Source: Halieaceae bacterium (lineage in GTDB: Bacteria; Pseudomonadota; Gammaproteobacteria; Pseudomonadales; Halieaceae). Taken from it: 64,000 nt of DNA. The stretch covers positions 1 to 64,000 of the forward strand of contig CACOYM010000003.1 of the NCBI GenBank assembly GCA_902631395.1. Reading direction: 5' to 3'. The position numbers were made by a program, and so were the translations under genes. Below, one piece after another: positions 1 through 64,000 of the stretch (positions are counted from its first letter, which is position 1; every line of letters begins with the position of its first letter). The notes under the pieces are model-generated. The model made no database searches. It was not told the origin of the DNA and was given only the letters and a program-made list of their open reading frames with translations.

Positions 1-98
1 GCGTACTTGCGGATATCGCGTCGCGTGACGATTTCGCGCCGCGGAGCACTCTGCTTGCCGATGCATGACAGGACCTCCTCGGATAGCAATCCGCTCAT
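1..98 (-). CDS. MaoC-like dehydratase N-terminal fragment (cut by window edge)
   Basis: The frame opens at an ATG (98-96) that overlaps the TGA of the acyl-CoA ligase in the form ATGA and runs to the window edge, giving 32 residues. The visible part contains an IGKQSAP..EIVTRRDIRKYA pattern, which resembles the start of MaoC/hot-dog (FAS1-like) dehydratases. A purine-rich ribosome site lies inside the upstream gene, so translation is probably coupled to the ligase. If right, the protein hydrates or dehydrates acyl-CoA intermediates made by the neighbouring ligase. Only the first residues are visible, so the family call is tentative. Confidence 0.5.
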   Translation of the reverse strand, partial: MSGLLSEEVLSCIGKQSAPRREIVTRRDIRKY

Positions 99-1651
99 AC
101 TTGACGAGTCCGATCCTGCCAGTAGGGGTCGCGCAAATCCCGCTTGAGGATCTTGCCTGTGGGCGCCTTGGGTAGTGCCTCGACAAAGTCTACCGATTTG
201 GGTTTTTGGTACGAGGCGAGGTGCTTGCTCGCCTCGGCGATAATGTCCGCCTCTGTTGCGGTTTGTCCGGGTTTCAATACGACGACGGCCTTAACGGCCT
301 CGCCCCAGGTCTCGTCCGGGATGCCGAACACTGCTGATTCCAGCACGGCAGGGTGTTGATGGATTGCCGCCTCGACCTGTGTGCTATAAATGTTCTCGCC
401 TCCTGAGATGATCATGTCCTTGGCGCGATCCACGATGAAGACGTATCCCTCTTCATCCCAAGTGGCGATGTCGCCTGTCCACATCCAGCCATCGCGCAGG
501 GTTTTTTCGGTGAGGTCGGGTCGCCGCCAGTAACCGAGCATGTTGGCCTCTGAACGCACGATGATCTCTCCAGCCGAGCTCCCGTCTCTTGGTACGGGAT
601 TCCCATTTGGATTGACCACCGAAATTTCCGAAACGAATCCTTCACGGCCACACGAGCCGAGTCGCTCGGGGTGATCACCAGCTACCGCTCGTTGATGGTC
701 CTCTTGAGACAGGAATGTCATCGTCATGCCCTCGGTCTGACCGTAGCCCTGGATCATCGTGCAAGGGAACGCATCGAGTGCAGCCTCAACGACGGAGCGG
801 GGCATGGGTCCGCCGCCGTATTGAAAGTTGCGCAGGCTGCTGAGGTCGTAGTGCTTAAAGCCCTCGACTGCCATCATCCAATTAATCATGGTTGTGATGC
901 CAAGGAACGCCGAAACGCGCTCCTGCTGAATCACTTCTAACGCCAGTTTTGCGTCAAAGTTGATGAGCACGACCGGACAGCCGTGAGCCATGTAGTTCAT
1001 TGCCAGCGCTACCGGGATATGGAACATCTGCCCAGTCAGCATGTATACGTCGGTGGGTACGATACGCTCTGCAATAGATTGATTCAGCATTCCCATGTAG
1101 AGCGAATGGTGAGAATGTAGGGCACCTTTCGATTCACCTGTTGTGCCTCCGGTATACAAAATCAATACGGGGTCATTACCTATGACATCAGCCGAATTCG
1201 CGGGTTCCGCATCGCTCGCGGTCGCCATCAACTGCTCGTAGTTAGAGTCGGTCGATGCGGTAAACACCAGCGTCTTGGAGATGCTAGCTGAGCTAGCCAG
1301 AGCCTCGGTAAGCGCCGCGTATTCTTCTGAACTAATGAGCACCCTCGGTTCGCCATCTTTCAAAATTCGCGCCATCTCGGGTTCGCTCAGGCGCCAGTTT
1401 AAAGGCTGAGCGATCAACCCGCAGCGAGCGCAGGCGAAGAAAACTTCCATATATTGGATACAATTCTTCGAAAGAATGGCGACTCGATCACCTTTCTCGA
1501 GATTCAGCTCGCCACAAAAGCCGTTAGCCAGACGTCGGATCCGCTCATCGAGTGTAGCGAAGGTCATACGCCGGTCATTGGGAATATCAATCAGTGCCTC
1601 GCGCTCTGGGTGGAGCAGCGCGGTTTTGGAGGGAATGCGGCCAAGATTCAT
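95..1651 (-). CDS. AMP-dependent acyl-CoA synthetase/ligase
   Basis: This 518-residue protein belongs to the ANL adenylating superfamily and should activate a carboxylic (probably fatty) acid to acyl-CoA through an acyl-AMP intermediate in the cytosol. The P-loop-like motif LYTGGTTGESKG sits near residue 165, the A5 motif GYGQTEG near 305, the hinge region WTGDIATWDEEGY and the DRAKDMIISGGENIY block follow, and the C-terminal catalytic lysine lies in KAPTGKILKRDLR. Length is normal for medium- or long-chain acyl-CoA ligases. It follows the NTF2-like gene by nine bases and overlaps the MaoC-like gene by four, so the three form one leftward operon. The exact acid cannot be read from sequence. 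Confidence 0.9.
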   Translation of the reverse strand: MNLGRIPSKTALLHPEREALIDIPNDRRMTFATLDERIRRLANGFCGELNLEKGDRVAILSKNCIQYMEVFFACARCGLIAQPLNWRLSEPEMARILKDGEPRVLISSEEYAALTEALASSASISKTLVFTASTDSNYEQLMATASDAEPANSADVIGNDPVLILYTGGTTGESKGALHSHHSLYMGMLNQSIAERIVPTDVYMLTGQMFHIPVALAMNYMAHGCPVVLINFDAKLALEVIQQERVSAFLGITTMINWMMAVEGFKHYDLSSLRNFQYGGGPMPRSVVEAALDAFPCTMIQGYGQTEGMTMTFLSQEDHQRAVAGDHPERLGSCGREGFVSEISVVNPNGNPVPRDGSSAGEIIVRSEANMLGYWRRPDLTEKTLRDGWMWTGDIATWDEEGYVFIVDRAKDMIISGGENIYSTQVEAAIHQHPAVLESAVFGIPDETWGEAVKAVVVLKPGQTATEADIIAEASKHLASYQKPKSVDFVEALPKAPTGKILKRDLRDPYWQDRTRQV

Positions 1652-1660
1652 AGCAAATCT

Positions 1661-2074
1661 CTAGTAGGCGCTGTCGAGATCGATGTGGCGGCGGATGATT
1701 TTCCACTCTCCACCAACCCGGGCGACCTGATCACGATAGACGCCGGTCGTTAGCAACTTGGTTTCAGTGTTTTCCGTCGCGAACAAGGTTAAATAAGATG
1801 TAACCGCTAGGGTGTCGCCAGACGCCTCGAAGATCACATTTGTAATGTTGTGGCGGCGAACGTCCGTCTGGGTCGACTTGGCGCCGCGGTAGAGCTCCAT
1901 GATGTTGTCGCGACTTTCGAACGGCCCGACCATGTCGCCCCCTGCGATCTGCATGCTCATGATCGCGTCGTCGGCGAAGCATGGCCCTAGCTCATCAAGG
2001 TGCCCTTCATCGTAGTAGTAGGCCATTCGGTTCAATACCTCTGTGATGGCGAGCCGGTCTTCTGCTGATGGCAT
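1661..2074 (-). CDS. SnoaL/NTF2-like protein
   Basis: A 137-residue protein with the pattern of the SnoaL_4/NTF2 fold: an N-terminal helix pair (AEDRLAITEVLNRMAYYYDEG), the aspartate-rich CFADDAIMSM strand, and the C-terminal GEWKIIRRHIDLD strand. Such proteins form cone-shaped alpha+beta barrels acting as cyclases, isomerases, dehydratases or hydroxylase small subunits; no signal peptide is seen, so it is cytosolic. It is the first gene of the leftward operon with the acyl-CoA ligase and MaoC-like gene, which suggests a role on an acyl-CoA or terpenoid/aromatic acid intermediate. The specific reaction is unknown. Confidence 0.8.
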   Translation of the reverse strand: MPSAEDRLAITEVLNRMAYYYDEGHLDELGPCFADDAIMSMQIAGGDMVGPFESRDNIMELYRGAKSTQTDVRRHNITNVIFEASGDTLAVTSYLTLFATENTETKLLTTGVYRDQVARVGGEWKIIRRHIDLDSAY

Positions 2075-2125
2075 GGCGTAGCTCCTCTGCTGACAAATTT
2101 TTCTGTTTATTCTCGCGATGCGACG

Positions 2126-2152
2126 CGGTGACTTGTTCCGAACAAGTCACCG
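2126..2152. promoter_or_regulatory. Perfect 12-bp inverted repeat upstream of the ligase operon
   Basis: A 12-base arm (2126-2137) is followed by a three-base spacer and its exact reverse complement (2141-2152). It lies 52 bases upstream of the NTF2-like start. The symmetry fits a dimeric repressor operator such as a TetR-type site, but the RNA would also form a very stable hairpin, and no T-run follows on either strand. Operator is the preferred reading because of position; no regulator gene is next to it. Confidence 0.45.
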
Positions 2153-2351
2153 AACTTTAGGCCATCAGGGCCGGAGGGATCAACTCACGCGATTCTCTTG
2201 GAAGCGCCAGGCTCGCGGTTGTCAGGTCGAAAGGTGCCGAGTCGCAGATGTCGGTTCTAAAGCGTCCCGAGTATATTTACCGCGAGGTGCGTATCTCGAC
2301 GCGGCCCAGCTCGGCTTATTTCTGTATGGTGTAGCACCTCAATATCGGCTG

Positions 2352-2751
2352 TTAGGCCTCTTGGGACTCCTGGTCAGCATCGACGCTGACTGAGATCATG
2401 AGTTGCTGCGTCTCATCTATTGCATCAGCGCCCCCAGAAAACAGTTTTATTTTCGCTTCTTCATGGATCTCCTCCTCAACATCGTCGACACCTTTGACGA
2501 TCCACATATTGTGATCACTCCGGAGCTAGGGCTTCGATATCACCAAGGCCTTCCCCATTATGGAGCATGGCTGCGCGCAGAGGGCGGCCCTTCTGCTGAG
2601 GCGTGATGAGGTCGTCCAATAAGATGGTGCCGTCACTCAGTGCGCCCAACAAGAGGGCTGGGCTGGAGTTGCTGTGCTAATCAAATCCCTGCGTTTTCGA
2701 TGGCGACGACGTTGACAGATTCTCGAGCAAGCTAAAATCCACCGACTGCAT
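2352..2751 (-). pseudogene. Decayed gene, family not recognised
   Basis: The minus strand carries protein-like sequence in two frames. From an ATG at 2751 the frame is interrupted by TAG at 2679-2677, continues through ALLLGALSDGTILLDD and ITPQQKGRPLRAAMLH, and stops with TGA at 2517-2515. Exactly there a second frame takes over with MWIVKGVDDVEEEIHEEA and runs to TAA at 2354-2352. The two pieces join at one shifted base, as expected for a single gene inactivated by one nonsense and one frameshift change. I do not recognise the family. No intact frame over 100 codons covers this stretch on either strand. Confidence 0.4.
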
Positions 2752-2812
2752 CGACCGCCTCATTGCGCCAAGGTGTTACATTTGAGTACGAGTATTTTTT
2801 CGAGGCAAAAGG

Positions 2813-4303
2813 ATGCGCATCAAAAACTGGACCCTTCTCATCACCCTCACGATTTTGCTGACGGCCTGCAGCGGTGGCGGCGGTAGCTATAACTCGCCCG
2901 CATCGCCCGTTGCTGACGGTGGTGGCTCCGGCGGAGACTCCTCAGGTGATTCGGGAGATGACGGCGCCTGCGGCATCTCGGCGCAAATTGATTTTGTGGA
3001 GGCAGTCACTGACACCTGGTATCTCTGGTACGACGAAATGGCCAGTGTTACCAAGGCGGACTATGACAGTGCGCAAGCCTATCTTGAGGCAAGGTTGCAG
3101 CCGCTGACCGATGATGGTCGAGACAGGGGCTTTTCCTATATGACGACTATTACCGAAGACGAGACCAGTATCAGCTCTGGTGCTTACATCGGATTTGGTT
3201 TTAGGTCTACGAGCACCGCGGAGCAGCTGTTCATCATTGATGTCTTTGAGAGTGGCCCCGCTTATGAGGCGGGTATGAGACGTGGCATGGAACTGATCGC
3301 TGTGGATACCGGTTCTGGGTTCGAGACACTGGCCGAGTTGAACGCCAGAGGAGCCACGAGTGAAGAAATTTTTGGTCCCGGAGATGTGGGTGTCGAGAGA
3401 ACCTTCCGGTTGCGGCAGAACGGCGAAGACAGCGATATTCTTGTTGCTAAAGAAGAGCTTGCTCCACCAGCACTTGCAACCGCAACAATGTTGATTGATC
3501 GCGAAGGACTCGCGCCCGTTGGCTACCTGCACCTGCGGCAGTTTATCGACGCCGCTCTCGATCCGGACGAGGGTTTTTCGTCATTGACAGACATGGCCAA
3601 CGTTTTCTCAGAGAACGGAGTGACTGATTTGGTCATCGATTTGAGATATAACGGCGGTGGATTGTTAAGTGTCGCTGACACCATGATGGATCTGCTCGCG
3701 GGCGCCACTGCGCGGGGTCAGGCGTCATTTAAAATTCAGGTCAACGATCAGCACCCCGATTACAATGAGGATCGCGATAACTGGGGACTCTTTGACGAGT
3801 TGCCCGATACCTTTTCGCCGATTCGCATCGCGTTCATTACGTCTGGCTCGACGGCCTCTGCGAGCGAGCTCATCATCAATGGCCTTCATCCACACCTTGA
3901 GGTGGTTATGGTGGGCAGTGACACCTTTGGTAAGCAAGTGGGCCAAGGGCGCTGGGACATGCATGACTCAGTGGAAGGGTTGGAGCGTGAAGACTGCGAT
4001 GTGGCTCTGCGGCTGACAGCTTTTGAGATAGTAAACGGTGAGAATCAGGGCGGTTACCATCAAGTCGGCCTCGGCGGTACTGGACGATTCACGCTGTGTG
4101 AAGCCGAAGACGATATTTTTACAGCATTCGGTGACCCGACTGAAGCATCACTCGCCACGGCGCTGGATTGGTTTGCCACCGGGGTCTGTCCGGCTGGCGA
4201 TGCGGCCTTGAGGCCCACACCTATTGGGGCCCAGCGGCGGAGTGAACACGTTTGGCTGCCGGTTGAATATATTCCCGAACGGGTTGACGGCAATGTCCGT
4301 TAG
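2813..4303 (+). CDS. S41 family C-terminal-processing-type peptidase, lipoprotein
   Basis: This 496-residue protein starts with a lipoprotein signal peptide whose lipobox ends LLTAC, followed by a Gly/Ser/Asp linker typical of surface or periplasmic anchoring. A PDZ-like region (about residues 130-200, GPAYEAGMRRGMELI) precedes the S41 protease domain. The catalytic serine is S349 in the ASASE motif and the lysine is K374 in FGKQ, exactly 25 residues apart as in the Tsp/CtpA family. It should be a Ser/Lys-dyad endopeptidase tethered to a membrane in the periplasm. It is monocistronic in appearance; the targets are unknown. An AAAAGG-like ribosome site precedes the ATG. Confidence 0.88.
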   Translation: MRIKNWTLLITLTILLTACSGGGGSYNSPASPVADGGGSGGDSSGDSGDDGACGISAQIDFVEAVTDTWYLWYDEMASVTKADYDSAQAYLEARLQPLTDDGRDRGFSYMTTITEDETSISSGAYIGFGFRSTSTAEQLFIIDVFESGPAYEAGMRRGMELIAVDTGSGFETLAELNARGATSEEIFGPGDVGVERTFRLRQNGEDSDILVAKEELAPPALATATMLIDREGLAPVGYLHLRQFIDAALDPDEGFSSLTDMANVFSENGVTDLVIDLRYNGGGLLSVADTMMDLLAGATARGQASFKIQVNDQHPDYNEDRDNWGLFDELPDTFSPIRIAFITSGSTASASELIINGLHPHLEVVMVGSDTFGKQVGQGRWDMHDSVEGLEREDCDVALRLTAFEIVNGENQGGYHQVGLGGTGRFTLCEAEDDIFTAFGDPTEASLATALDWFATGVCPAGDAALRPTPIGAQRRSEHVWLPVEYIPERVDGNVR

Positions 4304-4425
4304 TCACCGTTGCCCAGAGCACCGATTTGCGGGTGCCTCGCCTTGGTAGCCTCGTTTTCTCTCAGGCTGGCGCGTAAGAAGGGTCATTTCGTTGCCTGCG
4401 ACTGTTGTGGGTTGAGAGAGTAGAT

Positions 4426-5103
4426 ATGGCAACGCGGACAATGAGTGCAGTGTTTGCTGATATCGTGAGTCAGCTCCGCTCAATGCGAGAGTTCAAATCA
4501 GGTCCAGTGCCAAGAGAAGTTATGGGGGCTGTTTTTGGAAGTGCATAATGCGCGTTAAGTAACCGTAACACCCAGCCATGGTTCGTGCACCTCGTGACGG
4601 GTGACACGCTTGAGCAATTTTGTGCAGAGCTGCAGGCAAAATTCGCAGCGGGCGAGGTTGCTTTGGACTTTCCCTACGACGGCCAATATGAGGGCGTTTG
4701 TAAAGAGCGTCAGTTTGCATCGGCCTCAGCGCTTCGCGATGCTCGGGGTATTGCCCGCGAGCAAAAGGCTGAGCGCAGTGCCTGGTTAATGCGTGACTTC
4801 AGCTTCTTTGATGCACCCGCTGTGGCGTTTTTCACTCTGCCCACCGGTTTTGGTCTGAGGGAAGATTGTGACCTCGGTATGTTCGCGCAAACGGTGATCC
4901 TCGGCCTGACCGCTCATGGCTTGGGTTCCTGCCCCCAGACGGCGCTCGCCTCTTTCGCCAATGTGATTCGACCCACGCTCAATTTGGGTGACCATAAGCA
5001 GCTGATGTTCGGTATGTCATTTTGCTATCCCTGCGAGACAGTGGTTAATGAGGTCAGAACGGAGCACACCGCGTCAGCAGACGTGGTCACTTTCCACATC
5101 TAA
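4426..5103 (+). pseudogene. Nitroreductase broken by one in-frame TAA
   Basis: From the ATG at 4426 the frame encodes a standard nitroreductase N-terminus (RSMREFKSGPVPREVM) and then hits TAA at 4546-4548, codon 41. The same frame continues without further damage to 5103 with the family hallmark SNRNTQPWFVH, a central YEGVCKERQFASA region and the C-terminal GLGSCPQTALASF flavin-binding block. Total length would be 225 residues, normal for oxygen-insensitive FMN nitroreductases. The break removes the N-terminal helix needed for the dimer and FMN contacts, so a shorter product starting near 4585 would probably not work. It is either a very recent pseudogene or a base error. A second, intact nitroreductase lies at 10631. 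Confidence 0.8.
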
Positions 5104-5234
5104 GTACCGCGCCGTTCACGTCGCTTGCTTCCGACATTAACTCGGACGGGTATATTGCGTTCAAATTGGGGGCGATTGCTGCCGTCACAATGGGAGAGGC
5201 GGTCTTAGCCGAGGTGGGTGTGTTGCAAATGTCA

Positions 5235-5250
5235 CCCGGCAAAAGCCGGG
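5235..5250. terminator. Hairpin between convergent genes
   Basis: A six-base GC stem (5235-5240 with 5245-5250) closes an AAAA loop just downstream of the ribBX stop codon and after the broken nitroreductase. It could terminate either strand, though no clear T-run follows on either side. Confidence 0.4.
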
Positions 5251-5265
5251 AGAAAGATTCGAACC

Positions 5266-6375
5266 TTATCGGCGCGGTGCGGCCAGAAAATCCGTGATCT
5301 TTAAATTAAAGCCCGAGAGTGCGTTGAAATGGAGCGGCGCTGACATCAGCTGCAAGTCTCTCAGGCCCAGCTGCCGAAGCATTTGTGCGCCGGTGCCAAT
5401 CAGTCGGTAGTTTTGCGGCGGGGCCGGCCGCTGCTCCGCATGGATTAGCTGATACAGATCCTCGAGAATGGAGTGCGGTGTCTCATTGCCGCCAAGCAGG
5501 ACCACAACGCCGCGTCCTTCAGCAGCAATGTATTGCATTGCGGCACGGTAGGACCAACCCGGCCCAGCCTTGTCATCTAGGCGGGTGCCCAAAAAATCCC
5601 GCAAAGTATTCATCGGTTGCACGCGCACCGGCACGGCGCCAGGCGCACTGAGGTCGCCGACGCTCATGGCAAAGTGAAGGGTGTCGTCAATGAGATCTCG
5701 AAAGGTATGCAGGGTACACTGGCCCCACTCGGTGTGCACAGACTCTGCGCTGTGAAGCTCAATCGATTTTTCATGCAACGATCGATACTCGATGAGATCA
5801 GCGATGGTACCCATATTGAGACCGTGCTCTTTAGCAAAAGTCTCGAGCTGGGGTCGCCGCGCCATTGTGCCGTCTGGGTTCATGATCTCGACAATCACCG
5901 CCGCCGGCGCAAGCCCTGCCATGCGCGCCAGGTCTACGCCTGCTTCGGTGTGACCGGCTCGCTCTAGGACGCCCCCCGGTTTGGCGACCAACGGAAAGAT
6001 ATGTCCAGGTTGTTTGATGTCCCTCGGCGTGGCGTCGGGTGCAACGGCCTGCAGGATAGTGTGCGAGCGCTGTGCTGCGCTGACCCCGGGGCCGACCTGC
6101 TCGATGGCATCAATCGATACGGTGAAATTGGTCTCATGTTGCGAGCGGTTATCACGCACCATCAGAGGCAGGTTCAGTTGGCGTGCGCGCTCAGGCATGA
6201 TCGGCATGCAAATCAGACCGCAGGCTTCAGTAGCAAAGAAATTGACTATTTCGGGCGTCACTTTTTCCGCCGCGATAATCAAGTCACCCTCATTCTCGCG
6301 ATCCTCATCATCCATCAAGATGACCATGCTGCCCGCGCTGATGTCGTCGAGTAATGTGGGAATGTCACTGAGCAT
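5266..6375 (-). CDS. ribB: 3,4-dihydroxy-2-butanone-4-phosphate synthase with degenerate GTP cyclohydrolase II domain (RibBX)
   Basis: A 369-residue riboflavin-pathway enzyme. The N-terminal ~200 residues are a full RibB domain: DDEDRENEGDLIIAAE carries the Mg-binding acidic residues, NFTVSIDA and AGHTEAGVDLARMAG the phosphate and ribulose-5-phosphate contacts. The C-terminal ~165 residues align in outline with GTP cyclohydrolase II (the RLIGTGAQMLRQLGLRDL block) but lack the zinc cysteines and the CLTGD..RCDCG motif. This half is therefore probably inactive, as in the proteins called RibBX, and a separate RibA would be needed. It follows the thiolase by 21 bases in the same direction. No FMN-riboswitch-like leader is visible in that gap. 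Confidence 0.88.
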   Translation of the reverse strand: MLSDIPTLLDDISAGSMVILMDDEDRENEGDLIIAAEKVTPEIVNFFATEACGLICMPIMPERARQLNLPLMVRDNRSQHETNFTVSIDAIEQVGPGVSAAQRSHTILQAVAPDATPRDIKQPGHIFPLVAKPGGVLERAGHTEAGVDLARMAGLAPAAVIVEIMNPDGTMARRPQLETFAKEHGLNMGTIADLIEYRSLHEKSIELHSAESVHTEWGQCTLHTFRDLIDDTLHFAMSVGDLSAPGAVPVRVQPMNTLRDFLGTRLDDKAGPGWSYRAAMQYIAAEGRGVVVLLGGNETPHSILEDLYQLIHAEQRPAPPQNYRLIGTGAQMLRQLGLRDLQLMSAPLHFNALSGFNLKITDFLAAPRR

Positions 6376-6396
6376 AAAAATACATCGCGAAGCTTA

Positions 6397-7572
6397 TCAG
6401 ACCAGTTCGATGGCCACGGCCGTGCCTTCGCCACCACCAATGCATAGGGCTGCAACACCTCGTTTTTTGCCGTACAGCTCCAGCGCGCTGATGAGCGTTA
6501 CGATAATGCGTGAGCCAGTGGACCCTATTGGGTGGCCCTGTGCACAAGCGCCGCCGTGAACGTTAACGCAAGCTGGATCCAAATTCAGTGCGCGCGACGT
6601 TAGCATCGTTACCATAGCGAAAGCTTCATTGATCTCCCAGAGGTCTACATCGACGGCGGTCCAGCCGACTTTTGCCAGGACCTGCTCGATCGCGCCAATA
6701 GGTGCCAACGTGAAGGACTCGGGGGCCAGACTGTTGCGCGCGTGTGCCACGATGCGTGCGCGGGGTTTCAGGCTGTGCGCTTTGACGGCCTCTTCGCTCG
6801 CCAGAAGTAGGGCGCTGGCGCCATCTGAAATCGAGCTAGAGTTGGCAGGAGTGATAGTGCCGCCCTCAGAAAAGGCGGGCCTGAGCTGAGGGATCTTTTC
6901 CGGGTCGGCCTTGTGCGGCTGCTCGTCATTGGTAACTGTGTGTTCCCCGCGACGCGTTTTAATTGTGACAGGCGCCATTTCTTTGGCGTTAAGGCCTTCA
7001 TCAATCGCGCGCTTAGCACGAGTTAAACTCTCTATGGCAAAGGCGTCCATCTTTTCCCGGGTCAGTCCATGCTCGTCTGCCGTTTTCTGTGCGAACGTGC
7101 CCATGGCTGCACCGGTGTAAGCATCCTCTAGACCGTCCAAAAACATATGGTCATAGAGCTTGGAGTGCCCGAGGCGTTGTCCGCGGCGGCCTGTCATCAG
7201 AATATGCGGTGCATTAGACATGCTCTCAAGCCCGCCGCTGATGACCAGCTCGTTAGTGCCCGCGGTGATGCTATCTGCAGCGAAGATGGTCGCCTGCATA
7301 CCGCTTCCACAGGCCTTGTTGATAGTGACCGCACCCGTTGTATTGGGAATCCCTGCACCCAACATGGCTTGGCGCGCCGGACACTGCTTCAAACCAGCCG
7401 GCAGCACGCAGCCCATAAAGACCTCGTCGATCGCCCCTGGCTCGGCGCCAGCTCGCTCAACCGCAGCGGTAATGGCGGTTGCACCCAGTTCGTTCGCTGT
7501 CGCATCGGTCAAATCACCCAAGAGGCCGCCCATTGGTGTTCGGGCGCCGTCGATAATCATTACTTTAGTCAT
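6397..7572 (-). CDS. Acetyl-CoA C-acyltransferase (thiolase)
   Basis: This 391-residue thiolase condenses or cleaves acyl-CoA units in the cytosol. The nucleophilic cysteine is C88 in NKACGSGMQA, the conserved histidine lies in GGACAQGHPIGSTGSRI, and the second cysteine in ALCIGGGEGTA near the C-terminus. Length and motifs fit biosynthetic-type acetyl-CoA acetyltransferases (AtoB/PhaA group) rather than FadA, but substrate length cannot be decided. It is directly upstream of ribB on the same strand and downstream of the GlxA-type regulator, with a gap of 64 bases that may hold its promoter. Confidence 0.92.
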   Translation of the reverse strand: MTKVMIIDGARTPMGGLLGDLTDATANELGATAITAAVERAGAEPGAIDEVFMGCVLPAGLKQCPARQAMLGAGIPNTTGAVTINKACGSGMQATIFAADSITAGTNELVISGGLESMSNAPHILMTGRRGQRLGHSKLYDHMFLDGLEDAYTGAAMGTFAQKTADEHGLTREKMDAFAIESLTRAKRAIDEGLNAKEMAPVTIKTRRGEHTVTNDEQPHKADPEKIPQLRPAFSEGGTITPANSSSISDGASALLLASEEAVKAHSLKPRARIVAHARNSLAPESFTLAPIGAIEQVLAKVGWTAVDVDLWEINEAFAMVTMLTSRALNLDPACVNVHGGACAQGHPIGSTGSRIIVTLISALELYGKKRGVAALCIGGGEGTAVAIELV

Positions 7573-7636
7573 CTTGGAGCTTTTAAATCAAAGAGAGGGG
7601 CGGGCATTTAGCCCGAACTACGCAAGCCCTGCAAGC

Positions 7637-8671
7637 TTAGTCTGGCAGTTTGCTGACTCGGAACCCCTTCTGTCGGACTGCGGTCCGGAAAGCGCTCGGA
7701 GTCAGCCCAGTGAGTTGCTTAAAAGTGCGTGTGAAGTGGGATGGGTCATGAATCCCCACAGCACTGCCAACCTCCGTAACAGAGAGGTTAGTTCGGCGAA
7801 GCAGCGCTTGTGCCTCGTCGAGCCTGCGTAGCTGAAGGTACTCGCTGATGGAGACACCGGTTGCCGACTTGAAGCGTCGCGTCAGGGTGCGCGCACTCAC
7901 GCCTGATGACGCCGCTAACGAGGCGAGTCGAACGGGCTCTCTTAAATCCCGGAGTAACTCGGTCTGCGCATCCGCGACTAGTTCGTCATGGTGTAGGTCC
8001 CGCGGCGCCCCCAAAGGGGAGGGCGAAAATCTCTGACGGATTTCGGGCGAGAATTGACTCTCAATATGCCTTGCTACTCGAGGCGAAAAAATTTCCCCGC
8101 AAAGGTAAACCATCAAATCTGCGACTGAGTTGACGCTACTGACACAAAAGACAGATTCAGATTGCGTAATTAGCTGTCGTCGCTCTAGCGAGACCGAGGG
8201 ATAGCGCTGCGCAAACGCATTAAACCATTGCCAATGTGTGGTCATCGAGCGGCCAGTCATCAGGCTGGTCTCAGCGAGTAGAAAACTTCCCGAGCCGACG
8301 CTCACGGTCAATCCGCCCGCGGCGACGTGCTGCGCGATCAAATCCACGTGTCGCGACTCCCGCTTTAAAACCCGGTGTGGTTGCCGCCAAATCGCAGGCA
8401 CAATTAACAAGTCGGTTTCTGCCAAGTCACTCAGTGGCAGGGTATTTAGGCTGATGCCGCTCTGAATCGGCAACTCTCCGCCGCCCTCGCTAAAGCAGGC
8501 GATGTCTAGTGAGCGGGTGCCGACTCGTCCAAGTGCCTGACTGGCGCCCGTCAGAATCTCCAGCGGCAGTGTCACGGATGAGGCCAGCATATCCGCATGC
8601 AACAACGCAGCGACGTGGAATTTTTTCGTCGATAATGACTTTTTTAGCATATTATTTGACTTTATACGCAT
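7637..8671 (-). CDS. GlxA-family AraC-type transcriptional regulator
   Basis: This 344-residue regulator has an N-terminal DJ-1/PfpI (glutamine amidotransferase-like) domain, about residues 18-190, and a C-terminal AraC double helix-turn-helix (about 230-335, with SSGVSARTLTRRFKSATG and VGIHDPSHFTRTFKQLTGLTPS). The family senses small ligands through the amidotransferase-like domain and activates catabolic genes. It is divergent from fabY with an 85-base gap and precedes the thiolase on the same strand, so either may be a target. The start could also be the internal ATG eight codons in. Confidence 0.88.
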   Translation of the reverse strand: MRIKSNNMLKKSLSTKKFHVAALLHADMLASSVTLPLEILTGASQALGRVGTRSLDIACFSEGGGELPIQSGISLNTLPLSDLAETDLLIVPAIWRQPHRVLKRESRHVDLIAQHVAAGGLTVSVGSGSFLLAETSLMTGRSMTTHWQWFNAFAQRYPSVSLERRQLITQSESVFCVSSVNSVADLMVYLCGEIFSPRVARHIESQFSPEIRQRFSPSPLGAPRDLHHDELVADAQTELLRDLREPVRLASLAASSGVSARTLTRRFKSATGVSISEYLQLRRLDEAQALLRRTNLSVTEVGSAVGIHDPSHFTRTFKQLTGLTPSAFRTAVRQKGFRVSKLPD

Positions 8672-8755
8672 AGAAAAGCTGTCCGTCGAGCGTAGACTTC
8701 CTGCTCACTTGAGCGCGATGGCGCGCTCTTGCCCGTGTTGTGAGAAGGATCGAAT

Positions 8756-10588
8756 ATGCTGAGATTACCTGTCGTGGTGGCCGCAGGCGGCGTGAATAGC
8801 GCCGGACGGACATCCCGAAGACACGCTTATCGGCGAATGATTTGGGAACACCTCGCAGCCTCTGATCGCGCGGGCACTCAAGCCGCACTAGCTCAAATGA
8901 CGGAAAGGTCCGATACTGCCGATATACTTGCCCATACGTTGGTGCGCGAAATCGAGCCTGACTGGTTCGATTATCGGGCCGTGCCCTGGAACCGTCGGGT
9001 GCAAGTTGCTGAAGGGCAAGTGTCCTCGAATTTTGAGTATACCCCTGGCGGCATTGGTGAGGGCGCTGCCGTTGGTGGGATATCAGAGGCGGTATCCAAC
9101 AAGCTAGTGCGTGTGACGTTACCGAAAGGTTCAGAGGTCTTGCTTCCCAGTGTGCGGCGTTTCGACGTAAGCAGTGCCGGTCAGTTGCCCAGCGGTTTTG
9201 ACCCAGGTGTCTTATACCGCTCTCGCAATCACCCTCGCGCACTTCAGATGACCGTGTTTGCAGTATCTGACGCACTAGCAGACCTGGGGCTGGATTGGCA
9301 GGTGCTTGCAGATGCCGTCCCGGCCAATGCGATCAGTGTTTATGTCTCGGGCGCCATGGGGCAGCTGGATGAAGCAGGTTACGGCGGCATGTTGCGATCC
9401 CGCGCACTGGGGCGCCGCGTTACCTCCAAGCAGTGTCCATTTGGCTTTGCCGAGATGCCGGGTGACTTCATCAGTGCCTACGTGCTGGGTAGCGTCAGTG
9501 CGACAGGCCCCGCGTTGGGTGCGTGCGCGACGTTTTTATACAACCTTCGTCTCGGGATTGAGGATATTCGCCAAGGCCGCTCTCGCATCGCAGTGGTTGG
9601 CGCTGCGGAAGCGCCGGTCAGCGTTGAGGTAATGGATGGTTACGCAGCTATGGGGGCGCTCGCGACCGATACAGGCCTCAGGCAAATCGATGGTCTCAGC
9701 GATGACGCCCTGCCTGATCATCGCAGAGCCTGCAGACCTTTTGGTGAAAACTGTGGTTTCACGATGGCCGAGTCGGCTCAGGTGATAATTTTGATGGATG
9801 ATGCGCTGGCTTTGGAGCTTGGTGCGCCGATTCTGGCGGGCGCTCCCTTTGTTAGCGTGAGAGCCGATGGAGCGAAAAAGTCGATTTCCGGCCCTGGCGT
9901 TGGCAACTATTTAACTGTCGCGGAATCAGCCGCGACCCTGAGGAGCATTCTGAGTGAGGACCGATTGCGCCATCGCGGAATGGTGCAAGCGCACGGTACG
10001 GGCACCCCTCAAAACCGCGTCACCGAGTCAACGTTGCTCAGTAAAGTGGCGAAGGCATTTGGTGTGTCGAAGTGGCCGGTAGCGGCCATCAAAAGTTATG
10101 TTGGGCATTCATTGGGTGCAGCAGCAGGTGACCAGCTCACCGCAACCCTGGGCATTTGGAGGTATGGCGTCATTCCCGAAATCAGCACGATCGATGCGCT
10201 TGCGGGGGATGTTGTGACTGAGCGACTGGCCTTTGTCCTGAACCCACAATCTGCGGACGAGCTGGATTATGCGCTTGTAAATAGCAAAGGGTTCGGCGGC
10301 AATAACGCAACGGCGGCGCTTTTGAGCCCGGACGCGACCGCGGCGCTCTTGCGGCGGCATCACGGTGAACGGGCCATGGCGGCCTGGCGCGACAAGTTGG
10401 CCAGCGTGACCGAGGCGCAGTTGGATATCGAAACTAAGCGTCTCAGTGACGAGTGGACGCCATCCTACCGATTCGACGAGGACGTGCTGACCGATGCCGA
10501 CGTGACGGTGACAGATTCTGGCGTTGAGTTGGGTGAGCAGCGTGTTGACTTACGAGATGATTTGCCGGACGGATGGCGTCTAAAGTAA
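8756..10588 (+). CDS. fabY: Beta-ketoacyl synthase FabY
   Basis: A 610-residue long-form ketoacyl synthase that matches the FabY type known from Pseudomonas aeruginosa, which starts fatty-acid synthesis by condensing acetyl-CoA with malonyl-ACP. The N-terminus LPVVVAAGGVNSAGRTS..HAYRRM is characteristic. The nucleophile is C257 in LGACATFLYN; the two histidines lie in AHGTGTPQNRVTES and KSYVGHSLGAAAG. An AAGGA ribosome site sits seven bases before the ATG. The extra N- and C-terminal segments distinguish it from FabB/FabF. It stands alone, divergent from the GlxA-type regulator. Confidence 0.9.
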   Translation: MLRLPVVVAAGGVNSAGRTSRRHAYRRMIWEHLAASDRAGTQAALAQMTERSDTADILAHTLVREIEPDWFDYRAVPWNRRVQVAEGQVSSNFEYTPGGIGEGAAVGGISEAVSNKLVRVTLPKGSEVLLPSVRRFDVSSAGQLPSGFDPGVLYRSRNHPRALQMTVFAVSDALADLGLDWQVLADAVPANAISVYVSGAMGQLDEAGYGGMLRSRALGRRVTSKQCPFGFAEMPGDFISAYVLGSVSATGPALGACATFLYNLRLGIEDIRQGRSRIAVVGAAEAPVSVEVMDGYAAMGALATDTGLRQIDGLSDDALPDHRRACRPFGENCGFTMAESAQVIILMDDALALELGAPILAGAPFVSVRADGAKKSISGPGVGNYLTVAESAATLRSILSEDRLRHRGMVQAHGTGTPQNRVTESTLLSKVAKAFGVSKWPVAAIKSYVGHSLGAAAGDQLTATLGIWRYGVIPEISTIDALAGDVVTERLAFVLNPQSADELDYALVNSKGFGGNNATAALLSPDATAALLRRHHGERAMAAWRDKLASVTEAQLDIETKRLSDEWTPSYRFDEDVLTDADVTVTDSGVELGEQRVDLRDDLPDGWRLK

Positions 10589-10630
10589 CTGCTGTAGTAT
10601 TTGCCTGAAGATTTGCGCAAACTACTCGCT

Positions 10631-11200
10631 ATGAACACGTCTAACATGACTGCCACGCTTGCCACGCTGCTCAATAGGAATTCCCATCCACGCTTGACGG
10701 ACCCGGGTCCCGACGCAGAGCAGTTGAGCGTAATCCTCCGTGCAGCCGCCCGTGCACCCGACCACGGCCGCTTACGTCCGTGGCGGTTCGTTGTGATCAC
10801 TGGCGATCGACGAGAGGCTTTGGGCAAATTTTTTCAAGAGAGTCTGCAACTGCGTGGCGTCACCGATGAGGCCCAACTGGCCAAGGCACTTTCCGCGCCA
10901 ATGCGCGCACCCGTCATCATTGCAGGATTGCTGCATGCGGTAGCGCACGAAAAAATTTCGCGTGACGAGCAGGGGCATGCGGTTGCAGCCGCACTTCATG
11001 CAGCCCAGTTGGCGGCTGATGCACTCGGGTTTGGTTGTGTGTGGCGAACAGGGGGCTATGCGACCGACCCTCATGTCGTTGCAGCCTTAGGTGGTGCGAT
11101 CAATGATCAGGTGATCGGCTTTCTCTACATGGGCACACGAGAAGGGAGCAGTAAGGTATTACCTGAGGAGTCAGTTGAATCTCTGGTGAGCTACTTTTAA
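10631..11200 (+). CDS. Nitroreductase (YdjA-like)
   Basis: An FMN-dependent nitroreductase of 189 residues when started at the ATG at 10631; a TTG ten codons earlier is also open, but the family begins at LATLLNRNSHPRLTDPGP, which supports the ATG. RAAARAPDHGRLRPWRF is the FMN phosphate and dimer motif typical of the YdjA group, and the C-terminal GFGCVWRTGGYATDP and VIGFLYMG complete the fold. It should reduce nitro or quinone-like compounds with NAD(P)H in the cytosol. Substrate unknown. Confidence 0.88.
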   Translation: MNTSNMTATLATLLNRNSHPRLTDPGPDAEQLSVILRAAARAPDHGRLRPWRFVVITGDRREALGKFFQESLQLRGVTDEAQLAKALSAPMRAPVIIAGLLHAVAHEKISRDEQGHAVAAALHAAQLAADALGFGCVWRTGGYATDPHVVAALGGAINDQVIGFLYMGTREGSSKVLPEESVESLVSYF

Positions 11201-11233
11201 ATCGGGCTCGATCACCAGGGGTCTGAAACTATT

Positions 11234-12154
11234 ATGCTAAAAAGGCCATGGCTGCAGTTTGCGTTGTTGGGTGCGCTGCTATTTTTGATCAGTGGGCAAC
11301 TATTTCCGGAGCCCAAGCCCGTGTTGGGGCCACCCAATGCAGAGCGCCTTGCGGCGATGGCCGCGAATTATGCTCGGTTTGCGCGAAGTGAGCCCAGTGC
11401 CGAACTCCAAGCGCGATTCGTTGATGCCGAGCTGCGGGATGAATTGTTGTTCCGAGAGGCGCTTCGTCGCGACCTACAGCATCAAGATGCCGCTGTGGAG
11501 CAGCGCATTATTCGTAATATGCGTTTTCTGAATGCGCAGACCGATGCCTCGGATGAAGAGCTGATCAGACAGGGCTATGCACTTCGATTGCACCTCACCG
11601 ATGAAGTAATTCGGCGGCGCTTGGTACAGGTTATGAAGCGTCTAATCGTAGCAACTACGCCAAGTTCGGCACCTACCGCAGAGGAAGTTCAAGCTCGATA
11701 CGACCAGGATCTGTTGGGCTGGCAGGAGCCCGCCCGATTCAGCTTAAGCCACGTTTTTCTGCCCCCAGACCGAGCCGATGAGATGGCTAACGTGGTTGCC
11801 AGGGTGGCTGATGAGCGGCTGACGGCTGATGAGGCCAGAATTCTGGGCGCGCCCTTTTTACCGGGTTATCAATTCAAACGACAAAGCGTGGATCAATTGA
11901 CTCGAGTTTTTGGTGCGGTGTTTGCGGAGGAGCTTGAGCAACTTGAGCCGGCACCGGGTAGTTGGGTCGGCCCCGTAAGCTCCACTTTTGGTCTGCACTA
12001 CGTTTATGTTGCGGACTGGGAACCGCCTAGGACTCTAAGCGTCGATGAGGTCAGTGAGCGCATTGTCCGCGATCTTGAGCGGGAGGCTGAGGAGGAGCGA
12101 ATAGCGGAATGGGTCGCTAGCGCTATGGCAATGTACCAGGTGCTGCGGCCATGA
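11234..12154 (+). CDS. PpiC-type peptidyl-prolyl isomerase, membrane-anchored
   Basis: A 306-residue protein with one N-terminal membrane anchor (LQFALLGALLFLISG), a helical chaperone region (AELRDELLFREALRRDL) and a parvulin-like domain in the C-terminal half (PARFSLSHVFLPPDRAD..PGSWVGPVSSTFGLHYVYV). It should act in the periplasm as a foldase. Its stop overlaps the start of the HupE/UreJ-like gene in the form ATGA, so the two are translated together. This pairing suggests that the foldase helps insert or metallate its partner or that both act on the same exported target, which is inference. Confidence 0.82.
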   Translation: MLKRPWLQFALLGALLFLISGQLFPEPKPVLGPPNAERLAAMAANYARFARSEPSAELQARFVDAELRDELLFREALRRDLQHQDAAVEQRIIRNMRFLNAQTDASDEELIRQGYALRLHLTDEVIRRRLVQVMKRLIVATTPSSAPTAEEVQARYDQDLLGWQEPARFSLSHVFLPPDRADEMANVVARVADERLTADEARILGAPFLPGYQFKRQSVDQLTRVFGAVFAEELEQLEPAPGSWVGPVSSTFGLHYVYVADWEPPRTLSVDEVSERIVRDLEREAEEERIAEWVASAMAMYQVLRP

Positions 12155-13128
12155 GAGGGCTTCTGTTGCTGTGCTTTATGTTTGCGGCTGCCGAGGTTGT
12201 GGCTCATCGTTTCGCGCCTTCATTGCTTGAGGTGACTCAGCTATCCGAGCGGACTTTCAATGCGACTTGGAAAACACCGATTCAGAAAGTCTCCGCAATA
12301 CCGATCGAGCCGCGCTTTCCAGCGACTTGCAAGGCAATGTCCGTGTCGCCCTGGGTGCGAGAAGGCACGGGCATGCTGACGCAGACGCAGTATGAATGCG
12401 CGCATGGGCTCGTCGCTGAAACTTTGACGGTCACCGGTTTAGGTGAAAATCAATCATCGGTCTTGCTTCGTGTGAACCTAGCAGACGGTATCTTCCATCA
12501 AGCGGTTTTCACTGCTTCGGAGCCCGACTTCACAATACCGCAGGAGGGTTCAGCGGGCACTGTCGCACTGGATTACACCTGGTTGGGGGCGGAGCACATA
12601 TGGGCTGGCCCTGATCACCTGCTTTTTGTCATGGGATTGCTGTTACTGGTGGGGTGGAACCGCAGGCTTATCTATACCGTTACGGCTTTCACATTTGGAC
12701 ACAGCGTAACGCTGGCGATGGTGACATTAGGGCTATTTGATTACCCGGTATCGTTTGTGGAGTTCATGATCGCGCTGTCGATTTATGTGTTAGCGGTAGA
12801 GCTATCGCGTGGCGAGGGCGGTGGCGCTTTGTGGCGGCAACCGTGGTGGTTGGCAGGGGGTTTTGGTCTGCTCCATGGCATGGGCTTCGCTGGTGCCCTG
12901 GCTGAGACCGGCCTGCCTCAGTCGAATGTGCCGCTCGCCCTATTGTTCTTTAATGTCGGCATCGAGCTAGGTCAGCTGGCTTTCATAGCGTTGCTTGTGC
13001 TGATCGCAGTTGCTGGCGTGAACGTTATTGGCCAGCGCCTGAGAGCACTTAAGCCACTGCCGGTTTACGTCTTAGGCGGGCTTTCCGCCATGTGGTGTAT
13101 AGAGCGAGGTCTAGAGACACTCGCGTAA
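12151..13128 (+). CDS. HupE/UreJ-like membrane protein
   Basis: A 325-residue protein with a signal peptide (LLLLCFMFAAAEVVAHRF), a periplasmic domain to about residue 130, then six or seven membrane segments. The signature HIWAGPDHLLFVMGLLLL and TFGHSVTLAM carry the conserved histidine/aspartate set of HupE/UreJ nickel- or cobalt-permease relatives, and GGFGLLHGMGFAGAL adds another histidine. No urease or hydrogenase genes are near, so it belongs to the widespread HupE/UreJ_2 type of unknown substrate. It overlaps the upstream PpiC-like gene by four bases and meets the next gene tail to tail with no gap. Confidence 0.85.
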   Translation: MRGLLLLCFMFAAAEVVAHRFAPSLLEVTQLSERTFNATWKTPIQKVSAIPIEPRFPATCKAMSVSPWVREGTGMLTQTQYECAHGLVAETLTVTGLGENQSSVLLRVNLADGIFHQAVFTASEPDFTIPQEGSAGTVALDYTWLGAEHIWAGPDHLLFVMGLLLLVGWNRRLIYTVTAFTFGHSVTLAMVTLGLFDYPVSFVEFMIALSIYVLAVELSRGEGGGALWRQPWWLAGGFGLLHGMGFAGALAETGLPQSNVPLALLFFNVGIELGQLAFIALLVLIAVAGVNVIGQRLRALKPLPVYVLGGLSAMWCIERGLETLA

Positions 13129-13968
13129 TTAGGGGTCACCAGGCCAGTTTTTCATGGGAATGATGGGATGTAGGGCGATAGCCAACCCCTCATCGATCTG
13201 ATTCTCGTTTTCCAGTACATCGCGGCGACGCACGAACGCGGTTCCACTCCGGGTGTCTACGGCGTCGGTGACCTCCATTCCCCCTTCACCTGAGAAAACG
13301 CGCTCGAGGTTTATGTTGAACCACGCAATGCGCATTGAGGCTGCCGCTACCGCGCGTGACCAGTCAAACTCTGAGGTAACACCGCTACCGGCTCCCTGAA
13401 TAGCAGGTTTGCGTGTGACGCCGTCAAAGCGCGTAACGCGGTTGAGTCCTGTCTCGTAGTAAACATCTTTCTCAATAATGTCAGTGAAAATGATGCTACT
13501 GATGTCAGTTTGTTCTAAAAGTTGATCCTTAACTGCTTGTACGATTTGAATAAAGGACTTTTGGTTCACTCGGCCGGTTGTCGGATCGATCGGGTCACCG
13601 TAAATTAATACGGCGTTATTCCAACGCTGGGAGAATTCGCGCTGCGGTCGGACATTATATCCCGCGCTTTCGAGGTATTCTTGTAAGCGAGCGTCAACGA
13701 AGGCTTCGCGCTTCTTTAGGTAGTTCCGGGAAGGCCCACCCAAATTCACGTTCGCTATTACCACGACATTGCTATCCAGTTGCTCGAACAGCGCCTCCAC
13801 GAATATGTTGGTTGGGGTGGTGGCGTTATACCCACCGCCTACAGTGGGTGAGGCGCCACATCCCAACAAGCCGAGAACAATACTGGTCGTGATGCCCATA
13901 GACCGCAACAAGGGATTGGCCTTAGTCTTTCGAAGTGTTGTGCGAATCTGGAGATGCGACGCCATCAT
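13129..13968 (-). CDS. Putative lipoprotein, unknown function
   Basis: A protein of 279 residues from the ATG at 13968, which has a GAGGA ribosome site eight bases before it. A hydrophobic stretch ends in a lipobox-like LLGCGAS (Cys37), so it is probably anchored to a membrane; the 25-residue leader before it is long and a later start at 13899 is possible. The mature part has an alpha/beta look, with FVEALFEQLDSNVVVIANV and REFSQRWNNAVLIYGDPID. The general plan, a small lipoprotein with one alpha/beta domain, recalls LpoB/CsgG-type proteins, but I do not claim that family. It is convergent with the HupE-like gene with no spacer. Confidence 0.7.
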   Translation of the reverse strand: MMASHLQIRTTLRKTKANPLLRSMGITTSIVLGLLGCGASPTVGGGYNATTPTNIFVEALFEQLDSNVVVIANVNLGGPSRNYLKKREAFVDARLQEYLESAGYNVRPQREFSQRWNNAVLIYGDPIDPTTGRVNQKSFIQIVQAVKDQLLEQTDISSIIFTDIIEKDVYYETGLNRVTRFDGVTRKPAIQGAGSGVTSEFDWSRAVAAASMRIAWFNINLERVFSGEGGMEVTDAVDTRSGTAFVRRRDVLENENQIDEGLAIALHPIIPMKNWPGDP

Positions 13969-14019
13969 GGTTGAATTCCTCAATAAAAGTGAGCATATGC
14001 TACCAAAGGAGCGGAGCAG

Positions 14020-14784
14020 ATGAACAATACGCTACACGCTTTGTCTTCAGGGGATGGACCAGATGTGTTGTTACTCCACGGTTTGTTTGGTCGAGGTAGT
14101 AACTTGAGGGGGGTGGCGCGTGCATTGCAGTCCGAATTCACTGTGCACTGCATCGACTTGCCCGACCATGGTCGCTCGATGTGGCTCGAGAGCGCATCGC
14201 TAGGTGCTTATGCCGAGTGTTTAGTCTCTTGGATGGACGACATGAACATCGATTGCTCTCACATTCTAGGGCACTCGTTGGGCGGTAAGGTTGCCATGCA
14301 GCTAGCGCTCTCGTGGCCCGAGCGAGTCGACAAGCTGGTGGTTGCAGACGTTGCGCCGGTCGCTTACGAGAGTAATCATGATGTTGTAATGACCGCGCTT
14401 GAGACGGTGGCGGCAAATGGATGTGCCAGTCGTGCTGAGGCCGAGGCAATTCTCAGGGAAGCGATTGCCGATCACGCGGTAGTCGAGTACTTGCTGATGG
14501 GACTGACGCGCTTGGGTGAGTTTTACGGATGGCGTTTTCATCTCAAAGGACTTAAGGGCGGTTATGGGCGATTCAGGGAGCCACCGACGGGCGTTGGAAG
14601 CTACCTAAGACCCACACTGTTCCTGCGCGGCGCAACTTCAGACTATGTGCGGCCGCAGCATGAACCGGAGATTAGAAGGCAATTCCCCAACAGCTCGGTG
14701 ATCACCCTGGAAGAGGCCGGTCATTGGCTTCACATTGATCAGCCCAAGCGATTTAACTCAGCGGTAGCCGCTTTTTTAGCTTAA
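14020..14784 (+). CDS. Alpha/beta hydrolase (YbfF-like esterase)
   Basis: A 254-residue alpha/beta hydrolase. The oxyanion-hole motif LLHGLFGRGSN is near the N-terminus, the nucleophile serine lies in the elbow GHSLGGKVAMQ, and the catalytic histidine is in EEAGHWLHIDQPKRF near the end. The LFLRGATSDYV region provides the acid. The pattern HGLFGRGSNLRGVAR is typical of the YbfF acyl-CoA esterase group. It has no signal peptide and should be cytosolic. GGAGCG serves as ribosome site. It is followed by the long AT-rich intergenic region. Confidence 0.85.
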   Translation: MNNTLHALSSGDGPDVLLLHGLFGRGSNLRGVARALQSEFTVHCIDLPDHGRSMWLESASLGAYAECLVSWMDDMNIDCSHILGHSLGGKVAMQLALSWPERVDKLVVADVAPVAYESNHDVVMTALETVAANGCASRAEAEAILREAIADHAVVEYLLMGLTRLGEFYGWRFHLKGLKGGYGRFREPPTGVGSYLRPTLFLRGATSDYVRPQHEPEIRRQFPNSSVITLEEAGHWLHIDQPKRFNSAVAAFLA

Positions 14785-15165
14785 TAAATTTTTTAGCAGT
14801 GCTGACTACAGTGAGGTGCACTATTTTACGGGTTACCTGACCCTCAAAACGGCCTGCTTATGAATTCAAAGTGTCCACAGATTCTGTGGATAACTCTTGG
14901 GATAGTTTGTTCACTTGAGCCTTGAAAGACGAAACGGCGGGATTAGCAGCAAACTGGTCAAAAATTGATCAACTTAGTTTAATATATTTAAATCAATAAC
15001 TTAGTTATAAAATGTGAATGCGTTTGCACGGTGTGTCACATAAGCGGCACAAAGTTGACGTCACAGTCGGTTGTGTGAATAACAACTAGGTTCGGGGTAC
15101 TACAGAACTCCAATAGCGTGCAAGCTTTTTTTGAATATTTTTTCATTGGCTGGCGGTTTTTGTTC
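14785..15165. other. AT-rich non-coding region with DnaA boxes; possible replication origin
   Basis: This 381-base gap has no credible gene. It holds one perfect DnaA box on the minus strand (14885-14893) whose left part belongs to an inverted repeat of seven bases per arm (14874-14890), a second box with one variable-position change (15073-15081), and a weaker match at 14871-14879. Between them lies a very AT-rich stretch (about 14958-15015) that could serve as a duplex-unwinding element, plus one GATC site. The combination resembles gammaproteobacterial oriC, but dnaA, dnaN, rpmH and mnmG are not in the window. A DnaA-regulated promoter for queD or the hydrolase is an alternative. Confidence 0.35.
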
Positions 15166-15522
15166 TCACTCACCCCGATAACGACACCCTGAATCACAGG
15201 TTTCACTAATTTCGACCTCGGTTAGCTGAGGCAGTTCTGGCTTTAATCGCGCCCAAATCCAGTGACAAAGGTTTTCACTTGTCGGGTTTTCAAGTCCATC
15301 GATCTCGTTCAGGTAATGGTGGTCGAGTTGATCCAGCAATGGATCAAACGCCTGCTTGATCATGTCAAAATCAATTATCCAGCCCGTGTCGGGGTCTACT
15401 GCGCCTTCAATGGTAATGCGCACTCGATAGGAATGGCCGTGCAAACGCTCGCACTTATGGCCTTTGGGGACCTTGGGCAGCCGGTGCGCGGCTTCAAAGC
15501 GAAAATCTGTGTGCAGTTCCAA
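15166..15522 (-). CDS. queD: 6-carboxy-5,6,7,8-tetrahydropterin synthase (QueD)
   Basis: This 118-residue enzyme converts 7,8-dihydroneopterin triphosphate to 6-carboxytetrahydropterin, the first committed step toward queuosine in tRNA. The zinc ligands H13, H28 and H30 are visible in FEAAHRLP and LHGHSY, the catalytic cysteine is C24 in HKCERLHGH, and the C-terminal [15 protein letters not shown] carries the substrate-binding glutamate. Length is normal. It is transcribed away from the tRNA pair; tRNA-Asp(GUC), which lies 280 bases away, is one of the four tRNAs that receive queuosine. Confidence 0.93.
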
Positions 15523-15667
15523 AACGGCCCTCCGGATCGGGGACGCGAAAATCGCGGCGATTCTACACGGTTTGGTGCTTTCTGCGATGCCTCAGAACGA
15601 CGTCGAAAACGTTCGGAAGCGCATTGACAGTGAAGGTGCGATCCCTATAATCCGCTGATCTGGTTTG

Positions 15668-15743
15668 GGGTGATTAGCTCAGCTGGGAGAGCATCTGCCT
15701 TACAAGCAGAGGGTCGGCGGTTCGATCCCGTCATCACCCACCA
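15668..15743 (+). tRNA. tRNA-Val (UAC)
   Basis: A 76-base cloverleaf with the acceptor arm GGGTGAT paired to ATCACCC, D-loop AGCTCAGCTGGGAGAGC, anticodon loop CTTACAA with anticodon TAC, T-loop GGTTCGATCC, discriminator A and an encoded CCA. Confidence 0.97.
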
Positions 15744-15799
15744 CCCGCTCTCCGAGGCGGCGCCAAACCACAACCGATGCAGCTTCTGCATTAAAACAT

Positions 15800-15876
15800 G
15801 GAGCGGTAGTTCAGTTGGTTAGAATACCGGCCTGTCACGCCGGGGGTCGCGGGTTCGAGTCCCGTCCGCTCCGCCA
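15800..15876 (+). tRNA. tRNA-Asp (GUC)
   Basis: A 77-base cloverleaf with acceptor arm GGAGCGG paired to CCGCTCC, anticodon loop CTGTCAC with anticodon GTC, T-loop GGTTCGAGTCC, discriminator G and an encoded CCA. It lies 56 bases after tRNA-Val and is probably co-transcribed with it. It also marks the left border of the looser accessory stretch. Confidence 0.97.
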
Positions 15877-16092
15877 TCCTCTACTCCGTCTGCGAGCCGT
15901 GACAGGAGTATCCTGTATCCTCAACCGATCTAGCTTCTAATTTTGGCTCTGAAGCAACACCTTACATTGTGATAGTCCTGCGTTAAGCTATCGGCACTGG
16001 GTAGCAAATCCCAGCAGAAACAGACTTGCATGCATAACCACAGTGTTAGCGCAGCACGCACAATCTCCTGCCTATCGAAGATCCGAAGAGCC

Positions 16093-16311
16093 ATGCCAGT
16101 ATCAATATTCAACATCTATTTGACCGAACAAGAGACACTCTCGTTTTATTCAGCACGGAAAAATCGGATTAAGGTAGCGGCAGAAAATGGCCAAACTCTC
16201 AGCTTGCCCTGGGAGGTTTTTAAGCCCTACGTAACTAAAAACGGTATCAGCGGGAGGTTTGCGGTCTATTTTAATTCTGATGGCAAATTCATGAGGCTTC
16301 AGCAGCTTTAA
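16093..16311 (+). CDS. DUF2835 family protein
   Basis: A 72-residue protein from the ATG at 16093; the frame stays open upstream, but the conserved family begins at this methionine and a GAAGAG site precedes it. The conserved core YSARKNRIKVAAENGQ, LPWEVFKPYVTKNGISGRF and the terminal FMRLQQL match DUF2835, a short all-beta-looking family found in many gammaproteobacteria. Function is unknown. It is a single gene after the tRNA pair. Confidence 0.8.
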   Translation: MPVSIFNIYLTEQETLSFYSARKNRIKVAAENGQTLSLPWEVFKPYVTKNGISGRFAVYFNSDGKFMRLQQL

Positions 16312-16453
16312 CCTCTCGCGATAGCGGTGAACCTGTTGACTTAGTCCTCACTCCGAACGTTTCGGGGCGGGGACTATCACAATCACAGGGGTACTCAAAA
16401 TCACCGGAGGAATGTGCTTAAGTGAAGAAGTATTGACAAGTTAGCAAGAGAAT

Positions 16454-17335
16454 TCAGACACTCCTGTTCGCCTTATCGGCATCATTTGACGAACGAATCA
16501 TCTCTCTAATCTCGTCCCAAGTCTCGTCAGAGAGACTGTCAAGGCTTGGAAAGAAATTTCCTCCAGTAGCTAAATGCGCTGCACCATCAATAGCTATGTT
16601 TTGCCCGGTCAGATACTCACATCCATCCGCCATCAGGAATGTTGCCAAGTTCCGTAACTCAGACATTTCTCCATTTCGCCCCATTGGAATCGCAGAGTAG
16701 CTGTCAGTCTCTGCTGTGCTTTGATTAGGGTTCAATCTTTCCCATGCACCCTTCGTGGGAAACGGCCCGGGGGAAATGGCGTTTAATCGAATACCATATT
16801 TCCCCCATTCTGCTGCCAAGGACTTAGTCATTATGTTTACACCCGCCTTTGACATCGCAGACGGCACCGTGTACGGGCCGCCATTCCATACCCATGTGGT
16901 GAGGATGGATATGACTGAGGCACTGATCTTTTCGTCTATCCAACGTTTTCCGCAAGCGTGGGTAACTTGGAAAGAGCCCCTGAGAACAATGTTTGAAATG
17001 GCATCAAACCCTCTGATACTTAGATCTTTTGTGGGGGAGATGAAATTGCCTGCAGCGTTGTTTACTAGACCAGTGAGTGGGCCGCCATCCAACCAAATTT
17101 GGTCAATCATTTCGTCAACAGCGTCTGCCACACGGATATCACATGAATAGGCTTTTGCTTCTCCACCAGCACCGACAATCTCCTGAACGGTGTCATCCAA
17201 CACTGATTTCCTTCTGCCACAAATGTAGACTTGCGCACCAAGCCGAGCGTACTCGCTGGCCATTTCTTTCCCTAATCCAGTACCACCACCAGTGACTAGA
17301 ATCCTTTTCCCACTCAAGATATTTTCTTTAAACAT
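16454..17335 (-). CDS. SDR oxidoreductase, 2,4-dienoyl-CoA reductase type
   Basis: This 293-residue short-chain dehydrogenase has the cofactor motif VTGGGTGLGKEMA and the NNAAGNF motif. In place of the usual YxxxK it carries VPSAMSKAGV, followed by SLAAEWGKYGIRLNAISPGPFPTKGA, which is the pattern of the DECR group of NADPH-dependent 2,4-dienoyl-CoA reductases. It probably reduces double bonds of polyunsaturated acyl-CoA during beta-oxidation. Codon use is more AT-rich than in the core genes nearby. It is monocistronic in appearance. Confidence 0.82.
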   Translation of the reverse strand: MFKENILSGKRILVTGGGTGLGKEMASEYARLGAQVYICGRRKSVLDDTVQEIVGAGGEAKAYSCDIRVADAVDEMIDQIWLDGGPLTGLVNNAAGNFISPTKDLSIRGFDAISNIVLRGSFQVTHACGKRWIDEKISASVISILTTWVWNGGPYTVPSAMSKAGVNIMTKSLAAEWGKYGIRLNAISPGPFPTKGAWERLNPNQSTAETDSYSAIPMGRNGEMSELRNLATFLMADGCEYLTGQNIAIDGAAHLATGGNFFPSLDSLSDETWDEIREMIRSSNDADKANRSV

Positions 17336-17803
17336 GTAAGACCTTAAAAAAAATAAAATAATCTTTGACGCATGATCTCCCTCAAGGGGCGATGGTTAAA
17401 CTTTAAACCCCCAAAAGTCTCGGCCGCAAATAAATGGCGTATTTGCAATGGCCCGCAAGGCAGGATCTTAGCTATCACGAATCGACTCGACCTGACTTAT
17501 TAGAGCGGCCGATGATCAACCTCAGATAAGTTCCTTAATCAAACCACCAAACGGGGCCGCGTATTGCAACCACATCGATCTGCACGCTATCGGAAATTGC
17601 TGCTGCTGGTCAAATTAAAGAACTCCTATCACAGACGCTCCACTCAGGAGAGTGCAGGCGCTCACACAGCTCAGATGATCGTTTTTCACCTGCAACTTGG
17701 AGATTGCACGCCGACACAAATCATGGTGAACATAAGTTTCCAAATATAAAAATTGAATGAGAAGATAAGTCTACATTGCAGATCGTAAGTGAAGAGTCAC
17801 CGT
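17336..17803. other. Intergenic region, nothing recognised
   Basis: About 470 bases between two divergent genes. It contains short open frames without ribosome sites or plausible protein composition and must hold both promoters, but no single promoter stands out by eye. Confidence 0.5.
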
Positions 17804-18490
17804 ATGCGACTGACTAAGTTCCTATCACTTTATGTGAATATGAGCCGCAACCAAGCAAAATTTTATATCCGCAAAGGACGAGCCTCTGTAGACGGCGTCG
17901 TAATCACGGAGTCTGATTTTGAACTGTCTGAGGACAGCCAGGTGATGCTTGACGGTAACCTCATAGAATCAGTGGAGTATCGTTATTTCCTTTTAAACAA
18001 ACCAATCTCATATGAGTGTCTAAAACAATCTGCGACTGCCAAATCAATCTGTAAACTACTTCCGCAAGAACTGAGCGGTCGGGAAGTTTATTTTGCAAAC
18101 ATCTTACGACCGATAGATACAGGTTTAGTAGTAATTAGTGATAATCCTCGATGGTCGAGCATGCTCAGAAAAAAAATGTCGAAAAAATCGCGCGTTTATT
18201 ATTTTACACTGGCTGAAAAAGTGAGTGGTGATCAAGTTTCTGGTCTTCGCGCTTCATTCGAAAAACACTTTGGATCCTCAAAGAATTCAGCATTCGATAT
18301 CCAACACAGAGGCGACAATTTACTCGAACTAAGCTCAGTGCAGGCTAGGATTTCTAACATTCTGAGTTTATTTGAGTCCATGAATTTTGGTATTGAAGTA
18401 GTGCACCTGCAGCGAGTGGGGAAGTTAGACCTCGGTGATTTGCGTCTAGGCGAGTCCAAGGAATTCACCGAGGGGGAAATAACGCTATGA
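17804..18490 (+). CDS. RsuA-like pseudouridine synthase homologue lacking the catalytic aspartate
   Basis: A 228-residue protein from the ATG at 17804 (a GTG five codons upstream is also open). It has an N-terminal S4 RNA-binding domain (residues 1-50, KFLSLYVNMSRNQAKFYIRKG) and a pseudouridine-synthase-like domain with FLLNKPISYEC. In the active-site block, enzymes read GRLDxxTxGL; here the sequence is NILRPIDTGLVVISDN, so aligning on TGL puts Arg102 where the catalytic aspartate belongs, and the KTY motif is SRVYYF. It may be an inactive RNA-binding relative, or Asp105 may have taken over. It sits alone in an AT-rich stretch, next to an FMN reductase on the opposite strand. Confidence 0.75.
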   Translation: MRLTKFLSLYVNMSRNQAKFYIRKGRASVDGVVITESDFELSEDSQVMLDGNLIESVEYRYFLLNKPISYECLKQSATAKSICKLLPQELSGREVYFANILRPIDTGLVVISDNPRWSSMLRKKMSKKSRVYYFTLAEKVSGDQVSGLRASFEKHFGSSKNSAFDIQHRGDNLLELSSVQARISNILSLFESMNFGIEVVHLQRVGKLDLGDLRLGESKEFTEGEITL

Positions 18491-18572
18491 ATTGTCTTCG
18501 CCACGTCGCAACCCACTTAGTGCCGGCTGCCGAAACGCTTATGAATGTGCCACTTACACCTCAGTGGGAACT

Positions 18573-19184
18573 CTACATGCCGTTAGGAAACTTTGTCTGC
18601 TCCACAAAACCTTCATCTCTGACGTTCTCCAGCGCCCTCGCATAGGCGGTCAACAAGCGGAGGGAGTGTTGGCATCTCTCAACAAAACGTATATTGGCGT
18701 CGCTATCGTTCTCAGAGGGATCAGCATTACAAATTTTATGGACCTGCCTGGCGATTATATGCTCGGGTAACCAACACAAACGGCTGTTCTTATAACTACT
18801 AGTCCGTAACTCATTTATTACATAAGCCCCTCCCTCGCCCGCTGAGACCGCGCAGGCTAGAGCAGGTTTGTGCGCTAGTTCATCCGTTCCAGACCAAATT
18901 AAAAAAAAATTTTTCAAGGCTGCCGGCACCATGCCATGCCACTCGGGTGATACGAATACGAATGCATCGCTGGCCGAAAGTTGTTGCGCCAGTTGGCCAA
19001 AACCAGCCCAGTGGGATTCACCTCCTGCCAATTCCTCGTCCCAGAAAGGGAGAGGGTCTTGTCCTAAATCCAGCGTCCAGGTAGAGACGTTGAGTTTGTC
19101 CCGTAAAAAGTCACTGCAGAATTCCGCTACTTTGGCACTCTGCGAGTACTTCCTATGGCTACCTACAACCAATCCAATTTCCAT
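18573..19184 (-). CDS. NAD(P)H-dependent FMN reductase family protein
   Basis: A 203-residue flavodoxin-fold protein. The phosphate-binding loop VVGSHRKYSQSAKVA is at the N-terminus, and the SPEWHGMVPAALKNFFLIW segment is the flavin/dimer motif typical of NADPH-dependent FMN reductases (ArsH/ChrR/YieF relatives). It should reduce FMN or quinones in the cytosol. It is convergent with the RsuA-like gene, with 82 bases between the stops. Confidence 0.82.
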   Translation of the reverse strand: MEIGLVVGSHRKYSQSAKVAEFCSDFLRDKLNVSTWTLDLGQDPLPFWDEELAGGESHWAGFGQLAQQLSASDAFVFVSPEWHGMVPAALKNFFLIWSGTDELAHKPALACAVSAGEGGAYVINELRTSSYKNSRLCWLPEHIIARQVHKICNADPSENDSDANIRFVERCQHSLRLLTAYARALENVRDEGFVEQTKFPNGM

Positions 19185-19559
19185 GTTTTCAAATCACCAC
19201 TATTTTTAAATGTTATTGTCCCGAGGCAGTCGAATTCTCCTAAATCCTCTCGCAGAGCGATCTTTTATAGATGCTTTATGAAAGCCGACAGCATCCGCGG
19301 ATGACCATGCAGAATCTCGGGTAACCTAGAAATTCAACGCAACTCCCAATCAGTTTATACAAAGCGCAATAAATGCGGCAGTGAGCACTCTAAACAAGTA
19401 GTTATCCTGAATATTTCTGCACCAAATTAACCTGCATATTTCTTAGCCCAAATATTTATCTATCCTTCATCAAATTCTGCCCCATGATTGTGCGTGAGCC
19501 GGCGTGCATCATTATCCGCTCCGTTGGACAAACATCCTTATTGTATTAGAGAGATAATC
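19185..19559. other. Intergenic region upstream of a small membrane protein
   Basis: About 375 AT-rich bases between the FMN reductase start and the 32-residue peptide gene. It presumably holds both divergent promoters. I see no repeat, hairpin or further coding frame. Confidence 0.45.
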
Positions 19560-19658
19560 ATGCCCTCAGAACCGTTTTTTCTTGCGCTTAGTATTTTGCT
19601 GATGGTTGCTTGCCTATGGATGTGGGAGCGGAACCACGCTTACAAAGCCTGGTTTTAA
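19560..19658 (+). CDS. 32-residue single-pass membrane peptide
   Basis: A short frame with an ATG preceded by GAGAG at a proper distance. The product has a polar N-terminus (PSEPF), one hydrophobic helix of about 17 residues (FFLALSILLMVACLW) and an aromatic, positively charged tail (MWERNHAYKAWF). This is the layout of small inner-membrane proteins that attach to larger complexes. It is not part of a longer gene in any frame. I do not recognise a family. It lies between the FMN reductase and the proteorhodopsin gene, over 500 bases from each other reading frame on its strand. Confidence 0.5.
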   Translation: MPSEPFFLALSILLMVACLWMWERNHAYKAWF

Positions 19659-20143
19659 AACAGGGACAAGCTTGACTAACTGCCCTAGAAAGTGCGCCAA
19701 GTCCTCTATTTTCCGTTCTTGACGAGACATAACTCATACATCGTTAGCAAAGCCTATAACGTTCGCCAGCCAGCCTTACCCGGGCAGCAAGGGGCCCTAA
19801 CAAAACCGCACTTAGGCCTCCCAGGCGTGTGTATCTCACCAGGTTGTACAGCGGAGGCATGCCGAGCGTGCTCTCGAGGCCAGCTTTGGATACTGAGAAA
19901 CAGAGAAATCAAACGCAAAAATAAAGACGAATATAAAAAGTTAATCTATTTCCAGCGAGAGCGGTCGGCTTGAGAGAGCGCGAGGTTTTGACCAAGATAT
20001 CTTGATAGATACCTCGCAGAAAGATTACCGGAATCCGTCTGCTCAGCCTTACCCTTCAAAGCCAGATAAACGCGGCGATGTGGCCTCAACTATGCGGCAC
20101 ATACGCCTCTACCGGGGTTCAGGCACTACCCTAGTTATTTGAA
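19659..20143. other. Intergenic region, no supported gene
   Basis: About 485 bases before the proteorhodopsin terminator. A 93-codon open frame at 19692-19973 has no good start or ribosome site and a composition unlike protein, so it is not annotated. Nothing else is recognised. Confidence 0.45.
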
Positions 20144-20168
20144 GAGGAGCCAACACCGTTGGCTCCTC
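20144..20168 (-). terminator. Terminator of the proteorhodopsin gene
   Basis: An 11-base perfect stem (20144-20154 with 20158-20168) with a three-base loop lies 35 bases past the proteorhodopsin stop. On the minus strand it is followed by a short TTCAAAT stretch rather than a long T-run, so termination strength is uncertain, but position and stability fit. Confidence 0.7.
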
Positions 20169-20202
20169 AGTCAAAGGTTAGAAATTGAATGGGCCGTTGC
20201 GA

Positions 20203-20913
20203 CTAGCTTGCTGCGTCCGAGGAAGATGTCGCGGCTGACCAGATAACTACGCCAAATGCGATTTTATTGACGAAGTCAGCAAGGTTATAAACTAAGTTCA
20301 GCGTGGCGGCACTGCCGTCCCCTGCGTAGCCCCAAAGGTACCCTAAAGGATATATCGCCCAACCAAACGTCACGATAATCCGTAACGCTGAGAAGGCTTT
20401 ACGAGAGGCATCCGTACCTTCACTAGTATTTATCTTACTGGCTTCACCAATAAAGATTTCATAAATAATGTAGAGCCAAGCGGCCGTACCGATTATAAAA
20501 CCTCCCCAAAGGAACGTCGGCATGGATGCATTTACTTCACCAAGATACCCTGCCACCAGCATAGCCACCGATGCGACGAGTAATCGCCAAAACAGTCCAG
20601 CACCAATAACTGCGACTGCAGCAAGAATGAGATAGAACTCAATGATTTGCAGCGGGACAGTCAGGAGCCAGTCTACATAACGAAATACCGTTGGGCTCTC
20701 GCCTGTGGCGACCCAAACACCCCGCATGTAAAAATAGTGCAGAGCAGCAATGCCTGTGACCATCGCGGCAACGGTCAGCGATGTCTTCCATTTCCCAATT
20801 GCTCTGTCCCTTTCCACGAAGAAAAAGTATGTAGCTGCGAGCATTGCAGCCGAAATTACCCAAAATGAGACTCCCACATAGTCAGTTGGGTCGAGCATTA
20901 ATAATTTATCCAC
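20203..20913 (-). CDS. Proteorhodopsin, proton-pumping, blue-absorbing type
   Basis: A seven-helix light-driven proton pump of the inner membrane. From the GTG at 20913 (GGAGG six bases upstream; a TTG two codons earlier is worse placed) it has 236 residues. Helix C reads RYVDWLLTVPLQIIEF: Asp81 is the proton acceptor, Thr85 and Glu92 (donor) complete the DTE pump motif, and Gln89 stands at the tuning position (105 in the reference protein), where Gln gives blue and Leu green absorption. His59 is the conserved counter-ion partner and Lys217 in FVNKIAFG binds retinal. No cleavable signal peptide is obvious. No carotenoid or blh retinal-synthesis gene is in the window. A Fur-type site overlaps its promoter. 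Confidence 0.96.
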   Translation of the reverse strand: MDKLLMLDPTDYVGVSFWVISAAMLAATYFFFVERDRAIGKWKTSLTVAAMVTGIAALHYFYMRGVWVATGESPTVFRYVDWLLTVPLQIIEFYLILAAVAVIGAGLFWRLLVASVAMLVAGYLGEVNASMPTFLWGGFIIGTAAWLYIIYEIFIGEASKINTSEGTDASRKAFSALRIIVTFGWAIYPLGYLWGYAGDGSAATLNLVYNLADFVNKIAFGVVIWSAATSSSDAAS

Positions 20914-20953
20914 TTGCAACCTCCATAATTACCTCGCCAAATGCGAGAGAACA

Positions 20954-20982
20954 TTAGTAACGCAAATGATAATCATTATCAA
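20954..20982 (-). promoter_or_regulatory. Candidate sigma-70 promoter of proteorhodopsin
   Basis: On the minus strand TTGATA (20982-20977) is separated by 17 bases from TACTAA (20959-20954), a good -35 and a moderate -10 at the ideal spacing. Transcription would begin about 30 bases before the GTG start. The spacer is largely covered by the Fur-type palindrome. Confidence 0.5.
20962..20980. promoter_or_regulatory. Fur box overlapping the proteorhodopsin promoter
   Basis: The 19 bases match the classical Fur consensus GATAATGATAATCATTATC at 17 positions, with the central ATGATAATCATTAT palindrome intact. It lies between the proposed -35 and -10, where a bound iron-loaded Fur dimer would block RNA polymerase. 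This predicts derepression of the pump under iron limitation. Confidence 0.7.
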
Positions 20983-21187
20983 TAATAAGGTTTGCCTTTT
21001 TAACGCTTACCGATTGCTATGAGTGTTAGGAGTTTTAGCAGCCCGCCAGTCCGCTGCAATTAAATTGGCCTGCTAAGGTAGGAGCTGAGCTCGAGCGTTA
21101 TAGCTCGTGGGTTAAGGTTTTTTGGCAAACAATTTGAAAAAGCAGGGGCGTCTGGGTTGGGTTTCCAAAGCGCACAGGAGTATAGGT

Positions 21188-21299
21188 ATGCCTCAGAGGA
21201 TTGTGTTGACGACTACGGCGAGTGTCCCAAACAGCTGATATCCGTGAAGCTGTAGACACCACCCAAGACCTGTTTTTGAAAAACTACCCTGTGCGATAA
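21188..21299 (+). pseudogene. Possible remnant of a short gene, frameshifted
   Basis: An AGGAG site precedes an ATG at 21188 that encodes PQRIVLTTTASVPNS and stops. One base shift at about 21233 opens a frame reading ADIREAVDTTQDLFLKNYPVR to TAA at 21299. The two parts look like one small protein interrupted by a frameshift. No family is recognised, and a chance match is possible. Confidence 0.25.
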
Positions 21300-21446
21300 A
21301 GGCAAGAGCACGTAACTGGTAGTGCTCAATTGATCGCGAGCGCATTTATCACTCGTCGTCTGCTAATCGCGAACAACGCATACTCTTAAATTAGGAGCAG
21401 GAGCAAAGCCCGTGAGTTTTAAAAAGACACATAGACATAGATTTCA

Positions 21447-21740
21447 ATGATGAAACTCCATCCTTTGACGCTACTTTTTTTACCTTGGGTGCTAGTAGTC
21501 GCTGTGCAAGCAAACGAGTTTTCAGGTGCTCCAGCAACTGCATCGGATGACCCACCTCTAGTCTCAGATCTCTCGGTCGACCAGTTCACAGAATTGGTTA
21601 AAACGATCGTTCAGCAGACGTTGCAGGAATGTTCTGTTGAGGGAGATATGGAAGGTAAAGCAAAGTTGAATTTAGACGTCACCGGCGAGGTGACGGCGAG
21701 CATCGTTTGCAAAAACGATGCCGACGTTGACGAGGAGTAG
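21447..21740 (+). CDS. Small exported acidic protein, unknown function
   Basis: A 97-residue protein with a clear signal peptide (LHPLTLLFLPWVLVVAVQANE). The mature part is acidic and contains a helical segment (SVDQFTELVKTIVQQTLQEC) and a strand-like segment (GKAKLNLDVTGEVTASIVC), with two cysteines that may pair in the periplasm. No family is recognised. Two ATG codons in tandem can serve as start. It is convergent with the small membrane protein at 21804. Confidence 0.6.
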   Translation: MMKLHPLTLLFLPWVLVVAVQANEFSGAPATASDDPPLVSDLSVDQFTELVKTIVQQTLQECSVEGDMEGKAKLNLDVTGEVTASIVCKNDADVDEE

Positions 21741-21803
21741 GTGCTCGCGATTACTCGCGAAAGTGCCTCGTACCTCTTCCTGTGACGTTTCATTACCACG
21801 ACT

Positions 21804-22031
21804 TTACTTGGTGTTCTGAGCCAACTTGGTTTCCAGCTGCTGTAAGCGCTTCTCCAAAGTTTTAAATTTTACGGCAGCGTCGTTCTGTGCAGCCACCACG
21901 GCTACAAAGCCCCCACATAAGCCAGCCAATAGGGCCGTTACGGTTGTCAGGTCACCATAAAAAACAACAGCCATAAATGATGTGGCTAGAAGGATTGTGA
22001 AAATTCGAAAGTAGATCATTGCGCGGGCCAT
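21804..22031 (-). CDS. Small two-helix membrane protein with coiled-coil tail
   Basis: A 75-residue protein if started at the ATG at 22031; the frame is open 27 codons further but that part is not hydrophobic or conserved-looking. Two membrane helices (FRIFTILLATSFMAVVFYG and ALLAGLCGGFVAVVAAQ) are followed by a heptad-like charged tail, KFKTLEKRLQQLETKLAQ. Such proteins often multimerise or bind a larger membrane partner. No family is recognised. Confidence 0.55.
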   Translation of the reverse strand: MARAMIYFRIFTILLATSFMAVVFYGDLTTVTALLAGLCGGFVAVVAAQNDAAVKFKTLEKRLQQLETKLAQNTK

Positions 22032-22305
22032 AAATTGTTCATTTTGCTTAGAGACTTTAACGAATAACCGCGTGCTCTTGGGTAACCTTCCGTGACAAAT
22101 TAAACGCGCCAACAGCGCGGAAGTCTCTGAAGGTTGACGCTCACCGGATGCGATCAGTCATCGGGGTGGGTCTGGCAAACCCTCGTTAGCAGCGCGCGGC
22201 TTCCAACTGAACCTCGGCCGCAAAGTCAAGGAGGTTTCTTTGGAGGCTCCTGCATCTAACAAGAGGGTTGTAGCAGCTGCGCTGTGAGGGTTGCCCAACC
22301 AGTCT

Positions 22306-22375
22306 GCGACGCTAGATTCTTATTTCGCCGGCAAAATGATCAAGACGCTGATAAATTAGTCGTGTCTAGCGTCGC
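22306..22375. repeat. 70-bp element with perfect 11-bp inverted ends
   Basis: The 11 bases at 22306-22316 are the exact reverse complement of 22365-22375. A further GACGCT copy inside (22344-22349) can pair with the right arm as an alternative stem, and a short T-run follows. It lies 81 bases before the start of the exported NTF2-like gene. It could be a regulatory RNA fold or a remnant of a small mobile repeat. Confidence 0.5.
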
Positions 22376-22456
22376 CATTTTTACCCTCAGTAGACAATGA
22401 TCCGAATCAGATCTACTTTGTACCTCGATCCCTTCAGTCTCTCATAGAGGTTCCCA

Positions 22457-22957
22457 GTGAAATCAAGGTTGTCATGTCTCTTATTTTTCTTTCTGGCTAT
22501 AAAGGCATTTTCGTCTCAAAACGGATCCGATGCACAAGAAACATCTCGCTTGGTTGAGGTGAGATCAGTGGTTGATCTTTACATGGAGGCATTTGAGAAA
22601 GGTGATTCAGCGTTGCTCGATTCATTGATGGCGGACGACGAAATCATGATCACGTTTGGTACGGACGCTGCAGAGAGATGGGTAGGTAAGCGCGAACTGA
22701 TGCTCTCTTTCGAGAAGCAGATCAGCGCTTTTGATGTTGAGAGTATTGATATTTCTGATCAGGTAATAAGACTGAGCCAGTCGGGTACTACCGCATGGTT
22801 CTCAGAAATAGCGGACTGGAATATCCGGGTGGGAGGTGACTTGAGTGCCATAAGAGGTATACGCATCACGGGTGTTCTTGAAAGGCAGGCTGACCAGTGG
22901 AAAATCGTGCAGTTCCATACCTCAGCACCTGTCGCCGGCCAAATTGTTGAGTACTGA
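22457..22957 (+). CDS. Exported NTF2-like (SnoaL_3) protein
   Basis: A 166-residue protein beginning at GTG with GAGG eight bases upstream. A signal peptide (LSCLLFFFLAIKAFSSQ) is followed by one NTF2-fold domain: VVDLYMEAFEKGDSALLDSLMADDEI, WVGKRELMLSFEKQI, and the closing QWKIVQFHTSAP. This is the SnoaL_3-type ketosteroid-isomerase-like family; a periplasmic binding or isomerase role is likely but undetermined. Several unrelated copies of this fold occur elsewhere in the window. Confidence 0.75.
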   Translation: MKSRLSCLLFFFLAIKAFSSQNGSDAQETSRLVEVRSVVDLYMEAFEKGDSALLDSLMADDEIMITFGTDAAERWVGKRELMLSFEKQISAFDVESIDISDQVIRLSQSGTTAWFSEIADWNIRVGGDLSAIRGIRITGVLERQADQWKIVQFHTSAPVAGQIVEY

Positions 22958-23291
22958 TACAATATCCATGCGGCTTGGAAAGTAATCTCGTGCCTTCTGC
23001 CTGATATTTTTATTAGGTCAGGCGCTAGCGGTCGTTCACGGTGTCTGACGAGAGCGTTGTGCAAAGTAGTGATGCTACAGAGAGTAAGGTTGGCTGCGGC
23101 TGCTTCAGAATCTCAGCGTTGTGGATCCAGACTTGCGAGGACACTCAAAGGCGTCCGCTCAGCTGTCTGGAACGATCTCATCTGATGTGGCTTGATTCTG
23201 TAAGAGACACTGGACGCTGGTCTTAGATCAGTATTTGCTTGAGAGATTTAACAGTCTATCAGTAAGTGACTTTGAGGACGTTCTTTTGATC
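22958..23291. other. Intergenic region, nothing recognised
   Basis: About 330 bases between an exported NTF2-like gene and a small membrane protein on the other strand. A 61-codon open frame begins with GTG without a ribosome site and is not supported. No clear hairpin. Confidence 0.45.
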
Positions 23292-23483
23292 TCAACCGCG
23301 TTCTTTTTTTCGTTGCTCAGTTTCTTCCATCAAGTCACGCACGGCGTGAATCTCCAGCTGCAGAGTCTCACGCATTAACCTGACCTGATCATCCAGTGCC
23401 CTCAGGCCATGCCATAGCAACCAGCAATTGACTCCTAAAATAAAAATGATTCCGCCCATTGCGACAAAAGCTAGTTGATCCAT
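23292..23483 (-). CDS. Small membrane protein with coiled-coil tail
   Basis: A 63-residue protein from the ATG at 23483. It has a single N-terminal membrane helix (LAFVAMGGIIFILGVNCWLLW) followed by a heptad-patterned tail (LDDQVRLMRETLQLEIHAVRDLMEE) and a highly charged end. The layout is like that of the 21804 protein: a membrane segment followed by a cytosolic coiled coil. No family is recognised. Confidence 0.55.
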   Translation of the reverse strand: MDQLAFVAMGGIIFILGVNCWLLWHGLRALDDQVRLMRETLQLEIHAVRDLMEETEQRKKERG

Positions 23484-24033
23484 CACACACATTCCCCGGT
23501 TTTACTGATCTTGCATTTGTGGTCAAACACTCTCACGCGTCTAGCGCCGACAACTGGCGTAACTAGTGCTCGGCTCCTTATTACTACTCAAGTTTCAATG
23601 ATTTTTGTGGTTGTTACCAGCTCTACGGCCGAGCACCTTAAACTTAGACTCTTCCTCATTTGCAGGCTGTAATAGCTGGAACTAGGTGTGTTAAGTGTAG
23701 GTGCCATGCGAACACTCCTCAGATGCTGCGCTGAGATAATGCGTCATGTTGCATCGGGGCGAAGTGGCTCGAGTCGTAGCGTAGGCTTCGCCTGCGAGCC
23801 TGCTACGTAGGGCGCCCTAGTACGATTTGACGTTGTGGGACGGTCTTGCTGAGGATCGCCCTCATCTTTGGGCGTTATTGACGCAGTGTTTGTATCAGTC
23901 GGTATGGATAGCCGCCATGCTTGAGTGAATTTGGAGGTAGCAGGTTTCGGGCGCGCAATCGTGTTGATGAGGTAAAGAGCACGATTGCTGAGGACCCTGA
24001 GTATAGTGACCCACTAACTTACCAGCGAGCTGC
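23484..24033. other. Long intergenic region with inverted repeats
   Basis: About 550 bases without a supported gene. It contains a 9-base perfect inverted repeat with arms 23566-23574 and 23628-23636, and a second hairpin around 23778-23808 with a 5+4 base stem. These may form structured RNA. The promoter of the downstream crotonase gene must lie at the right end. Confidence 0.5.
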
Positions 24034-24852
24034 ATGACTTATTCGGAGGAGGAGCCATTGAAAGACCCCTATCTATTTTCTGTGAAAAATAATGTTGCGA
24101 CTTTTAGCGTCAACGACGAGCCGTTCAATCTGATGACCGTTGATTACATTGATCGTCTTGAGGAGCAGTTGCCTGATGTCCTTGCGGATAACGATATTCG
24201 CGCTATTGTTTTTACGGCTGAGGGTTTGGCCAATTTATCCGCAGGCATGGACTTGCGGCAGATCCCTGAGGGCATAAAACGATCGGGAAGCGCCGAGGCC
24301 TTTTTCTCGCAGCGCCATCGCGTGCTGGAAATGATTGAGACGGGCGGCACGCCAACTATTGCAACGCTGTTTGGTTATTGCCTGGGAGCCGGGCTGGAGC
24401 TACCTCTGGCCTGTCACTTTAGAATCGCCGCTAGTGAGGGCGCCAAAATCGGTCTGCCTGAGATGGATCTGGGTAGTGTGCCGGCATGGGGCGGGTCAGC
24501 CAGGCTGCCCAGAGTTGTGGGGTCTCCACACGCGCTAGATATGATTTTGCGAGCCAGAAAAATTGACGGTGCCGAGGCTTTCCGTATCGGCCTAGTCACA
24601 GAATTGGTGCCATTGGAGCTTTTAAAAGCGCGTGCACAGGCGCTCGGTGAGGAACTGGCGGCGCAACCGAGACTCGCGGTGAAAGGCGTGCTAGATACCG
24701 TGGTTAATTTCGGCTCGAAGACGATCCAAGAGTCGGTTGAAGACGAAAAGCAGGCGTCCCAAAACACGCTCAATACCCCCGATTGGCAAGAAGGCATGGC
24801 CGCATTTTTAGAAAAACGCAAACCAATTTTTAATCGCTATGAGGGACATTGA
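24034..24852 (+). CDS. Enoyl-CoA hydratase/isomerase (crotonase) family protein
   Basis: A 272-residue crotonase-fold protein. The oxyanion-hole segments are LANLSAGMDLRQIPEG and GYCLGAGLELPLACHFRIA, followed by GLPEMDLGSVPAWGGSARLPR; the acid residue lies in PEMDLG. Substrate type cannot be read. The ATG at 24034 is chosen, but a TTG at 24058 directly behind a strong GGAGGAGGAG site is an equally good start, which would remove an eight-residue acidic leader. Probably cytosolic beta-oxidation or a related acyl-CoA step. Confidence 0.85.
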   Translation: MTYSEEEPLKDPYLFSVKNNVATFSVNDEPFNLMTVDYIDRLEEQLPDVLADNDIRAIVFTAEGLANLSAGMDLRQIPEGIKRSGSAEAFFSQRHRVLEMIETGGTPTIATLFGYCLGAGLELPLACHFRIAASEGAKIGLPEMDLGSVPAWGGSARLPRVVGSPHALDMILRARKIDGAEAFRIGLVTELVPLELLKARAQALGEELAAQPRLAVKGVLDTVVNFGSKTIQESVEDEKQASQNTLNTPDWQEGMAAFLEKRKPIFNRYEGH

Positions 24853-24927
24853 AGCTATCGTCAGCCGTTGTAAATTCAATTAAACCTTGGAGAAAAATGA
24901 TGAAGTGCGTGGTTTGAGAGTCGCCTC

Positions 24928-25500
24928 ATGAAAACGATTTCGATAGCCTCTTGTCTTTGGCTGTTAGCGGGGTCCTCACAAGTCTATTCTGTGGTCGAGA
25001 ATTCCTATGACGGCGTTAGCTTAAAGCTACCAAACCGAATAGATTACTCCGTCTCTCTGACGACATCTGGTCAACCAACTGTGGCAGAACTAGCGCAGAT
25101 CGCAGCAGCTGGCTATGACCGAGTCATTTTTCTGGCATTTACCAACCATTCTAAGGCAATCGCTCACGAAGACGAAATAGTGGAGGGGTTGGGATTGCAG
25201 TTCATCCACATCCCAGTCGATTGGGAGTCGCCGACTCTGGCGGATTTCACCGCTTTCACTGCGGTCATGCAAACGCATTCTGGCGGCAGGACGCTGGTGC
25301 ACTGCGAGGTGAACTTCAGGGCATCTGTATTTGGGTTTCTTTACAGGGTCCTGTACGAGGGGGCCGATATCGACGACGCGATGTCTCTTATGCACTCGAT
25401 ATGGGTGCCCAACGACACATGGGAGACGTTTATCGCGCGTGTAATGAGCGATAAAGGGGTTGACTATCATCCTCTCTACCCCAGCAGCACTCGCTATTGA
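24928..25500 (+). CDS. Exported DUF442-type tyrosine-phosphatase-like protein
   Basis: A 190-residue protein with a signal peptide (TISIASCLWLLAGSSQVYS) and a phosphatase-like domain. The active-site-like loop is VHCEVNFRAS, giving Cys-x4-Arg rather than the Cys-x5-Arg of classical tyrosine phosphatases; this shorter loop is usual in the DUF442/BLH group. YDRVIFLAF and LGLQFIHIPVDWESP are the preceding conserved strands. Export makes a role on periplasmic substrates likely. Substrate unknown; sulfurtransferase activity is another suggestion made for this family. Confidence 0.72.
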   Translation: MKTISIASCLWLLAGSSQVYSVVENSYDGVSLKLPNRIDYSVSLTTSGQPTVAELAQIAAAGYDRVIFLAFTNHSKAIAHEDEIVEGLGLQFIHIPVDWESPTLADFTAFTAVMQTHSGGRTLVHCEVNFRASVFGFLYRVLYEGADIDDAMSLMHSIWVPNDTWETFIARVMSDKGVDYHPLYPSSTRY

Positions 25501-25603
25501 AACTTGTCTACACGAGGAATGTCTCTGAGGGTCCTATCTTTTGGAGGTGCTTTGATTTAATTTCAACGTTGTCAATTCCTTAACACTGAGTATGGAGAGA
25601 GTG

Positions 25604-26152
25604 ATGATGAAGTTTTATGTTGGTCTGATTGCAGGCGTTATGGCGGCGTTATCCGCCCATGCGGCGGATGAGCCGGTTGTGATTGGTGAAGTAACGATGC
25701 CCGCTGTGCAGAGCAGCGCGGCGTTTCAGCAGGTGAAAAAAAAACTGGGTAAGTGGGAAGGCAAAATGACTCAGGGCCTGACGGGGGCGGTCATAAATGT
25801 GTCCTATGAGTGGCGGCTGACCTCTGGAGGCACCACCATTACCGAGACGCTAGTTGAGGACGGGGTGGAAATGCTCAGCACCTACACTGATGACGATGGC
25901 GAGCTGGTGGTAAAGCATTATTGTGCGCTGGGAACTCAGCCGGTCTTCAGTGTCAGCAGCGTGTCAGATGCGGAGTTGGTGTTGGCGCTCGATGAATCAG
26001 CAAATGATCTTCACGCTGAGCACGAGAGCTTTGTGACGTCGATGAAGTGGACCATGCAAGACGATGATAATAATTCCATGCTTTTTACTAACACCGTCAT
26101 GCTGGACGGTGAGTTGACCCAAAATTCGGCTCTGTTGACCCGAGTAGAATGA
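25604..26152 (+). CDS. Exported DUF1579-like protein
   Basis: A 182-residue exported protein with signal peptide FYVGLIAGVMAALSAHAAD. The mature part is beta-rich with the pattern LGKWEGKMTQGLTGAV, YEWRLTSGGTTITETLVEDG and a C-terminal SMLFTNTVMLDGELTQ, which resembles lipocalin/DUF1579-type beta barrels. The GGAGAGAG before the tandem ATGs fixes the start at 25604 rather than at the earlier in-frame ATG. It converges with the fucosidase gene. Confidence 0.65.
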   Translation: MMKFYVGLIAGVMAALSAHAADEPVVIGEVTMPAVQSSAAFQQVKKKLGKWEGKMTQGLTGAVINVSYEWRLTSGGTTITETLVEDGVEMLSTYTDDDGELVVKHYCALGTQPVFSVSSVSDAELVLALDESANDLHAEHESFVTSMKWTMQDDDNNSMLFTNTVMLDGELTQNSALLTRVE

Positions 26153-26171
26153 GACGAGTGTTAACGGCGCC

Positions 26172-27989
26172 TTACTTTTCCGAGTCGGTTAGAAGCCTCA
26201 AGTTTAAGGAGCGCAGGATAATGGGGCGCCAGCTGGGCTCCTGAGGGCGCATTACTATTTTTGATTCGCCCTCAGGCAGTTCCATCGTTCCAATCAGCTG
26301 CCGCTGAAAGAGTTTTGGGCCTCCGGTGGGCTTTACCGTAAGCTGTTTTTCTTTGGCAGTGCCGGCCTGCAGAGAAAAGCCAGACGGCTCGCCCGCCGCT
26401 ACGTCGGCGTAAATTTGGAAGTTGCCCGGTCTGTCAATTTCTACAAGCCAGTCGACGTGGCTGCGGGAATCTGTCCAGCCCTCAAGGTGGGATGCGAAGT
26501 TACTGCCCTGGCCGATTCTGAGCCTACCTCCATATCCCGGGTTGTGAATGTTTGCGTCGTCAACTGTTAGCGCTATCCCTCCTTCCGCCGTCTGAGTTGG
26601 AAGTATCCGCTCGACATCAAGTTCGCCTTTTACTTTTAAAGCGATAACCGTGCTTATAGGGTCCAAAGCTTGATTTGGTAGATCCAAGACAATTCCCGTC
26701 GCAGACTTGCGAACTTCAATCGGGAGTTGGTAGTCGGCCAAAAAGTACGCGCCGCTCACCTCGTTTCGCAGGCCGTCAACCCGAAGCTGGCCATCCTCAG
26801 GCCACTCAAACACGTGAAGAAACAGATCCGTTGCGTTGGAATATTCCTTCTTTGTTGCCCGACCCCATTTAAGCCGGACAAATGGACTGGCTGTCGTGCC
26901 ATAAATCGACGAGGAGTTCACCTCCATCCAGTCACCCACAGCCCTGAGGCGCTCGACACTTTCCGGGGGTATTTCACCGCTAGCCATGGGCCCCACATTT
27001 AGCAGGTAGTTTCCGCCTTTGCTGGCAACGTCGATTAAATTCCTGATCAGTTGCTCACTGGACTTCCAGTCGTCATCGTAGGACTTGTAACCCCAAGTTG
27101 TGTTCATGGTCTGGCAGGCTTCCCAGTCGTAGTCCAGCCCCGTTGGGGGAATGTGTTGCTCTGGGGTGCGAAGATCCCCGACCTCGCCGTAAGTCCCGCC
27201 TTTGCCGTAGAGCAATCGATTATTAAAGATGATGCCTGGCTGAAGATCGGTCAGGCCGTCGAACATAGCCGCGCGGTCCGCGGTCATATCGATAGGTGTA
27301 TCCCACCATAAAACCGAAATTTCGCCGTAGTTGGATAGTAGTTCTCTGACCTGAGGCACAGCAATGTCACGGAGATAGTCATCCATACCTCCGTTTTGAG
27401 CCGGATCCCAACGCCCCTCCCACGTTGCTCCCCCGGGGTGCACCCAGTCTTGCGCCTGAGAATAATAGAAGCCGAGTTTGATGCCGTATTTGCGAGCAGC
27501 CTCGGCCAGCGGTCTTAATAAATCTCTAGCATGAGGCGTCGAGTCAACGACGTTCCAGTCGCTGACCGCGGTGTCGAACATCGCGAACCCATCATGGTGC
27601 TTGGCTGTTATGACGATGTACTTCATCCCGGCATCCTTAGCGAGACGTACCCATTCCTCCGGGTCGTAATTCACGGGATTGAATTCTCTCGAGTACTGTT
27701 TGTATTCGCTCACCGGGATACGACCATAGTGCATGATCCACTCCCCGATATTTTCTATTTCCTCGCCATTATGCGTGCCCGCTGGCACAGCGTAGACGCC
27801 CCAATGGATAAACAAGCCGAAGCGCGCTTCCCGCCACCAAGCCATGCGCTGATTGCGGTCATCGATGTCTTCATTGTGGTAGGGGCCTTCATATGGGCTT
27901 TCGTCTGCCACACCGCTATGTGCGGGCATGCAGATCAGGAGCGACAAGAGCGCCGCCTGGCAAACTTCTATGAGCTGATATTTTTTCAC
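26172..27989 (-). CDS. Alpha-L-fucosidase, GH29
   Basis: A secreted 605-residue glycoside hydrolase from the GTG at 27989, which has GGGAG at a proper distance; the longer open frame lacks a signal peptide at its start. Signal peptide: VCQAALLSLLICMPAHSGVAD. The GH29 barrel spans about residues 40-370, with AWWREARFGLFIHWGVYAVPAG, ITAKHHDGFAMFD and the nucleophile Asp230 in SVLWWDTPID; GGNYLLNVGPMASGEIP closes the barrel. The last ~120 residues form a beta-rich accessory domain. It releases L-fucose from algal polysaccharides or glycans in the periplasm or outside. No fucose-use or sulfatase genes are next to it. Confidence 0.9.
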   Translation of the reverse strand: MKKYQLIEVCQAALLSLLICMPAHSGVADESPYEGPYHNEDIDDRNQRMAWWREARFGLFIHWGVYAVPAGTHNGEEIENIGEWIMHYGRIPVSEYKQYSREFNPVNYDPEEWVRLAKDAGMKYIVITAKHHDGFAMFDTAVSDWNVVDSTPHARDLLRPLAEAARKYGIKLGFYYSQAQDWVHPGGATWEGRWDPAQNGGMDDYLRDIAVPQVRELLSNYGEISVLWWDTPIDMTADRAAMFDGLTDLQPGIIFNNRLLYGKGGTYGEVGDLRTPEQHIPPTGLDYDWEACQTMNTTWGYKSYDDDWKSSEQLIRNLIDVASKGGNYLLNVGPMASGEIPPESVERLRAVGDWMEVNSSSIYGTTASPFVRLKWGRATKKEYSNATDLFLHVFEWPEDGQLRVDGLRNEVSGAYFLADYQLPIEVRKSATGIVLDLPNQALDPISTVIALKVKGELDVERILPTQTAEGGIALTVDDANIHNPGYGGRLRIGQGSNFASHLEGWTDSRSHVDWLVEIDRPGNFQIYADVAAGEPSGFSLQAGTAKEKQLTVKPTGGPKLFQRQLIGTMELPEGESKIVMRPQEPSWRPIILRSLNLRLLTDSEK

Positions 27990-28132
27990 TGGTGATCTCC
28001 CTCTCATAAAAAAGCATATCACCAGCTGAAATGAGAGGACCACCCGTTGCTGCTTGCTTGCGAGCGGCAGATGTTGAAGTCAAGTCAGGCCCTCACCTAC
28101 TATGGTTGCCGGATTGATAGTCGAGGTCGGCA

Positions 28133-28648
28133 ATGCATTTGCGTTATCAAGAGCAGGATTGCGACTTAACTCTGCGGGAGGGGGTGGCCGAATACCATGC
28201 CTATCTCCAATCTATCGGGAGAAAGGTCATGGTCGATCGCTCGGATTCTAGATTGATCCTTGAGCACGACGCGACGCATGTGATGTTTGGCATGGACACT
28301 TCGTTGGAGCAGGAGGCCGGTTTGGATACCTGGTTGATCTTTGGATGCCAATTCAAATGGCGATATTTGAGGGGTTATGCCCAGTTGCCTGATATCGAAG
28401 CACTTTACAAGGCGCTGACGAGAGACGGCGGCTGGTTCCTTTTACTCAAGCTCTACTGGAAATGCCTCGGCCTGAAATGGCGCATTATTCGGCGTACCCG
28501 GCGCATGATTCATAAATGGCCTTTTCAGTTCCCCGAGGACTGGCTGGATCAGTCTGTCGCGACGTTGCGAGCGCGACACGGTATCAACATTCTTACGCCG
28601 GCCGAGCGCGCCACCGGCGATTTGCTGCAGTGGAGCGGACAGTACTGA
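28133..28648 (+). CDS. Coq4-like protein with HDxxHx11E metal motif
   Basis: A 171-residue protein in which residues around 43-60 read HDATHVMFGMDTSLEQE, fitting exactly the HDxxHx11E zinc motif of Coq4, the protein needed for ubiquinone synthesis in mitochondria and some bacteria. EAGLDTWLIFGCQFKW and LYKALTRDGGWFLLLKLYWKCLG follow as in the helical fold. Many arginines and tryptophans in the second half suggest membrane association. The family match rests on the motif and helical layout only. It is followed by a polytopic membrane protein 53 bases downstream on the same strand; a link to quinone or lipid metabolism is inference. Confidence 0.6.
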   Translation: MHLRYQEQDCDLTLREGVAEYHAYLQSIGRKVMVDRSDSRLILEHDATHVMFGMDTSLEQEAGLDTWLIFGCQFKWRYLRGYAQLPDIEALYKALTRDGGWFLLLKLYWKCLGLKWRIIRRTRRMIHKWPFQFPEDWLDQSVATLRARHGINILTPAERATGDLLQWSGQY

Positions 28649-28701
28649 CGTGATTACAGCAATCCGTTGCTCCCCTCGCTGTCAGCTCTAACCCAGTGAT
28701 C

Positions 28702-29556
28702 ATGTCCAGAGCGTTGATCATCACGCTTTATGAGGGACCCGCTTTCCTTTGGATCAAGGTTACCCTTTATGCGCTACTGCTAGCCAATTTTGGGTACTAC
28801 CTAGCTGAGGACTGGTCGAGAACAAGCTTTTTGCTCACTGATGCTGCGAGCTTTTATGACTGGGTTCGGAAGTTCAATACGAGTTTGGACGAGGTGGCGT
28901 GGTTTACGTTATTGCTGATTTTCGAGATCGAGACCTATGTGCTCGATGAATCTGGGTGGTCACTGAACGCGGCGCGAGTCGTGTTTCTAATCAAGCTGAT
29001 CACTTTCTGTCTGATTGGGCACACACTCTACGTGAACTTCACTGCCTTGATGGAAATTTTGGGGCCCGCCTCCTCCTCCGCCGCATATGATCTCTGCGAT
29101 CTCAATGACACTGGGCGATCATGGCTATTCAATCTCGACTACACCTTGATCACGTCGGAAACGTGTGACGATTTGCCTCAGCTCCCTCAGTATTGGGAGA
29201 TCCCAGGTGAGCCCGTGATTACGTCTTCAGCCGGACTTGATTTAGCTAAGAGACTTGCCTGGTGTGATTTTATAGAGACAGCTGCTTGGCTGAGCGTGGG
29301 CGCGTCTATGGAAGTCGCGATCAGAATCACTGAACGCGGTGTCACCTCTGGTCACGCAGTGACTGCCCTTAACTGGCTGAAGTTTGGGCTGTACGCGCTG
29401 ATTCTAGCACTCGGCATATACTGGGCCTATTACGGTCACTGGGTGTACCTGTGGGATGAGCTCCTATGGATCTTTGGCTTTGCGTTTCTAGAGGTCAATC
29501 TTGATGGTTGGCGAGACGAGATTGATAATGAAGAAATAGGCGTTCCTGCGGAATGA
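28702..29556 (+). CDS. Polytopic membrane protein, unknown function
   Basis: A 284-residue protein from the ATG at 28702, with about six hydrophobic helices (ITLYEGPAFLWIKVTLYALLLAN, EVAWFTLLLIFEIETYV, VVFLIKLITFCLIGHTLYV, and three near the C-terminus). A ~60-residue soluble loop in the middle carries four cysteines (DLCDLNDTG, TCDDLPQ) that may form disulphides in the periplasm. The C-terminal end is acidic. No family is recognised. It follows the Coq4-like gene on the same strand and may be in its transcript. Confidence 0.7.
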   Translation: MSRALIITLYEGPAFLWIKVTLYALLLANFGYYLAEDWSRTSFLLTDAASFYDWVRKFNTSLDEVAWFTLLLIFEIETYVLDESGWSLNAARVVFLIKLITFCLIGHTLYVNFTALMEILGPASSSAAYDLCDLNDTGRSWLFNLDYTLITSETCDDLPQLPQYWEIPGEPVITSSAGLDLAKRLAWCDFIETAAWLSVGASMEVAIRITERGVTSGHAVTALNWLKFGLYALILALGIYWAYYGHWVYLWDELLWIFGFAFLEVNLDGWRDEIDNEEIGVPAE

Positions 29557-29644
29557 GCCTACTTGAATCATCGCACAATGATAAAGGGTCTGCGTGGCAT
29601 CAGGGAGCTGAGGTGATTGTCAGTCAGGCGTGGGAGACAGATGG

Positions 29645-30520
29645 ATGATCCCTAAATTTGGTAATACCGAGCCAGTGTCGGAGGTGGTAGCAGCCTTGCG
29701 CACGTCTGGTGCGGCGATCGTCTCGAGTGCGGTCAGCCAAGATTTGATGGAAGTCGTCGCGGCAGAGTTGCGATCTGGTTTTGATAGCTGTGCTTTGACA
29801 GAGCAGAGTGCTTTCGATGGCGGCAAGACAAACCGGTTCAATCAGGTGCTGCGAGCGTCATCGGGTGCAGCCGAGCTGGTCGAGCACGATTGGGTGATCG
29901 CTGTGGCCGACGAGATACTGCTACCGCATTGTGCAAACTATACGATAGGCAGTATGACCGCGATCGAAATTTTACCGGGAGAGGATGGGCAAGCTTTGCA
30001 TCGTGACGACACCATTTACCCCATTGATTTAGCTGGTTTGGAGCTGCAGATCGGCGTGATGTGGGCGATTAGTGACTTTAATGAAGAAAATGGCGCCACC
30101 CGGGTCGTGCCGGGTTCACATAGGTACCTTAGATCTTGGCATTTACCCAACCTTGGGGAGTGGCAGTCTGCGGAGATGTCTAGCGGATCGGTTCTTTTTT
30201 ATCTGGGTTCCACCTGGCACGGAGGTGGCGCGAATCTCAGTCAGTCGAGTCGGATTGGATTGATTAACACTTACTGCTTGGGATGGCTTCGTCAGGAGTC
30301 TAACCAGTACTTCGAGAACCCTCCGCATGTTGCGAGACACCTCAGTCCGTCTTTGCGGGCGCTATTGGGTTATACCCCTCACGGCAGTGGTGACGATGAG
30401 CTAGGCACTTTTGTTGGCGAGTGCGATGGATGGCTGGACACGCCGCCGAGGGATGCTTGGCGAGACGAGCGGGGGCAGTTGGGCGAGGAGAGTCATGTCA
30501 CCGATCAAATGGGTTCATAG
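29645..30520 (+). CDS. Phytanoyl-CoA dioxygenase family protein
   Basis: A 291-residue Fe(II)/2-oxoglutarate oxygenase of the PhyH family. The iron ligands are His119 and Asp121 in ALHRDDTIYP and His192 in STWHGGGANLS; Arg203 in SSRIGLINTY binds 2-oxoglutarate. GATRVVPGSHRYL is the usual core motif. The ATG at 29645 is preferred because GGGAGA lies eight bases upstream; a GTG five codons earlier is also open. It should hydroxylate a small molecule in the cytosol; substrate unknown. Confidence 0.87.
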   Translation: MIPKFGNTEPVSEVVAALRTSGAAIVSSAVSQDLMEVVAAELRSGFDSCALTEQSAFDGGKTNRFNQVLRASSGAAELVEHDWVIAVADEILLPHCANYTIGSMTAIEILPGEDGQALHRDDTIYPIDLAGLELQIGVMWAISDFNEENGATRVVPGSHRYLRSWHLPNLGEWQSAEMSSGSVLFYLGSTWHGGGANLSQSSRIGLINTYCLGWLRQESNQYFENPPHVARHLSPSLRALLGYTPHGSGDDELGTFVGECDGWLDTPPRDAWRDERGQLGEESHVTDQMGS

Positions 30521-30895
30521 TGTCTGTATGCCACTCGTTTAAATCTGGTCGGAAAAAGTGCTGACAAGATGTCAAGGTGAGATTTAAAGACAAATTTTCC
30601 CGACAATGCTGTATGTGCAGAAGAGTGGATTTATTTATTTGAAACTCACATATCCCATCGCGGACTGGAGATCTCAACTGTCGTGGCACCCGTTTTGGCA
30701 ATGGTCACGGGCTTGTTGGGATGGCGCGAGGAGGCCCCACCTCGGCCCTTCGATAGGCCCGTGGCTGATGAGGGTCTTCGTTGCGAAAGTGAGTGCGGTG
30801 AAGCAGCTTGAGCGGGCCCCCGCCGTGAACCCCGGCGCTATGAGCGAATCGAATCGGATTACTCGCCGATTCCTTGATCCCATTACGGACCAATT
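30521..30895. other. Intergenic region with a doubtful small frame
   Basis: About 375 bases. A 97-codon frame from 30606 ends in ATGA overlapping the next gene, which is the usual look of an operon, but its product is rich in Trp, Arg and Pro, has no ribosome site and resembles no family, so it is not called. Both strands lack a better candidate. Confidence 0.4.
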
Positions 30896-31516
30896 ATGAG
30901 CGTCCAAGAAAGCTTGGAGCAGCATTTTCCAACCCCATTTCTCATAAGACAGCACAACGGCATTGAGGCGCTAAATGATGCCCTTATTGCCCTGATTGAG
31001 CAGGTATCGGCTACTGAGCCGAATGCGGCTTCCTCATCGAGCAATACGACGCAAGGTGGGTTCCAAAGTGCGGCGGGAGAGGAGTTTCTCGACCGAGACG
31101 ATGATGCTCTAAGATCACTCAAGGGGCAGATTATCTGGCCTGCGATCGAGAGCTACCTTTCCCAAGTCTTGGACTGCGACCCGTTTATCACGCCGGTGTC
31201 AATCAGTAGTTGGGCGGTATCTCTTGGGGCAGGGGATTGGCAGGCACCGCATTTCCACCCTAAGGAGTACACCCTTATTTCAGGGGTTTATTACGTTTCT
31301 GTACCCGATTCTTCTGAGCCCGAGGGTTGCCTAGAGTTCGTTAATCCAAACCTAAATGCGGTAAGCATCGGTAACCAACCCTCGGGTCGTTTACACCGAC
31401 CCAGGACGGGCCAAATAATCTTATTTCCGCCTTATTACATGCACTTTGTCCACCCCCTCAAAAGTGAGGTGCCTCGCCACGTGATCGCTTTCGACGTGCG
31501 CCTGAATCAACCTTAG
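30896..31516 (+). CDS. Putative 2OG-Fe(II) oxygenase (TIGR02466-like)
   Basis: A 206-residue jelly-roll oxygenase. The metal region reads WQAPHFHPKEYTLISGVYYVSVP, followed by GRLHRPRTGQIILFPPYYMHFVHPL with the distal histidine and PRHVIAFDVRL with the 2-oxoglutarate arginine. This matches the TIGR02466 group of small bacterial 2OG-Fe(II) oxygenases of unknown substrate. It is the second such enzyme within 1.3 kb. The first 60 residues are variable and Ser/Thr-rich. Confidence 0.78.
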   Translation: MSVQESLEQHFPTPFLIRQHNGIEALNDALIALIEQVSATEPNAASSSSNTTQGGFQSAAGEEFLDRDDDALRSLKGQIIWPAIESYLSQVLDCDPFITPVSISSWAVSLGAGDWQAPHFHPKEYTLISGVYYVSVPDSSEPEGCLEFVNPNLNAVSIGNQPSGRLHRPRTGQIILFPPYYMHFVHPLKSEVPRHVIAFDVRLNQP

Positions 31517-31537
31517 AGCGCTCTGGTGAGAGCCCGT

Positions 31538-31969
31538 TTACCAGCTAAAGCCATTGACCATATCGCTAAACTCCAAGGTGAAGCCACTCGCTGTCGCGAA
31601 CGCTTTGTATTTCTCTGACACCGCCCCGTATGTGGCGAGGCGGCGATTGATAGTTAGTCGGAACAGGTCATTGGCAAAGTGTCGAGTGAAACGCTTGTCA
31701 TGGAACAGCATGGCCTCCGTGTTGGAATAAGTCTCCATGAACGTAATGCGACTTCTGTCCTCGCTGATAAACACCCCATAGACCAGCATCTCTGGCTCAT
31801 TGAAGGCCAACATGCGCGCCATCAGCTCGCTAACCTCACTAGTAGCACCATCGGCAATATCCTCTTCGAACAACGCCATTGCGGTCTCGTCAGTGGGCAC
31901 TTGAGCAGCGAGATTTATGCTTAGTAGCATGGTCCAAGAAGCGATCAGTCGTCGTGTGGGCAGGTTCAT
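31538..31969 (-). CDS. Exported monooxygenase-like (ABM/dimeric alpha-beta barrel) protein
   Basis: A 143-residue protein with signal peptide LIASWTMLLSINLAAQV and one alpha/beta domain. VYGVFISEDRSRITFMETYSNTEAM followed by FHDKRFTRHFANDL has the strand-helix pattern of antibiotic-biosynthesis-monooxygenase and quinol-monooxygenase-like ferredoxin folds. It converges with the oxygenase at 30896. It is a single-module relative, in general layout, of the duplicated secreted proteins at 34.2-36.7 kb. Function unknown. Confidence 0.6.
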   Translation of the reverse strand: MNLPTRRLIASWTMLLSINLAAQVPTDETAMALFEEDIADGATSEVSELMARMLAFNEPEMLVYGVFISEDRSRITFMETYSNTEAMLFHDKRFTRHFANDLFRLTINRRLATYGAVSEKYKAFATASGFTLEFSDMVNGFSW

Positions 31970-32129
31970 CGGTTTTATCGAGATTTGGTGCGTGGTGTTG
32001 GAAGGTGTCGAAGTTGCGGGCCCAGACTAATGGTCCCCGTTGTGAAAGGCGAAGCCGATATTCTTATGGGTTTGAAAAACGGTTCGCATAGGCATAGGTT
32101 AGGGCCTCGCACTGAAAAGGGGGCTGAGT

Positions 32130-33014
32130 ATGATCATTCGAACATTTCTCATCGCGGCGAGCGCAATGCTGCTCTCGGCGTGTCAGTTAGAATCGAGCGA
32201 CGATGCCGCAAAGATTGCCGCGGCCAAGGCTGGCTACGATGCGTTTGCCGCTGGGGACATGGAAGCTTGGGCCAAAACGCAAGCTCCCGATGCCAAGTGG
32301 ACCATGCCGCAGGGATTCCCTTACGGGGGAACCTATTACGGACCGGAGCAGGTGATTGAGGAAGTATTCATGCCAATCGGCGCGCTTTGGCCTGACTTCA
32401 AGGTCGAACCCGTGGCCTATCACGTCTCGGACAACGTGGTTCTCATCGAAACAAAGATGACCGCTGGCGGACAGATCAGTGACTCCATCCACAAGGCGGT
32501 TATCAATGATGGTCTATACACTCAGTTCCAAGTCTACGATGATGCGGGGTTCATGATGGCCCACGCCGAGGCCGCAGATAGCATTGGCACCCAGTTTTTC
32601 GCCAACGGTATCTCCAAGCCACTACGCGCAGGCAATAGCGCCAATGGACAGATCTGGCTCGATTATATACAGGCTCACAACGACCGCGATTTTGAGGCCA
32701 TCGCGGCCATGAATGCTGAAAATTTTAAAGGTATTACTCCTGATGGCCAGGTGGTTAGTGGCTCCGATCAGCAAGCGGCATTTTTACGAAACTGGATCGA
32801 GACAGAGGATCCCCAATGGGCGGTATGGTGGGTAATTCCCAACGACGGAGAAAATGAGGATGGTGTTATAGAAGAGTGGCTGGCCACTGGGAACATTGTT
32901 AGCTCTACAGGGCCCGATGGGGCGCAGCGAGAGGCCTATGAAACGATCGATGTCTTGATTGAGGAAGGTAAAATCAGGCTTCTAAATGTCGCGTCTCAAA
33001 CTATGCCAAAGTAA
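32130..33014 (+). CDS. Lipoprotein with two NTF2-like domains
   Basis: A 294-residue protein with a lipoprotein signal ending LLSACQ (Cys19). It contains two NTF2-fold domains in tandem: the first begins AKAGYDAFAAGDMEAWAKTQAPD and the second IWLDYIQAHNDRDFEAIAAMN, each ending in the expected beta sheet. Such pairs bind or transform small hydrophobic molecules; here the protein is anchored at the cell envelope. The GGGGG before the ATG is the ribosome site. It is followed at 110 bases by a secreted rhodanese. Confidence 0.78.
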   Translation: MIIRTFLIAASAMLLSACQLESSDDAAKIAAAKAGYDAFAAGDMEAWAKTQAPDAKWTMPQGFPYGGTYYGPEQVIEEVFMPIGALWPDFKVEPVAYHVSDNVVLIETKMTAGGQISDSIHKAVINDGLYTQFQVYDDAGFMMAHAEAADSIGTQFFANGISKPLRAGNSANGQIWLDYIQAHNDRDFEAIAAMNAENFKGITPDGQVVSGSDQQAAFLRNWIETEDPQWAVWWVIPNDGENEDGVIEEWLATGNIVSSTGPDGAQREAYETIDVLIEEGKIRLLNVASQTMPK

Positions 33015-33124
33015 CGCACCCAATCGCCGACCCGCCAACGTTACAGCTTTAGATCAAATTGGCGGGCTGTCGAGAGGTTGCCAGACCGGAATATAACGAT
33101 AAAAGCTAAAAGGAAGATAACTAA

Positions 33125-33706
33125 ATGAAGAACGTATTTGAGCGGGTAGCGCTTCTTTGTGCGATAACCCTGATGACGCTGGCTCACGACGGGTTAGCAG
33201 ATGATCTCCGCATTGTCGGGGAAGAAAAAAGCTTCATAACGACATTGCCGTCGGGTGAAAAAATCACCATCACTCGCCAAATGACCCCATGTGCAAAAAA
33301 TAAGGGCTGGTTGCAGCCACTGGTGCCTGAGCCTGGCATTGTTCCGGTGACGGAAATAGAGGTGCTGAATGCCATCGGTGATCCCAGCATGATACTGGTC
33401 GATATGCGCACCGAGGAGTGGTTCCTAGACGCTACGATCCCAGGCTCTGTCAACATCCCGTATACCGAAGTGGCTATGCGCATGGATGAGCTAGGCTGTA
33501 GTAAGAATGATGCGGGATGGGACTGTAGTACCGCTGCCAAGGTTGTGGGTTTTTGTAATGGGCCGGTCTGCCCGCAAAGCCCCACCGCGATGAAGGCAAT
33601 GATCCGCGATGGTTTTCCGGCGGGGAAAATCCACTATTACCGAGGAGGCATGCTCGACTGGGAGGCGCTGGGGTTAACTACAGTGGAGGGCGACTTCGCC
33701 TTCTGA
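33125..33706 (+). CDS. Secreted rhodanese-domain protein
   Basis: A 193-residue protein with a signal peptide (VALLCAITLMTLAHDGLA) and one rhodanese domain. Strand and loop motifs MILVDMRTEEWFLDATIPGSVNIPYTEV and the active-site loop FCNGPVCPQSPTAMKAM place the catalytic cysteine at the usual loop start; a second cysteine follows four residues later. YYRGGMLDWEALGLTT closes the domain. It probably transfers sulfur or handles persulfide in the periplasm. AAGGAAGA precedes the ATG. Confidence 0.85.
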   Translation: MKNVFERVALLCAITLMTLAHDGLADDLRIVGEEKSFITTLPSGEKITITRQMTPCAKNKGWLQPLVPEPGIVPVTEIEVLNAIGDPSMILVDMRTEEWFLDATIPGSVNIPYTEVAMRMDELGCSKNDAGWDCSTAAKVVGFCNGPVCPQSPTAMKAMIRDGFPAGKIHYYRGGMLDWEALGLTTVEGDFAF

Positions 33707-34202
33707 CTGTTTGCTGCGTTACCGCCATTGAAGAAACCCCATTGGAGCTCCTTAGTGCCCTCCCGGGGTAGTGGGCGAGAGTGTTGCTATCAGTCTTTGT
33801 TTGGTGAGTGGTCGGAATAAATCCGTGACCTGTTGCTCGTGCTCAGCGGAGTGCTCTCAAGACTCCAGCATTCTAGCGCAGATTGCCTCGCAGCCGGCCG
33901 CAGCGAGAAGCCTCAATATCGCGCTATCAGTCCTCGCGACGCATTGCTCTACCAACAATTTTCCAAATGCTCCGGTCTTTTTTTGGCCGCCGCTGTTGGC
34001 GTCTACGCACTGAAAAGTCAGCGTGAAGTAGGGCAGGTCATCGCAACCTATCCGGTCTGGGCACCTGCACCTCTCCTTCACGAGGGCTTTGAGCGCTCGT
34101 CGGAACTTGGTTGCGTTGCGATGGCTGGCGCGTTGTGCGGATTTTTTGCAGTTTTGAGTGTGTTCAGTGCACGTTGATCTTATGCTGCAAACACGATGGA
34201 AA
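33707..34202. other. Intergenic region, no supported gene
   Basis: About 500 bases. Overlapping open frames of 60-114 codons exist on both strands, but none has a ribosome site or family resemblance. Its right end carries the terminator of the leftward gene at 34238. Confidence 0.4.
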
Positions 34203-34228
34203 GGGGTCAGAGCATCTGCTGTGACCCC
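34203..34228 (-). terminator. Terminator hairpin of the secreted-protein cluster
   Basis: Seven perfect outer base pairs (34203-34209 with 34222-34228) and four inner pairs around a two-base loop, directly after the stop of the leftward gene and followed on that strand by TTTCC. It probably ends the transcript of the duplicated secreted proteins. Confidence 0.6.
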
Positions 34229-34237
34229 TGAGACGTT

Positions 34238-34978
34238 TTAGCCGCCCATCCTCCCGAACACCGCCACATCGACTGTCACGATATTCTGCTCAATCGTTCT
34301 GATATCCCCCACCTCCCGCAGGAATGTCTGGAAGGTCTCTTCACTCCGATTGGCATTCATTTGCGCCATGACTGCCCCTACGCTCTTACCTGACACTGCA
34401 GCCACGTGGGTTGTGGCACCAAGCCCACCCGCTGACATTGAAATCAGCACCGTGTCTGTCTCGCCTAAATCAGTGCCAGCTATCATTTTTTGCCACGCCT
34501 CGGCGTATTTAGCTGGGTCCGATACTGAAATAAGGACGTAGAGATTAGCCACGCCGGGTCCAGCACCAATTTGATTAGCCGTAGAGCCTAGGCCTGTGCC
34601 CTCAAACATTGAGGAGCTAATAAGCTCCGACACACCATTTAGCTCGGCTAGGAGCGTCGCCCAGTCATCGGAGGCAGAGTTGATAGCGAAAGCAGCATCC
34701 ATAGCCTCATAGGAAGGGTGCAATACTGATACCATATGAGAGATGGGGCTCTCGCCAGCCGCTACTACCTGCCGCAGAATAGCGACTCCCGGTATTTTCT
34801 TCCCTGTAGGGGAGCTCCAGTACTTGCCCATGGCATTTGCAAACGCTTGCGGGTCTGAAACGTTCATCCCATAGACCATGCCTACTGGGGACGACGGTGC
34901 AGAATGGTTATCGGCCACTGCCAACGTTGCGCCAAGAACGAGGGCAAGTGACATCAGAGAGTTAATAATTTTTTTCAT
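34238..34978 (-). CDS. Secreted protein of two alpha/beta halves, unknown function
   Basis: A 246-residue protein with signal peptide (IINSLMSLALVLGATLAVADN). Two similar halves follow: VGMVYGMNVSDPQAFANAMGKYW.. and ANLYVLISVSDPAKYAEAWQKMI.., both starting with a strand, an SDP turn and a helix and ending in a strand that closes a ferredoxin-like sheet (..SSSMFEG and ..TVDVAVFG). This points to an internal duplication giving a one-chain version of a dimeric alpha/beta barrel. It is the third of three adjacent leftward genes with this plan. No family name can be given. Confidence 0.65.
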   Translation of the reverse strand: MKKIINSLMSLALVLGATLAVADNHSAPSSPVGMVYGMNVSDPQAFANAMGKYWSSPTGKKIPGVAILRQVVAAGESPISHMVSVLHPSYEAMDAAFAINSASDDWATLLAELNGVSELISSSMFEGTGLGSTANQIGAGPGVANLYVLISVSDPAKYAEAWQKMIAGTDLGETDTVLISMSAGGLGATTHVAAVSGKSVGAVMAQMNANRSEETFQTFLREVGDIRTIEQNIVTVDVAVFGRMGG

Positions 34979-35044
34979 TTTTGCCTCAATTTCTTCTGAA
35001 TATCGCGAGTGTAAGGTCTTGATGATCTTGAGTCGCGCCGTTGC

Positions 35045-35836
35045 TCAATTTGAAGGTGTTCGCACTACCTGAGAGTGGTAAACACGGTTTGAATCGCATT
35101 GGACGATGTCACCATAAAGTCTGTTGAAGTCTATCAACAGGCCTTCGTTCCAGAGCTCATTAGTGAAATTCGAGTACGCCGCGAAATTTGCATGTCCCAC
35201 CACCCACTTAAAGCTTGGCGAGTTGCCGATTCCTACAGGAGCGCCTGCTCTTGGCCAAAGTTGGGCCATGCCCATCGATTCTCCATTGAGCCCCCGGGCC
35301 GCCAAAAGTGCAGCGTATTCATTGTTTGCCACTAACAAATCATCATCGCCTTTACCTTCTTTGTAGACGCAGTCAGAAAACTCAGTCAAATGATTACCGT
35401 TCGTAAAATCGCCAGCCTGCACTAGGACCCACGCTCCCCAATCGCTATGAGAGCAGTTCTCAAGAAATTTGTTGGCTTCTGCATACATTTCATCACCCTT
35501 CGCAGAGCGTATGTCCATGTCCTTGCCCGCTGAATCATAGCTATCCCAGTAGCCAAGCCAGGCGAAATCGGTGGGATATTGTCCGTCTGAGAACTCACTC
35601 CACATGAGTTGAGCAACGTGAGAGTCAAAAGCGTCATTTTCGTCTGCCCACTTGTTCCAACTTGCAGCAAACTTTTGCGACTGCTCATAGCCGTCAATAC
35701 CTTCCTTAAAACTACAGCCATATATCTCAAGCGGCGCACCCGTACTCCACTGAACGCCGTCAGATACATGATTATCTGCTAGCACAGCTGGTGCTGACGC
35801 TATGCAAATGACGCCAAAGAAATTCTTGAGTTCCAT
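35045..35836 (-). CDS. Secreted protein of two alpha/beta halves with conserved cysteines
   Basis: A 263-residue protein with signal peptide (FFGVICIASAPAVLADN). The mature part consists of two similar modules of about 110 residues: one starts IYGCSFKEGIDGYEQSQ and ends FLENCSH, the other starts FSDCVYKEGKGDDDLLVA and ends DIVQCDSN. Each has a C..K.G start, a long helix, a strand pair and a closing cysteine, so each half probably holds one disulphide. It resembles the gene at 35912 more than that at 34238. Function unknown; a periplasmic binding role is a guess. Confidence 0.65.
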   Translation of the reverse strand: MELKNFFGVICIASAPAVLADNHVSDGVQWSTGAPLEIYGCSFKEGIDGYEQSQKFAASWNKWADENDAFDSHVAQLMWSEFSDGQYPTDFAWLGYWDSYDSAGKDMDIRSAKGDEMYAEANKFLENCSHSDWGAWVLVQAGDFTNGNHLTEFSDCVYKEGKGDDDLLVANNEYAALLAARGLNGESMGMAQLWPRAGAPVGIGNSPSFKWVVGHANFAAYSNFTNELWNEGLLIDFNRLYGDIVQCDSNRVYHSQVVRTPSN

Positions 35837-35911
35837 ATTTGTTCTCCTTATCCCGAGGTTCGACGGGCATTTATAAAAGTTTTAGTTGCAAGGGATTTTC
35901 TACAAAGATGG

Positions 35912-36697
35912 CTAGGGTCGTAGCATTACGGTTTCACTCATGAGCTGTTCACCGCTGCAGTCCGCGTATGTCTGGTAGTACTCACGTAGGCCTCGCCAAC
36001 CACCATTTGCTTCCATTTTTCTTCTTTTCATAAAGGACTCGATGTCGGGGTAGACTGCCAAATGGGCGAATTCTCCCGGGGAGTCTGCGCCCCCCGTGTG
36101 CGGAAACATCAAGGCCCAGCCGATCATTCCCGCTGGATAATTCTTGATTCCAGTAATGTAATCATTATGTTTTTGCTCGAGTTGCTCCCAACCAACCTTC
36201 GGTGTGCACCAATTCCAGCTCACATAACGGTCATCATCATTTTGCATTGCCTCCGCATCAGCATATAAAACTAGTCCGTGTGCCTGCTTTACGTCGCACA
36301 TTGCTAATGATTGCCAACGTTCGTTCAGCGCTGCGCCGTCTTCGGATGTCAGCCACATGTCCCAAGATTTTCCCCAGCGCTCGTAGTCGTCCATGGCCAA
36401 AAATTCCACGAAATCGTAGGGCCAAGGGTTGTTTGCATTTGCGTGAGAGAACAATGGCTTCTGCCTTACGAAGACGGGCTCAACACTGTTTTTCTTGGCC
36501 CAATCGAAGTAGTCGTCCAGCATCTCATCATAATCTTCCTCGCTGATACCGGGATTGAGCTTGCAAAGATTAGCCTGAACGTTGAATGGCTTGCTTACAT
36601 TCATCCCATTAAGCATTTGGTCGTCCGCCAGTGCAGCGAATGACGCCAAGAGTCCTAAAAGTATGGCACCGAGACATGCGGGTGTTAAAAATTTCAT
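35912..36697 (-). CDS. Secreted protein of two alpha/beta halves with conserved cysteines
   Basis: A 261-residue protein from the ATG at 36697, which has GGGGGA upstream (a TTG four codons earlier is also open). Signal peptide: LGAILLGLLASFAALADD. The two halves start NLCKLNPGISEEDYDEML and NWCTPKVGWEQLEQKHND and end SLAMCDVKQ and YADCSGEQ, so the cysteine positions match those of the neighbouring gene. This indicates paralogy between the two genes and an older duplication inside each. It is the first gene of the three in transcription order. No family is recognised. Confidence 0.65.
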   Translation of the reverse strand: MKFLTPACLGAILLGLLASFAALADDQMLNGMNVSKPFNVQANLCKLNPGISEEDYDEMLDDYFDWAKKNSVEPVFVRQKPLFSHANANNPWPYDFVEFLAMDDYERWGKSWDMWLTSEDGAALNERWQSLAMCDVKQAHGLVLYADAEAMQNDDDRYVSWNWCTPKVGWEQLEQKHNDYITGIKNYPAGMIGWALMFPHTGGADSPGEFAHLAVYPDIESFMKRRKMEANGGWRGLREYYQTYADCSGEQLMSETVMLRP

Positions 36698-36888
36698 TAG
36701 TTCCCCCAATTGGTTTAGTTGACTTTTCGATGGATGATAATAATTTTTATTCCCATTTGCGAATTCGAGTATCTCCCCGCGGACGACTGCTCACAACACC
36801 TAAGCGAGGCTATCAAAAAGACACTGCGAGGCAGCGAGTTATTCAGGACCATCAGTTTCGCATTTTTGTAACATCTCCGCCGAATTTG

Positions 36889-38187
36889 TTACTGAGTTCT
36901 CGGGGCGGTTGCCGTAACTAGCCAATAAAAAAAGCCACCACTGGCAACAATTGCTGCAGAGATGAGCGCTTCGATCGGTCGCTGAAGCACGATGTAAGTC
37001 AGCGTCCAGCCCGTTATGGCAAGGAAAATCAACGGTGTGATGGGATACAGAGTTACGCTGAAAGGGCGCGATAATTGCGGCCGCTGCCAACGTAAGACGA
37101 ACAAGCCCAACACAGTAGCGAAGGTGTTTAGGGCCATAGTCGCGCCCGAGAAAATGAGAATTTGCTCGAAAGACGCAGTCCACAAGAACAGCAGAGCCGT
37201 GCCAGACTGTAAAAGGATAGCATTGATGGGAATGCCATCTTTGTTCTCGCGCGCTATGGGCGCGAAGCGGGGGTAGTCCTGTCCTATCCGGTGTAGCACG
37301 CGCGGCCCAGCCAAGATCATGGCGCTAATGGTCGAAATTAGCAGCAAAGCGAGCAGCAGGCCCATTGCTGAGCCTATTTTTTTGCCGAAGGCAAATTCGG
37401 CAACTATGATACCCACCTCGACTTTCCCCACTACCTCATCTATTGGTGCGACGGAGAGGAAGACGAAATTCAGCAGGCAATACAGTGCCGCAACTATCGT
37501 GGTACTGATCCCAAGCACCCAGGGGAGGCTTTTCTGGGGCGCGGCAAGTTCTCCGCTGATGTATGTAGCCGCATTCCAGCCTGAATAAGCGTAATTTACA
37601 TAAATTAAGGAAACCGCGAAGGCCCCGCTGCCTAGCAACGCGGAAGCCTCTTCGCCCCAAAGGAAGGTCGCCTGTCGTTCCGTTGGGCTGAACACCAGCG
37701 CGGCTAACGAAAATACCACGATGAGTGTTAGTTTAAGTACGGTGAACAGTGTCTGTGTGTTGCCACTGTGACGACGGGTGCTGCAGTGCGCTGCCGTTAA
37801 AGCGATAATTGCGAGGGTCGCCAACCACAGTGGATCCGCGCCCACGCCGCTTGAACTGAGATAGCTGCCAAAGGTCAGCGCTGCCAGAGCGGACGGTGCG
37901 GCAAATCCGACTGTTGCTGAGACCCAGCCTGAAATAAAGCCGGCGCAAGGGTGATAGATATCCGTGAGAAAGTGGTACTCGCCCCCTGAGCGGGGTAGTG
38001 CCGCGCCCAGCTCGGCGTAGCTCAGTGCGCCGCAGAGTGCTGAGACACCACCGATTAACCATAACGCCATGATTACCGGCGCAGATTGAATATCAATGAG
38101 CTGGAAACCGAGACTGGTGAAGACGCCAGTGCCAATCATATTGGCGATGACGACGGCAGCGGCAACCTTGGGCGGATAATGTGACAA
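36889..38187 (-). CDS. APC-family amino-acid permease
   Basis: A 432-residue transporter with about twelve membrane helices. The start VAAAVVIANMIGTGVFTSLGF is the unwound helix-1 motif of the amino acid-polyamine-organocation superfamily, with GSYLSSSG and YVNYAYSGWNAATYISGEL (helix 6) as further family motifs. It imports or exchanges amino acids at the inner membrane; substrate unknown. It is followed in the same direction from upstream by the AzlCD exporter with a 36-base gap, so the three may be one transcript. Confidence 0.88.
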   Translation of the reverse strand: MSHYPPKVAAAVVIANMIGTGVFTSLGFQLIDIQSAPVIMALWLIGGVSALCGALSYAELGAALPRSGGEYHFLTDIYHPCAGFISGWVSATVGFAAPSALAALTFGSYLSSSGVGADPLWLATLAIIALTAAHCSTRRHSGNTQTLFTVLKLTLIVVFSLAALVFSPTERQATFLWGEEASALLGSGAFAVSLIYVNYAYSGWNAATYISGELAAPQKSLPWVLGISTTIVAALYCLLNFVFLSVAPIDEVVGKVEVGIIVAEFAFGKKIGSAMGLLLALLLISTISAMILAGPRVLHRIGQDYPRFAPIARENKDGIPINAILLQSGTALLFLWTASFEQILIFSGATMALNTFATVLGLFVLRWQRPQLSRPFSVTLYPITPLIFLAITGWTLTYIVLQRPIEALISAAIVASGGFFYWLVTATAPRTQ

Positions 38188-38223
38188 GGCGAGTCCTCGT
38201 CCGGTGGAATAAGGCAGTAAATC

Positions 38224-38529
38224 TCAGATTATTGCGCCAATTAGCCAGAAAGTCCCCATTCCGGAGATTAGGGCAAGAATGTGATTGCCGGTGGTCTTAG
38301 CGGCAGTAGCGGCACAAGTCAGGCCGATTAATTCCGGTAAACCCGCCTCGAGTTCTCCCTTGGGCGATGTCAGCATGGATATAACCAGGGCTGCCATGAC
38401 CGTCGGAGCCACATATTCAAGTGCCCGCAATAAAATTTGGGGAAACGTATAATGCGCGAGAGCAAAGATAAAAAACGCGCGCATGGCGTAGGAGCCAAAA
38501 CCTGTGAGAACAATAGCCAGTGTAATCAT
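38224..38529 (-). CDS. azlD: AzlD-type branched-chain amino-acid exporter small subunit
   Basis: A 101-residue membrane protein from the ATG at 38529, which overlaps the azlC stop by four bases; the longer open frame upstream lies inside azlC. Its three or four helices (LAIVLTGFGSYAMRAFFIFAL, VAPTVMAALVISML, ISGMGTFWLIG) match AzlD. With AzlC it forms a branched-chain amino-acid or analogue exporter of the LIV-E type. Confidence 0.85.
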   Translation of the reverse strand: MITLAIVLTGFGSYAMRAFFIFALAHYTFPQILLRALEYVAPTVMAALVISMLTSPKGELEAGLPELIGLTCAATAAKTTGNHILALISGMGTFWLIGAII

Positions 38530-39212
38530 ATCGATTGCTTCCGAGTGAAGAGCAACATCAGGCAGACGCTGAAGATTACTGCGACTAGAATCCCGGCCCG
38601 GCTCGGGAGAGCAGCGAAAAAGTAGGTGAGACCCATGGCAACTGCTGCAGAGCACAGTTTGTCGCGCCGGTTACTGGCGGCCATCATCAGGCTCACGAAC
38701 AACACAGGCGCGGCAAATTCAACGCCCCACTCGGTGGGAATAACCGGTCCTAGCGCGACGCCCAAGGCGGTGAAGATCATCCACAGAGCCCAAAAAGTGA
38801 AGCCTGCAGCGAGGAAGTAGCGCCGGAAGGCCACAGGCTCGTCGATGGGTTTGATCTGACTGAGTACGAATACTTGATCAATCAACACGTAGGCACCGAC
38901 CCAGCGGAACCAAGTCGGTTGATTTTGGAAGCGAGGCGCGAGCGTCACGGAATAGAGCATGTGACGCGCGCCGACGATAAGTGCCGCACTGACCGCTGCC
39001 GCGACAGAGGCGCCTTCTCCAATCAGGGTGAATAAGGTGACCTGAATAGCGCCGCCGAAAATGATGGGCGATGATGACCAACCCAGCAGTTCCGGTATGC
39101 CGGCCTCGGCAACGACCACGCCGAATACAAAGGCGAAGGGCAGCGCCGGGATGAATAGCGGCAGCGCGTCAAGGGCGCCTTGCAACACAGGTTGAGATGG
39201 GAAGGTATTCAC
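38526..39212 (-). CDS. azlC: AzlC-type branched-chain amino-acid exporter large subunit
   Basis: A 228-residue membrane protein with seven or eight helices. The motifs LPFAFVFGVVVAEAGIPELLGWSSSPIIFGGAIQ.. (start) and GARHMLYSVTLAPRFQ are the AzlC hallmarks, and YVLIDQVFVLSQ follows. It pairs with azlD through an ATGA overlap, and together they export branched-chain amino acids. It is likely the first gene of the azlCD-permease transcript. Confidence 0.88.
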   Translation of the reverse strand: MNTFPSQPVLQGALDALPLFIPALPFAFVFGVVVAEAGIPELLGWSSSPIIFGGAIQVTLFTLIGEGASVAAAVSAALIVGARHMLYSVTLAPRFQNQPTWFRWVGAYVLIDQVFVLSQIKPIDEPVAFRRYFLAAGFTFWALWMIFTALGVALGPVIPTEWGVEFAAPVLFVSLMMAASNRRDKLCSAAVAMGLTYFFAALPSRAGILVAVIFSVCLMLLFTRKQSI

Positions 39213-39381
39213 TGGGCCGCTAATGTACTGGACTTTCCAGACAAAAGCGGGCCTTAAGAGGGCCGCTGTGACACAGTGTGCTCGAGACGTCAGTCCTCCA
39301 ATCCAACCTAATAAGCCCTAGGATGCAGTTTAATCTCTGACTCAGGGCTGTCACCTATTATAAGTTTATCGGGATTGGTGA

Positions 39382-40182
39382 TTAGGGCTGTGGATCCGGC
39401 CGTGCTTTGATCCTGAGAAAGCGCCGTGTCCAGACCGATTGAAAAATGGGATCTAGCCAGCGATACAGGCGGCCGGATACGACAACAGGCTTGCCCGCGT
39501 CTACGCCTTTAATCGCATCGCGGACGACGACGTCCGCGTCGTACCAGAGCCATTTCGCCATGTTGTTTTTTATTTCCATGAGCCCTGCGGTCTCGTGGAA
39601 ATCGGTATGGGTGTAGCCAGGACAGAGCGCGGAGACGTGAACGCCTTGTGCGGCGACGGTAAGATTTAGTTCCTCGGAGAGCGCGACCAGATACGCCTTG
39701 GCCGGGCCGTAATTGCAGCCCCCGTAGCGTGGCACCCGCGCCGCAACTGATGCAACATTGATTACCCTACCAAAGCCTCTGTCCGCCATGGGCGGCACCA
39801 GCCGGTGACACAAATCGGCAACCGCCAACATCATAAGCTGAAAAAAAGTTTGTTGATCTCTCCAGCTGCGGTCTTTCAGCAGGTCGGGTCCTGCGATGCC
39901 CGCGTTGTTGATCAGCCAATCAATCTCCCAGCTATTGTCAGCGCAGGTGTCGGCGATACGTTTTGGCGCCGATGGATCCGCGAGATCGGCAACAATGACG
40001 TCGGCGCGAACGCCGAGGTTCTGATTGAGTTTTTTCGCCAGCTCAAGGAGCCGCCCCTCACGTCGTGCGACGAGCACCAAGTCGTTCCCTCGCGCGGCCA
40101 GCTGTCGCGCGAATTCCGCTCCGAGACCGGCTGAGGCGCCGGTGACCAGCGTGCGCTTATTCGTGTTTGCTGATCCTGTCAC
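39382..40182 (-). CDS. Short-chain dehydrogenase/reductase
   Basis: A 266-residue classical SDR. The cofactor loop is VTGASAGLGAEFARQL, with NNAGIAG, the serine in INVASVAARVPRYGG and the catalytic pair in NYGPAKAYL (Tyr-x3-Lys). An arginine after strand 2 (LVARREGRL) favours NADP(H). GVHVSALCPGYTHTDFHE follows. It begins with GTG overlapping the stop of the NTF2-like gene upstream, so the two are translationally coupled. Substrate unknown; related proteins act on ketones of lipid or steroid type. Confidence 0.87.
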   Translation of the reverse strand: MTGSANTNKRTLVTGASAGLGAEFARQLAARGNDLVLVARREGRLLELAKKLNQNLGVRADVIVADLADPSAPKRIADTCADNSWEIDWLINNAGIAGPDLLKDRSWRDQQTFFQLMMLAVADLCHRLVPPMADRGFGRVINVASVAARVPRYGGCNYGPAKAYLVALSEELNLTVAAQGVHVSALCPGYTHTDFHETAGLMEIKNNMAKWLWYDADVVVRDAIKGVDAGKPVVVSGRLYRWLDPIFQSVWTRRFLRIKARPDPQP

Positions 40183-40670
40183 AGCGTCATCGACCAGCTA
40201 TGCAGTCGAATTTTCCAAGCACCATTGTCGTCTTTTGCGACCACGTCGATATAATGACTCGACGTAGATTCACCTTCCAATGCGCCCTGTGGTAAGTCGG
40301 CCGCTGCGCTCGTGTCGACAATGCGCTTGACGGTGTAGTCGTACTCTACGACCGCGACATCACCTATCATGGTAATGCTGTGGGGGACATCGACCGTTAT
40401 CTCATATCGGGCGGTCTTAAAGACCGGGCTCAGAAATACCCGATACTTTTCCCTGCCATCAAGGCCGGAAACACCAGGCGGCCGCAGGCTGACATCTGGA
40501 TGGAGTCCGTTCACATAGCCGTCTATGTCACTGTCCTCTACCGCGCTGATCCAGCCCTCGTAGAGCGCTAAGATCTCATCGTGATCCGAGTCGGCATAGA
40601 TAATCTGTGCGACAGTTAGGGTGCTAAGTGCTGCTAGCCCTGCGGTGAGTCTTTTTATCTTATTGATCAT
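40179..40670 (-). CDS. Exported NTF2-like protein
   Basis: A 163-residue protein with signal peptide (RLTAGLAALSTLTVAQIIYAD) and one NTF2-fold domain of the DUF4440/SnoaL type: EILALYEGWISAVEDSDIDGYVNGLHPDVSLRPP.., and the closing GAWKIRLHSWSM. It is coupled by overlap to the downstream SDR, which is unusual because one is exported and the other cytosolic. Function unknown. Confidence 0.75.
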   Translation of the reverse strand: MINKIKRLTAGLAALSTLTVAQIIYADSDHDEILALYEGWISAVEDSDIDGYVNGLHPDVSLRPPGVSGLDGREKYRVFLSPVFKTARYEITVDVPHSITMIGDVAVVEYDYTVKRIVDTSAAADLPQGALEGESTSSHYIDVVAKDDNGAWKIRLHSWSMTL

Positions 40671-40912
40671 GGCGTTTGTCCTTAAAATGCGTTCTTTTCA
40701 TGCCCGTCTGTCGAAGCCGAGAGTTGCGCGGGTTGTCTTATTGATATGTGCGGCAGCTTAGCTAGGCTAATACCTAGCGAATCAGCCTGCCATACGCAGC
40801 GCAGGTGCTTTAACATTGTATTGGACTGGTCGAGGTAGAATCTTAGTGACCATCAGTGAAGACAACCACTAACGACGGTTTTTGAGATAATACCGAAGTT
40901 GGGGAGAGCGTC

Positions 40913-41692
40913 ATGTCAGATAGAGTCTCAATCAACATCTCAGCGCACATTGCGCACGTCACGCTTACCCGCGCGGACAAAATGAATGCGTTGGACACCG
41001 CGATGTTCGAGGCGATCTGCGATGCCATCGACACACTCACAACGGAGTCCGACGTGCGTGCGGTGGTGGTTTCTGGGGAAGGCAGGGGTTTCTGTGCTGG
41101 CTTGGATCTGTCCAATTTTGTTGAGGATAAAGAGCCCATGGATTTGATGCCGCGAACCCATGGAATGGCCAACGTGCCGCAACAAGTGGCTTGGGGATGG
41201 CGAACTTTGCCTATGCCTGTTATCGCAGCCGCTCACGGTGTCGCGCTGGGGGGCGGCCTGAATATTATGTCGGGCGCGGACATTCGTGTAATTCACCCAG
41301 AGACGCGCTGTGCCGTCATGGAGATGCGCTGGGGGTTGGTACCCGATATGGCTGGTTATCCACTGTGGAGGGGTAATGTCCGAGACGATGTGCTGCGCAA
41401 ACTGGTTTACACCAACGCTGAATTTTCCGGTCTGGAGGCATGTGAACTAGGGTTTGCTACGGAAACTGCTTCGGACCCCCTCACGCGCGCGATGGGTCTG
41501 GCAGAAGAGATAGCAAGTAAGAACCCTGAGGCCATCCGCGCTGCCAAACGCTTGTCCAATGCGTTGGCGGACAGCACGGATGAGGCTTTGTTGCTCGCTG
41601 AATCTGAAGAGCAAACCGACATCATCGGCAAGGCCAATCAAGCGGAGGCGGTCGCGTCGTTTATCGCAGGTCGTGCGCCTAAGTTTTCCTGA
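40913..41692 (+). CDS. Crotonase/enoyl-CoA hydratase family protein
   Basis: A 259-residue crotonase-fold protein. GEGRGFCAGLDLSNFVED forms the first oxyanion loop and GVALGGGLNIMSGADIRV the second; RCAVMEMRWGLVPDMAGY supplies the acidic residues, with aspartate in VPDMAG. The sequence SITSKNPEAI-like region IASKNPEAIRAAKRLSN is typical of the C-terminal trimer helix. It may be a hydratase or isomerase in fatty-acid breakdown. It is unlikely to be in the transcript of lipA but lies 48 bases upstream of it. Confidence 0.88.
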   Translation: MSDRVSINISAHIAHVTLTRADKMNALDTAMFEAICDAIDTLTTESDVRAVVVSGEGRGFCAGLDLSNFVEDKEPMDLMPRTHGMANVPQQVAWGWRTLPMPVIAAAHGVALGGGLNIMSGADIRVIHPETRCAVMEMRWGLVPDMAGYPLWRGNVRDDVLRKLVYTNAEFSGLEACELGFATETASDPLTRAMGLAEEIASKNPEAIRAAKRLSNALADSTDEALLLAESEEQTDIIGKANQAEAVASFIAGRAPKFS

Positions 41693-41740
41693 TTGGTGGC
41701 CGATTGATGCGGTCCTTTACAGGACGGAAGTGATTCATTT

Positions 41741-42754
41741 ATGAGCGATAATTGCATTCCCATTAAGCAGATCGATAGCGGCAGTAAGTTTAAAAATAGC
41801 CGTGGCATGTCCGTGATAAAAGATGGCATCAAGGCCTCTTTAAACCCAGGGAAGCGTGCGACAAAGCCCGATTGGCTCCGGATGCGAGCGCAAAAAAGCG
41901 AGAAGTCCGATGCCGTCCGCGCGATAGTACACGAGCACGGGCTGGCCACAGTATGCGAGGAGGCCAAGTGTCCCAATATTGGTGAGTGCTGGAGCGCGGG
42001 TACCGCGACCATCATGCTTATGGGTGATGTCTGCACTCGCGCCTGCCGTTTCTGCTCGGTAAATACGGGCAATCCCAGTGGCTGGTTGGATCCCGAGGAA
42101 CCTGCCAACACGGCTCGGGCCGTCAACCTGATGGGGTTGAAATACGTAGTCCTGACCTCGGTAAATAGAGACGACTTGGCCGACGGTGGCGCTAGCCACT
42201 ATGCCTCTGTGGTGCAGGCTACCAGGGCGCTGAATCCTGATACGGCTGTAGAGGCGCTTACGCCAGATTTTTTGGGTGACCTGTGGGCTGTCGAGACGCT
42301 ACTGGACTCGGGTATCGAAGTGTTTGCTCAAAACATAGAAACCGTGGAACGTCTGACTCATCCCGTACGAGATCCGCGCGCCGGTTATCAGCAAACGCTC
42401 AATGTCCTGAAACACGGGAAGGGATACCGCCCCGACGTGATTACGAAGACGTCACTGATGCTGGGCTTGGGAGAGGCAGACGATGAGTTGCAGCGCTGTA
42501 TGGATGATTTACGCCAGCATGACGTAGACGTTTTGACACTGGGCCAGTACCTCCAGCCCACCAAGCACCATCTCCCCGTGGCGCGGTTTGTGTCCCCAGA
42601 GGAGTTTGACCGATATCGTGAGTGGGGTCTGGAGCGAGGTTTCCTTGAGGTCGTTTCGGGCGTATTTGTGCGTTCCAGTTATCGTGCCGAGCAGGTACTT
42701 GATCTGAACAATGTTGGCCTTGATCTGAGCAATTTTGGTCGTGGCGTGCCGTAG
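41741..42754 (+). CDS. lipA: Lipoyl synthase
   Basis: A 337-residue radical-SAM enzyme that inserts two sulfurs into octanoyl groups on lipoyl domains. The auxiliary [4Fe-4S] cluster cysteines C72, C77 and C83 are in [12 protein letters not shown]; the radical-SAM cluster cysteines C98, C102 and C105 are in CTRACRFC. The RSSYRAEQ motif with the conserved serine is close to the C-terminus. The N-terminal ~20 residues are longer than in E. coli. LipB is not in the window. GGAAG is the ribosome site. Confidence 0.97.
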
Positions 42755-42866
42755 TGCGGCACATGTGTAGCGTCGCAAAATTCACTACCACCGTGACGGA
42801 TATACGAGTCCGGGGATGGTTTAAGGCCAACTGCCTCAAGTTGCCGTATAGCCATATGGATGTGGC

Positions 42867-42886
42867 GTAACGCCTTGCGGCGTTAC
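42867..42886. terminator. Hairpin after lipA
   Basis: A perfect eight-base stem (42867-42874 with 42879-42886) around a TTGC loop, 112 bases after the lipA stop. It has no T-run on either strand, so it may act as a weak terminator or RNA stabiliser. Confidence 0.45.
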
Positions 42887-42997
42887 AATTAAGAGACGAT
42901 ACGGCGATGCGCACTGTGCGTTGCGAAGCACTGAGAGCACTGAGAGCACAGGAGGAGTGGCTGTCGATATGAGTTACGTGATCACAGCACCCGCATT

Positions 42998-43882
42998 ATG
43001 AGTAACACCTTCACACATGTCGGTCTGCTGGGGAGACGAGAGCACCCGGGGGTCGAGGAAATCGTGTCGGGTCTGCTCAATCTTCTGGACGATCGAGGTT
43101 TGAAGGTCACCATTGAAGATCGACTGGCCACCCTCGCGCATTTTGAAAAGCGGGAAATGGAGTCCCGCGATCACATTGGAGCCATGGTCGATCTGGCGAT
43201 CGTGATCGGTGGCGACGGGAGTCTACTCAGTGCCGCCCGAACTTTGGTCAAACACGATACACCGGTCATTGGGGTTAATCGTGGGCGACTTGGGTTCTTG
43301 ACGGATGTCAGCCCCGATGAATTGATCGATCAGGTCAGTGCTGTATTGGACGGCGAATTTATAAGTGAAAAACGCTTTTTGCTGGACACGGAAGTCTGGC
43401 GTGGTGAGCAGGTGATTGGACGTGGCGAGGCTTTAAACGACATTGTTGTGAACTCGGGCGCGTCGGCCCAGATGATTGAGTTTGAGCTGAGCATAGATGG
43501 TGAGTTCGTATATCGTTTGAACGCAGACGGACTACTGGTTGCGACACCCACAGGATCAACCGCGTACTGTTTGTCCGCGGGCGGGCCGATTATGTATCCC
43601 GGTCTGGATGCGCTGGTGCTCGTACCTATGTTTCCACACTCGTTGACTAGCCGGCCCATCGTTGTCAGCGGGCAGAGTGAAATCCGCATCGATGTGGTAT
43701 CGCGCAACGATATCCACCCGCCGATAACTTGTGACGGTCAAATTTCAATCACCGCACTGCCGGGTGACTCGGTGCGTATACGCAAAAAAGCCCGTGACCT
43801 GACTTTGTTGCATCCGCCCGTTTACAGCTTTTACGCCAGCTGTCGCGACAAGCTGCGCTGGTCTGATGCGCTGGTTAAGTAA
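42998..43882 (+). CDS. nadK: NAD kinase
   Basis: A 294-residue cytosolic enzyme phosphorylating NAD to NADP. The GGDGS motif lies in VIGGDGSLLSAAR, with GVNRGRLGFLTDV, LNDIVVNSG and the NADGLLVATPTGSTAY block, all characteristic of the family. Length is normal. It overlaps the rhomboid gene by 17 bases, so the two are co-transcribed. Confidence 0.96.
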   Translation: MSNTFTHVGLLGRREHPGVEEIVSGLLNLLDDRGLKVTIEDRLATLAHFEKREMESRDHIGAMVDLAIVIGGDGSLLSAARTLVKHDTPVIGVNRGRLGFLTDVSPDELIDQVSAVLDGEFISEKRFLLDTEVWRGEQVIGRGEALNDIVVNSGASAQMIEFELSIDGEFVYRLNADGLLVATPTGSTAYCLSAGGPIMYPGLDALVLVPMFPHSLTSRPIVVSGQSEIRIDVVSRNDIHPPITCDGQISITALPGDSVRIRKKARDLTLLHPPVYSFYASCRDKLRWSDALVK

Positions 43883-44501
43883 TTCCCCAATCGCCATTCA
43901 ACGCGCCCCGGCCACGTTTTTACTAGTGGTCGTGACCAGCGTGTGTTTTCTGCTTTTTTACCCGTTGCAGTGGGTAGGGATGCTGGAGCTCTTCAATTTT
44001 GTTCCCTTCCAGGCAGCCGGTGGTTACGTGGCGTTTGGTGAATGGGGCGACTGGTGGCGCTGGGTCACTCCCACCCTAATTCATTTCGGATGGTTGCATG
44101 TAGTGTTTAACTGCTTGTGGCTGTGGGACTTTGGGCAGCGCATTGAGCACCGTCTCGGGGGTGTGAATCTGATCGGTTTCTGCGTGATCTGTGCGATGGT
44201 CAGTAATTATTGCCAATATTGGTGGGAGGGTCCGTCTGTATTTGGCGGCATGTCCGGCGTGGTTTACGCGCTTATGGGCATGATTATGGCCAGCCACTGG
44301 CTGAGGCCTGGTTGGATTGCGCCGCCGCCGATGCCGGTGCTCGCGTTCATGCTGGTTTGGTTGGTGATCGGCATGACCGGCAGTATGAAGTTTATCGGCG
44401 CAGGGGCCCTAGCAAATGGCGCTCACCTTGGGGGGCTGGTCAGCGGCCTGCTCCTCGGTCTCCTCATCAGCGGATTCCCCCGTTTGTTCAAGCGACTTTA
44501 A
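43866..44501 (+). CDS. Rhomboid-family intramembrane serine protease
   Basis: A 211-residue membrane protease with six helices. The catalytic serine is S130 in GGMSGVVYAL and the histidine is H187 in NGAHLGGLVSG, matching the Ser-His dyad of GlpG-like rhomboids; WLHVVFNCLWLWDFG supplies the conserved H..N pair in helix 2. It cleaves membrane-spanning helices in the inner membrane; the substrate is unknown. It begins inside the nadK gene. Confidence 0.9.
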   Translation: MRWLSNSPIAIQRAPATFLLVVVTSVCFLLFYPLQWVGMLELFNFVPFQAAGGYVAFGEWGDWWRWVTPTLIHFGWLHVVFNCLWLWDFGQRIEHRLGGVNLIGFCVICAMVSNYCQYWWEGPSVFGGMSGVVYALMGMIMASHWLRPGWIAPPPMPVLAFMLVWLVIGMTGSMKFIGAGALANGAHLGGLVSGLLLGLLISGFPRLFKRL

Positions 44502-44529
44502 TCGTGTTTCACCATCAATCGAGGATACA

Positions 44530-44802
44530 GTGACAGTGTCCGATCAGTATCGAGACTCGGTCCGACAGATGGATCGTAAGATATATGACCAACTCGTTAG
44601 TTCACTCGCGACAGGTCGCTGGCCTGGTGGGCAGACTCTGACTGCCGATCAGCGCAAGCACGCAATGCAAGCTGTGATCACTTGGGGTGAGATGCACCTC
44701 CCGCCCGAGGAGCGCGTGGGTTTTATCGACAAAGGTGCGAAGGCTGGAGAGGTGTGTGACGAACCCGAAACGTTGACGTGGAAAGAATCTCGAAATGACT
44801 GA
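44530..44802 (+). CDS. DUF1315 (YeaC-like) family protein
   Basis: A 90-residue protein. The start is placed at GTG 44530 with GAGGA just upstream; an ATG at 44571 is an alternative. The conserved core IYDQLVSSLATGRWPGGQ, LTADQRKHAMQAVITWG matches DUF1315/YeaC, a small cytosolic family of unknown function. It overlaps the DUF2797 gene by eight bases. The order of these two genes just before pepN suggests one operon. Confidence 0.8.
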   Translation: MTVSDQYRDSVRQMDRKIYDQLVSSLATGRWPGGQTLTADQRKHAMQAVITWGEMHLPPEERVGFIDKGAKAGEVCDEPETLTWKESRND

Positions 44803-45625
44803 TTGGCGCGGCAGCCTCCGTAAAATGGCGACTGAGTTGGCGGATCCAGTGCGCTACACAGTACTGGCCGAGCAGAGTGGGCCCTGCCTCAATGAGCTAT
44901 TGGGCAAAACGCTTTCCATTTTCTTCACTGGAGCAATTCATTGCGTGGCTTGCGATAGGTTGACCAAAAAGAGTTTCAATCAGGGCTACTGTTTTCCTTG
45001 TTTTCGCAAGCTCGCGGCCTGCGACACCTGCATTATGAGCCCTGAAAAGTGCCACTTGGCAGAGGGCACTTGCCGTGAGCCGGATTGGGCAGAAACGCAC
45101 TGTCAGGTACCGCATATTGTTTACTTATCGAATACCTCAAACGTCAAAGTGGGCATCACTAGAGAGACTCAGTTACCGACAAGGTGGATTGATCAAGGCG
45201 CGACACAGGCTAAACCCATTGCGAGGGTGCAAACCCGCTACCAATCGGGTCTTCTGGAGGTGCTATGCGCGAGAGAAGTTGGTGATCGGACGGCGTGGCA
45301 AACTATGCTTAAAGGTAATGGTGAACCACAGAACTTGGAAGGGATAAGGCAGCAACTGATGGAAACTTGTGCAAACGAAATTGCTGATCTCAAGCTACAG
45401 CAGGGCGAGTCGGCTTTTGAGCTATTGGAGGATGCGCAAGAGACGCAGATCGACTATCCGGTGCTCAGCTGGCCCGACAAAGTGAAGGCGCACAACTTTG
45501 ACAAACAAACTGAGGTCGAGGGGACTCTGATGGGCATAAAGGGGCAGTACCTGATGCTGGATACTGGTGTACTGAATATTCGGAAATTTGGCGGCTATGA
45601 GGTCGAGATCAAGGTAGGAGCGTAA
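44795..45625 (+). CDS. DUF2797 family protein
   Basis: A 276-residue protein with several cysteine pairs (HCVACDRLTKKSF, YCFPCFRKLAACDTC) that probably bind zinc, followed by a GIY-YIG-like segment (HIVYLSNTSNVKVGITRETQLPTRW). This arrangement is typical of DUF2797. The GIY-YIG resemblance suggests nucleic-acid binding or cleavage, unproven. Its stop codon shares an A with the pepN start. Confidence 0.85.
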   Translation: MTDWRGSLRKMATELADPVRYTVLAEQSGPCLNELLGKTLSIFFTGAIHCVACDRLTKKSFNQGYCFPCFRKLAACDTCIMSPEKCHLAEGTCREPDWAETHCQVPHIVYLSNTSNVKVGITRETQLPTRWIDQGATQAKPIARVQTRYQSGLLEVLCAREVGDRTAWQTMLKGNGEPQNLEGIRQQLMETCANEIADLKLQQGESAFELLEDAQETQIDYPVLSWPDKVKAHNFDKQTEVEGTLMGIKGQYLMLDTGVLNIRKFGGYEVEIKVGA

Positions 45626-48243
45626 TGGGATTACGAGAAGGTTTGCCTGGCACGATTTACCGCAAGGATTATCAAGCGCCGGCTTTCGGCATCGAGACGG
45701 TTCACCTCCGCGTGCAGATTGAGGAAGGCCGAACATTGGTTACGACAACGCTACAAATGATACGACAGCAGTCGGGTGCCGTGCCGCTAATGCTCGATGG
45801 CGAGCAACTGACGCTCAATTGGGTCGAGCTCGACGGTGTCCGCCTTGAATCGACGCAATATGAAGTCACAGACACTCAGTTGGTAATCGCCTCGGTGCCC
45901 GAGCGCTTCTCACTGCGGACCTGCGTCGTGATCAAGCCAGAGGAGAATACCTCTCTTGAGGGGTTCTACCGATCGCAAAGCGCCTACTGCACCCAGTGTG
46001 AGGCGGAGGGGTTTCGTAAAATCACCTTTTTCCTTGACCGGCCCGATGTTCTTGCGACCTACACGGTTGCGCTGGAGGCGGATCAGTCCAAATGCCCTGT
46101 TTTACTTAGTAACGGCAACCTGATCGAAGAACAATCGCTTGAGAATGGAAGGCATCGGGCGGTATGGCACGATCCGTTTCCGAAGCCGAGCTATCTTTTC
46201 GCGATGGTGGCAGGCGATTTAAAAGCTGTCAGGGATAGCTTTGTCACTGCCTCAGGCAAAGCCGTTGACTTGTTCATCTGGGTCGAAGCAAAAGATATGG
46301 GTTACTGCGATTATGCAATGAAGTCCCTGCAAGAGGCGATGCGCTGGGATGAGACTGTTTATGGTCTCGAGTACGACCTCGATCTATACAACATCGTTGC
46401 CGTGGATGATTTCAATATGGGTGCGATGGAGAACAAGAGCCTCAACGTTTTTAATACCTCCTGCGTGTTGGCCCACCCCGACATCACCACCGACATGGGA
46501 TTTCAGCGGGTCGAGGCGGTAGTGGCACACGAGTACTTTCATAATTACTCGGGGAACCGTGTTACCTGTCGGGACTGGTTTCAGCTCAGTCTGAAAGAGG
46601 GTTTTACCGTGTTTCGCGACAGCGAGTTCTCGGCTGATATGAATTCTCGCGGCGTCAAGCGCGTTGAGGATGCTCTGTTCCTCAGGACCCACCAATTCGC
46701 AGAGGACGCCGGCCCGCTGGCGCATCCGGTGCGCCCTGACGCCTTCGTTGATATCTCAAACTTTTATACGCTGACCGTCTACGAGAAAGGCGCGGAAGTC
46801 GTGCGCATGCTGCATACACTCTTGGGAGAAGCGGCCTTTCTGGCGGGCGCGGAACTCTACTTCAATCGTTTTGATGGGCAGGCGGCGACCTGTGACGATT
46901 TTGTGGACTGTATGGCGGAGGCGTCCGAGCGGGATCTAGAGCAGTTTCGGCGTTGGTATGAACAGGCTGGTACACCTGAGATCGCTTTTGATGAGCATTA
47001 TGACTCACAGAATCACCGTTACACTTTGACCTTGCGACAGCGCAACACCGCCACGAGTTTAAATGATCACCCGCCACCACTGGTTATTCCCGTAGCTGCG
47101 GGTTTGTTGCTTAATGGGAGTCCGCTTGCCTCGGGCGGGGAGACTACCCGAATCTTGGAGCTCGTCGAGCCAGAGCAGTCTTTTACTTTTGAGGACGTGC
47201 CCGATAAGCCGGTATTATCAATCCTAAGGGGTTTCTCAGCACCCGTGAGAGTGGCGACAGAGCAGTCTGAGTCAGACTTATTGGTCCTGATGGGTGGCGA
47301 TGATGATGCCTTCGTTGCCTGGGACGCTGCACAGAACCTGTTGTCCCGCGCGATTGAGCAGACAGCTTCCGATGCGGATATCGCTATAACAGCCGATTTG
47401 AGAAATGCCTGCGAGCAAGTCATAACGGGCTTAATGGATCCTGCCATGAAAGCCCTGACCCTTACACTACCCAGTGAAGAGTACCTCGCTGACCGCGCAG
47501 CACAGCGGGGGCTGGTTGATGTGGCGGCCCTGCACGCCCAGCGCATAAAGGTGAAGGCGGCATTAGGGAAGGCCTTGAGCGATTGCTGGCAGCAGGTGTT
47601 GGAAGCCTATCCCGCTCCAGGACACTATGCTCCGACAGCTGAGGATATTGGTATCAGAGCGTTTCGCCATCTTGCGCAGGATTACTTATTGGCCGCGAAC
47701 CCAGCGGAACTCGATGCGGCGCGGCAACTTTACCAGCGTGCAGATAACCTGACGGATCGCCTGGCTGCGCTGCGCTGGATAGCATCCTATGCTGTGCCGG
47801 AAGAGCGTGCCGGGGTACTTGATGCGTTCTATGTCAAGTGGCATCACGAGGCCTTGGTGGTGAATCAGTGGTTAACTATTCAGGCCACTCGTCCCGAAGC
47901 AGATTGCGTGGAGAGCGTTCAAGAGTTGATGGAGCATGAAGCGTTCGATTGGCGTAACCCCAATAAATTACGGGCGCTGATTGGCGCTTTTGCTGGGGGC
48001 AATCCGATTGCATTTCATCGAGCGGACGGCGCTGGGTACCGGCTGATGGGCGATGTCATAGAGCGTGTACAAGCCAGCAACCCGCAAATTGCAGCCCGCA
48101 TGCTGACCCCGCTCACGCGGTGGCGCCGTTATGCCGCCGGACAAGGTGCAATGCGCGCTGAATTAGAGCGTCTTGCGGCGATTAGTTCCCTCCCTAAAGA
48201 TGTCTTCGAGGTAGTGAACCGCGCGCTCAGTGATAACGGTTAG
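45625..48243 (+). CDS. pepN: Aminopeptidase N (alanyl aminopeptidase)
   Basis: An 872-residue cytosolic M1 zinc aminopeptidase. The substrate-anchoring GAMEN motif is at residues 266-270 and the HEYFH zinc motif at 302-306, with the downstream glutamate in LKEGFTVFRD; positions agree with E. coli PepN. The C-terminal half is the alpha-helical domain (DUF3458 type). It releases N-terminal residues from peptides. It is the last gene of the DUF1315-DUF2797-pepN run. Confidence 0.96.
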   Translation: MGLREGLPGTIYRKDYQAPAFGIETVHLRVQIEEGRTLVTTTLQMIRQQSGAVPLMLDGEQLTLNWVELDGVRLESTQYEVTDTQLVIASVPERFSLRTCVVIKPEENTSLEGFYRSQSAYCTQCEAEGFRKITFFLDRPDVLATYTVALEADQSKCPVLLSNGNLIEEQSLENGRHRAVWHDPFPKPSYLFAMVAGDLKAVRDSFVTASGKAVDLFIWVEAKDMGYCDYAMKSLQEAMRWDETVYGLEYDLDLYNIVAVDDFNMGAMENKSLNVFNTSCVLAHPDITTDMGFQRVEAVVAHEYFHNYSGNRVTCRDWFQLSLKEGFTVFRDSEFSADMNSRGVKRVEDALFLRTHQFAEDAGPLAHPVRPDAFVDISNFYTLTVYEKGAEVVRMLHTLLGEAAFLAGAELYFNRFDGQAATCDDFVDCMAEASERDLEQFRRWYEQAGTPEIAFDEHYDSQNHRYTLTLRQRNTATSLNDHPPPLVIPVAAGLLLNGSPLASGGETTRILELVEPEQSFTFEDVPDKPVLSILRGFSAPVRVATEQSESDLLVLMGGDDDAFVAWDAAQNLLSRAIEQTASDADIAITADLRNACEQVITGLMDPAMKALTLTLPSEEYLADRAAQRGLVDVAALHAQRIKVKAALGKALSDCWQQVLEAYPAPGHYAPTAEDIGIRAFRHLAQDYLLAANPAELDAARQLYQRADNLTDRLAALRWIASYAVPEERAGVLDAFYVKWHHEALVVNQWLTIQATRPEADCVESVQELMEHEAFDWRNPNKLRALIGAFAGGNPIAFHRADGAGYRLMGDVIERVQASNPQIAARMLTPLTRWRRYAAGQGAMRAELERLAAISSLPKDVFEVVNRALSDNG

Positions 48244-48310
48244 TCAGGCGTTGCGCTAACTGAAAAACGCGCTGACAGGATATAAACGGGCGCCTCGGAT
48301 ATCGGACGAG

Positions 48311-49984
48311 TTAGGTGGGATAGAGCGCCAGCTCGTTATCACGAGCTAAGACGGTACGCGGCGCTGGCTCCCTACGCAGCGCTTCCAGCAACCCTTGTTT
48401 GGCAGAGTAGATATCACCCCCGCCATAGAGGCATCGGTCAAGCATGATGAGTCGTTCGGTGAGGCCTTCCGAGCTAGCACTTGCTAGATCGTTGAAGGTG
48501 GCAAAGTGCTTGCCATGATGGAGATGCGCCCAAACGAGGATTGCGCGCCTTAGAGACGCCGGATCATTTTGCTCGGCACACTGGCGTACCTTCACGAGTG
48601 CCTGACGCAAGCTGCTGGCGTCGCGGTTTCCGGTCTTGCGTGTCGCGGCGGCGATCGAATGCTGCCGGCGGCTCATCAAGATCATCCCAGCTAGCAAGAC
48701 TGCAACAATCCATCCCGATCCACTCAGTATCCAGACCCATAAGGGCTGATTTTGCGGAGCGGGGCTGCGCTCGGTCTTGGGCTGGCTGGGGGCTGCTGCG
48801 TCAAGTGGCGCAGGCGTTGCGACCGAGACAAGTCGCGCGGGTAGCATGGCATACTGAAGCGAATCAGTTTCGGTATTCCACCACGGCACGCGGATTTCGG
48901 GCAGTTGCCAGCTGCCACCGGATCGCGCGACGAGAGCTTCGCTCTGAATACGCTGACCTTGGACGCCATTGGATAGTTCGCTCTGATCGATCGATTCTTG
49001 GTCAGGATAAAAACGAAGCTCCGGGATTTTTAGAGATCCCTGCACGCTGCTCAATGGCGGCAGCTGACTGCCTTGCAGGCCCCGGGCAACCAGCGTCAGT
49101 GTTCTGGTGGTAGAGTCTCCAATGTTGAGCGATTCGGGGTCAATCGACCAATTTTCAGTCAGGGTGAGCTCGCGTGCTGGTAGCCAAACCACACCGGGAA
49201 AGCTGGCAGGCGCGGGTTTAACATCGAGTTCGATCGATTCTGAGGCCAAGCGGATTCGACGTCCCAACCGGGCGCCCAGCAGGGATCGACCGGGCTGTAC
49301 TTCACGGGCAGTAAACCCGATCGCGGGTATTGTCAGCCTGCCACTTTTCTGAGGGTAGATGGCGTACCGAAGCTCCGTGACCAGCCAGGTGCGGTTACCG
49401 ACCCGACGCTGAAATGATCGCCGTTCCAAATCTTCGACAACGGCGTCGGGGACATCGAGAGATGAAACTTCGCCCCCATCGAGATTAATGGCCTGCTGTA
49501 ATGTAACAGTCAGAATCGTCTCGGCCTGCACATACACCGACGATTTATCGATACTAGCCTCGAACAGGACCAGCGCGTCCCCGGGTGCTACGGTGGGTTC
49601 GGGGTTGACCCTGATTGACTGAGGAGTCGTAGTCCGTCCACCATGTGTCAGCGGCGGAATGCTTAGCGTGCCTTCTCTAAGGGGCGCAAGCTCCATCTCC
49701 AGTGTACGAGTGACCTGGTTCTGACCATTAATGTAGCGCGCATTCGTCGCGCTTGATCGCGAGAGAATCTCCCAATCACGGCTCAACCGTGTCAGATCGA
49801 TTTCCGCCGGTTGCTCTCCCGCGTCGCCGAGTAATGTCAGCCGAAGCGTCTCTCCCATCGAGATCTCTCTTCGATCCACCGTCGCGGAGAGCTCAGCAAA
49901 AGCCAGCGTCGACCAGAGTAGGGCTGCAGCGGCTAGGCACCGGCGAGTGAGCTTACCAACGAATAGATTCATCTGGTTCCTCAC
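48311..49984 (-). CDS. batD: BatD family protein
   Basis: A 557-residue envelope protein with a signal peptide (CLAAAALLWSTLAFAE), a long beta-rich periplasmic part with repeated Ig-like stretches (SATVDRREISMGETLRLTLLGD.., SSVYVQAETILTVTLQQAI..), and a membrane helix near residue 415 (VWILSGSGWIVAVLLAGMIL) followed by a cytosolic tail. This is the BatD/BAM layout known from Bacteroides aerotolerance operons. It is the last gene of the six-gene moxR-bat operon and overlaps the previous one by 20-32 bases depending on the start used. Confidence 0.88.
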   Translation of the reverse strand: MRNQMNLFVGKLTRRCLAAAALLWSTLAFAELSATVDRREISMGETLRLTLLGDAGEQPAEIDLTRLSRDWEILSRSSATNARYINGQNQVTRTLEMELAPLREGTLSIPPLTHGGRTTTPQSIRVNPEPTVAPGDALVLFEASIDKSSVYVQAETILTVTLQQAINLDGGEVSSLDVPDAVVEDLERRSFQRRVGNRTWLVTELRYAIYPQKSGRLTIPAIGFTAREVQPGRSLLGARLGRRIRLASESIELDVKPAPASFPGVVWLPARELTLTENWSIDPESLNIGDSTTRTLTLVARGLQGSQLPPLSSVQGSLKIPELRFYPDQESIDQSELSNGVQGQRIQSEALVARSGGSWQLPEIRVPWWNTETDSLQYAMLPARLVSVATPAPLDAAAPSQPKTERSPAPQNQPLWVWILSGSGWIVAVLLAGMILMSRRQHSIAAATRKTGNRDASSLRQALVKVRQCAEQNDPASLRRAILVWAHLHHGKHFATFNDLASASSEGLTERLIMLDRCLYGGGDIYSAKQGLLEALRREPAPRTVLARDNELALYPT

Positions 49985-51734
49985 CGTCTCTTAATCTTTG
50001 CATAGTTTGATATCGGAACTTCCTACGCAACAAACCGCCGGGATCATCGGGCACGCGACGCAGCCATTGCTCCAGCGCTTGCTGCTCTTCCAATGCCTCG
50101 TCGAATTTTGCCATCTGTTTTTGTGTTGCTGCTTCCAATGCCTCCTCATTAAGATCTTCAGTGGCGGCCATGTTCTGGTTTTGTTGCTCCGACCGTTGCC
50201 CTTGATCCTTCTGGTTATCCTCATCATCAGTACTTTCGCTACCCGGTCCACCGCTATCAGACTGTTGGTCCTGATCTGATGAGTCAGACGAGTCGCCGGA
50301 CTCCGAATTATTTCCGTCGCTCCGCTCGGATTCCTCGTCGTCCTGTTCTTTTTGATCACCCTCCTGTTCCTGTTGATCAAGCAGTGACTGAATATAATCT
50401 CGGTTGGCGATAGCGTCCTCGGCATTGGGTTCTTGGGTCAGACTCTCCTCATAGGCCTTAAGAGCACCGCGGAGGTCGCCCTGCAACGCCAGGGCGTTCC
50501 CGAGGTTGTACAAATTGTCAGCTGAAGATTCTCCCGCGAAGGTTCGGGCTGCCTGTTCGTAGCCTCCAGCCTCATATTCTGCCACACCGCGCCAACTAGG
50601 ATTACGGAAGGTTTTGGCGGCGTCCGCGGGTGCACCCTCGTCTAGGTGGCGCGCCCCCCGCTGATCTGCAGTGAGCCATAAATCTTGCCATTCCGACGCT
50701 TCGGGTGGCGGCGAGTGTGCAAGCAGCAGCACCGCAATGCTCGCCACAACGCCTTTACGAAATGCGGGCAGAAGTAATAGAGCAACTAGGCCGGCAAGCC
50801 AGAATCCTTGATCTTCCCAAACATCTGTTTGCCGATCGAGGTCTAGTTCTCCCTCGCTCTCGAGAAGGTCGCGGGCTGTGAGCGAGGCGATATCTGTATC
50901 GTCCAAAGTGACCTCACTATAGGCAGCGTCCAAGGTTTCAGCAACGGATCTGATTGCACTAGTGTCGAGGGCGGGAATTACAATTTCGCCAGCTCCGTCC
51001 TTCAAAAATCCGCCATTGGGGAGCGGGATCGGTGCGCCCGAGCGAGTACCAATGGCGAGGATCGATAACGTCGCACCACTGTCGGCAAGCGCACGCTGCG
51101 CTGCATCGGTGTCGAACGCGGGCAGACCGTCGGTCATCAGTATTACCTGTCCACCCTGCGCGCTCGAAGTTTTCAGAAGCTCCGCCGCGATTGCTATGCC
51201 ACTTGTCGCGTTGGCACCCGGTATTGGCATGATCGTGGGGGACAGTGCGGGCATCAGATTAGCGATCGTTCGGGTGTCGTCGGTTAGTGGCGTCACAACG
51301 TGCGCGTCGCCGGCAAATACCACCAGCCCAGTTACACCTTCATTGCGTCGCTCGAGTAGATCAAGAATTTTCTGCCTGCCTCTCTGTAGTCTGCTGGGTT
51401 GTACATCTGCGGCCAGCATTGAGGCGCTAAGATCCAGCACGATTACGAGGGCGTCGGCCCGTTTAATGACCGGCAGTTCAACGCGCTGGAAGCTGGGGCC
51501 AGCTGCAGCCAGAATGACTAAACTGAGCATAAGCAAAGGAAACCAGATAAGTGATCGTTGCTTGTCCTGCTGGTGATCGGGCAACAGATGCAGCAATAGG
51601 TTCGCATCAATCGCCTTTGACCAATCGCCCTTTTGGATGTGTCGATACCACAACGCCAATGCAACAAGAGGGCATATCGGCAATGCCCAAAGTAATTCCG
51701 GTCGCAAAAGGTGAAAGCCGTCAATCATGCCCAT
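49953..51734 (-). CDS. BatB/BatC fusion: VWA-domain and TPR membrane protein
   Basis: A 593-residue protein; the ATG at 51734 is chosen because it shares its base with the batA stop. Two N-terminal helices precede a von Willebrand factor A domain (about residues 75-270) with the metal site DLSASM; a helix near 310 follows, then TPR-like repeats (YNLGNALALQGDLRGALKAYEESL). The region after about residue 445 is a long Asp/Ser/Glu/Gln low-complexity tract. It joins BatB and BatC functions in one chain. It is thought to scaffold an envelope-stress complex with MoxR and BatA/D. Confidence 0.88.
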   Translation of the reverse strand: MGMIDGFHLLRPELLWALPICPLVALALWYRHIQKGDWSKAIDANLLLHLLPDHQQDKQRSLIWFPLLMLSLVILAAAGPSFQRVELPVIKRADALVIVLDLSASMLAADVQPSRLQRGRQKILDLLERRNEGVTGLVVFAGDAHVVTPLTDDTRTIANLMPALSPTIMPIPGANATSGIAIAAELLKTSSAQGGQVILMTDGLPAFDTDAAQRALADSGATLSILAIGTRSGAPIPLPNGGFLKDGAGEIVIPALDTSAIRSVAETLDAAYSEVTLDDTDIASLTARDLLESEGELDLDRQTDVWEDQGFWLAGLVALLLLPAFRKGVVASIAVLLLAHSPPPEASEWQDLWLTADQRGARHLDEGAPADAAKTFRNPSWRGVAEYEAGGYEQAARTFAGESSADNLYNLGNALALQGDLRGALKAYEESLTQEPNAEDAIANRDYIQSLLDQQEQEGDQKEQDDEESERSDGNNSESGDSSDSSDQDQQSDSGGPGSESTDDEDNQKDQGQRSEQQNQNMAATEDLNEEALEAATQKQMAKFDEALEEQQALEQWLRRVPDDPGGLLRRKFRYQTMQRLRDGEEPDESIRW

Positions 51735-52720
51735 CACCCATAATTTGGCCGTTGAATTACTTGCTGCAACCATTGACTGCGTAAAGTGGCCAAAAAAGTA
51801 GCTACGGCCAGCGCAGCCAAAAGAGGGAGCCAGCTCAGTGCCCGTCTCGGTCGGAACGTGCTGGCCTCCTGCTCGACCGGTTCCAATTCATCCAGTAGGG
51901 CATATACGGCCTCGAGCTCAGCGGGGGAGGTGGCGCGGAAATATCGGCCTCCAGTCGCCTCGGCGACGGCGTTGAGCATGGCTTCATCTACTTCGCTGCG
52001 GCCGTTTACCGTTCTGCCCAGATTTCTACTGATGCCAATAGTATATATCTTCACATCTAACTGTGCGGCGAGCGCTGCCGCCTCCATTGGATCAACTGTA
52101 CTCGCGGTGTCCTGCCCGTCAGTGAGGAGAATAAAAATCCGCGCACTTGCAGGTCGCTCTCGCAGACGTTTAATGGCAAGTCCCAGCGCATCGCCAATGG
52201 CGGTATCTTCGCCAGCGAAGCCCAGTTGGGCCTCATCGATAAAGCGCTTGACAGTGCTTAGGTCGAAAGTCAAGGGTGCTTGCAGGTAGGCACGGGTGCC
52301 AAACAGGATCAGGCCCACGCGATCGCCTTGGCGACGTTGTGCAAAGTCGGCCGCGATCGCTTTGACCGCAATGATCCGAGGCACCAGTCGATTTCCCACC
52401 TGCATGTCCTCGATTTGCATGCTCCCGGAGAGGTCGAGTCCCAGCATAAGATCCCGTCCGCTATTGGGCAGTTCGATCGGCTCACCGACCCACTGTGGCC
52501 GAGCGGTTGCTGTGATGAGCAGCATCCAGATAAGCCACAGCAGCCACCAATGCGCTCTCCTACCCTGTCCTCGTGGTTTACTTGCCCCCAAATTTTTCCA
52601 TCGGACAGCGAAAGGGGCTTGTAAGGCAGCGGGCTGCAGCGATTCGCCACGGCTCAGCTGGTATACCAAGAGGGGGACCGGGGCGGTCATGAAAACCCAA
52701 GGCCAGAGCCACTCAAGCAT
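51734..52720 (-). CDS. batA: BatA: VWA-domain membrane protein
   Basis: A 328-residue protein when started at the ATG at 52720; the longer open frame lies inside DUF4381. It has N-terminal helices (LWPWVFMTAPVPLLVYQL, WLLWLIWMLLITAT) and a VWA domain with the metal site DLSGSM (about residue 90), followed by TDGQDTAS. A C-terminal helix (LPLLAALAVATFLATL) re-enters the membrane. It is a typical BatA protein and is joined by overlap to the genes on both sides. Confidence 0.9.
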   Translation of the reverse strand: MLEWLWPWVFMTAPVPLLVYQLSRGESLQPAALQAPFAVRWKNLGASKPRGQGRRAHWWLLWLIWMLLITATARPQWVGEPIELPNSGRDLMLGLDLSGSMQIEDMQVGNRLVPRIIAVKAIAADFAQRRQGDRVGLILFGTRAYLQAPLTFDLSTVKRFIDEAQLGFAGEDTAIGDALGLAIKRLRERPASARIFILLTDGQDTASTVDPMEAAALAAQLDVKIYTIGISRNLGRTVNGRSEVDEAMLNAVAEATGGRYFRATSPAELEAVYALLDELEPVEQEASTFRPRRALSWLPLLAALAVATFLATLRSQWLQQVIQRPNYG

Positions 52721-53168
52721 GCTGCACCTCATGGCCGCGGATCCATTGCTCGGCCGCGAGGAACAGTGCATCACTGCTTTCCGCAGGATCACGTTGATAG
52801 GGTTGTTCTAGTTCGGCAAAGGCATCAGCTTCAAGCTTTTTGCAGGTGCCACTCAAGAACTGCAGCCATGATGCACCGTGCAATGCAGCAACCTGATCCT
52901 GAGGGTACGCCTTCAGCGCGGCTGTCTTAAGAAGCCGATTAATGGCGGCACTCGGTGCCCGCTGAGTCTTTAGCTCGGAAAGTGCGGCGAGAGCGAGATG
53001 CCGGTAACGCCGCTGCCGGTGCCGCTTAGTCAGCCACAGGGCCAGCGCCGTCATTGTGACGACAGTCAGTGCAATTAGAAGCCACCAGCCGGGCGCAAGT
53101 GGCCACCATCCGATCGCAGGCGGCTCCCTGAGCGGGGCAAGTTGGCCGAGCATCATTTCGGGATTCAT
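52713..53168 (-). CDS. DUF4381 family protein
   Basis: A 151-residue inner-membrane protein with one helix (PGWWLLIALTVVTMTALALWL) and a cytosolic helical domain containing ALAALSELKTQRAPSAAINRLLKTAALKAYP. It matches DUF4381, the small partner that sits between DUF58 and BatA genes in proteobacterial moxR operons. It overlaps its upstream neighbour by four bases and its downstream neighbour by eight. Confidence 0.85.
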   Translation of the reverse strand: MNPEMMLGQLAPLREPPAIGWWPLAPGWWLLIALTVVTMTALALWLTKRHRQRRYRHLALAALSELKTQRAPSAAINRLLKTAALKAYPQDQVAALHGASWLQFLSGTCKKLEADAFAELEQPYQRDPAESSDALFLAAEQWIRGHEVQHA

Positions 53169-54121
53169 TGCGCAGGGAACACCGTGAGTAGTTGCCTGAG
53201 CGGATCCTGATTGGTGCGAACCAAGAGCAGCGGTACCCGCAGTTCACGTAACCGTCGAGACAGCTGGTTTTGCCTGTCCCGGTATTCTTGCGCGTAGATC
53301 TCACTGACACCCGATGCGCCGGTATTTAGTTGCGAGTGGCTTACACCGTCGGTGACGGCATAGAACCCCGCTTTGGGGAGCTCTGCCTCCAACACATCGC
53401 TGATAGCAATTGCGATGATCTGAGTTTTACGAACCAGTCGACGGAGTGGGAGGAGGTAATCTGCTTCGAAAAGATCGTGGAAGTCGCTGATGAGGAATAC
53501 CCGCGCGCTTGGCCTGGCGATGCGCTCCAGTTGGTGAAGCAGATCGCCCATTGTTTTATCCGCCCCTTGAAGATTACCCCCGGGGTGGCCCTCGGACATA
53601 AGGCCGCCAATCATGCTAAGTACCGCATGTTGGCTTCGTTTGGGCCGCGTATCATGCAGCGTATTGTCACCCAATACTGCGCCGCCGATTCTCTCTCCTG
53701 CCTGCAATCCGGACCAGAGCGCGATGGCGCCGATATGAGCTGCCATGACCGATTTGAAGCACTGCGTCGAGCCGAATTTCATCGACGCTCGTAGATCCGC
53801 AGCTACCAATATCGGTTGCTCCCGATCCTCGTGAAAAAGCTTTGTGTGGGGCGAACCCGAGCGGGCAGTGACGCGCCAGTCGATAGCTCTTACGTCGTCT
53901 CCCGCTGCGTAGGCGCGCACTTCGTCAAATTCCACGCCTCGGCCGCGTTGTCTCGCCCTGCGCATGCCCGCAAGGTTAGCAAGGGCACGGGATTGGCCGG
54001 TCACGTCAACGTATCGTGCGGTGAAGCGACTGGCGATGAGCGCCTCTGCCGTAACAATTGCGCCGGTCGGCCCAGTGATCCGGCTTTCGATTATGTTGTC
54101 AGGCAACGGGCACTTGCTCAA
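53165..54121 (-). CDS. DUF58 domain protein
   Basis: A 318-residue cytosolic protein of the VWA-like DUF58 family: GRGVEFDEVRAYAAGDDVRAIDWRVTAR is the family signature and LFHEDREQPILVAADLRASM holds a degenerate VWA metal site. The start is TTG, either at 54121 or five codons later, overlapping the moxR stop by about 20 bases. It probably links the MoxR ATPase to the VWA partners. Confidence 0.88.
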   Translation of the reverse strand: MSKCPLPDNIIESRITGPTGAIVTAEALIASRFTARYVDVTGQSRALANLAGMRRARQRGRGVEFDEVRAYAAGDDVRAIDWRVTARSGSPHTKLFHEDREQPILVAADLRASMKFGSTQCFKSVMAAHIGAIALWSGLQAGERIGGAVLGDNTLHDTRPKRSQHAVLSMIGGLMSEGHPGGNLQGADKTMGDLLHQLERIARPSARVFLISDFHDLFEADYLLPLRRLVRKTQIIAIAISDVLEAELPKAGFYAVTDGVSHSQLNTGASGVSEIYAQEYRDRQNQLSRRLRELRVPLLLVRTNQDPLRQLLTVFPAQ

Positions 54122-55055
54122 TCAATCGTTCGACAACGTTGTCACTGCTGACGCCTGCCGCTTCCGCCTCGAAGGAAACGATCAGACGGTGTCGCAGGCA
54201 ATCTAGCGCGACAGCTTGCACGTCGTCAGGATTGACATAATCGCGCCCTGCAATCCACGCGTTAGCGCGGGCGCAGCGGTCCAGCGCGATGGTGGCACGT
54301 GGGCTAGCGCCGAACTCTATCCAATCGGCAAGCTCACTGTCGTAGGCTAATGGTTCCCGCGATCCGATGACGAGTTGCACGATGTATTCCTCTACGGCTG
54401 GTGCCATGTGGATATCTAGCACAGCCTTGCGTGCGTTGGAGATGTCAGCCTGGGAGACGGTAGTGGTGGGGGTGCCGTGAGTGCCTCCGGCCTCGTCTCT
54501 CGCCAATCGCAAGATGGCCTGCTCGGCCGCGGCGTCTGGGTAGGACACGCGAACGTGCATCAGAAAGCGGTCTAATTGCGCCTCCGGGAGTGGGTAGGTG
54601 CCTTCCTGTTCGATGGGATTTTGGGTGGCCATCACCAGAAAAAGATCGGGCAAGGGGTAAGTCTGGCTGCCAATACTGACCTGACGTTCCGCCATCGCTT
54701 CCAGAAGCGCTGATTGCACTTTAGCCGGCGCTCGGTTGATTTCATCTGCTAGCACCAAGTTGTTGAATATCGGACCCTTCTGAAACTCGAAGGCCCCGGT
54801 TTGGGGTCTGAAAATATCCGTTCCAGTAATGTCCCCGGGGAGTAGATCCGGCGTGAACTGAATGCGGTGAAAACTGCCCTCAATGCCGGCTGCCATCTCT
54901 TTGATGGCGCGGGTCTTGGCCAGGCCCGGCGCGCCTTCAACTAGGAGGTGCCCGTCGGCCAACAGCGCCAGCATCAGCTTGTGTATAAGATCTTGCTGGC
55001 CAACGATTTGTTGCCCCAGCCAGTTTTCCAGGTTCGCGAGAAGTTGGTAATTCAC
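54099..55055 (-). CDS. MoxR-family AAA+ ATPase
   Basis: A 318-residue ATPase with Walker A in LLVEGAPGLAKTRAIKE, Walker B in LVLADEINRAPAK and the sensor-1 region LVMATQNPIEQEGTYPLPEAQLDRF. This is a MoxR (MRP-type) AAA+ protein acting as a chaperone for VWA partners. It is the first gene of the moxR-DUF58-DUF4381-batA-batBC-batD operon, and its promoter lies in the ~100 bases upstream. Confidence 0.94.
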   Translation of the reverse strand: MNYQLLANLENWLGQQIVGQQDLIHKLMLALLADGHLLVEGAPGLAKTRAIKEMAAGIEGSFHRIQFTPDLLPGDITGTDIFRPQTGAFEFQKGPIFNNLVLADEINRAPAKVQSALLEAMAERQVSIGSQTYPLPDLFLVMATQNPIEQEGTYPLPEAQLDRFLMHVRVSYPDAAAEQAILRLARDEAGGTHGTPTTTVSQADISNARKAVLDIHMAPAVEEYIVQLVIGSREPLAYDSELADWIEFGASPRATIALDRCARANAWIAGRDYVNPDDVQAVALDCLRHRLIVSFEAEAAGVSSDNVVERLIEQVPVA

Positions 55056-55162
55056 GGATCAGGCCTTTGTTACTGCTGTGTCAGAAGTGGCGTTCTTTCT
55101 GACCATTATAAGGCCTGAATGTTCAAAAAAAGGCGCTTGTGCTGCCCGTACCGGGCGACAGA

Positions 55163-55366
55163 TCAGAATCCTGACAATTTATAGCATGTCAGGGCGTCTG
55201 TGAGGCCCTCTCGCCAATCGTTTCTGCCTTCCTTCCAGCCTTCGAGCCACTTTATGCGGGCCAAGCCCGTCAAAAAGGGACAGTTTTCCTTTGAGCGGCC
55301 GGCTAGCCCCAACTGGTAGCCCTTTTCGAAAGCACGTTTGATTCTGTTGCGTTTGGTTCGTTTCAT
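55163..55366 (-). CDS. rmf: Ribosome modulation factor
   Basis: A 67-residue basic protein. The start KRTKRNRIKRAFEKGYQLGLAGRSKENCPF and the later WLEGWKEGR are the RMF hallmark. RMF dimerises ribosomes (100S) in stationary phase or starvation. It is slightly longer than E. coli RMF (55 residues) because of a C-terminal extension. A purine-rich GAGGG site precedes the ATG. Confidence 0.95.
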   Translation of the reverse strand: MKRTKRNRIKRAFEKGYQLGLAGRSKENCPFLTGLARIKWLEGWKEGRNDWREGLTDALTCYKLSGF

Positions 55367-55801
55367 ATTTTTCCCTCAGTGCGCACTGCTGATCCATAAG
55401 AACGCAATGTGTCTGTTCATCACCACGCAGATACCTCGCGTGCAGGTGGGAAACGGCGGCAAGCGCACAGAGCACTTGTACAGGGTGGCTGCAGGCTTCG
55501 ACCTCTAGGAGGGGATCTTTCTGCCCGGCCCGTTCAGTAAACAGGACAGCCGTCCTAGTTGGGGAATGGCTCAGTTCATACGTTACTCCCCACAGGACAG
55601 TCTGTCGAAAAATCTTTTGTCATCAGCCGAGCATCTGCTCAGGCTCGACAGGCATAAGCCAATGCTGTGGTGGCTTGTAAGCTGGTAGCGGCGAATTTTT
55701 CCCTCTTTTCTGTGATCCGGCCAATAGAAGGGGGCGTAAAGTTTTCGACCGAACGATCGACTCTTCGGTTAAGCCATCTTCCCCCAGGTGGCAAATTCTT
55801 G
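55367..55801 (+). other. Unassigned region, possible structured leader or small RNA
   Basis: About 435 bases between divergent rmf and the DUF3429 gene, without a credible gene. It contains several hairpins (for example 55626-55646, 55662-55682 and 55748-55767) and ends in a strong terminator directly before the DUF3429 ribosome site. This suggests that an RNA is transcribed rightward through it and stops before the gene. I could not match it to 6S, RNase P, SRP, tmRNA or any riboswitch I know. Confidence 0.35.
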
Positions 55802-55828
55802 CCCCGGCCTTTGGCCGGGGTTTTTTTT
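55802..55828 (+). terminator. Strong Rho-independent terminator
   Basis: A perfect eight-base GC stem (55802-55809 with 55813-55820), a TTT loop and a run of eight T. It lies only 11 bases before the DUF3429 ATG, and the GGAGG ribosome site starts right after the T-run. Confidence 0.92.
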
Positions 55829-55839
55829 GGAGGGCCACT

Positions 55840-56271
55840 ATGTCAAATCGTGCTGTGATGCTGATGCTGGGTTATTCGGGCCTGCTGCCTTTTTACGCTT
55901 TTTTACTAGGTATTTTACTGCTCCAAGATTGGCCAGCCGCCGTGTCGGTGCAGGGCTTCGTGGTTTACTCCCTTGGGATCCTGTGTTTTCTGTGCGGCAC
56001 TTTATGGGGGCGCGTCCAGTCGTTGGATAAGCCAGTGATGGCGCAATTGATGGTTACCAATGGTGTGGTGATTTTCGCGGTCGCTGCGGTCCTCACAGCC
56101 AAGGCGTGGTTGGCCTCGGTGGCTCTGATGAGCGGCTACCTGGCGCTGCTGTGGTACGAGCGCGGTACCGAAATCTTGCCCAGGTGGTACGTGGCCATGC
56201 GCCGCAACCTCACGGTCGGCGTGGTGATCGCACACGTCCTATTTTTCGTACTGCAATCTTTGCAAGGTTAG
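55840..56271 (+). CDS. DUF3429 membrane protein
   Basis: A 143-residue membrane protein with four or five helices, starting MLMLGYSGLLPFYAFLLG and with the typical SLGILCFLCGTLWGR and LLWYERGTEILPRWYVAMRR. It matches DUF3429, an inner-membrane family of unknown function. Expression would depend on read-through of, or a promoter within, the terminator region right upstream. Its stop overlaps the end of the mobA remnant. Confidence 0.85.
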   Translation: MSNRAVMLMLGYSGLLPFYAFLLGILLLQDWPAAVSVQGFVVYSLGILCFLCGTLWGRVQSLDKPVMAQLMVTNGVVIFAVAAVLTAKAWLASVALMSGYLALLWYERGTEILPRWYVAMRRNLTVGVVIAHVLFFVLQSLQG

Positions 56272-56819
56272 TATTGCTTTAACGCCTTAGGTGAATCAGC
56301 ATCAAGTAACCAGTTTGACGGCACGGCCACGGAGCGCGCCTTGATTCGGTCATAGAGCCCCAGTAGTCGCGCGCCGCCCCCGTCTAAATAAGTGTGGCAG
56401 TGAGCTATTGTGGCTCAGCACGGCCTCATGCATGGTGAATGACGCCCATAATCGTCGTAAAGGACGAGCGCAGCATCGCTATCGCGCCAATCTTGTTGCG
56501 TGTGTCGATCACTTTGTCAGGGGCCCCGATGAGATCGACCGGCAGCACGATCGGTGACTCTGTGTCACTTGCTGCCAGCAGTGCCGCAATCCCCGCACAG
56601 GGGCCCTGCCCGGGATGCACGTCACATAGCATGCGGTCGGCGAAGTGCTGATGGAACTGTGGGTTGCCGCGGCAGCATATCAGGCGCTCGAGCAACCGGG
56701 ATCGATTGAGACAAAGATGCGCCAGAGGGGGCTCGCAGTGGTTGATGATCAGGCCCTGGTCACGCCCACCCCCCACCACCGGCCAAAATACCCAAGCTGT
56801 AGTGGTCCCTCGCATTCAC
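56268..56819 (-). pseudogene. Frameshifted mobA-like molybdenum cofactor guanylyltransferase
   Basis: From a GTG at 56819 the first frame encodes YSLGILAGGGG, the nucleotide-binding start of MobA, and ends at once after a G-run (about 56768-56782). The next frame continues with GGGRDQGL and runs through a MobA-like middle (HPGQGPCAGIAALLAASD, PIVLPVDLIGAPD) to a stop at 56426. A third frame then supplies the expected C-terminus, LDGGGARLLGLYDR, ending WLLDADSPKALKQY at 56268. Joined, these give about 184 codons, the normal length. At least two frameshifts make it a pseudogene. MobA attaches GMP to molybdopterin, so the organism should have another copy or lack bis-MGD enzymes. Confidence 0.7.
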
Positions 56820-56881
56820 ACTTCAGGTGCTCTATGGGATCATCTTTGCTGATTTAACGACTATAGCTCATGTCACTCATC

Positions 56882-57583
56882 ATGCGTGTTTTGGCACTGG
56901 ATACGGCTACGCAAGCCTGCACACTTGCTCTATGGGAGGGCGCTGGTGTGCGCGCGCGTTATGAGATTCAGCCGCGGGCGCACAACCGGCATATTCTTGC
57001 CATGCTTCAAGATGTGCTTGATGGACAGCCTCTGAGAGACTCAGTTGATCTGATTGCATGTGGCACCGGCCCAGGGTCTTTCACGGGTTTGCGCGTCGCG
57101 GTCAGTGTGGCCCAGGGTTTAGCGTGGTCCCAAGACCTGCCCGTACAGGGATTTTGTTCCCTGACGGCCCAGGTCTTCTCGGCCGCAGACAGCGGTGCGC
57201 TTACTGACGGTATTTACGTGCTGACCACAATTGATGCGCAAACTGACCAGCTGTACGGACTATGGGGCCGGTTGTGCGATGGCCATTTCGCGCCAGAGGG
57301 GGAGCCGTTTGTGTGTTCGCCCGAGCATGTCCCTGAACCTGACGAGATGGGTCGCACTGTCGTGTTGGGGTCTGGTGGCAGTTACTTGTCCCGGTTCCCC
57401 AACTGGCTACGCAACGGCTCACGCATCGATGTGGAGGTCACACCCAGAGCGGAGGTGATGGCACGTTTGTACGGAAACGGACAACTGCCTGTCGAATCAT
57501 TTCCAGCACATCGCTTGTCGCCACAGTACGTTCAGCGCGAAATTGGCTGGAAAAAACTTTCAGAGCAGGGTCAACATGGCTGA
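56882..57583 (+). CDS. tsaB: tRNA threonylcarbamoyladenosine biosynthesis protein TsaB
   Basis: A 233-residue protein from the ATG at 56882, where the family start MRVLALDTATQACTLAL lies; an ATG four codons upstream is also open. GTGPGSFTGLRVAVSVAQGLAW is the TsaB signature. It is the scaffold partner of TsaD in making t6A37 of tRNAs reading ANN codons. It overlaps uppP by eight bases. Confidence 0.95.
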   Translation: MRVLALDTATQACTLALWEGAGVRARYEIQPRAHNRHILAMLQDVLDGQPLRDSVDLIACGTGPGSFTGLRVAVSVAQGLAWSQDLPVQGFCSLTAQVFSAADSGALTDGIYVLTTIDAQTDQLYGLWGRLCDGHFAPEGEPFVCSPEHVPEPDEMGRTVVLGSGGSYLSRFPNWLRNGSRIDVEVTPRAEVMARLYGNGQLPVESFPAHRLSPQYVQREIGWKKLSEQGQHG

Positions 57584-58376
57584 GTCGTTACAGAGCGTGA
57601 TGCTGGCGCTCATTCAGGGCGTGACAGAATTTCTGCCCGTTTCTAGTTCTGCTCATCTGATATTACCGTCGCAGATCTTGGGCTGGCCCGATCAGGGCCT
57701 GCTTTTCGACGTCGGTGTGCACGCTGGCACGCTGTGTGCGGTGTTGTGGTATTTCCGAGCGACTCTAGCAAGCTGGTTCTCTGTTCTTTTGCCGGGTCAC
57801 GATGCGGATGGTTCCGAGCTTTGGGCCGTCAGTATCGCTACCGTCCCTATGGTGTTGGCAGGATGGCTGTTAAAAGACATGATTGCAAACGAAGCGCGGG
57901 GTGTGCCTGTCATTATCGCGACCACGCTCGCGTTCGGTGTTCTACTTGGCTTTGCAGATCGTCGTGCGGCCGATGCCTCAGCTGGGCGTTCCAATGTGAG
58001 TGTCCCAGATGCTCTGCTAATTGGTACCGCTCAGGTGCTGGCGCTGATTCCCGGTACCTCGCGATCAGGTATCACCATCACGGTAGCGCTTCTTCTCGGG
58101 TACCATCACTCCGCCGCTACGCGCTTTTCTTTTTTGCTCAGCATGCCCGTGATCGCAGGAGCGCTGCTAGTAATGCTAGTGGCATATCCCGATAGCCGCA
58201 TCGGGTTAGCGGCGCATTACAGCGTTCTGATGGCATTTGCTGTGTCGGCGATCTTTGCGTACGGCACAATCCGGCTGTTTATGGATCTGGTTCAGCGCAT
58301 TGGTTTGATGCCCTTCGTGGTGTACCGGATTCTGTTTGGTTTGGCGCTATGGGTTTGGATTACTCAGGAGATATAA
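57576..58376 (+). CDS. uppP: Undecaprenyl-diphosphatase (UppP/BacA)
   Basis: A 266-residue inner-membrane phosphatase from the ATG at 57576. LIQGVTEFLPVSSSAHLILP and LIPGTSRSGITITVALLLG are the two active-site motifs of the family. It recycles undecaprenyl pyrophosphate for cell-wall synthesis and gives bacitracin resistance. It is coupled to tsaB by overlap. Confidence 0.95.
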   Translation: MAESLQSVMLALIQGVTEFLPVSSSAHLILPSQILGWPDQGLLFDVGVHAGTLCAVLWYFRATLASWFSVLLPGHDADGSELWAVSIATVPMVLAGWLLKDMIANEARGVPVIIATTLAFGVLLGFADRRAADASAGRSNVSVPDALLIGTAQVLALIPGTSRSGITITVALLLGYHHSAATRFSFLLSMPVIAGALLVMLVAYPDSRIGLAAHYSVLMAFAVSAIFAYGTIRLFMDLVQRIGLMPFVVYRILFGLALWVWITQEI

Positions 58377-58756
58377 GGCGAGACACAGGTGAATGAGCCG
58401 TTGCCATTTTTAGAGAAGGGCCTGATCCCGTTCCACACGGTGCACGTTATTAGTCGCCGGCTAGCCGAGCGAGCTTCCAAGCAGTCGAATCCGGCTACCC
58501 ATAGACTATGGCTTAGGGCAATGGATACTTCATGACGCGTCAGGGCACCTCTTCGACGACATTTCGCGCTGATTTTGCCTGCGGAATCACGATATGCCCG
58601 AGTAAGGCGACTGAGCCGGGGATACCAACGACAGATCTCGGCGAGCCGACGCTAGCTATGCATTCGATTCGTAAGCTGGTCTGTGTGGAGGATATCCCGC
58701 AGTTGACCAAACTGTAATAGGCGTTCTACCTACGTCTGGCTTGAGGAGTGAGCCTT
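58377..58756. other. Intergenic region with possible gene remnant
   Basis: About 380 bases. Two short frames, one from a GTG at 58391 (48 codons) and one of 61 codons at 58532-58717, overlap as ATGA and look mildly protein-like (PLPFLEKGLIPFHTVHV and FACGITICPSKATEPG), but I recognise no family. A short decayed gene is possible. The trpS ribosome site GAGGAG lies at the right end. Confidence 0.3.
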
Positions 58757-59764
58757 ATGACCACAACACGGGTTCTCACAGGTATTACGACAACCGGCAC
58801 ACCACATTTGGGAAACTACGTTGGTGCTATTCGTCCTGCCATTGCGGCGTCGCAGGATCCCTCTGTAGAGGCGTACCTGTTCTTGGCGGATTACCATGCG
58901 CTGATTAAAAACCAGAACCCCGACGAAGTTGCGCAGTCCAGTCGGGAAATCGCCGCCACCTGGTTGGCGTTAGGTCTGGATCCGCAGCAGACGCATTTTT
59001 ATCGGCAATCGGATATCCCTGAGATCACAGAGCTCAGCTGGGTGCTGGCCTGCTCCGCTGCTAAAGGACTCATGAATCGTGCGCATGCCTACAAAGCAGC
59101 GGTGCAAGCCAATGATTCAGCGGGCGACGACCCTGACTTTGGTATCACTATGGGGCTTTTTTCTTATCCGATTCTAATGGCCGCGGACATTTTGATTTTT
59201 AATGCACACAAAGTGCCGGTAGGACGGGACCAAATCCAGCACGTGGAAATGGCGCGAGATATTGCCCAGCGCTTTAACCACCATTACGGCGAGACGTTCA
59301 CGTTGCCAGAGGCAGAAGTCGATGATCATGTTGCAGTCCTACAGGGGCTCGATGGACGAAAAATGAGCAAGAGCTATGGGAATACCATCACACTGTTTGG
59401 CACGCCGAGGCAGCTGCAAAAATCGATCAATAAAATCAAAACTAATCTTTTGGAACCCGGCGAACGCAAAGACCCTCAAGACTCGACCGTGTTTCAGGTT
59501 TGGTGTGCGTTCGCTGACGCATCGGAACGAGATCGCATGGCCCAGGCTTTTGCCGAAGGCATCGGGTGGGGCGAGGCAAAAAAGCAACTTTTTGAGCGGG
59601 TAAATGATGAGTTGGCTCCAGCGCGGGAAGAATATGGCAGGCTCATGGCGGATCCTGCCGAGTTGGAAGCGATCCTTCAACATGGTGCTGAGCGCCTGCG
59701 TGCCAAGAGCACAGCGCTTCTAGATATGGTGCGCCGCGCGGTCGGTTTACGCACTTACCGCTAG
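58757..59764 (+). CDS. trpS: Tryptophanyl-tRNA synthetase
   Basis: A 335-residue class I aminoacyl-tRNA synthetase from the ATG at 58757. The HIGH-type motif is [12 protein letters not shown] near residue 15 and the KMSKS loop is [10 protein letters not shown] at 202-206. [19 protein letters not shown] is the tryptophan-binding region. It charges tRNA-Trp in the cytosol. Length is normal. Confidence 0.96.
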
Positions 59765-59817
59765 TTCTCCCTCGTCTTCGAGACCACAGATCGCTACGAC
59801 CAGACCTCGCGAGCCTC

Positions 59818-61896
59818 TCAGAGCGCTAGTGTGAGGCCGAGCACCGCACTCCGTGGCTCTCCCACAAAATACCGGTAGCTACCGAAACCAAAGTCCGCGC
59901 GTTCCGCATAGCCTTCATCAAGCAGATTTGTTGCCACTAGCGTGAGTGTCAGGTTGGGACTGACTTTCCACGCGGCGCGCAGATTGATTAGTTCGTGACC
60001 GTCGTACTCATGTTGGTTATTGGGATCTAGCCAGTACTTAGCCACCCACAGCCACTCTAGCTCAGCGCGGACTGGTTGATTCCGAGACGTAAAATCTGCC
60101 ATCAGCTGCACAGAACCAAAGTGTCGGGGAGATGTGTCGATATCGTTTCCTTGAATCGTCCCACGCGATCCCAATAGCTTAATGTCGCTGTCATAGCGGT
60201 GCCGGGCATAGCTACCGTTGCCTTTTAGCGACCACACCTCATCGATTGCCCAGCTGAAATTAAGCTCTACTCCGCGGTGCTCGGTTTCAGCACCAGATAC
60301 GTTGTAGCGGTCACGATCTTGAAAAATGACGTCGTCCTTCGCCATCCAGTAAGCCGCAACATCGTAATTCAGCACACCCACAACACCTCTGATCCCCAGT
60401 TCCAGTCCGTTGACCGTCTCTGAATCAATATCAGTGATGGTCTGACCCGACTGCAGCCGGTAAAGCTCAGTCGTTTGGGGCGCACGAAAACCTCTAGCCG
60501 CTTTGACGAATACGGTGCGATTTGCTGAGTGGTGGCTGAGCGCCAGGTTGCCTGTCCAGTCACCGAAGCTGTCCTTTTGGCTGGCAGGTCTGTAGAAGCG
60601 GCAGGCGCTAGCCGAGGGTGAACAGGCTGGACCGTCGTCGGTGCGGTTTTGGTAGTCGTAACGGGTTTCCTCAAGCCTGATGCCTGCGTCGAGTTGCCAC
60701 CGATCAGTGATAGACCAATCAAGATGTGTGAATGCGGCAATAGAGTCAGCGTCGACGTCATAGTCATAGTGGACGCCGTCGGGCTGGTTTGGACTGAAAA
60801 ACTCTGCCTGTGTCTCGAGAAGTGAGCCCTTCGTTCGGTCTACGTCCAAGCCTGCGCGCCAACCCAACTGATCCGATCTGCCACTGATCATAGCCTGCAA
60901 GCCAAAACTGCGATGCTGGTTTGTCTCGGTCGCCTTCCAGGGAAGATAGTGCTGCAGGAAGGTCATACTATTGCTGCGCCAGTAGGGCTTCAGAGAGACC
61001 TCTCCTGCAGCTCCCAAATTCCGACTGACATTCAGGTGGCCACGAGCAGACCACGCATCCCTGTACGCCTCAGGGTTTGGATTCTCCTCCCGCGCGTCGT
61101 CATCTTCATAGGCCTCAAAGCCACGAATATACCCCGCCGTCTCTTGGTCGAGGTTGCTGCCCTCCAAGGCGCCGGTCACCCGCCAGTCCTGAAACTCGTG
61201 GTCCAAGCGGAGTGTTGCCTTCTGCTGCTTGTATCCAGATTCCTCTTGATAGCCGCCATAGCGTGCGGTTTGGGCGGACAGAGCAAAGCTGTCAAAAGAC
61301 CCACTAGCGGAGAGCCGGTAGTAGTCTCGTGAACCCGCTTCCACTCGCACCTGATTTCGCGTTTGGGCGACGGTGGGGGTGAGCACGTTTATGATGCCGT
61401 GCAGTGCATTAGAACCGAACACCACAGTGGCGGGTCCTTTTAATACCTCAACTTTTCCGGCTTGCAGTAAGTTTGCATCGAAGAGCTGATTGACGTTGCA
61501 AAACCCCGGTGATCGAAGGCTGATCCCGTCTTGCGCCGTCATGAAAGCACCGCAGCTACCTGCACCTGTGAGTACTGGAGACCGGAGTGAGATCAAAGAC
61601 TCTTGACCATTGCCCCGACTAACCCAACTGCCTGCCACTCGATTGAATACCTGGTTGCTGTGCTGAGGGGCGATGCCTTGCAATTCGGACTGGCCCACAA
61701 TGGACCAGGAGGTCGGCAGCGTCGCGGCCAGATCTGCATTACGAGACGCAGTCACAATGACGTTCTCAATCCCCCTGTCGTCGTCGGGTTGATTTCCCCC
61801 TTGCTGTGCAGACGCTGGCGTCGCCGCGCCAATTGCCATCGCCCAAAAAATCGATACACACAATACCCGAGATAGCGGGGTCACATTGTTTATCAT
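59818..61896 (-). CDS. TonB-dependent outer-membrane receptor
   Basis: A 692-residue outer-membrane barrel from the ATG at 61896, with GGGAAGAGG upstream; a longer frame exists. After a signal peptide (LCVSIFWAMAIGAATPASAQ) comes the TonB-box-like IENVIVTASR, then a plug domain (about residues 45-160, GKVEVLKGPATVVFGSNALHGIINV) and a 22-strand barrel ending in the aromatic/leucine motif AVLGLTLAL. Two cysteines in the plug (GSCGAF, GFCNV) may form a disulphide. The ligand is unknown. No Fur-type site is seen in its short promoter region, shared with purC. It is a single gene, divergent from purC. Confidence 0.92.
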   Translation of the reverse strand: MINNVTPLSRVLCVSIFWAMAIGAATPASAQQGGNQPDDDRGIENVIVTASRNADLAATLPTSWSIVGQSELQGIAPQHSNQVFNRVAGSWVSRGNGQESLISLRSPVLTGAGSCGAFMTAQDGISLRSPGFCNVNQLFDANLLQAGKVEVLKGPATVVFGSNALHGIINVLTPTVAQTRNQVRVEAGSRDYYRLSASGSFDSFALSAQTARYGGYQEESGYKQQKATLRLDHEFQDWRVTGALEGSNLDQETAGYIRGFEAYEDDDAREENPNPEAYRDAWSARGHLNVSRNLGAAGEVSLKPYWRSNSMTFLQHYLPWKATETNQHRSFGLQAMISGRSDQLGWRAGLDVDRTKGSLLETQAEFFSPNQPDGVHYDYDVDADSIAAFTHLDWSITDRWQLDAGIRLEETRYDYQNRTDDGPACSPSASACRFYRPASQKDSFGDWTGNLALSHHSANRTVFVKAARGFRAPQTTELYRLQSGQTITDIDSETVNGLELGIRGVVGVLNYDVAAYWMAKDDVIFQDRDRYNVSGAETEHRGVELNFSWAIDEVWSLKGNGSYARHRYDSDIKLLGSRGTIQGNDIDTSPRHFGSVQLMADFTSRNQPVRAELEWLWVAKYWLDPNNQHEYDGHELINLRAAWKVSPNLTLTLVATNLLDEGYAERADFGFGSYRYFVGEPRSAVLGLTLAL

Positions 61897-61988
61897 GGCT
61901 GACCTCTTCCCGAGGCCGATGCCCCGTGACAAAGTCGTGCATTCTGGGCAAAACTTCCCAACATGCCAAGTTCAAAGGAAAAGACACA

Positions 61989-63086
61989 GTGAGTGCAGGT
62001 ATTTTGGCCGTCAACGACGACTTGCCGCTCCGAACCGACGGGCCTGTTCATTCTGGCAAAGTGCGATCGGTGTACTGGTTAACCGAAGCGGATAGTGCAC
62101 GTCTCATTTCGGAGCGTCACTACGCGGTAGCGCCCGATTCGCAGCTTGCGGTCATGGTTATCAGTGACCGTATTTCGGCCTTTGATTGTATGTGGCATGG
62201 GGAGGGTGGATTGGCGGGCGTGCCTGGCAAGGGTGCCTCGTTAAACGCGATTTCGCACTTCTGGTTTACGCAATTTCAGCACGCTGGATTAGCGCGCAGC
62301 CACATTTTGGAAGTGCCACACCCCCTAGTATGGATCGTTCAGCGTGCGCAGCCTCTCCTGCTGGAAGCTATTGCGCGGCGCTTCATCACAGGTTCCATGT
62401 GGCGTGCCTATGAGCAGGGCGCGAGAGAGTTTTGTGGCAACCAGCTTCCCGATAATCTGCATGCCAATCAGAAATTGAGCGAAACATTAGTTACGCCCTC
62501 CACGAAAGGCGTGATGCGGGGTTTGGATGGAATACCCGAAGCGGACGATACCAACGTCTCACGTGCACAGCTCTTACAGCACTGGCGGGAATTTGGTTTT
62601 CGTTCGCCCGATGACATTGACTATTACGAGATGTTGTTGAGGCAGGGTGCAGGACTCATTGCTTCACACCTCTCCCCGCTGGAGCTGATGTTGGTGGATA
62701 CCAAGTTCGAATTTGGTTATGCCAAAGACATTGCAGGCGATGAGCAGCTGATCTACATGGACGAGGTAGGGACTCCCGACTCGTCCCGGATTTGGGACGC
62801 TGTGGAATATCGAGGCGGGCGAGTGGTGGAGAACAGCAAGGAGGAGTTTCGACAAGCGCTCCTGCGGCACGTCAAAGATCCACAGCTTTTGCTGGATCAC
62901 ACGCGCTTTGCAGAGCGCAAGCAGTTCGCGGCGGCGCACGCGTTGCCAGCTGGCATGCTGCACTCCTTGTCGGATACCTATCGTGCCGTGGCTGCGCGCA
63001 TTACAGGGCATCCAATAGCAATCCCTCAGGATCCTCGCCAGACTATGATCTCGATGCTAGATGATCAGTTTGCACTGGTGCGCTGA
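61989..63086 (+). CDS. purC: Phosphoribosylaminoimidazole-succinocarboxamide synthase
   Basis: A 365-residue purine-pathway enzyme (SAICAR synthetase) starting at GTG 61989, with AAAGGAAA eight bases before; the long open frame upstream runs into the TonB receptor and is not used. HSGKVRSVYWL, ISDRISAFDC, PLVWIVQRAQPLLLEAIARRFITGSMWRAYEQG and LVDTKFEFGY are the ATP- and CAIR-binding motifs. This is the long form found in many gammaproteobacteria. It acts in the cytosol. Confidence 0.93.
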   Translation: MSAGILAVNDDLPLRTDGPVHSGKVRSVYWLTEADSARLISERHYAVAPDSQLAVMVISDRISAFDCMWHGEGGLAGVPGKGASLNAISHFWFTQFQHAGLARSHILEVPHPLVWIVQRAQPLLLEAIARRFITGSMWRAYEQGAREFCGNQLPDNLHANQKLSETLVTPSTKGVMRGLDGIPEADDTNVSRAQLLQHWREFGFRSPDDIDYYEMLLRQGAGLIASHLSPLELMLVDTKFEFGYAKDIAGDEQLIYMDEVGTPDSSRIWDAVEYRGGRVVENSKEEFRQALLRHVKDPQLLLDHTRFAERKQFAAAHALPAGMLHSLSDTYRAVAARITGHPIAIPQDPRQTMISMLDDQFALVR

Positions 63087-63110
63087 TCCTTTTATGCCGT
63101 AGGAGCTTGC

Positions 63111-63509
63111 ATGCCAACTTTCAAATTGACCGATTCGTTGTCAGTCGCCGCCCAGATAACACCGCAGGATATTCCCCAGCTGGTTGATAAGGGATTCACT
63201 ACCGTTGTGTGTAATAGACCAGATAACGAGGTGCCTGGTCAGTCCTCGATGGACGAGATTGAAGAGGCCTGCAATGCTGCGGGTCTGCTTTTTGTTAGGT
63301 ATCCAGTGAATGCGATGAGCTTTCCCGGCCCTGATCTCGATGGCCTCGCAGAGTTGTTTGATGATTCGAGCCAGTCCGTCCTAGCTTATTGCCGCACCGG
63401 CACTCGATGCGCCAATTTATGGGTCGCAACACGCGCTGAGGCAGACCTGCTTGAGGCGGTAAGCGTCGCGCGAGGTATTGGCTTCGATTTAAGCATGGTG
63501 GTGCGATGA
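63111..63509 (+). CDS. TIGR01244/DUF442-type phosphatase-like protein
   Basis: A 132-residue cytosolic protein. SLSVAAQITPQDIPQLVDKGFTTVVCNRPDNE is the typical start and AYCRTGTRCANLW the active-site loop, again of the Cys-x4-Arg type. It belongs to the group named BLH phosphatase-like, TIGR01244, with proposed tyrosine-phosphatase or sulfurtransferase activity. It follows purC by 24 bases and may share its transcript. It is the second member of the family in the window (other at 24928). Confidence 0.85.
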   Translation: MPTFKLTDSLSVAAQITPQDIPQLVDKGFTTVVCNRPDNEVPGQSSMDEIEEACNAAGLLFVRYPVNAMSFPGPDLDGLAELFDDSSQSVLAYCRTGTRCANLWVATRAEADLLEAVSVARGIGFDLSMVVR

Positions 63510-63549
63510 TCGTTGCTGCGACACTGCGATCGTCCTCGAAGGCGCCCTC

Positions 63550-64000
63550 TCACGCCACCGTGGCAAGTAATTTCTCTAGTGCTCCGCGCGCATCTGCGCC
63601 CCAATTGGCCTTGGGTATGTCACTTAACGTAAGCATGTCATCGTTAACTACAACATGCTCGGGATGGTGGGCTTCGGCAATCGTTGCATAGACCTGTAGA
63701 GACGATTCCTCTGGCCCCGCGCATAACTCGTAGACCCTGATGACGAGTTCACTGCCTGCCAAGGCCTTCTCGCCAGCCAGCTGGGCGAAGCCGTCACCAC
63801 ACAAAGTGACACCCTCTACCAACATGTTGCGTGACAGCGTGAGCCCAGCGTCCTTCAGGGTGCTCCCAATACTGTGTCCCTGGCGAATAAGTGTATCGGC
63901 GTTGGCGAGTGGCGCTGGCGCGGGAGTCGAGAAATGTGTGACCGCGAGAGTGCGGCAAACATCCACGCCGTCATGGTGACTGCAAAGACTTGCCAGACGG
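63550..64000 (-). CDS. Unknown protein, N-terminus beyond window edge
   Basis: The minus-strand frame is open from the window edge (64000) to 63550, so the visible 150 residues are the C-terminal part of a longer protein, although a GTG at 63966 could also start it. Visible parts include LASLCSHHDGVDVCRTLAVTHFSTP, NMLVEGVTLCGDGFAQLAG and the acidic end PKANWGADARGALEKLLATVA. I do not recognise a family. Six cysteines or more are not clustered. It is convergent with the DUF442-type gene, 40 bases apart. Confidence 0.6.
   Translation of the reverse strand, partial: RLASLCSHHDGVDVCRTLAVTHFSTPAPAPLANADTLIRQGHSIGSTLKDAGLTLSRNMLVEGVTLCGDGFAQLAGEKALAGSELVIRVYELCAGPEESSLQVYATIAEAHHPEHVVVNDDMLTLSDIPKANWGADARGALEKLLATVA

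Follow-up and report, generated by a model that had tools for sequence, protein, structure and literature searches.

Here, we report a predicted proton-pumping proteorhodopsin (PR) gene with a blue-type residue that lies behind a near-perfect Fur box in the draft bin of a marine bacterium, probably of Halieaceae, and the same bin carries genes for a bacteriochlorophyll photosystem. The window (the whole stretch of DNA analysed, 64,000 nucleotides) comes from contig C3 of this assembly (G000; 2.30 Mb, 60 contigs, 88.8% complete, draft). We put the probability that Fur controls the PR gene at roughly three in four, and the pump would probably be made when iron runs short. The gene and the box had been described in an initial annotation and both held up; its interpretation was supported in part, and it had missed both that the same bin carries photosystem genes and that no blh was found in it.

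Table 1. Features of the PR gene and its upstream region (window coordinates).
Feature	Position	Strand	Evidence
Proteorhodopsin (PR) CDS, 236 aa from GTG 20913 (alternative TTG 20919)	20203..20913	-	PF01036 E 4.8e-46; PDB 4jq6 E 1.3e-84, 2l6x E 1.7e-81
Likely ribosome-binding site GGAGG, six bases 5' of GTG	20920..20924	-	Direct reading
-10-like ACTAAT, spacer 18 (alternative TACTAA, 20954-20959, spacer 17)	20953..20958	-	Weak by consensus
Fur box GCAAATGATAATCATTATC, 17/19	20962..20980	.	Consensus match
Perfect 7-1-7 Fur core TGATAATnATTATCA, 14/14	20967..20981	.	Overlaps Fur box
-35-like TTGATA	20977..20982	-	Consensus match

The window PR belongs to the bacteriorhodopsin-like fold family. 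Aligned to solved proteorhodopsins, it retains D, T and E within RYVDWLLTVPLQIIEFY, together with the helix-B His and the retinal Lys, and has Gln at the tuning position, where 4jq6 has Gln and the green PR 2l6x has Leu. All of these residues have established functional roles in PR, and the alignment bears out the earlier claim of a pump motif with Gln at the spectral tuning position. The GTG is probably the start, being likelier than the upstream TTG because the latter abuts GGAGG. No PR relatives were confirmed among viral contigs, and the plasmid matches to PR (8 records) were all below 60% identity. A 21-mer from the box region matches 7 viral contigs. The PR locus adjoins a rearranged site, with the remnant of a ybjQ-like gene start at 21188-21238 (MPQRIVLTTTASVPNS, then a stop); the same ybjQ-like gene is intact in genus member G028, where it adjoins a homologue of the 97-amino-acid gene at window position 21447. 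Flank matches are scattered among the genus genomes, and a PR-less empty site is not reconstructable from them.

Against the 19-base Fur consensus of general knowledge, used for all scores, the box reaches 17/19 on the + strand, as had been claimed, and 16/19 on the - strand. It is the one place in the window with three or fewer mismatches (0.00 expected; 100 shuffles of the window), and the 7-1-7 core at 13/14 or better likewise occurs at a single place in the whole window. A chance match as the origin of the box was ruled out by the shuffles (none in the window) and by a reversed-pattern control (0 in the genome). The window also contains a TonB-dependent receptor (59818-61932) without a Fur box, the PR box being the sole one in the window. 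The box had further been placed between TTGATA and TACTAA at a spacing of 17; this pair exists and spans the box, but it scores 8/12, and the top pair is TTGATA-18-ACTAAT (9/12), equalled by the neighbouring TTAAAA-17-GATAAT (9/12). A promoter scan did not pick the TTGATA pair; its sole match was TTAAAA-17-GATAAT, and it carries no weight as evidence because 1 match was found where 2.3 were expected in shuffles.

This layout bears on how Fur would act. Fur can act as an activator at some promoters, and binding here as an activator or minor modulator, so that iron shortage does not raise PR, is a highly improbable reading given that the space between promoter hexamers is the usual site of a repressor. 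The box might instead be genuine and serve another target (a small RNA under Fur repression, or a gene on the + strand), PR then being expressed constitutively or in response to light or starvation: the box is palindromic, the ~465 bases from it to the 97-amino-acid gene hold no + strand-starting open reading frame of at least 60 amino acids, and RpoS-linked PR is described for other bacteria in the available part of PMC3380642. We regard this as unlikely, since Rfam gave no match in 19900-22400, the + strand of 19800-21600 has no promoter- or terminator-like site, and the box overlies a promoter-like pair, with 48 bases between it and the PR start, a layout repeated before the PR gene of a second genus member (G032). 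The putative operator on the promoter is strong sequence support for repression of PR by Fur, relieved when iron is scarce, as had been proposed; Fur binding, repression and induction are what we infer from it.

At three or fewer mismatches, Fur boxes occur at 6 distinct places in the assembly (9 rows), against 0 and 0 for the reversed-pattern control, and the PR box is joint second-best among them. Two of the remaining five precede a TonB receptor of heme type (exceeding the cut-offs of TIGR01786 and TIGR01785), whose cluster contains PF01497, FecCD, ABC ATPase and ABM genes; one precedes an imelysin and TonB receptor pair, and one the binding-protein gene of an ABC importer. An Fe(III)-type identity for this importer was withdrawn, its proteins reaching no NCBIfam cut-off. 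The last box (L119:13807-13825, on contig C18 of G000) lies between the genes for nickel superoxide dismutase (sodN, above NCBIfam cut-off; 13048-13530) and a 2-hydroxyacid dehydrogenase, 277 bases from the sodN start and ~115 bases from the dehydrogenase gene. Judged by predicted gene content, three of the five boxes accompany evident iron or heme genes, and the other two stand at places not clearly of that kind; if its box targets sodN, nickel superoxide dismutase may be another iron-sparing product in the regulon besides PR. The PR box is of the same kind as those at Fur-controlled iron-uptake promoters such as that of the G000 heme receptor, but its target is a light-driven pump.

Fur itself was not found in the G000 assembly (88.8% complete), where the only Fur-family protein scores best as Zur and below cut-off. 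A Fur-like match above 130 bits is present in 33 of 37 genus genomes (G000-G036, also the genus members of the PF01036 search), the exceptions being G000, G012, G028 and G032. In G034, where the match exceeds the NCBIfam Fur cut-off, the gene stands in a stretch that starts with dnaK and continues with grpE, hrcA, recN, fur, ratA and smpB (hrcA, recN, fur and smpB above NCBIfam cut-offs, ratA below, dnaK and grpE called by eye). A DNA search with this stretch gave nothing in G000, G032 and G028, five matching pieces in G006 and two in G012. Because dnaK is normally essential, we read the absence of the neighbourhood as a bin gap; true loss of Fur with the box as a relic was judged less likely, as the whole dnaK-recN-fur-smpB neighbourhood is absent too. 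Oddly for the bin-gap reading, the 4 of 37 genus genomes without a true Fur include both of the bins that carry PR.

PF01036 was detected in 10 of 117 relatives and, within the genus, in G000 and G032 only. Searched at the DNA level, 57 genus genomes likewise yielded the PR stretch only in G032 (at most 5 candidates scored per genome; a diverged PR could escape). There, the PR gene adjoins heme-uptake genes, flanked on one side by an ABC importer, an enoyl-CoA hydratase and a dehydrogenase; its other side holds the heme receptor gene with PF01497, FecCD, ABC and ABM genes. G032 boxes precede PR (15/19), the binding-protein gene (15/19) and the heme receptor (14/19). The PR box holds the same promoter position as in G000, spanned by TTGCGA-18-TATACT (9/12) at 44 bases from the start against 39 in the window; CTGCCA-17-TATCAT also scores 9/12. 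A 13-mer, AAGGTTTGCCTTT, is common to window 20987-20999, beside the PR box, and L121:10882-10894, beside the G032 heme-receptor box, possibly by chance.

Across 115 rhodopsin upstream regions (80 from named genomes and 33 from others, plus G000 and G032; 107 different proteins, so some are repeats), two reached 15/19, both in the genus: G000 with 17 (0 of 500 shuffles) and G032 with 15 (1 of 500 shuffles). Matches of 14/19 before L031, L052 and L013 (p 0.012, 0.022 and 0.046) fall within the noise of a comparison of 115 regions. No comparable box precedes the PR gene of G365, the closest same-family and best order-wide match (79% identity; best 11/19), or the remaining 112 rhodopsins compared. 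Genes for a polyprenyl synthase, a CrtI-like protein, phytoene synthase, lycopene cyclase and Blh lie 3' of the G365 PR gene. The initial annotation had named absence of the box from close relatives that carry PR as evidence against Fur control. In G032, the one further genus member found with the gene, a box is present, but the PR is interrupted and mosaic; same-family G365 has none. Two neighbouring rhodopsin genes (G112:C18; L089, L098) occur in a 1.3-Mb genome from the same order.

The G032 rhodopsin gene (L121:9412-10137) carries in-frame stops. In windows along it, the 5' and 3' ends are closest to the window PR by modest margins, the middle is closest to a Methylophilaceae PR, and ~9501-9650 is closest to other PRs. 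A tree, for which the G032 input was the in-frame 3' part only, placed this PR beside Methylophilaceae and did not bear out a sister relationship of the two genus PRs, which form no single clade; a number of its joins are weak or connect long branches. The G000 PR does not group with that of G365 either. Differences between the G000 and G032 genes by codon position (38/230, 22/230 and 119/232; alignment made across indels) follow the pattern of genes whose protein product is conserved. The mosaic is either natural recombination or a chimeric assembly, and the G032 box was either inherited with the gene ends or arose independently. Descent of the two PR-box units from one ancestor is not established, because the comparison comprises one species with a frame-interrupted mosaic PR.

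Such features, along with the draft state of the bins and the placement of PR (C3) and the photosynthesis genes (C12) on separate contigs of one bin, would also fit a binning or assembly artefact in which either the PR locus or contig C12 is foreign or G032 is chimeric. Several observations make this improbable. PR is flanked by DNA 73 to 81% identical to genus members (18574-19214, 21134-21234, 21333-21725 and 24059-24835), and the 872-amino-acid protein at 45625-48243 has 77% identity in G034. In G032 the coding sequence of this protein, too, is spread across three frames, so indels are general in that bin. Phytoene synthase, whose G000 copy lies inside the photosynthesis cluster, is present in 5 of 6 genus genomes searched.

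On contig C12 of G000, pufL, pufM and puhA all exceed their NCBIfam cut-offs; the contig also encodes a Mg-chelatase subunit, subunits of a nitrogenase-like reductase (bch-type) and a member of the crtI family. Because pufL, pufM, puhA and bch-type genes share a bin with PR, the host bin is, by predicted gene content, a genetic dual phototroph, and the host is probably an aerobic anoxygenic phototroph. We read it as a probable, Luminiphilus-like member of Halieaceae; the 872-amino-acid protein has 54% identity in Halioglobus DT_44 and in same-family G365, but 52% in another family. A PF00124 reaction-centre subunit is present in G032. No blh was found in G000 or G032, against 5 of 11 genomes in the same search. 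Phytoene synthase occurred in 7 of 10 genomes and PF03055 oxygenases in 10 of 10, G000 having one partial match above cut-off and one below. Family members that carry PR but no blh have many PF03055 carotenoid-oxygenase-type genes, G061, G062 and G453 each giving 9 to 10 match rows. As no blh was found, retinal may come from outside and a working pump is not assured; retinal is either external, made by some further route, or made by genes in the missing part of the bin.

Blue-type PRs of other Halieaceae (Halioglobus sp. HI00S01 and H. japonicus) have the DTE motif with Gln at position 105, and most PR strains lack retinal genes, according to the available sections of PMC10100682; the window PR is alike in motif, in tuning residue and in that no blh was found. 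Those sections mention no Fur box before PR, whereas the G000 PR has one. As far as the accessible text of PMC10100682 and PMC3679898 goes, Halieaceae strains have PR or bacteriochlorophyll genes and not both, unlike the G000 bin. Genomes of dual phototrophs are already known, some Gammaproteobacteria included: excerpts of PMC7701988 list Tardiphaga and others, with 3 gammaproteobacterial bins among 9 of its own plus 55 public genomes, and those of PMC13043013 list Sphingomonas glacialis AAP5 and marine Alphaproteobacteria. Like these, G000 has both a proton-pump rhodopsin and genes for a reaction centre; the alphaproteobacterial cases, as far as these excerpts show, are xanthorhodopsin operons (with blh in PMC13043013), whereas G000 has a lone PR under a Fur box with no blh found.

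For Pelagibacter ubique (SAR11), Fur has been proposed in the light response, with relaxed motifs only and no classical Fur box (PMC3090418, in the portion available). G000 would resemble it in tying Fur to the energy metabolism of a PR bacterium and differs in its near-perfect box. Earlier studies found PR expression to be regulated with iron limitation (cited in part of PMC9040609), and iron-linked PR expression in Photobacterium angustum S14 is cited in the passages available of PMC9040609 and PMC9607633. G000 would likewise be a PR bacterium under iron limitation, but two Photobacterium PR regions (L045, L049) had no box above noise (best 12/19). Among the matches listed for open-access titles and abstract openings, none described a Fur box before a proteorhodopsin gene.

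PR needs no iron; cytochromes and bacteriochlorophyll systems do. Under Fur control as predicted here, PR would be transcribed on its own, with the Fur operator occupying the space between the -35 and -10 hexamers of its promoter. With sufficient iron, Fe-Fur would cover the promoter between the hexamers and repress it; as iron falls, the pump would be produced along with heme uptake. PR could then serve as an iron-free light-energy module at times when respiration and photosynthesis, both rich in heme and Fe-S, are difficult to assemble and, because it needs no iron, could sustain the membrane potential, TonB transport included. We infer that light would in this way replace iron-rich energy systems, and the chance of a physiological benefit of iron-linked PR seems to us slightly short of even. 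More tentatively, iron may choose between two phototrophies, an acquired iron-free pump in the Fur regulon being deployed, with retinal from the surroundings, when cytochromes and the photosystem are unaffordable.

So far, the link between iron and rhodopsin has been suggested by physiological work on diatoms and other bacteria, and a role of Fur in it has been a matter of speculation for SAR11 only. If true, our reading would supply a concrete operator tying iron limitation to rhodopsin phototrophy, and it would give a reason for keeping two light-harvesting systems, one iron-costly and efficient and the other iron-free.
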